15,936 bases of DNA. It comes from an uncultured Clostridia bacterium (lineage in GTDB: Bacteria; Bacillota; Clostridia; Peptostreptococcales; Anaerovoracaceae). Below, in pieces: positions 1-15,936 of this stretch. The translations under genes were made by a program, and so were the position numbers. Positions within the stretch are counted from its first letter, which is position 1. The number at the start of each line of letters is the position of its first letter. The stretch is from NCBI GenBank assembly GCA_934255435.1, contig CAKQNZ010000035.1, positions 1 through 15,936 on the forward strand, given 5' to 3'. The notes beneath the pieces are model-generated. The model ran no database searches and had not been told where the DNA came from. It saw only the letters and a list, made by a program, of their open reading frames with translations.

Positions 1-326
1 TATTTCAGCAGAAACTCAAAACGCAGGGAATGGTGCAGTCTATGTCACGTGTCGGACACTGTATCGATAATGGTCCAACAGAAGGATTATGGGGAATCAT
101 TAAAACCGAAATGTACTGCCTGCATGAAATCAATGATGAAATGTCTTTAAGAACTGCGATCGATAAATACATTGACTTTTACAACAACGAGCGTCCACAG
201 GGAAGATATGACTGCAAAACACCAACAGAAGTTCGTTCAGAAGCGCTTGCTGCTGAGATACCTGCTCTATATCCGATCCCTGAAAACAAGCGAGTCCAGA
301 AATACAAAGAAAAATGGATGGCATAA
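1..326 (+). CDS. IS3-family transposase (OrfB), C-terminal fragment
   Basis: The frame is open from the first full codon at position 3, so the ATG at 30 is internal and the gene starts upstream of the window. The visible 107 residues are the end of the rve-type integrase core: a stretch reading GHCIDNGPTEGLWGIIKTE carries the third acidic residue (Glu) of the DDE catalytic triad. It is followed by the typical tail with YIDFYNNERPQ and a TPTEVR motif, as in IS150/IS3 OrfB proteins. The enzyme cuts and joins the element's ends during transposition. The reading ends in an intact stop codon, so this end is not degraded; whether the element as a whole is active cannot be judged. Confidence 0.9.
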   Translation, partial: FQQKLKTQGMVQSMSRVGHCIDNGPTEGLWGIIKTEMYCLHEINDEMSLRTAIDKYIDFYNNERPQGRYDCKTPTEVRSEALAAEIPALYPIPENKRVQKYKEKWMA

Positions 327-333
327 GAAAAAG

Positions 334-362
334 CTGCCATACAGAAATGATCTGCATGGCAG
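334..362 (+). terminator. Hairpin after the transposase gene, possible weak terminator
   Basis: CTGCCAT (334-340) pairs with ATGGCAG (356-362). After one mismatch, CAG/CTG extends the stem, leaving a 7-base loop. A run of six T begins at 375, 12 bases beyond the stem, so it is not a classical Rho-independent terminator. ATGGCA at 318-323, overlapping the end of the transposase gene, could also pair with TGCCAT at 335-340, giving two mutually exclusive folds. Confidence 0.4.
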
Positions 363-388
363 TTTAATCAACGATTTTTTAAATATTT

Positions 389-412
389 GACCTGTCTCCT
401 TGACAGGGGGCA
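389..412. repeat. Probable right terminal inverted repeat of the IS
   Basis: The element appears to end at the CA of 411-412. Read from the outside inward it starts TGCCCCCTGTC, consistent with the TG start of IS3-family ends. The repeat itself contains a 6-bp inverted repeat, CCTGTC (391-396) and GACAGG (402-407). The matching left end is outside the window, so this is a boundary estimate. Confidence 0.5.
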
Positions 413-417
413 TATCA

Positions 418-846
418 TCAATGGCTGTCATTTTTGTGTACGAATACGAGGAATTTGCTTATGAAGTAGTTGCCGATGACTACGATGATCTGGGTCAGCA
501 GTTTGCCGACGAGGGCCTGCATGCCCATGATGTTCACAAGCAGGAACACTCCGCCTACTTCTATCACCATAGTGATGAGCCTGGCGCTGACGAATCTGGC
601 AAATTCACCGGCAAGGGATCGCATGTCGGGACACTTGCTGCGGAACACGAATATCTTGTTGGTGACATACGCGAAGAGTATGGCTGCTGCCACGGAGATT
701 ATATTGCTGATGGTGACATTCACCGAAAGCAGTTCGCAGAGCACTGTGAAGACAACCAGATTCACAAGCGTGGTCATGCCTCCTGTTATGATATAGACGA
801 TAGCATCACGGTAGCGGCGGATGAATGTCGTTATCTTATCTGTCAT
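418..846 (-). CDS. GtrA-family membrane protein (probable polyprenyl-phosphate-sugar flippase)
   Basis: A 142-residue protein with four hydrophobic segments and the GtrA/DPMS signature: a first helix in the context YIITGGMTTLVNLVVF, an AYVTNKIFVF loop, and a closing NYFISKFLVF. GtrA-type proteins are thought to move polyprenyl-phosphate-linked sugars across the membrane, or to assist the partner GT2 enzyme. The gene overlaps the end of the upstream glycosyltransferase by 11 bases, implying translational coupling in a two-gene operon. Length and C-terminus are normal for the family although an IS ends only 5 bases beyond the stop codon, so the gene looks intact. The role in glycosylating a surface polymer is inferred from its neighbours. 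Confidence 0.88.
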   Translation of the reverse strand: MTDKITTFIRRYRDAIVYIITGGMTTLVNLVVFTVLCELLSVNVTISNIISVAAAILFAYVTNKIFVFRSKCPDMRSLAGEFARFVSARLITMVIEVGGVFLLVNIMGMQALVGKLLTQIIVVIGNYFISKFLVFVHKNDSH

Positions 847-1783
847 CTGAATCTCCTCTGACCGTGCCTGCTATGATATATCTCGGTCTGCCCTTGACTT
901 CTTCATATATCTTGGCGATGTATATGCCTGATATGCCCATGCATATCATTATGATGCTGCCTACGAACAGCAGCAGTATTATCATTGTGGTGAAACCCTC
1001 CACAGCCGTACCGGTACAGAACTTCACAAGTGTCTGTATGCCTATGACGATGGCGGCGATCAGAGTGAATATGCCAAGGCCTGTCACGATCTGCATAGGT
1101 GCCGATGTGAATGATATGATGTTTGACATGGCGTATTTTATCAGGCTGAAAGTAGACCATTTTGTCTCGCCCTGGAGCCTTTCCATGACCTGGAATTCAA
1201 CGGTCGCAGTCTTATAGCCCACCCATGAGGAAAGGGCCCTGAAAAACATGCTGCGTTCAGGCAGCTCCAGTATGGACCTGACAGCTTTCCTGTCCAGCAG
1301 CTTGAAGTCCGACGCTCTTGTCATGTCAATTCCGGTGGACTTCGACATAACACGGTAGAAGAGCTTGGCACTCATTTTGTATTTCAGCGATTCCCTGCCC
1401 CTGTCGCTTTTGACGCCTTCTATGACGTCATAGCCTTCAAGCCACTTTTCATACATAGCAGGAAGTGTCTGAGGCGGATGCTGCAGGTCGCAGTCCATCA
1501 CTGCGGTGCAGTCGCCGGAGACCGAGGAAAGACCTGCCAGGATGGCCGCCTCTTTGCCGAAATTACGGGAAAAATCGACGCCGGTGACTTCCGGGAAATC
1601 ATCGGTGATACTGCAGATCTCGTCCCATGTGCCGTCCTTCGATCCGTCGTTCACGAATATTATCTCGAATGGTATGCCGGCATCCTTCAGTATTTCTGAA
1701 ACGGTGCTGGCAGCCGGCCTTATATTGGCTTCTTCGTTGTATGCCGGGATGACTACAGAGAGCATTCCATGTTTTCTGTTCAT
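836..1783 (-). CDS. GT2 polyprenyl-phosphate glycosyltransferase (GtrB/CsbB type)
   Basis: The N-terminal GT-A domain opens with MLSVVIPAYNEE, carries the sugar-nucleotide motif VMDCDLQHPPQ, and contains the late GETKW motif (GESKY in relatives). Two membrane helices follow, and the protein ends with KGRPRYII, the family's typical C-terminal motif. Such enzymes move a sugar from a nucleotide donor to undecaprenyl phosphate on the inner face of the membrane. The longest frame starts at 1813, but a strong promoter (1849-1821) puts transcription start at about 1814, leaving no leader. The ATG at 1783 has an AAGAG stretch 8 bases upstream and still precedes the whole domain, so I prefer it (315 residues). 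It is the first gene of an operon with gtrA and diverges from the YfhO-like gene. The sugar is unknown; GlcNAc or glucose would be typical. Confidence 0.88.
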   Translation of the reverse strand: MNRKHGMLSVVIPAYNEEANIRPAASTVSEILKDAGIPFEIIFVNDGSKDGTWDEICSITDDFPEVTGVDFSRNFGKEAAILAGLSSVSGDCTAVMDCDLQHPPQTLPAMYEKWLEGYDVIEGVKSDRGRESLKYKMSAKLFYRVMSKSTGIDMTRASDFKLLDRKAVRSILELPERSMFFRALSSWVGYKTATVEFQVMERLQGETKWSTFSLIKYAMSNIISFTSAPMQIVTGLGIFTLIAAIVIGIQTLVKFCTGTAVEGFTTMIILLLFVGSIIMICMGISGIYIAKIYEEVKGRPRYIIAGTVRGDSDDR

Positions 1784-1820
1784 ATTTTTTTCTCTTTTCA
1801 TGTTTTTTCTCATATTTTAA

Positions 1821-1849
1821 ATTATAGTATGAGAATGACAGCTTTTCAA
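1821..1849 (-). promoter_or_regulatory. Sigma-A-type promoter for the GT2-gtrA operon
   Basis: On the minus strand, TTGAAA (1849-1844) and a perfect TATAAT (1826-1821) are separated by exactly 17 bases. The expected transcription start is near 1814, just before the upstream-most ATG of the GT2 gene, which argues that translation starts at an internal ATG. Confidence 0.75.
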
Positions 1850-1905
1850 TGGATATATGTGATTTGGAATAAAAGAAACGCCGGATAAAGGCAAAAGGGC
1901 AGGAA

Positions 1906-1939
1906 TTCATTGACACCATGGCACTGAGTATAATAAGAT
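1906..1939 (+). promoter_or_regulatory. Probable promoter for the YfhO-like gene and flippase
   Basis: A perfect -35 box TTGACA (1910-1915) is followed after 18 bases by TAAGAT (1934-1939). Alternatively, TTCATT (1906-1911) pairs over 17 bases with a perfect TATAAT (1929-1934). Either choice gives a transcript starting around 1941-1946, downstream of the ATG at 1918 and upstream of the ribosome site at 1956. A third TATAAT (1945-1950) lacks a suitably placed -35 box. Confidence 0.6.
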
Positions 1940-1955
1940 ATATGTATAATACCAA

Positions 1956-1961
1956 GGGAGG
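1956..1961 (+). promoter_or_regulatory. Ribosome binding site that sets the YfhO-like start
   Basis: GGGAGG lies 10 bases before the ATG at 1972. No comparable site precedes the ATG at 1918, which also sits inside the promoter region. Confidence 0.75.
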
Positions 1962-1971
1962 TACTTTTTTT

Positions 1972-4860
1972 ATGTCAGAAAATAGGAATCATACACTAAA
2001 TGACAGGAAACGAATGTCTTTCGGGATATACCTGCTGATATACACGGTGCTGTTCGTCATAACAGCAGCGGTCGTATTCAGCTTTTTTTACGTTACAGGC
2101 AAAAGTTTCATACATTCTGAGGACGGTATAAGGCAGCACTACAAGTCGCTGTGCTATTTCGCATCCTACGGCCGTGAAGTGATATCGCAGATAGCAAGTG
2201 GCAGTTTCCACGGTCTGCCGACGTATTCTTTCAGCTTCGGGGAAGGCGCGGACATATATACGACGCTGCACTACTATGTCATAGGCGATCCGCTTTCGCT
2301 GCTTTCGCTGCTGATACCTGCGAAATACATGTCCTATATGTACTGCGCTCTGATAGTCCTGAGGATATATCTGTCGGGACTGACATTCTCCGTATACAGC
2401 TACTACATGAAGCAGAAGTATGCGGCAGGGATAATGACCGGCGCTTTCGTTTACGCATTCTGCGGATTCAGCCTCGTGGCAGGCATGAGACATCCGTTTT
2501 TCATAAATCCGATGATATATCTGCCTCTGATCCTTACAGGCGTGGAACGTGTCATCAGGGAGAAAAAGCCGGCCGTGCTGATACTTTCCGTGTTCGTGGC
2601 GGCAGCCAGCAACTTCTATTTCCTTTATATGCTGGCGGCACTGACAGTGATATACACACTGATAAGATTGTTTCTTCCGTGGCCTAAGGGTGAGATGAAA
2701 GCCAGGCTTGCAAGTTTTCTGAGGATAGCGGGCTGCGCTGTCACAGGACTGATGATGAGTGCATTCATACTCGTACCGGTGCTGATACAGTTTTCCGGCG
2801 AAGCAAGAGCAGATGTAAGCTATGCAGTGGATCTGCTATACAGTGCCAGCTACTATGATGATTTCCTGATATCCATCATAAAGATGGCAGATATCGGAAA
2901 CTACACGCTGATGGGATATTCTTTCATCGTGCTTATTGGTATCATGCTGCTGTTCACACACAAAGGAAAAAAGACCGGACTGCGTTTTGCATTCCTGCTG
3001 GGAGCTTTCATGCTGCTTTTCCCTGTCTTTGCATATATAATGCACGGATTTTCATATGTCAGCAACAGATGGATATTCGGATACGGGTTCCTGCTGGCGT
3101 ACATCGTGACAGATATGTGGGAGGACCTTGTTTCACTGGATAAAAAGAAATGCTGGAAGCTGGCAGGCGTCGCATGTATATATTTCATAGTCTGTGCAGG
3201 TTTCGAGGTATATTCTGGCTTCATATCACAGATAGATAAAAAGGACATGGCGCTTCTTATCGGTACGGGCATGCTGACCATATTTGTGATACTTTGTGCA
3301 AGAGTGCTGGTAAGCTGCCGGAAGAAAAACGACATAAAACTGAACGTTATGCAGTGCCTCACTGTGGCGGTGGTCATATTCAGCATCATGGTCAACGGGC
3401 TTATAACCTTCTACCCCGGTCAGGAGGATTCGGTGAAGCGTTTCGTTGACATGGCAAAGGTGGACAACATACAGACATCATCTGAAAAGAAGCTGGAGGA
3501 GATGACTTCTTCGGATGATGATTTCTTCAGATATTCAGGAAATTCTTCGAAGGTACTGACAAGAAACGGCACCATACTGACAGGTATGTCATCGACACAG
3601 GCGTACTGGAGCCTTTCCAACACCAGCATACTGAAAGGCTACAAGGAGCTGCTGGTAGGTATAGCGGATCTTTCCTTCATCGGCAATGCAGACAGCAGGA
3701 CAGCTGTTGAGGAGATTTCATCGGTGAAATATCATCTTTCCAACGCATCAGGCAAAGACGCTCCTTATGGATACGAGCTGGCAGGCGACGAGAAGGATCA
3801 GATATACGAGAACAGGCTTGCGCTGCCGCTGGGTTATACATATTCTTCATACATAACTCCGCAGCAGTACAGCAAAATGACTCCGATCCAGAGACAGGAA
3901 GCTGTGCTTCAGGGCGTGTATCTGGATAAGAGCGATTCGGAGGATATGGCGTCTTCAGGATACAGCAATACAAATGTGTCGCTGACAAGTGTTTCCGTAC
4001 CGTACAAAGTCAAGTCGGGAGACGGTGTAAAGCTGAAAAACGGAGGTTTCGTCGTGAGCAAAGGAGGAGCCGGCGTGACTTTCTCCTTTGACGGAAAGGA
4101 GAACTCCGAGACATATCTTTACATAAAGAACCTTGGTTTCAAGGGTGTACCGAAGACTGAATACTATTCTGCTGAAAAGGTGGCAGCTATGAGCAAGGCT
4201 GACAGACAGAAAATGAAAAAATATGAACATGACTACATAGAACCGTCACGATTCAGTCTTAAACTTAAAGCGGAGGATGTAAACGGCAGGACTGCGAAAA
4301 AATCATTCTCTATACTTACCGAGAAATTCATCAGATACAATGACAGGAAGGATTTCCTTGTGAATATGTATTACAGCGATGAAGCAAAGAAGTCCATGAC
4401 ACTGACTTTCCCTAAGACAGGGGAATATTCCTACGACGACATTAAGGTGATGTGTCAGCCTATGAAAAATTATGAAAAGCAGGTATCAGAGCTTGGCAGC
4501 GATGTCCTGAAGAACATCGATATACATGCCAACGATGTGCAGGCTACATCGAAAGTGACAGGCGATATAACGCTGAAGGAAAACAGGATACTAAGCCTTT
4601 CCATACCTTACTCAACGGGCTGGACTGCATATGTAGACGGCAGGGAGACCAGGACCATGCGTGCCAACACTATGTATACGGCGCTGCCTGTAAGTGCCGG
4701 GAACCATCATATAGAGCTGAGATACAGCACTCCTGGAGCAGTTTCCGGTATCGGAGTTTCACTGACAGGTCTGACGCTGTTCCTTGTGATTGTCGTGGCA
4801 GGCAGGATACTGCGCACCCGCAAGGGGCAGCAGGAAGGCAGGAAGACTCAGCAGGTGTGA
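1972..4860 (+). CDS. YfhO-family membrane glycosyltransferase (GT-C type)
   Basis: A 962-residue protein with many membrane helices. The first helix (about 17-40) is followed by an external loop with acidic residues (E50, D51), the position of the catalytic acid in GT-C enzymes. A GDPLSLLSLLIPAKY segment near 105-119 is typical of YfhO proteins. After about residue 490 comes a large external region; it ends in a YfhO-like stretch with GWTAYVDGRE and a last helix before a basic tail. In Bacillus subtilis, YfhO works with the GT2 enzyme CsbB to add GlcNAc to lipoteichoic acid. Here the GT2 and GtrA partners are transcribed divergently from the same intergenic region. The start at 1972 follows GGGAGG; the longer frame from 1918 overlaps the promoter. 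The flippase gene follows after 30 bases. The acceptor, lipoteichoic or wall teichoic acid, is inferred. Confidence 0.88.
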   Translation: MSENRNHTLNDRKRMSFGIYLLIYTVLFVITAAVVFSFFYVTGKSFIHSEDGIRQHYKSLCYFASYGREVISQIASGSFHGLPTYSFSFGEGADIYTTLHYYVIGDPLSLLSLLIPAKYMSYMYCALIVLRIYLSGLTFSVYSYYMKQKYAAGIMTGAFVYAFCGFSLVAGMRHPFFINPMIYLPLILTGVERVIREKKPAVLILSVFVAAASNFYFLYMLAALTVIYTLIRLFLPWPKGEMKARLASFLRIAGCAVTGLMMSAFILVPVLIQFSGEARADVSYAVDLLYSASYYDDFLISIIKMADIGNYTLMGYSFIVLIGIMLLFTHKGKKTGLRFAFLLGAFMLLFPVFAYIMHGFSYVSNRWIFGYGFLLAYIVTDMWEDLVSLDKKKCWKLAGVACIYFIVCAGFEVYSGFISQIDKKDMALLIGTGMLTIFVILCARVLVSCRKKNDIKLNVMQCLTVAVVIFSIMVNGLITFYPGQEDSVKRFVDMAKVDNIQTSSEKKLEEMTSSDDDFFRYSGNSSKVLTRNGTILTGMSSTQAYWSLSNTSILKGYKELLVGIADLSFIGNADSRTAVEEISSVKYHLSNASGKDAPYGYELAGDEKDQIYENRLALPLGYTYSSYITPQQYSKMTPIQRQEAVLQGVYLDKSDSEDMASSGYSNTNVSLTSVSVPYKVKSGDGVKLKNGGFVVSKGGAGVTFSFDGKENSETYLYIKNLGFKGVPKTEYYSAEKVAAMSKADRQKMKKYEHDYIEPSRFSLKLKAEDVNGRTAKKSFSILTEKFIRYNDRKDFLVNMYYSDEAKKSMTLTFPKTGEYSYDDIKVMCQPMKNYEKQVSELGSDVLKNIDIHANDVQATSKVTGDITLKENRILSLSIPYSTGWTAYVDGRETRTMRANTMYTALPVSAGNHHIELRYSTPGAVSGIGVSLTGLTLFLVIVVAGRILRTRKGQQEGRKTQQV

Positions 4861-4890
4861 TATCTGCATAAAGTCTTCAGAGGATGATAT

Positions 4891-6165
4891 ATGTTTGAAA
4901 AGATAAGATATTTACTGGGAAAAACCAATAATGTTTCAAAGAGCACATACATCTGGAACACCATAAATGCATCGGTGCTGGCGTGCCAGTCGCCGGTGAT
5001 ACTCATGGTGATGACCAGGACCAACGGTCTTTACGATGTAGGTGTGTTTTCCATAGCGTATGCGGTGGCCAACCTCATGGTGTTCATCGGACAGTACGGC
5101 ATGAGGCGGTTCCAGGCTTCAGACGTGAACGAAAAGTACTCCTTCGGGGAATATTACGGTATGCGTGTGATATCCTGCATCGCAATGATGGCAGCCAGCG
5201 CAGTGTACTGCGTGTATGGCGTATTTTTCAATGACTATGGACCTGACAAACTTGCTATGGTGATGCTGATGTGCGGTCTCAAGTGCATACAGGCTTATGC
5301 AGATGTGATACACGGCAGGATGCAGCAGCTGGGAAGGCTGGACGTTGCAACGAAAGCATCATCGGTGAGATATGCTGCTGAGATAGTGGCTTTCGTCATC
5401 ATGCTGATGACAACAGGCAGTCTGATAGCATCTGCATCAGTGTGTCTTGCTGTTTCCATCATGATATTCTACATCACATCGGTGAATGCAGCCTGCGACT
5501 ACTGCACATTCAGAGCGTTGTACGATCTCAGAAAGCTGCGGCTGATGCTGATAGAGGGGTTCCCGTTGTTTGTCAGCCTGTTCCTGAACATGTATATCAG
5601 CAATGCACCGAAATACGCTATAGACGCATACCTCACAGAAGACATACAGGCGTACTACAATCTGATATTCATGCCTGCATTTGCAGTAGGCTTGATGGCG
5701 CATTTCATATTCAACCCTATACTGACATCCTATGCAAAACTCTGGGTCAGTGGCGAGCTGGGTAGGCTCAGGATGCTGATAATACGTCAGATGGCACTGA
5801 TCGCAGGGCTGACGGTGTTGGGACTTGCAGTGGCATATACTATAGGTATACCAGTGCTGTCTTTCATTTTCGGAGTGGAACTGTCCCAGTTCAGACAGGA
5901 GCTCTGCATTGTTATGATTGGTGGCGGAATGCTGGCGTACGCCACGTTCTTCAGCACAGTGATAACGATAATAAGGTGTCACAGCTCTCTGATAGTGTGC
6001 TACGGTATAACGGCGCTGGCAGCAAAACTGATGTCAAAGAGGTTCGTCCTGGACGGCGGCATACACGGAGCAACGGTGATGTATTCGGCGCTGATGGCAG
6101 TGCTGGCGATCATGCTCTTTGCAGTGGTGATCTGGGGCATGAGGAAGGAGCGGTGTGAAGCGTGA
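4891..6165 (+). CDS. Polysaccharide flippase (Wzx/PST, MOP superfamily)
   Basis: A 424-residue protein with roughly 12 hydrophobic helices. It has family-typical features: a short basic N-terminus, an early helix pair with NTINASVLACQSPVILM, an FSIAYAVANLMVFIGQYGMRRFQ segment, and a mid-protein stretch with GFPLFVSLFLNMYISNAPKYAID, the conserved re-entry into the second half of the bundle. These proteins flip lipid-linked oligosaccharides outward across the membrane. AGAGGA sits 6 bases before the ATG, and no terminator is visible after the upstream YfhO-like gene, so the two probably share a transcript. It is unusual that the same locus also carries a TagGH ABC exporter; this protein may serve a different lipid-linked glycan. 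No Wzy polymerase is seen. Confidence 0.82.
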   Translation: MFEKIRYLLGKTNNVSKSTYIWNTINASVLACQSPVILMVMTRTNGLYDVGVFSIAYAVANLMVFIGQYGMRRFQASDVNEKYSFGEYYGMRVISCIAMMAASAVYCVYGVFFNDYGPDKLAMVMLMCGLKCIQAYADVIHGRMQQLGRLDVATKASSVRYAAEIVAFVIMLMTTGSLIASASVCLAVSIMIFYITSVNAACDYCTFRALYDLRKLRLMLIEGFPLFVSLFLNMYISNAPKYAIDAYLTEDIQAYYNLIFMPAFAVGLMAHFIFNPILTSYAKLWVSGELGRLRMLIIRQMALIAGLTVLGLAVAYTIGIPVLSFIFGVELSQFRQELCIVMIGGGMLAYATFFSTVITIIRCHSSLIVCYGITALAAKLMSKRFVLDGGIHGATVMYSALMAVLAIMLFAVVIWGMRKERCEA

Positions 6166-6181
6166 GACTGCACCGTCAATC

Positions 6182-6210
6182 TTGAAATATCATGTGGGAT
6201 ATGGTATAGT
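6182..6210 (+). promoter_or_regulatory. Sigma-A-type promoter for the first TagB/TagF-like gene
   Basis: TTGAAA (6182-6187), a 17-base spacer and TATAGT (6205-6210). Transcription would start near 6217, giving a leader of about 92 bases. The promoter begins 17 bases after the flippase stop codon with no terminator between, so read-through from the upstream operon is also likely. Confidence 0.7.
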
Positions 6211-6224
6211 AGATACATTGTCCA

Positions 6225-6248
6225 GCCGGATATCAGTATGTTTCCGGC
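6225..6248 (+). promoter_or_regulatory. Hairpin at the 5' end of the leader RNA
   Basis: GCCGGA (6225-6230) pairs perfectly with TCCGGC (6243-6248) across a 12-base loop. It would form about 8 bases from the predicted 5' end of the transcript. No T-run follows, so it is not a terminator. A 5' stabilising stem is possible. Confidence 0.4.
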
Positions 6249-6308
6249 AGGATGGTAAAAGAGGTCGGGAAGATAAAGCAATTTATTCGAAAGGGATTTA
6301 GTATATAA

Positions 6309-7550
6309 ATGAATAAAATAAGCAAAAATTTATTTGAAGAACAGGTTTTCAGAAGAACATTCAAAGTGATATACAAATTCATAAGCAGGAACATCCTGAA
6401 ATGGATAGACATATTCTTCGGAGTATGCTACAGGAAGATATATTCGCTGTTTCTGAAGACCGAAAAGAACAAGGTAGTATTTTTCGTTTACCAGGGACAG
6501 TATACCTGCAACGCCAAGTACATAACAGAGGAGCTGGTGAAACGAAAAAAAGAAAATCCGGAGCTTGATATCGTATGGCTGGTAAACAAGAAGGTCATCG
6601 AAACCAGGGAAGACACGGATATACCTGAGGAGGTAAGACTTGTAAGAAAAGGTTCTGCAGATGGAGTGTATGAGCTTATGACAGCGAGAGTATGGGTGGA
6701 CAATGCACTGAACTGTCTGTGGAAGATCATCCCCAAAAAGAAGGATCAGATATATCTGAACACATGGCACGGCTCGCTGGGCATAAAGAGACTGGATACA
6801 TATAATCCTGCATACTGGAGATTCATAGCCAGGCTCAGCAGGAAGAGGATCGACTACATGATCACCAACAGTGATTTTGAAAACAATGTATTCGAAGAGT
6901 CATACTGGCAGGGCACGCCAAAGACGATGCTGGGACATGCCAGAAACGACATGTTCTTCGATGAAGAATGTATGCAGGGGCTCAGGAAAAAGGTATGCGC
7001 TCACTACAGGATAGACGAAGATACACGTATACTGCTGTATGCACCTACTTTCAGGAGCGATAAGGATACACAGCCTTTTGATATAGACTACAGCAGACTT
7101 TATGCTGCACTGTCAGAAAAATATCCCGGCAAATGGAAGCTGATGCTGAGATATCATTTCCACAACAGGAAGAAAAATGACTTCGATGAAGCAGACTATA
7201 TAATAAATGCCACGGAGTACCCTGATATACAGGAGCTGATGGCAGCAGCAGATATCGGGGTAACAGATTATTCCAGCTGGATATACGATTTTATGCTGAC
7301 AAGGAGGCCATGCTTTATATATGCGTCGGATCTCAAGGAGTACAATGAGGATCGTGGCTTCTATTACAAGCTGGAAACGACGCCGTTCATGATAGCAGAA
7401 AATACAAAGCAGCTGTGCAGCAACATAAAGAATTTCGACGGCTGCGTGTACAGCAGCAGACTGGATACTTTTCTCAAAGAGAAAGGCTGCATGGAAGATG
7501 GCAAAGCCAGCACTCGCATCGTGGATATGATGATGGGATATCTCAAATGA
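6309..7550 (+). CDS. CDP-glycerol glycerophosphotransferase family protein (TagB/TagF-like)
   Basis: A 413-residue GT-B type enzyme of the Glyphos_transf family. Visible motifs: TWHGSLGIKR at 152-161, APTFR at 245-249, RYHFH at 281-285 and VTDYSSWIYDFML at 318-330. The first His (154) matches the catalytic His of TagF; the second catalytic His is probably 283 or 285, although the usual KxHP spelling is absent. A basic, partly amphipathic N-terminus (1-50) may bind the membrane. The enzyme transfers glycerol phosphate, or a related alditol phosphate, from a CDP donor to a lipid-linked acceptor. At about 410 residues it is closer to TagB primers (about 380) than to long TagF polymerases, but primer and polymerase cannot be separated by length alone. 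The start is fixed by an in-frame stop codon directly before the ATG. GAAAGGG lies about 12 bases upstream. Confidence 0.88.
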   Translation: MNKISKNLFEEQVFRRTFKVIYKFISRNILKWIDIFFGVCYRKIYSLFLKTEKNKVVFFVYQGQYTCNAKYITEELVKRKKENPELDIVWLVNKKVIETREDTDIPEEVRLVRKGSADGVYELMTARVWVDNALNCLWKIIPKKKDQIYLNTWHGSLGIKRLDTYNPAYWRFIARLSRKRIDYMITNSDFENNVFEESYWQGTPKTMLGHARNDMFFDEECMQGLRKKVCAHYRIDEDTRILLYAPTFRSDKDTQPFDIDYSRLYAALSEKYPGKWKLMLRYHFHNRKKNDFDEADYIINATEYPDIQELMAAADIGVTDYSSWIYDFMLTRRPCFIYASDLKEYNEDRGFYYKLETTPFMIAENTKQLCSNIKNFDGCVYSSRLDTFLKEKGCMEDGKASTRIVDMMMGYLK

Positions 7551-7620
7551 TACTTCATATGTGATGCAATATCATTGCCAGCAGGTAAATAGTGTAGTCA
7601 GAGGTTTATTCAATTATTTT

Positions 7621-7626
7621 AAGAGG
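7621..7626 (+). promoter_or_regulatory. Ribosome binding site selecting the GTG start of tagG
   Basis: AAGAGG lies 9 bases before GTG at 7636. The longer frame from GTG at 7561 has no ribosome site before it, and its extra 25 residues do not look like part of the permease. I see no convincing promoter between 7551 and 7620. Confidence 0.6.
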
Positions 7627-7635
7627 TATTTTAAC

Positions 7636-8442
7636 GTGAGTACGATCAAAACGATTTTTACTGAACACTTGACATACAGAAGACAGATCTTCAAACTTGC
7701 CAAATCAGATCTTGTGAAGACATACAGAGGATCCGCTCTGGGGTGGACATGGGCGTTCATCAAGCCTATAGTGACACTGTTCGTGTTCTGGTTCGCATTC
7801 AGTGTGGGACTGAGGCACGGCAAGGATGTGGACGGATATCCGTTCTTTCTGTGGCTGGTGGCAGGATTCCTGCCATGGTTCTATATGAGTGAAATGATAA
7901 CCGGCGGAGCGGGATGTATCAGAAAGAACAAGCATCTTGTGACGAAGATGAAATTCCCAGTGTCTGTCATACCGACATATACCAGTCTGTCCAAGCTGAC
8001 AGTGCATATCATACTACTGATAACGACGATACTGATATTCGCAATCTTCGGACACAGACCGGATATATATTATCTGCAGATACCTGTATATATGCTGATG
8101 ATGTTCGTTTTCTTCACATTCTGGGCACTGTTTTCAGGTATGCTTTCTGCGATAAGCAAGGACTTTCTTAATCTTGTAAAATCCTTCACTCAGGCTCTGT
8201 TCTGGATGTCGGGCATCGTATACAATGTCAGTGGTATAAAAGTGCCATGGATAAGAAAGGTGCTGGAATACAATCCCGTGACTATCATCGCCAGCGGATA
8301 CAGACATGTGTTTATAGACAAGACCTGGTTTTTCGATTCGCTCCATGAGATCAAATGCTATCTCATCGTACTGGCTGTGATGATAATCCTGGCGGTATGG
8401 GCGTACAGGAAGCTTTACAGGGATATTGCAGATGTGCTTTAG
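7636..8442 (+). CDS. tagG: Teichoic acid ABC exporter permease (TagG/TarG-like)
   Basis: A 268-residue ABC-2 type permease with six expected membrane helices. The N-terminus runs into LAKSDLVKTYRGSALGWTW and an IKP turn, the hallmark of polysaccharide and teichoic acid export permeases. Later parts include the GFLPWFYMSEMITGGAG coupling region and a C-terminal NPVTIIASGYRHVFI segment. With the ATPase encoded directly downstream it should export the finished lipid-linked polymer. The GTG at 7636 is chosen because of AAGAGG 9 bases upstream, and the resulting length is typical for TagG. The stop codon is 11 bases before the next start, and the downstream ribosome site begins right at it, so the two subunits are tightly coupled. 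Confidence 0.88.
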   Translation: MSTIKTIFTEHLTYRRQIFKLAKSDLVKTYRGSALGWTWAFIKPIVTLFVFWFAFSVGLRHGKDVDGYPFFLWLVAGFLPWFYMSEMITGGAGCIRKNKHLVTKMKFPVSVIPTYTSLSKLTVHIILLITTILIFAIFGHRPDIYYLQIPVYMLMMFVFFTFWALFSGMLSAISKDFLNLVKSFTQALFWMSGIVYNVSGIKVPWIRKVLEYNPVTIIASGYRHVFIDKTWFFDSLHEIKCYLIVLAVMIILAVWAYRKLYRDIADVL

Positions 8443-8453
8443 AAAGGGATATC

Positions 8454-9179
8454 ATGAAAGAGAAAGAAACAGTTATATCCTTTAAGGATGTTACCAAGAC
8501 GTACAAATTATACAAAAGCGATAAAGCGAGGTTTTTAGGACTTTTCACGAAAAAAGTCCCATATAAAGAAAACAAAGCTGTTGATCATGTTTCATTTGAT
8601 ATCAAAAAAGGCGAGGGCGTAGCGCTGTTCGGCAGAAACGGTGCAGGTAAATCTACTATCATGAAGATGATAACAGAGGTCACCTTTCCCAGCGAAGGCA
8701 GTATCGAAGTCAGAGGTCGTGTCAGTGCGCTGCTGGAGCTCACTGCAGGATTCGACGGCGAGTGTACAGGCCGTGAGAACATATATCTCAAATGCAATCT
8801 GATGGGTATGAACGACAGACAGGTCAGAGAAGTTGAGGATATGATAGTTGATTTTGCGGAACTTGGCGACTATATAGACCAGCCTGTAAGGACGTATTCC
8901 AGCGGTATGAAAGCAAGACTGGGATTTTCCATAAATGTCAACGTGGATCCTGAGATTCTTATCGTGGACGAGGCGCTCAGCGTAGGCGACAAGGCGTTCA
9001 GAAAGAAATGTACGAGCAAGGTCCAGGAGATCATGGCGGACGGCAATGTTACATTCCTGTTTGTAACACACTCTACGTCCATGGCAAGGGATTTCTGTCA
9101 GCGAGGTATCGTCCTCAAAAAAGGAAAGAAAATATACGACGGCGACATAGAAGGCGCCATCGAGCTTTACGAAAAATAA
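8454..9179 (+). CDS. tagH: Teichoic acid ABC exporter ATPase (TagH/TarH-like)
   Basis: A 241-residue ATP-binding subunit. Walker A is GRNGAGKST at 60-68, the signature YSSGMKAR at 148-155, Walker B ILIVDEALSVGD at 168-179, and the switch His in VTHS at 206. The N-terminal part with TKTYKLYKS and the signature SSGMKAR are typical of polysaccharide and teichoic acid exporters. The long C-terminal extension of Bacillus subtilis TagH (over 500 residues) is missing, as in many short homologues. The ATG at 8454 follows AAAGGG by 5 bases; the longer frame from 8355 would lie inside tagG and lacks such a site. It powers export together with the upstream permease. Confidence 0.92.
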   Translation: MKEKETVISFKDVTKTYKLYKSDKARFLGLFTKKVPYKENKAVDHVSFDIKKGEGVALFGRNGAGKSTIMKMITEVTFPSEGSIEVRGRVSALLELTAGFDGECTGRENIYLKCNLMGMNDRQVREVEDMIVDFAELGDYIDQPVRTYSSGMKARLGFSINVNVDPEILIVDEALSVGDKAFRKKCTSKVQEIMADGNVTFLFVTHSTSMARDFCQRGIVLKKGKKIYDGDIEGAIELYEK

Positions 9180-9196
9180 GGATCAGGAGGAGTTCT

Positions 9197-9637
9197 ATGA
9201 AAAGAGTACTTACCTACGGGACATACGACCTGCTGCATTACGGACATATAAGACTTTTGAAAAGAGCAAAAGAGCTGGGGGACTATCTCATCGTAGCCAT
9301 ATCTACAGATGAGTTCAATGCGATAAAAGGCAAGAAAGCATATCACGACTATGAGACCAGAAAAGAAATGCTGGAAGCCGTGCGCTATGTGGATCTTGTG
9401 ATACCTGAGAAAACATGGGAACAGAAGATAGACGATGTGAAGGAATACCATGTAGATGTTGTCGTCATGGGCAGCGACTGGGCTGGAAACGAGAAGTTCG
9501 AGCAGCTCAGGGATTACTGTGAAGTGGTGTATCTTGACAGGACAGAAGGCGTTTCCACATCAAAAATAAAAAAAGAACTCAATCTTCAGGCACCTGAGGA
9601 CAATATCAATCAGATACCTGAAGAAAAACATGATTAG
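9197..9637 (+). CDS. tagD: Glycerol-3-phosphate cytidylyltransferase
   Basis: A 146-residue cytidylyltransferase that makes CDP-glycerol from CTP and sn-glycerol 3-phosphate, the donor for glycerol-type teichoic acids. Visible motifs: the N-terminal YGTYDLLHYGH with the HxGH nucleotide-binding signature (14-17), AISTDEFN, the KKAYHDYETRKEML stretch, VMGSDW, and the closing RTEGVSTSKI loop. It is close to Bacillus TagD throughout, with a short acidic tail. A strong AGGAGG lies 6 bases before the ATG at 9197; the longer frame would overlap tagH. It is the third gene of the tagG-tagH-tagD run. Its stop codon overlaps that of the convergent minus-strand gene by 4 bases. Confidence 0.95.
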   Translation: MKRVLTYGTYDLLHYGHIRLLKRAKELGDYLIVAISTDEFNAIKGKKAYHDYETRKEMLEAVRYVDLVIPEKTWEQKIDDVKEYHVDVVVMGSDWAGNEKFEQLRDYCEVVYLDRTEGVSTSKIKKELNLQAPEDNINQIPEEKHD

Positions 9638-9648
9638 CTTTTTTTCTT
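9621..9648. terminator. AT-rich inverted repeat at the convergent gene ends, possible bidirectional terminator
   Basis: AAGAAAAA (9621-9628) and TTTTTCTT (9641-9648) form a perfect 8-bp stem around a 12-base loop that holds both overlapping stop codons. It gives T-rich 3' arms on both strands, but the stem is weak, so termination may be inefficient. Confidence 0.35.
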
Positions 9649-10761
9649 ACTGAATATGAAGTCAACGATATCCTGCGTTTCGTGATCACTTCCTGAATAT
9701 ACATATTTGTTCAGGAACTTTTCAACATCTTCGGGACGGCAGATATCGTTTTTTATTGCCTGGACTGTTTCTGCAGCTGTACTGCAGACAGGACCGGGCA
9801 TTTCTTTTCTGTAGTCCATGTATATGTCACGGTTACCCATATAGTGCTCGTAATCGTATGTGTAGAGATAAAGAGGGAGCTTTCTGATGGCTGCCTCGTA
9901 TATGATGCATGAGTAGTCGCTGATGACATAATCTGCGATGAACAGCATATCGAAGGATGAAAAATCATGATCGACAATGGCATGCTCATGTGTCAGATCC
10001 AGCTTGGCCAGTGGATGCGCCTTTATTATCAGGTCATAGCTTTCGTAATCCACTGCATCGGCAAGAGCTGCAGCAGCGGCTCTGAAGCTTTCAGGCTCAT
10101 CTTTCCTGAAAGTAGGTACATAAAGTATATTTTTTTTCCTGCTGAGCTGAGGGTATTTTTCCAGTATTTTATGCCTTGTCTTTTCTGCTCGCGCTTCGTC
10201 TTTCAGCGCTTCGACTCTTGGCAGAGGCAATGTCACGATCTTTTCGATCGGATAGTTGAATCCTTCTGCAAGATGGGGCTTGTATGCCTCCGATGCAGCC
10301 AGGATGTAGTCGTATCCTCTGTGCATTTTCATGGTATGAGCAAGCTTCGATGATGAACCTTCGGGCATATCCAGTATGCTGTATCCGAATTTCTTCATGG
10401 TGCCGACAGAATGCCACATCTGTATCACCAGCAGGCTTTCTTTGTGATCCAGGATACTGACGAGGATGGAGTATGAATCCAGTACGATGACTTCGGAAGT
10501 CGCCAGATGATACATCTGGCGGAGCATATGGAAGCAGTATCCAAGTTTCGATGCGATACCGCCTTCGAGCTTCCGGCAAAGTATGACACATTCATAATCC
10601 GGATGGAGTTCGGTTATCTTTTCTGCAAGCATCCTGATATCAAGAGACGGTTCGTTGCTCTGACGGCTGATGAATGTCACTTTTTTTGAAGCTGGCAGAA
10701 GCTTGAAGAACCAGTATATAAACGATAAGATCTTAACGGCTGCATTCAGTAAAATGTACAT
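9634..10761 (-). CDS. CDP-glycerol glycerophosphotransferase family protein, minus-strand copy
   Basis: A 375-residue protein with one N-terminal membrane helix (about 5-22) followed by the GT-B fold. Motifs: QMWHSVGTMKKFG at 114-126, VPTFR at 215-219, IIKAHP at 245-250 and ISDYSCIIYEA at 280-290. His 117 and His 249 match the two catalytic His residues known in TagF, but WHG reads WHS and the DYSS serine pair is DYSC. It should transfer an alditol phosphate from a CDP donor at the membrane; acceptor and polymer are unknown. The start at 10761 follows AGGAGGT by 5 bases and is the only one downstream of the predicted transcription start; the longer frame to 10881 crosses the promoter. It is the only transferase gene here read against the rest of the cluster, with its own promoter. 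Confidence 0.87.
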   Translation of the reverse strand: MYILLNAAVKILSFIYWFFKLLPASKKVTFISRQSNEPSLDIRMLAEKITELHPDYECVILCRKLEGGIASKLGYCFHMLRQMYHLATSEVIVLDSYSILVSILDHKESLLVIQMWHSVGTMKKFGYSILDMPEGSSSKLAHTMKMHRGYDYILAASEAYKPHLAEGFNYPIEKIVTLPLPRVEALKDEARAEKTRHKILEKYPQLSRKKNILYVPTFRKDEPESFRAAAAALADAVDYESYDLIIKAHPLAKLDLTHEHAIVDHDFSSFDMLFIADYVISDYSCIIYEAAIRKLPLYLYTYDYEHYMGNRDIYMDYRKEMPGPVCSTAAETVQAIKNDICRPEDVEKFLNKYVYSGSDHETQDIVDFIFSKKKS

Positions 10762-10766
10762 ATATG

Positions 10767-10773
10767 ACCTCCT
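10767..10773 (-). promoter_or_regulatory. Ribosome binding site of the minus-strand transferase
   Basis: AGGAGGT on the minus strand, 5 bases before the ATG at 10761. It decides the start against the longer open frame. Confidence 0.85.
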
Positions 10774-10785
10774 GTGATAACATGG

Positions 10786-10814
10786 ATTATACCAAGAATA
10801 TGTTGTAATTTCAA
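10786..10814 (-). promoter_or_regulatory. Sigma-A-type promoter with extended -10, minus strand
   Basis: On the minus strand, TTGAAA (10814-10809), a 17-base spacer and TATAAT (10791-10786), with TG one base before the -10 box (extended -10). The expected start is near 10779, giving a leader of about 18 bases. Its -35 box directly abuts that of the plus-strand promoter. Confidence 0.8.
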
Positions 10815-10831
10815 CGGATTCTTGATATAAT
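10803..10831 (+). promoter_or_regulatory. Sigma-A-type promoter with extended -10, plus strand
   Basis: TTGTAA (10803-10808), a 17-base spacer and TATAAT (10826-10831) preceded by TGA (extended -10). Transcription should start near 10838 and drive the four-gene operon from 10863 onward. Confidence 0.8.
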
Positions 10832-10862
10832 ATAACGATAATATCTACAGAGAGGGCATAGT

Positions 10863-12560
10863 ATGGATTTTTACGAAACAAATGATTTTGAAGTAGTTGA
10901 CCTGCAGTGGGAGCGTATTTTTCTCAGGTTTGATATAAAGACAGAATACCGGGGAGATATGCAGTTCGGCATCCTTCTCGTCGACAGAGAAACTGTCAAT
11001 GAGAAAGAAGTGAAGAAGTACGGCGAAAAGCCGGTAAAGAGCACTGAGGCGAGACGCCTGATACCCATAGATCCGTATGAGTCAGAAGACGGTATATACA
11101 GGTTCAGGATAAACATGTCGGCAGCAGACGGCAGGGAATTTCTCGACAACGCTGTCTGGAAGATCGGCATCGTCACAGGCAGAGGTTTTTCCATAGCAGG
11201 CACATCTGTTGATCTGGCGTACCAGCTGGAGGACCGGGCCAGGATATTCAGGTACGGCCGTGGCAGATACGCATACAATGTTTCTTTTTCTGTTACTTAT
11301 TTCAATGAAAAGAATCTTGAATTCAACATCAACAGCAGATTCATGATCGAAAATAAAACATGGAAAAGGCGCAGATACATCCAGGAGGCTTTCACCTTCA
11401 AAGGCAAGCTGAACCGTACCTACAAATACATGGTCATATGGATGATAAGAGCGTTCTATCATGTGATGGCGGCTCTGACGCCGAAGGACGGCAGCAGGAT
11501 ACTGTTCATGTCGGAGACAAAGGACTATATCTGGGGCAATCTCAAATATATCGACGACCGCATCAAAGAAAGATGTCTTGATAAGGATTTCAGACTGACA
11601 TATTCCTGCAGGAAAGCGGCAGGCGAGCACAATTCAGCGCTGAGCTGGGTAAAGACAGTTTTCCATATTGCAAAGCAGGACTATATATTCGTGGACGACT
11701 ATGCACCGCTGTTCGGATTTTTCAGGCTCAGCCCGAAAACGAAGCTGATACAGGTATGGCATGCCGGTGAAGGTTTCAAGTCTGTAGGATACAGCAGATT
11801 CGGCAGAGACGGATCACCGTTTCCTTCGATGTCATGTCACAAGGCATATGACTATGCGCTGACAGGGGCAGAAAAACTGGTGGAAGTGTACGAAGAAGTC
11901 TTCGGTATCGAGAAGAGCGCATTCCTGCCGACGGGTATGCCGAGGCTTGATGATTTCCTCGACAGCGACAGGATAAACAGTTTCCGCAAGGAGTTTTATG
12001 ACAGATATCCGAAACTGGCAGGCAGGAAGATCATACTCTTTGCACCTACATTCAGAGGTACAGGTCAGAAGGATGCATATTACGACTATGACCAGCTGGA
12101 TCTTGGACGTATGCATGATTTCTGCAGCAGCGACTACGCTGTGCTTTTCAAGATGCATCCGTTCATCGACGAGCGCATAGCGATACCGCAGGAATATCAG
12201 GACTCGCTGTTGGATTTCTCGGAATATCCTGATATCAACGAGCTGTACTATATCACTGACGTGCTGATAACAGATTATTCATCAAACTATTACGAGTATG
12301 CACTTATGAAAAAGCCGGTGCTGTTTTTCACATATGACAGGCAGATATACGAGGTGACAAGAGGCGTTCACAGGAGCGTCAGAGAAAATGCACCGGGAAA
12401 AGTCTGCGATACTTTCGATGAACTTATGTCTGCACTGGAAGACAGTGATTTTGAGACAGATAAACTGGACAGGTTCGTCGAGGAGAATTTCGGAGAGTAC
12501 GACGGACATGCATGCGACAGAGTCATAGACAGGATACTGCTCGCAGACAAGGAGGTTTGA
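10863..12560 (+). CDS. CDP-alditol phosphotransferase with N-terminal domain (TagF/TarL-like)
   Basis: A 565-residue protein in two parts. Residues 1 to about 185 look mostly beta-strand and contain no transferase motif; similar N-terminal regions precede many TagF-family enzymes and their function is unclear. Residues about 205-565 are the GT-B transferase: QVWHAGEGFKSVG at 297-309, APTFRG at 394-399, FKMHP at 429-433 and ITDYSSNYYEYA at 469-480. His 300 and His 432 match the catalytic His pair. Length is close to TarL/TarF-type polymerases. GAGAGGG lies 6 bases before the ATG. It heads an operon with a TarI-like cytidylyltransferase, as TarL is linked to TarI in Staphylococcus, which suggests it may use a CDP-activated unit other than glycerol. 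The substrate is inferred from context only. Confidence 0.87.
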   Translation: MDFYETNDFEVVDLQWERIFLRFDIKTEYRGDMQFGILLVDRETVNEKEVKKYGEKPVKSTEARRLIPIDPYESEDGIYRFRINMSAADGREFLDNAVWKIGIVTGRGFSIAGTSVDLAYQLEDRARIFRYGRGRYAYNVSFSVTYFNEKNLEFNINSRFMIENKTWKRRRYIQEAFTFKGKLNRTYKYMVIWMIRAFYHVMAALTPKDGSRILFMSETKDYIWGNLKYIDDRIKERCLDKDFRLTYSCRKAAGEHNSALSWVKTVFHIAKQDYIFVDDYAPLFGFFRLSPKTKLIQVWHAGEGFKSVGYSRFGRDGSPFPSMSCHKAYDYALTGAEKLVEVYEEVFGIEKSAFLPTGMPRLDDFLDSDRINSFRKEFYDRYPKLAGRKIILFAPTFRGTGQKDAYYDYDQLDLGRMHDFCSSDYAVLFKMHPFIDERIAIPQEYQDSLLDFSEYPDINELYYITDVLITDYSSNYYEYALMKKPVLFFTYDRQIYEVTRGVHRSVRENAPGKVCDTFDELMSALEDSDFETDKLDRFVEENFGEYDGHACDRVIDRILLADKEV

Positions 12561-12562
12561 TG

Positions 12563-13333
12563 ATGAGTAAGAATATAGCGATAATATTTGCAGGCGGCAG
12601 CGGCGCCAGGATGGGTGCAGGACTGCCGAAGCAGTTCATAGAGGTGAACGGCAAGCCTATCATAATCCATACACTGGAGATATTCGAGGAACATCCTCAG
12701 ATAGACAGTATATATATAGCCTGCAAACCGGACTATATAAACAAACTGAAAAAGTATGTACAGAGATTTTTCATAACGAAAGTGGCGGACATCGTTCCGG
12801 GAGGGACTACAGGTCAGGATTCCATATATCAGGCGCTGAGTGCTGCCGCAAAGGAGAATCAGGAGGACTCCATCGTGCTGATACATGACGGTGTCAGACC
12901 GTGTGTGCAGAGTGAAGTCATCACAAGTGCCCTTGAGTGCGTGGAGAAGAACGGTTCAGCCATAACATGCACTCCGCTGTTCGAAACGCCGATAATGAGC
13001 AATGACGGTATCACGATAGACGATGTGCCTCGCAGGAGCCAGTGCTATACAGCTCAGGCGCCTCAGTGCTTCCGACTTGGCGATGTGATGGAAGCCCACG
13101 GCAAAATGCGTGAAACAAACCCTGAGTACAAGGATATCGTTGATACATGCACATTGATGAGGAGCCTCGGCAGGACAGTCTCCATCGTAGAAGGCAACAG
13201 AGGAAACATCAAAGTCACTACGCCGGAAGATCTCTACACATTCAGAGCGATGATACAGTACAAGGAGACAGAGCAGGTATTCGGATTCGCTGACAGAGAA
13301 GTAGTCGGCAGACTGAAAAAGACAGAAAGGTAG
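12563..13333 (+). CDS. IspD/TarI-type cytidylyltransferase
   Basis: A 256-residue nucleotidyltransferase. The CTP-binding loop is FAGGSGARMG with PKQF following (9-25), LIHDGVRP lies at 106-113, QAPQCFRLG at 165-173, and the closing NIKVTTPEDL at 215-224. These fit both IspD (methylerythritol phosphate) and TarI (ribitol 5-phosphate). The operon position between two TagF-like genes favours a CDP-alditol or CDP-sugar role in surface polymer synthesis. The usual GGxxRxxS segment reads GGTTGQDS (80-87), lacking the Arg, so it may be a distinct subgroup with another substrate. AAGGAGG ends 7 bases before the ATG at 12563; the ATG at 12560, which overlaps the previous stop codon by one base, is an alternative. 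Translation is evidently coupled to the upstream gene. I leave the symbol empty because the substrate is not certain. Confidence 0.85.
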   Translation: MSKNIAIIFAGGSGARMGAGLPKQFIEVNGKPIIIHTLEIFEEHPQIDSIYIACKPDYINKLKKYVQRFFITKVADIVPGGTTGQDSIYQALSAAAKENQEDSIVLIHDGVRPCVQSEVITSALECVEKNGSAITCTPLFETPIMSNDGITIDDVPRRSQCYTAQAPQCFRLGDVMEAHGKMRETNPEYKDIVDTCTLMRSLGRTVSIVEGNRGNIKVTTPEDLYTFRAMIQYKETEQVFGFADREVVGRLKKTER

Positions 13334-13340
13334 GTACAAA

Positions 13341-14372
13341 ATGAGCATAATACTCAAAGAAGACATAAACAATATACTGGCTGCAGATCTGCAGTGGGAG
13401 AAGTTCAAAGGAGCGTCAGTGCTCATAACAGGAGCTACAGGTATGCTGGGCGGATATGTGCTGAGGACACTGGTGGAGCTCAACAGGAGCAGAGACTACG
13501 GCATGACGCTGTATATCCTGATACGTCATCCGGAGAAGCTTGACGAAAGTCTCAGAGACGAGGTGACTGTCATCTGCCAGAGCGTTGCAGAACCTGTGGG
13601 ATCGAATGCGAAGTTCGACTACGTGATACACACAGCAAGTCCCGCGAGCCCGCTGATAATGAAAAACGACCCTGCAGGCACTATTGCAGCAAATACTCTG
13701 GGTACATTCTATACCCTGCAGGCTGCGCAGAGAAGCAATGCGAAAGGATATCTCTATATTTCATCGAGAGAGATCTACGGACAGCCATACGAAGGACAGA
13801 ACGTGTTCAGCGAAGACACATACGGATTCGTAGATCCGCTGGAACCGAGATCCTGCTATCCTGAAGGCAAGAAAGCGGCAGAGACTATGTGCGCATGCTT
13901 CAGACAGCAGTACGGACTGAATACCAAGATAGCGAGACTGGCGCATACATTCGGCCCCGGCATGAGCATAGATGACGGACGCGTGCAGGCGGACTTCCTG
14001 AGGAATGTTGTGAATCACGAGGACATCGTACTGAAGAGCGAAGGCACTGCCATCAGGACATACACATATGTCAGCGATGCAGTAAAGGCGCTGTTCTATA
14101 TACTGCTGGATTCAGATGATATCGTATACAACATTTCATCAGAGGCAGACACAGTATCCATAAGAGACCTGGCGCAGACGCTGGTGGACGCTTTCCCTGA
14201 GAGAAACCTCAAGCTGGTGTTCGACATACCTGAAGCAGACAAAAATTCAGGCTGTGCACCGTTCACACTTGGTATACTTGGAAGCGACAAGATCAAGGCG
14301 CTGGGATGGAAACCTGACTACAGGCTGGATGAAGGACTCAAGAGGACAGTGATGTATCTGGAGGGAAAATAG
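13341..14372 (+). CDS. Extended SDR NAD-dependent epimerase/dehydratase (UDP-glucuronate decarboxylase-like)
   Basis: A 343-residue extended short-chain dehydrogenase. The NAD-binding loop is TGATGMLG at 30-37, HTASPASP lies at 97-104, the active-site serine region is YISSREIYG (139-147), and the Tyr-Lys pair is in RSCYPEGK (Y173, K177). The HTASPASP, RSCYPEGK and FGPGMSIDDGRV stretches resemble UDP-glucuronate decarboxylases, but members of this group act on varied NDP-sugars. The gene starts 7 bases after the TarI-like gene; AGG repeats around that stop codon serve as ribosome site. It stands where TarJ, a zinc-type alcohol dehydrogenase, sits in ribitol clusters, but is unrelated to it. 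It may act on the CDP-linked product of the upstream enzyme or make its substrate; that is a hypothesis. Confidence 0.85.
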   Translation: MSIILKEDINNILAADLQWEKFKGASVLITGATGMLGGYVLRTLVELNRSRDYGMTLYILIRHPEKLDESLRDEVTVICQSVAEPVGSNAKFDYVIHTASPASPLIMKNDPAGTIAANTLGTFYTLQAAQRSNAKGYLYISSREIYGQPYEGQNVFSEDTYGFVDPLEPRSCYPEGKKAAETMCACFRQQYGLNTKIARLAHTFGPGMSIDDGRVQADFLRNVVNHEDIVLKSEGTAIRTYTYVSDAVKALFYILLDSDDIVYNISSEADTVSIRDLAQTLVDAFPERNLKLVFDIPEADKNSGCAPFTLGILGSDKIKALGWKPDYRLDEGLKRTVMYLEGK

Positions 14373-14375
14373 GCA

Positions 14376-15936
14376 ATGGATATAAAAGCCGTACTGAATA
14401 ATATACGAAAAAAAGGCATACGAGGCACACTGGAGCTTAGGAAACGCAGGAAAAACGAAAGAGAAAATAAAGCCGTACTGCGTGAGGCGCTGGACAGGAT
14501 ACTCAGAGAGACGAGAGATGATGAGCTGTTTCTCAGGATCAAAGAATACTACGAGAAAACATATATCCCGGCTTTGTATAAGGATATGTCATATATCGAG
14601 GCTGACCGCAGCAAAGTAGTGTTCCTGGCAGGAAAAGGTCATGAAAACAAAGCTTCGGAAACATACAGCCATATAAAAACCAAAAAAGGCATAAAAGCAG
14701 AATACTTCCAGCTGGACAGCGACGTGTATCTCAGCGAACCTTGCGGCAGCAGAGTCAGCAATGCTGTAATATCAGCAGCAGGAGCAGGCACGATAGTGAT
14801 ATGCGGGGATATTCCTTTTGCAGATGATATCGGATACAGGAAAGAGACGACTGTCATAGACGACGTGTACAGAGCAGGACACAGCGGCAGCGATGCGGAG
14901 CTGATAGCCGGACTGGCTGTTCCGGTGACAGAGGCATCAGCAGGTGAAAGGCCACAGGTCGTTTTTCCTGACGGCATGAAAAAGAAAGATTTCATAGAAG
15001 CTGAACATATGAAGCTTTTCCCGAAGGAACTGAACGGACCGCTGAAAAAATACTATATCAAGAGCTTCCTTCCGACTGTGTATGAGCATTTCAGGAAGGA
15101 CCCTGTAGAAGAAAACAAAGTGATAATACTGCAGCAGCGGTCGAACCTGAATTCCAGCTGCAAGTCGATATACCATTCACTGAAAGACGATCCGTATTTC
15201 AATGTGATTTTCCATGAACTCAGGAGCAAAAAAGTATCTGCAGTCAGATATTATCAGAATGCAGCCCTTTTCGTGGCTGATTTTGCCGCTGCCCGAGCTG
15301 TGATAACACATGAGCAGAGCGAGATACTGGGCTCTATCGACATAAGACCTGAAAGCCTGTTCATACAGCTGTGGCACGGACTGCCGCTCAAAAAACTGAG
15401 GCTGAGCATTGCAGGCATGCCAGGATACAAATCCCTTAAAGGTTTTGAAGAATATCCTGAAAGCAACTACGATATCGTGACTATCGCAGCTCCGGAGTGG
15501 AGACCTGTATTCGAGGAATTCATGGGACTTGAAAAGGATACGCCGGTGATACAGTCTCTCGGTATACCAAGGACCGACCAGTTCTATGACAAGGAGTATA
15601 TAGACAGATGTTATGAAAAACTCCACAGCAGGATACCTGCGTCGACAGAAAAGAAAGTGATACTGTATGCACCTACATACAGAGGGCTTGAACCGAACCG
15701 TGTGGCTCCTGATGAAATAGACATAGGGATGTTTGCGGAAAAGCTCAGCGACGACTACATCCTGATCATAAAGCACCATCAGACACTCAGTACATGGCCC
15801 AAGATACCGCAGCAGTACAGAGACAGCTTTGCATACGACATGACCAAAGGCAAGGGAATGGATATAAACGAACTGATGACTGTTTCGGATATATGCATAA
15901 CAGACTATTCTTCACTTGTGTTCGATTTTGCCATAT
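14376..15936 (+). CDS. TagF-family transferase with long N-terminal extension, cut by window end
   Basis: The frame is open for 520 codons to the window end, so the C-terminus is missing. The transferase part starts near residue 247 and shows QLWHGLPLKKLRLS at 331-344, APTYRG at 432-437, IIKHHQ at 464-469 and ITDYSSLVFDFA at 508-519; His 334 and His 467 or 468 match the catalytic pair. The first 60 residues are highly charged and probably helical. Residues about 80-170 form an alternating strand/helix stretch (VVFLAGKG, TIVICGDIPF, TTVIDDVYRAGHSG) that resembles the N-terminal half of a GT-B fold and could be a decayed duplicate. GGAGGG lies 10 bases before the ATG, which is 3 bases after the SDR stop codon. 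It is the fourth transferase of this family here. Its donor may be the product of the two preceding genes. Confidence 0.87.
   Translation, partial: MDIKAVLNNIRKKGIRGTLELRKRRKNERENKAVLREALDRILRETRDDELFLRIKEYYEKTYIPALYKDMSYIEADRSKVVFLAGKGHENKASETYSHIKTKKGIKAEYFQLDSDVYLSEPCGSRVSNAVISAAGAGTIVICGDIPFADDIGYRKETTVIDDVYRAGHSGSDAELIAGLAVPVTEASAGERPQVVFPDGMKKKDFIEAEHMKLFPKELNGPLKKYYIKSFLPTVYEHFRKDPVEENKVIILQQRSNLNSSCKSIYHSLKDDPYFNVIFHELRSKKVSAVRYYQNAALFVADFAAARAVITHEQSEILGSIDIRPESLFIQLWHGLPLKKLRLSIAGMPGYKSLKGFEEYPESNYDIVTIAAPEWRPVFEEFMGLEKDTPVIQSLGIPRTDQFYDKEYIDRCYEKLHSRIPASTEKKVILYAPTYRGLEPNRVAPDEIDIGMFAEKLSDDYILIIKHHQTLSTWPKIPQQYRDSFAYDMTKGKGMDINELMTVSDICITDYSSLVFDFAI

Follow-up and report, generated by a model that had tools for sequence, protein, structure and literature searches.

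A cytidylyltransferase–reductase pair, probably a CDP-alditol synthase, in a wall-polymer gene cluster of a Clostridia bacterium

Examination of a 15,936-nucleotide stretch of DNA from an uncultured Clostridia bacterium (all of which is referred to here as the window) reveals two adjacent genes, encoding an IspD/TarI-family cytidylyltransferase and an extended SDR, that probably constitute a two-enzyme CDP-alditol synthase, with CDP-D-glucitol the probable product and a teichoic-acid-like polymer its destination. Other bacteria are already known to use this route, of which the window pair is a new example. In C. jejuni HS:5 the same two families (HS5.18 and HS5.17) are described as making CDP-6-D-fructose and reducing it to CDP-6-D-glucitol; the same source attributes CDP-mannitol synthesis by this scheme to Mnp1/Mnp2 from S. 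pneumoniae 35A and puts the number of PF01128+PF01370 pairs at about 400 (PMC10918830). AbpA, of the pair AbpA/AbpB, is reported to serve CDP-arabinitol synthesis (PMC10118250). The sequence-only reading of the window had regarded such a route as unusual, a view that these precedents do not support. Two features are new, namely single-chain fusions of the two enzymes and a residue signature in the reductase (the Arg143/His202 positions); the main text of PMC10918830 mentions neither single-chain fusion, nor a TagF setting, nor Clostridia.

The pair and its surroundings

The window is part of a wall-polymer cluster that includes four TagF-like genes, a TagG/TagH-like exporter, TagD and the pair. 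The principal features are as follows.

6309–7550, + strand: TagF/TarF-like glycerophosphotransferase (PF04464, E 8.4e-64; TarF model 133 bits, under its cut-off of 550)
7561–8442, + strand: TagG-like ABC-2 permease, polymer export, role by position (PF01061, E 2.3e-17)
8451–9179, + strand: TagH-like ABC ATPase, polymer export, role by position (PF00005, E 2e-19)
9197–9637, + strand: TagD, glycerol-3-phosphate cytidylyltransferase, CDP-glycerol supply (TIGR01518, 188.5 bits, cut-off 165.4)
9634–10764, − strand: TagF-like glycerophosphotransferase on the opposite strand (PF04464, E 1.2e-52)
10863–12560, + strand: TagF/TarL-like polyol-phosphate polymerase directly before the pair (PF04464, E 1.8e-69)
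12563–13333, + strand: IspD/TarI-family cytidylyltransferase, proposed CTP:D-fructose-6-phosphate cytidylyltransferase (PF01128 IspD, E 6.4e-49)
13341–14372, + strand: extended SDR, proposed NADPH-dependent CDP-ketose (CDP-6-D-fructose) reductase of the R/H subfamily (PF01370 Epimerase, E 5.2e-36)
14376–15936, + strand: TagF-like ORF directly after the pair, continuing past the window end (PF04464, E 6.8e-40)

The cytidylyltransferase gene starts at an ATG at either 12563 or 12560 (the longest ORF opens at 12512) and is separated by a 7-base gap from the gene for the 343-residue SDR, after which only 3 bases precede the next TagF-like ORF. These coordinates and Pfam matches agree with the sequence-only reading, which had described an IspD/TarI-type gene 7 bases before a 343-residue extended SDR, TagF-like genes flanking the two and TagD nearby; the motifs it had cited (TGATGMLG, HTASPASP and RSCYPEGK) are likewise present in the SDR translation. 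The best NCBIfam match of the ORF at 10863–12560 is TarL, at 311 bits and under the cut-off of 1000, and we regard its product as a candidate polymerase for the alditol-phosphate. The window also contains GtrA-type and glycosyltransferase-2-type genes, a gene for a YfhO-family membrane protein, a polysaccharide-flippase match under its cut-off, and an integrase-core (rve) remnant at 3–326 that is presumably IS3-type.

We infer the two reactions, their substrate, the stereochemistry of the product, the polymer and its export as follows. From CTP and a ketose phosphate, for which D-fructose-6-phosphate is the likeliest candidate, the cytidylyltransferase would form CDP-6-D-fructose. The SDR would bind this in its open-chain form, with Tyr173/Lys177 as the catalytic pair and Glu144 and Arg170 at the sugar and pyrophosphate, and reduce C2 with NADPH to yield a CDP-hexitol, most likely CDP-6-D-glucitol. 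A neighboring TagF-like enzyme, for which 10863–12560 is the best candidate, would then transfer or polymerize hexitol-phosphate onto a lipid-linked wall polymer, which would also carry glycerol-phosphate by way of TagD and be exported by TagGH. The pair would thus furnish a second activated unit besides CDP-glycerol, as the sequence-only reading had supposed; that reading is very probably correct, too, in having the SDR act on a CDP-linked intermediate, such a step being already known from C. jejuni HS:5 (PMC10918830).

Pairing and fusion of the two families

A genome survey of how often the two families occur side by side, as proposed in the sequence-only reading, finds that they are regularly associated. 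Genome contigs were scanned with an alignment of the SDR alone, yielding 119 relatives, the best 80 of which were kept; the closest of these to bear a species name comes from Catenibacillus scindens, at 74%. A cytidylyltransferase is beside or fused to the SDR in 66 of these 80 loci, with an IspD-like ORF within 350 bp and on the same strand in 57 and the two scored as one ORF in 9. In five further loci the IspD-like ORF is at a greater distance (L007, L012, L015, L017 and L032), in two it adjoins but is divergent (L051 and L052), in three the contig end is reached too soon (L022, L053 and L063), and L062 is ambiguous; three loci with both flanks present have none (L064, L066 and L070). As a control, this SDR is found in none of 11 neighborhoods of other IspD-family (PF01128) genes from relatives, the contig end cutting or nearing one side in four of these (L188, L189, L194 and L196). 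Two control loci (L197 and L198) adjoin exporter or LicD genes, and these may be paralogues and not MEP-pathway IspD. The pairing is also evident elsewhere. Among Lactobacillales, 26 of 295 genomes match the SDR (the query's own genome being one of the 26) and an IspD-like gene adjoins it in 25; in the streptococcal loci that were read it is present in all 31. Pairs are found on plasmids of Streptomyces and L. plantarum, and the scan of viral contigs found no relative.

There are eight intact single-chain fusions of 587–608 aa (L033, L035, L039, L040, L041, L043, L046 and L058), and in the three that were checked with Pfam the PF01128 domain precedes PF01370. The ninth single ORF (L080) and L059, one of the 57, resemble fusions that a stop or frameshift has interrupted. 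The pairing of these two families is not due to chance, and its frequency together with the fusions suggests that they catalyze two steps of one pathway. Bcs1/Acs1 of Haemophilus, in which a cytidylyltransferase and a classical short SDR work together, are by description set apart from the extended SDR of the window and the fusions. Among the same 80 loci a TagF-like ORF is present in 56 and directly beside the pair in 43, and LicD is directly beside it in six, with a LicD-like ORF anywhere in 18 (two with weak scores).

Reductase subfamilies and the likely product

The AF2 model of the SDR (pLDDT 92.6, 43 sequences in the alignment) has as its top Foldseek matches 8v4g and 8v4h (E 1e-27 to 1.3e-26; TM 0.83–0.86 by query length), the structures of HS5.17, the C. 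jejuni reductase of CDP-glucitol synthesis (PMC10918830). There are several points of similarity. First, both systems place the two families in one cluster, and the reductases share the fold and a YxxxK motif. Second, a helix is predicted before the first strand of the Rossmann fold in the window SDR, and the corresponding N-terminal helix of the C. jejuni enzyme is described as atypical for SDRs (PMC10918830). Third, among 14 tabulated residues, drawn from those discussed for the HS5.17 structure, the window SDR keeps R56, K60, E140, R164, Y167, K171, R208, D212 and R233 (HS5.17 numbering), which bind NADP and the CDP-sugar, including the pyrophosphate, in that structure (PMC10918830).

Nonetheless, the two proteins are only 29% identical and differ in setting, a Gram-negative capsule locus as opposed to a TagF cluster, and at five of the positions (T98 to Ala, S100 to Pro, M139 to Arg, Q196 to His and T227 to Ser); N34, T195, F226 and Y295 also differ in the window SDR or its clade. 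Met139 and Gln196, which correspond to Arg143 and His202 in window numbering, are described as alditol contacts in the characterized reductase (PMC10918830), and with T98, S100 and T227 changed as well, the substrate or the stereochemistry could differ.

These positions distinguish several subfamilies. All 63 rows of the window superclade have Arg at position 139, and 62 of them have His at position 196; in the HS5.17 clade position 139 is Met in 17 of 18 rows and Leu in one, and position 196 is Gln in all 18. In a Lactobacillales clade the corresponding residues are Val and Arg (15/15 for each), and a further clade has Ser at 139 in 4/4 rows, the same as human UXS1, with AbpB (L127) being of this Ser type. 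In an anchored SDR tree of 71 chosen rows HS5.17 groups with the Met/Leu-Gln rows in one clade (support 99/98), the Val-Arg rows make up a second (100/99), and the R/H clade, with one Ala-His and one Arg-Gln row inside it, has weaker support (86/76); HS5.17 and UXS1 lie on very long branches in both this and the first SDR tree. That first tree omits L045, L053, L059, L062 and L080 (partial, broken or ambiguous) and L081 (the same gene as L068), with long proteins cut to their last 350 residues, and the residue table additionally omits L106. The window SDR departs from the HS5.17-type signature (Met/Leu139, Gln196, Thr98, Ser100 and Thr227) at all five positions, and by its residues it is a member of the R/H subfamily (Arg143/His202), other than the Met/Gln type of HS5.17.

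What the R/H subfamily makes is best indicated by Streptococcus agalactiae. A search for R/H proteins gave 1233 relatives, and the best 120, a minority of them named, include S. agalactiae, S. porcinus, S. halichoeri, S. uberis and Lactococcus lactis, with the proteins from the first three matched to loci. The S. agalactiae protein P0258 (509 member sequences) is of the R/H type, has the same residues as the window SDR at 14/14 tabulated positions at 39% overall identity, and is 98.9% identical to the SDR of L140 and 64% to that of L139. The surroundings of L140 (L164) contain an rmlD-like gene (the label assigned from the sequence start), a WchF-like glycosyltransferase, LicD, the pair and Wzx, a gene set as expected of a rhamnopolysaccharide locus, and its gene order and the S. 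agalactiae match suggest that it is the locus for the group B carbohydrate. That polymer is described as containing rhamnose, galactose, GlcNAc and glucitol with phosphodiester linkages (PMC3375309, PMC7188991), and the genes for the D-glucitol-phosphate moiety of S. agalactiae are said not to have been characterized before (PMC10918830); the S. agalactiae link nominates the pair as the would-be source of this glucitol. The likeness to the window is that in each an R/H pair lies in a phosphate-linked glycan locus, with LicD in S. agalactiae in place of TagF. Because the R/H group includes the enzyme of an organism whose group B carbohydrate contains glucitol, the most likely single product to predict for R/H reductases would be CDP-D-glucitol, from homology at 39% identity. 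A finding that sits less easily with glucitol is that S. uberis also has an R/H protein (P0260, 3 member sequences), and glycerol phosphate is reported for its rhamnose polysaccharides (PMC12235971).

The main rival follows the same pathway to the other C2 epimer, the R/H reductase making CDP-D-mannitol as Mnp1/Mnp2 do. The alditol-contacting residues do differ from those of the glucitol enzyme, and Mnp1/Mnp2, at 45% and 30% identity to HS5.18/HS5.17, lie at much the same distance from them as the window proteins do from HS5.17 or the partners of Met/Gln reductases; the likeness of Mnp1/Mnp2 to the window pair, in reaction scheme and families, is taken from the description in PMC10918830. It seems rather unlikely nevertheless, as the only R/H polymer anchor found, the group B carbohydrate, contains glucitol, and no S. 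pneumoniae name occurs in the best 120 of 1233 R/H relatives, a minority of which are named. Mnp2 was not located in the Streptococcus genus scan (45 of 284 genomes matching) or in the R/H protein search. An assignment of the R/H type to mannitol by elimination was dropped once the S. agalactiae protein fell in the R/H group.

Cytidylyltransferase partners and the remaining alternatives

CDP-D-glucitol synthesis by the pair further supposes that the cytidylyltransferase acts on D-fructose-6-phosphate. A tree of 122 rows was built from matches above 90 bits, with long proteins cut to their first 250 residues; it omits L031, L059, L062, L072, L080, L081 and L130 (partial, doubtful or duplicate) and 26 more rows, being copies fetched a second time, close relatives or rows removed to limit size. 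The window protein falls in a 27-row clade (100/99), and K23, D109, R112 and K217 are invariant in 27 cytidylyltransferase rows. It is 43–47% identical to the partners of Met/Gln reductases (L065, L068, L141, L142, L146, L147 and L171). The two types of reductase appear to have exchanged partners. The cytidylyltransferases accompanying streptococcal R/H reductases (12 rows, 11 distinct, two identical) nest among Met/Gln-type partners, as does that of L025, also with an R/H reductase, and L067 has the reverse combination, a Met/Gln reductase with a window-type cytidylyltransferase (53–56% identical to that of the window). Because of this exchange both types of reductase probably receive one CDP-ketose, which would therefore be CDP-6-fructose. 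Since the tree joins the AbpA type to the C. jejuni-type partners (93/95) with the window clade apart, the proposed fructose-6-phosphate specificity rests on the partner exchange.

AbpA/AbpB, a known pair of the same two families, work on xylulose-5-phosphate, and the window pair might likewise use D-xylulose- or D-ribulose-5-phosphate, with the SDR making CDP-arabinitol or CDP-ribitol. The resemblance extends to layout: in L127, a Streptococcus-type capsule locus to which both published abpA primers match exactly (PMC10118250), a PF01128-type gene is followed after 5 bases by an extended SDR. With up to 3 mismatches allowed, a scan of the order with the abpA primers matched 108 of 395 genomes, of which one is exact (G324) and those with 2–3 mismatches are taken as chance; four genomes examined in the genus of G189 gave no match. 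Also pointing toward a pentulose is E. faecalis, in which EF2172 (a TarI homologue) and EF2171 (an epimerase/dehydratase) belong to a locus whose product is reported to contain ribitol-phosphate (PMC7188991). However, pentitols are less likely because the AbpA-type and V/R-type partners group apart, in a 26-row clade (100/99); with the window pair outside AbpA and AbpB in both trees, the window cytidylyltransferase only 36–37% identical to AbpA, and Ser in AbpB at the Arg143 position, a pentulose substrate is improbable.

It is very unlikely that the cytidylyltransferase is simply the IspD of the MEP pathway, or TarI, with the SDR incidental. TarI feeds TagF-like polymerases, and the reductase of TarI/TarJ, which make CDP-ribitol, is a zinc-type alcohol dehydrogenase. 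The window protein shares a superfamily with TarI and passes both the IspD model (TIGR00453, 181.8 bits, by 0.5 bit over the cut-off of 181.3) and the D-ribitol-5-phosphate model (NF001183, 175.3 bits, cut-off 166). These labels do not discriminate, since L147, which accompanies a C. jejuni-type reductase, passes the two models as well, and we did not accept NCBIfam names as evidence of substrate. The three TarI anchors group in a clade of their own with the window protein outside it, and there is no TarJ-type zinc dehydrogenase among the main ORFs of the window, itself part of a cluster. Furthermore, in 11 of the 15 genomes searched there is another strong PF01128 gene in addition to that of the pair or, in G013, at a site other than that of the SDR, and in G013 and G015 one or more of these genes lie by glycopolymer genes. 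In the other four (G009, G010, G011 and G014) the pair copy is the only strong match, others being weaker, which in the MAGs may reflect incompleteness; in the archaeon G011 and Lactobacillus ruminis G014 the mevalonate route would presumably explain an absent second IspD.

The least probable alternative, and a most improbable one, is that the SDR works on a UDP-sugar, as a UXS-like decarboxylase or as an epimerase, with no connection to the cytidylyltransferase. Human UXS1 (2b69) is its top PDB match by sequence score (134 bits, against 121 for 8v4g/8v4h) and is narrowly behind the CDP-glucitol reductase in the structure search (E 1.5e-26), and the two share the ASPASP and CYxEGK motifs, but the serine of the UXS SxE motif (which we take to be S119 of the human enzyme, in number and role) is replaced by Arg throughout the 63 rows of the window superclade, K60 is missing from aligned UXS1 where the window SDR keeps both NADP-binding R56 and K60, and there are the single-chain fusions of the SDR with the cytidylyltransferase. 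The description as UXS-like in the sequence-only reading is thus right as a sequence match and probably wrong as to function, and its decarboxylase/epimerase interpretation is disfavored because the window SDR has Arg where the reductase has Met139 and UXS1 has Ser.

More tentatively, and at somewhat less than even odds in our estimation, R/H reductases with their partners, split or fused, may mark hexitol-phosphate teichoic acids in gut Firmicutes, with residues 143/202 serving as an alditol code. If the pair works as proposed, gut Firmicutes with such a cluster put hexitol, besides glycerol, into a wall polymer, and many genes labeled IspD, TarI or epimerase can be relabeled. A literature search for hexitol teichoic acid found only PMC10918830, with subscription journals mostly outside its scope, and so is weak evidence of absence. 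The fusions would constitute a one-protein CDP-alditol synthase and a possible enzyme tool. The hexitol could be glucitol or another alditol, incorporated by TagF-like polymerases, with the fused form in some Clostridia, and the proposed 143/202 code would span streptococcal group antigens, pneumococcal capsules and clostridial walls.

Single-chain loci and features of the window's cluster

In eight loci a single reading frame of 587–608 aa spans both the cytidylyltransferase and the extended SDR (L033, L035, L039, L040, L041, L043, L046 and L058), and a TagF-like gene follows this frame in all eight; L059 and L080 look like broken versions of the same ORF. Two further features concern the edge and interior of the window's cluster:

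3–326, integrase-core (rve) transposase gene, end portion, at the cluster edge
9634–10764, minus strand, one of four TagF-like genes in the window, inside the cluster and in opposite orientation

L005, L008 and L013 likewise carry a TagF-like gene of the latter type on the opposite strand, immediately downstream of the pair.

Archaeal, plasmid and unpaired reductases

Three relatives lie on archaeal contigs or a plasmid:

L051, 9995–11038, R/H reductase, Methanobrevibacter (archaeal) contig
L052, 9986–11029, R/H reductase, Methanobrevibacter (archaeal) contig
L186, 5722–9050, glycerophosphotransferase-cytidylyltransferase-SDR, Streptomyces sp. NBC_01324 plasmid

In both Methanobrevibacter loci, an IspD-like gene on a long branch adjoins the reductase on the opposite strand, and LicD-like genes are nearby. 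Transfer from Firmicutes is possible, as is incorrect binning of the two contigs. The Streptomyces plasmid has the same gene order as the window, and its reductase is an Ala/His variant. No IspD-like gene was found within ~10 kb on either side of three Met/Gln-type reductases (L064, L066 and L070).

V/R-type loci and the E. faecalis EPA locus

The V/R-type pair loci L199, L200 and L201 share the order LicD, cytidylyltransferase, SDR, GT2, a ~460-aa gene and LicD; L199 and L201 also have a WchA-like gene upstream. This order is similar to that of the decoration region in the EPA locus of E. faecalis; EF2171 in that locus was assigned to UDP-rhamnose (PMC7188991). EF2171, if it belongs to the V/R-type SDR family, may make CDP-ribitol instead of serving UDP-rhamnose.
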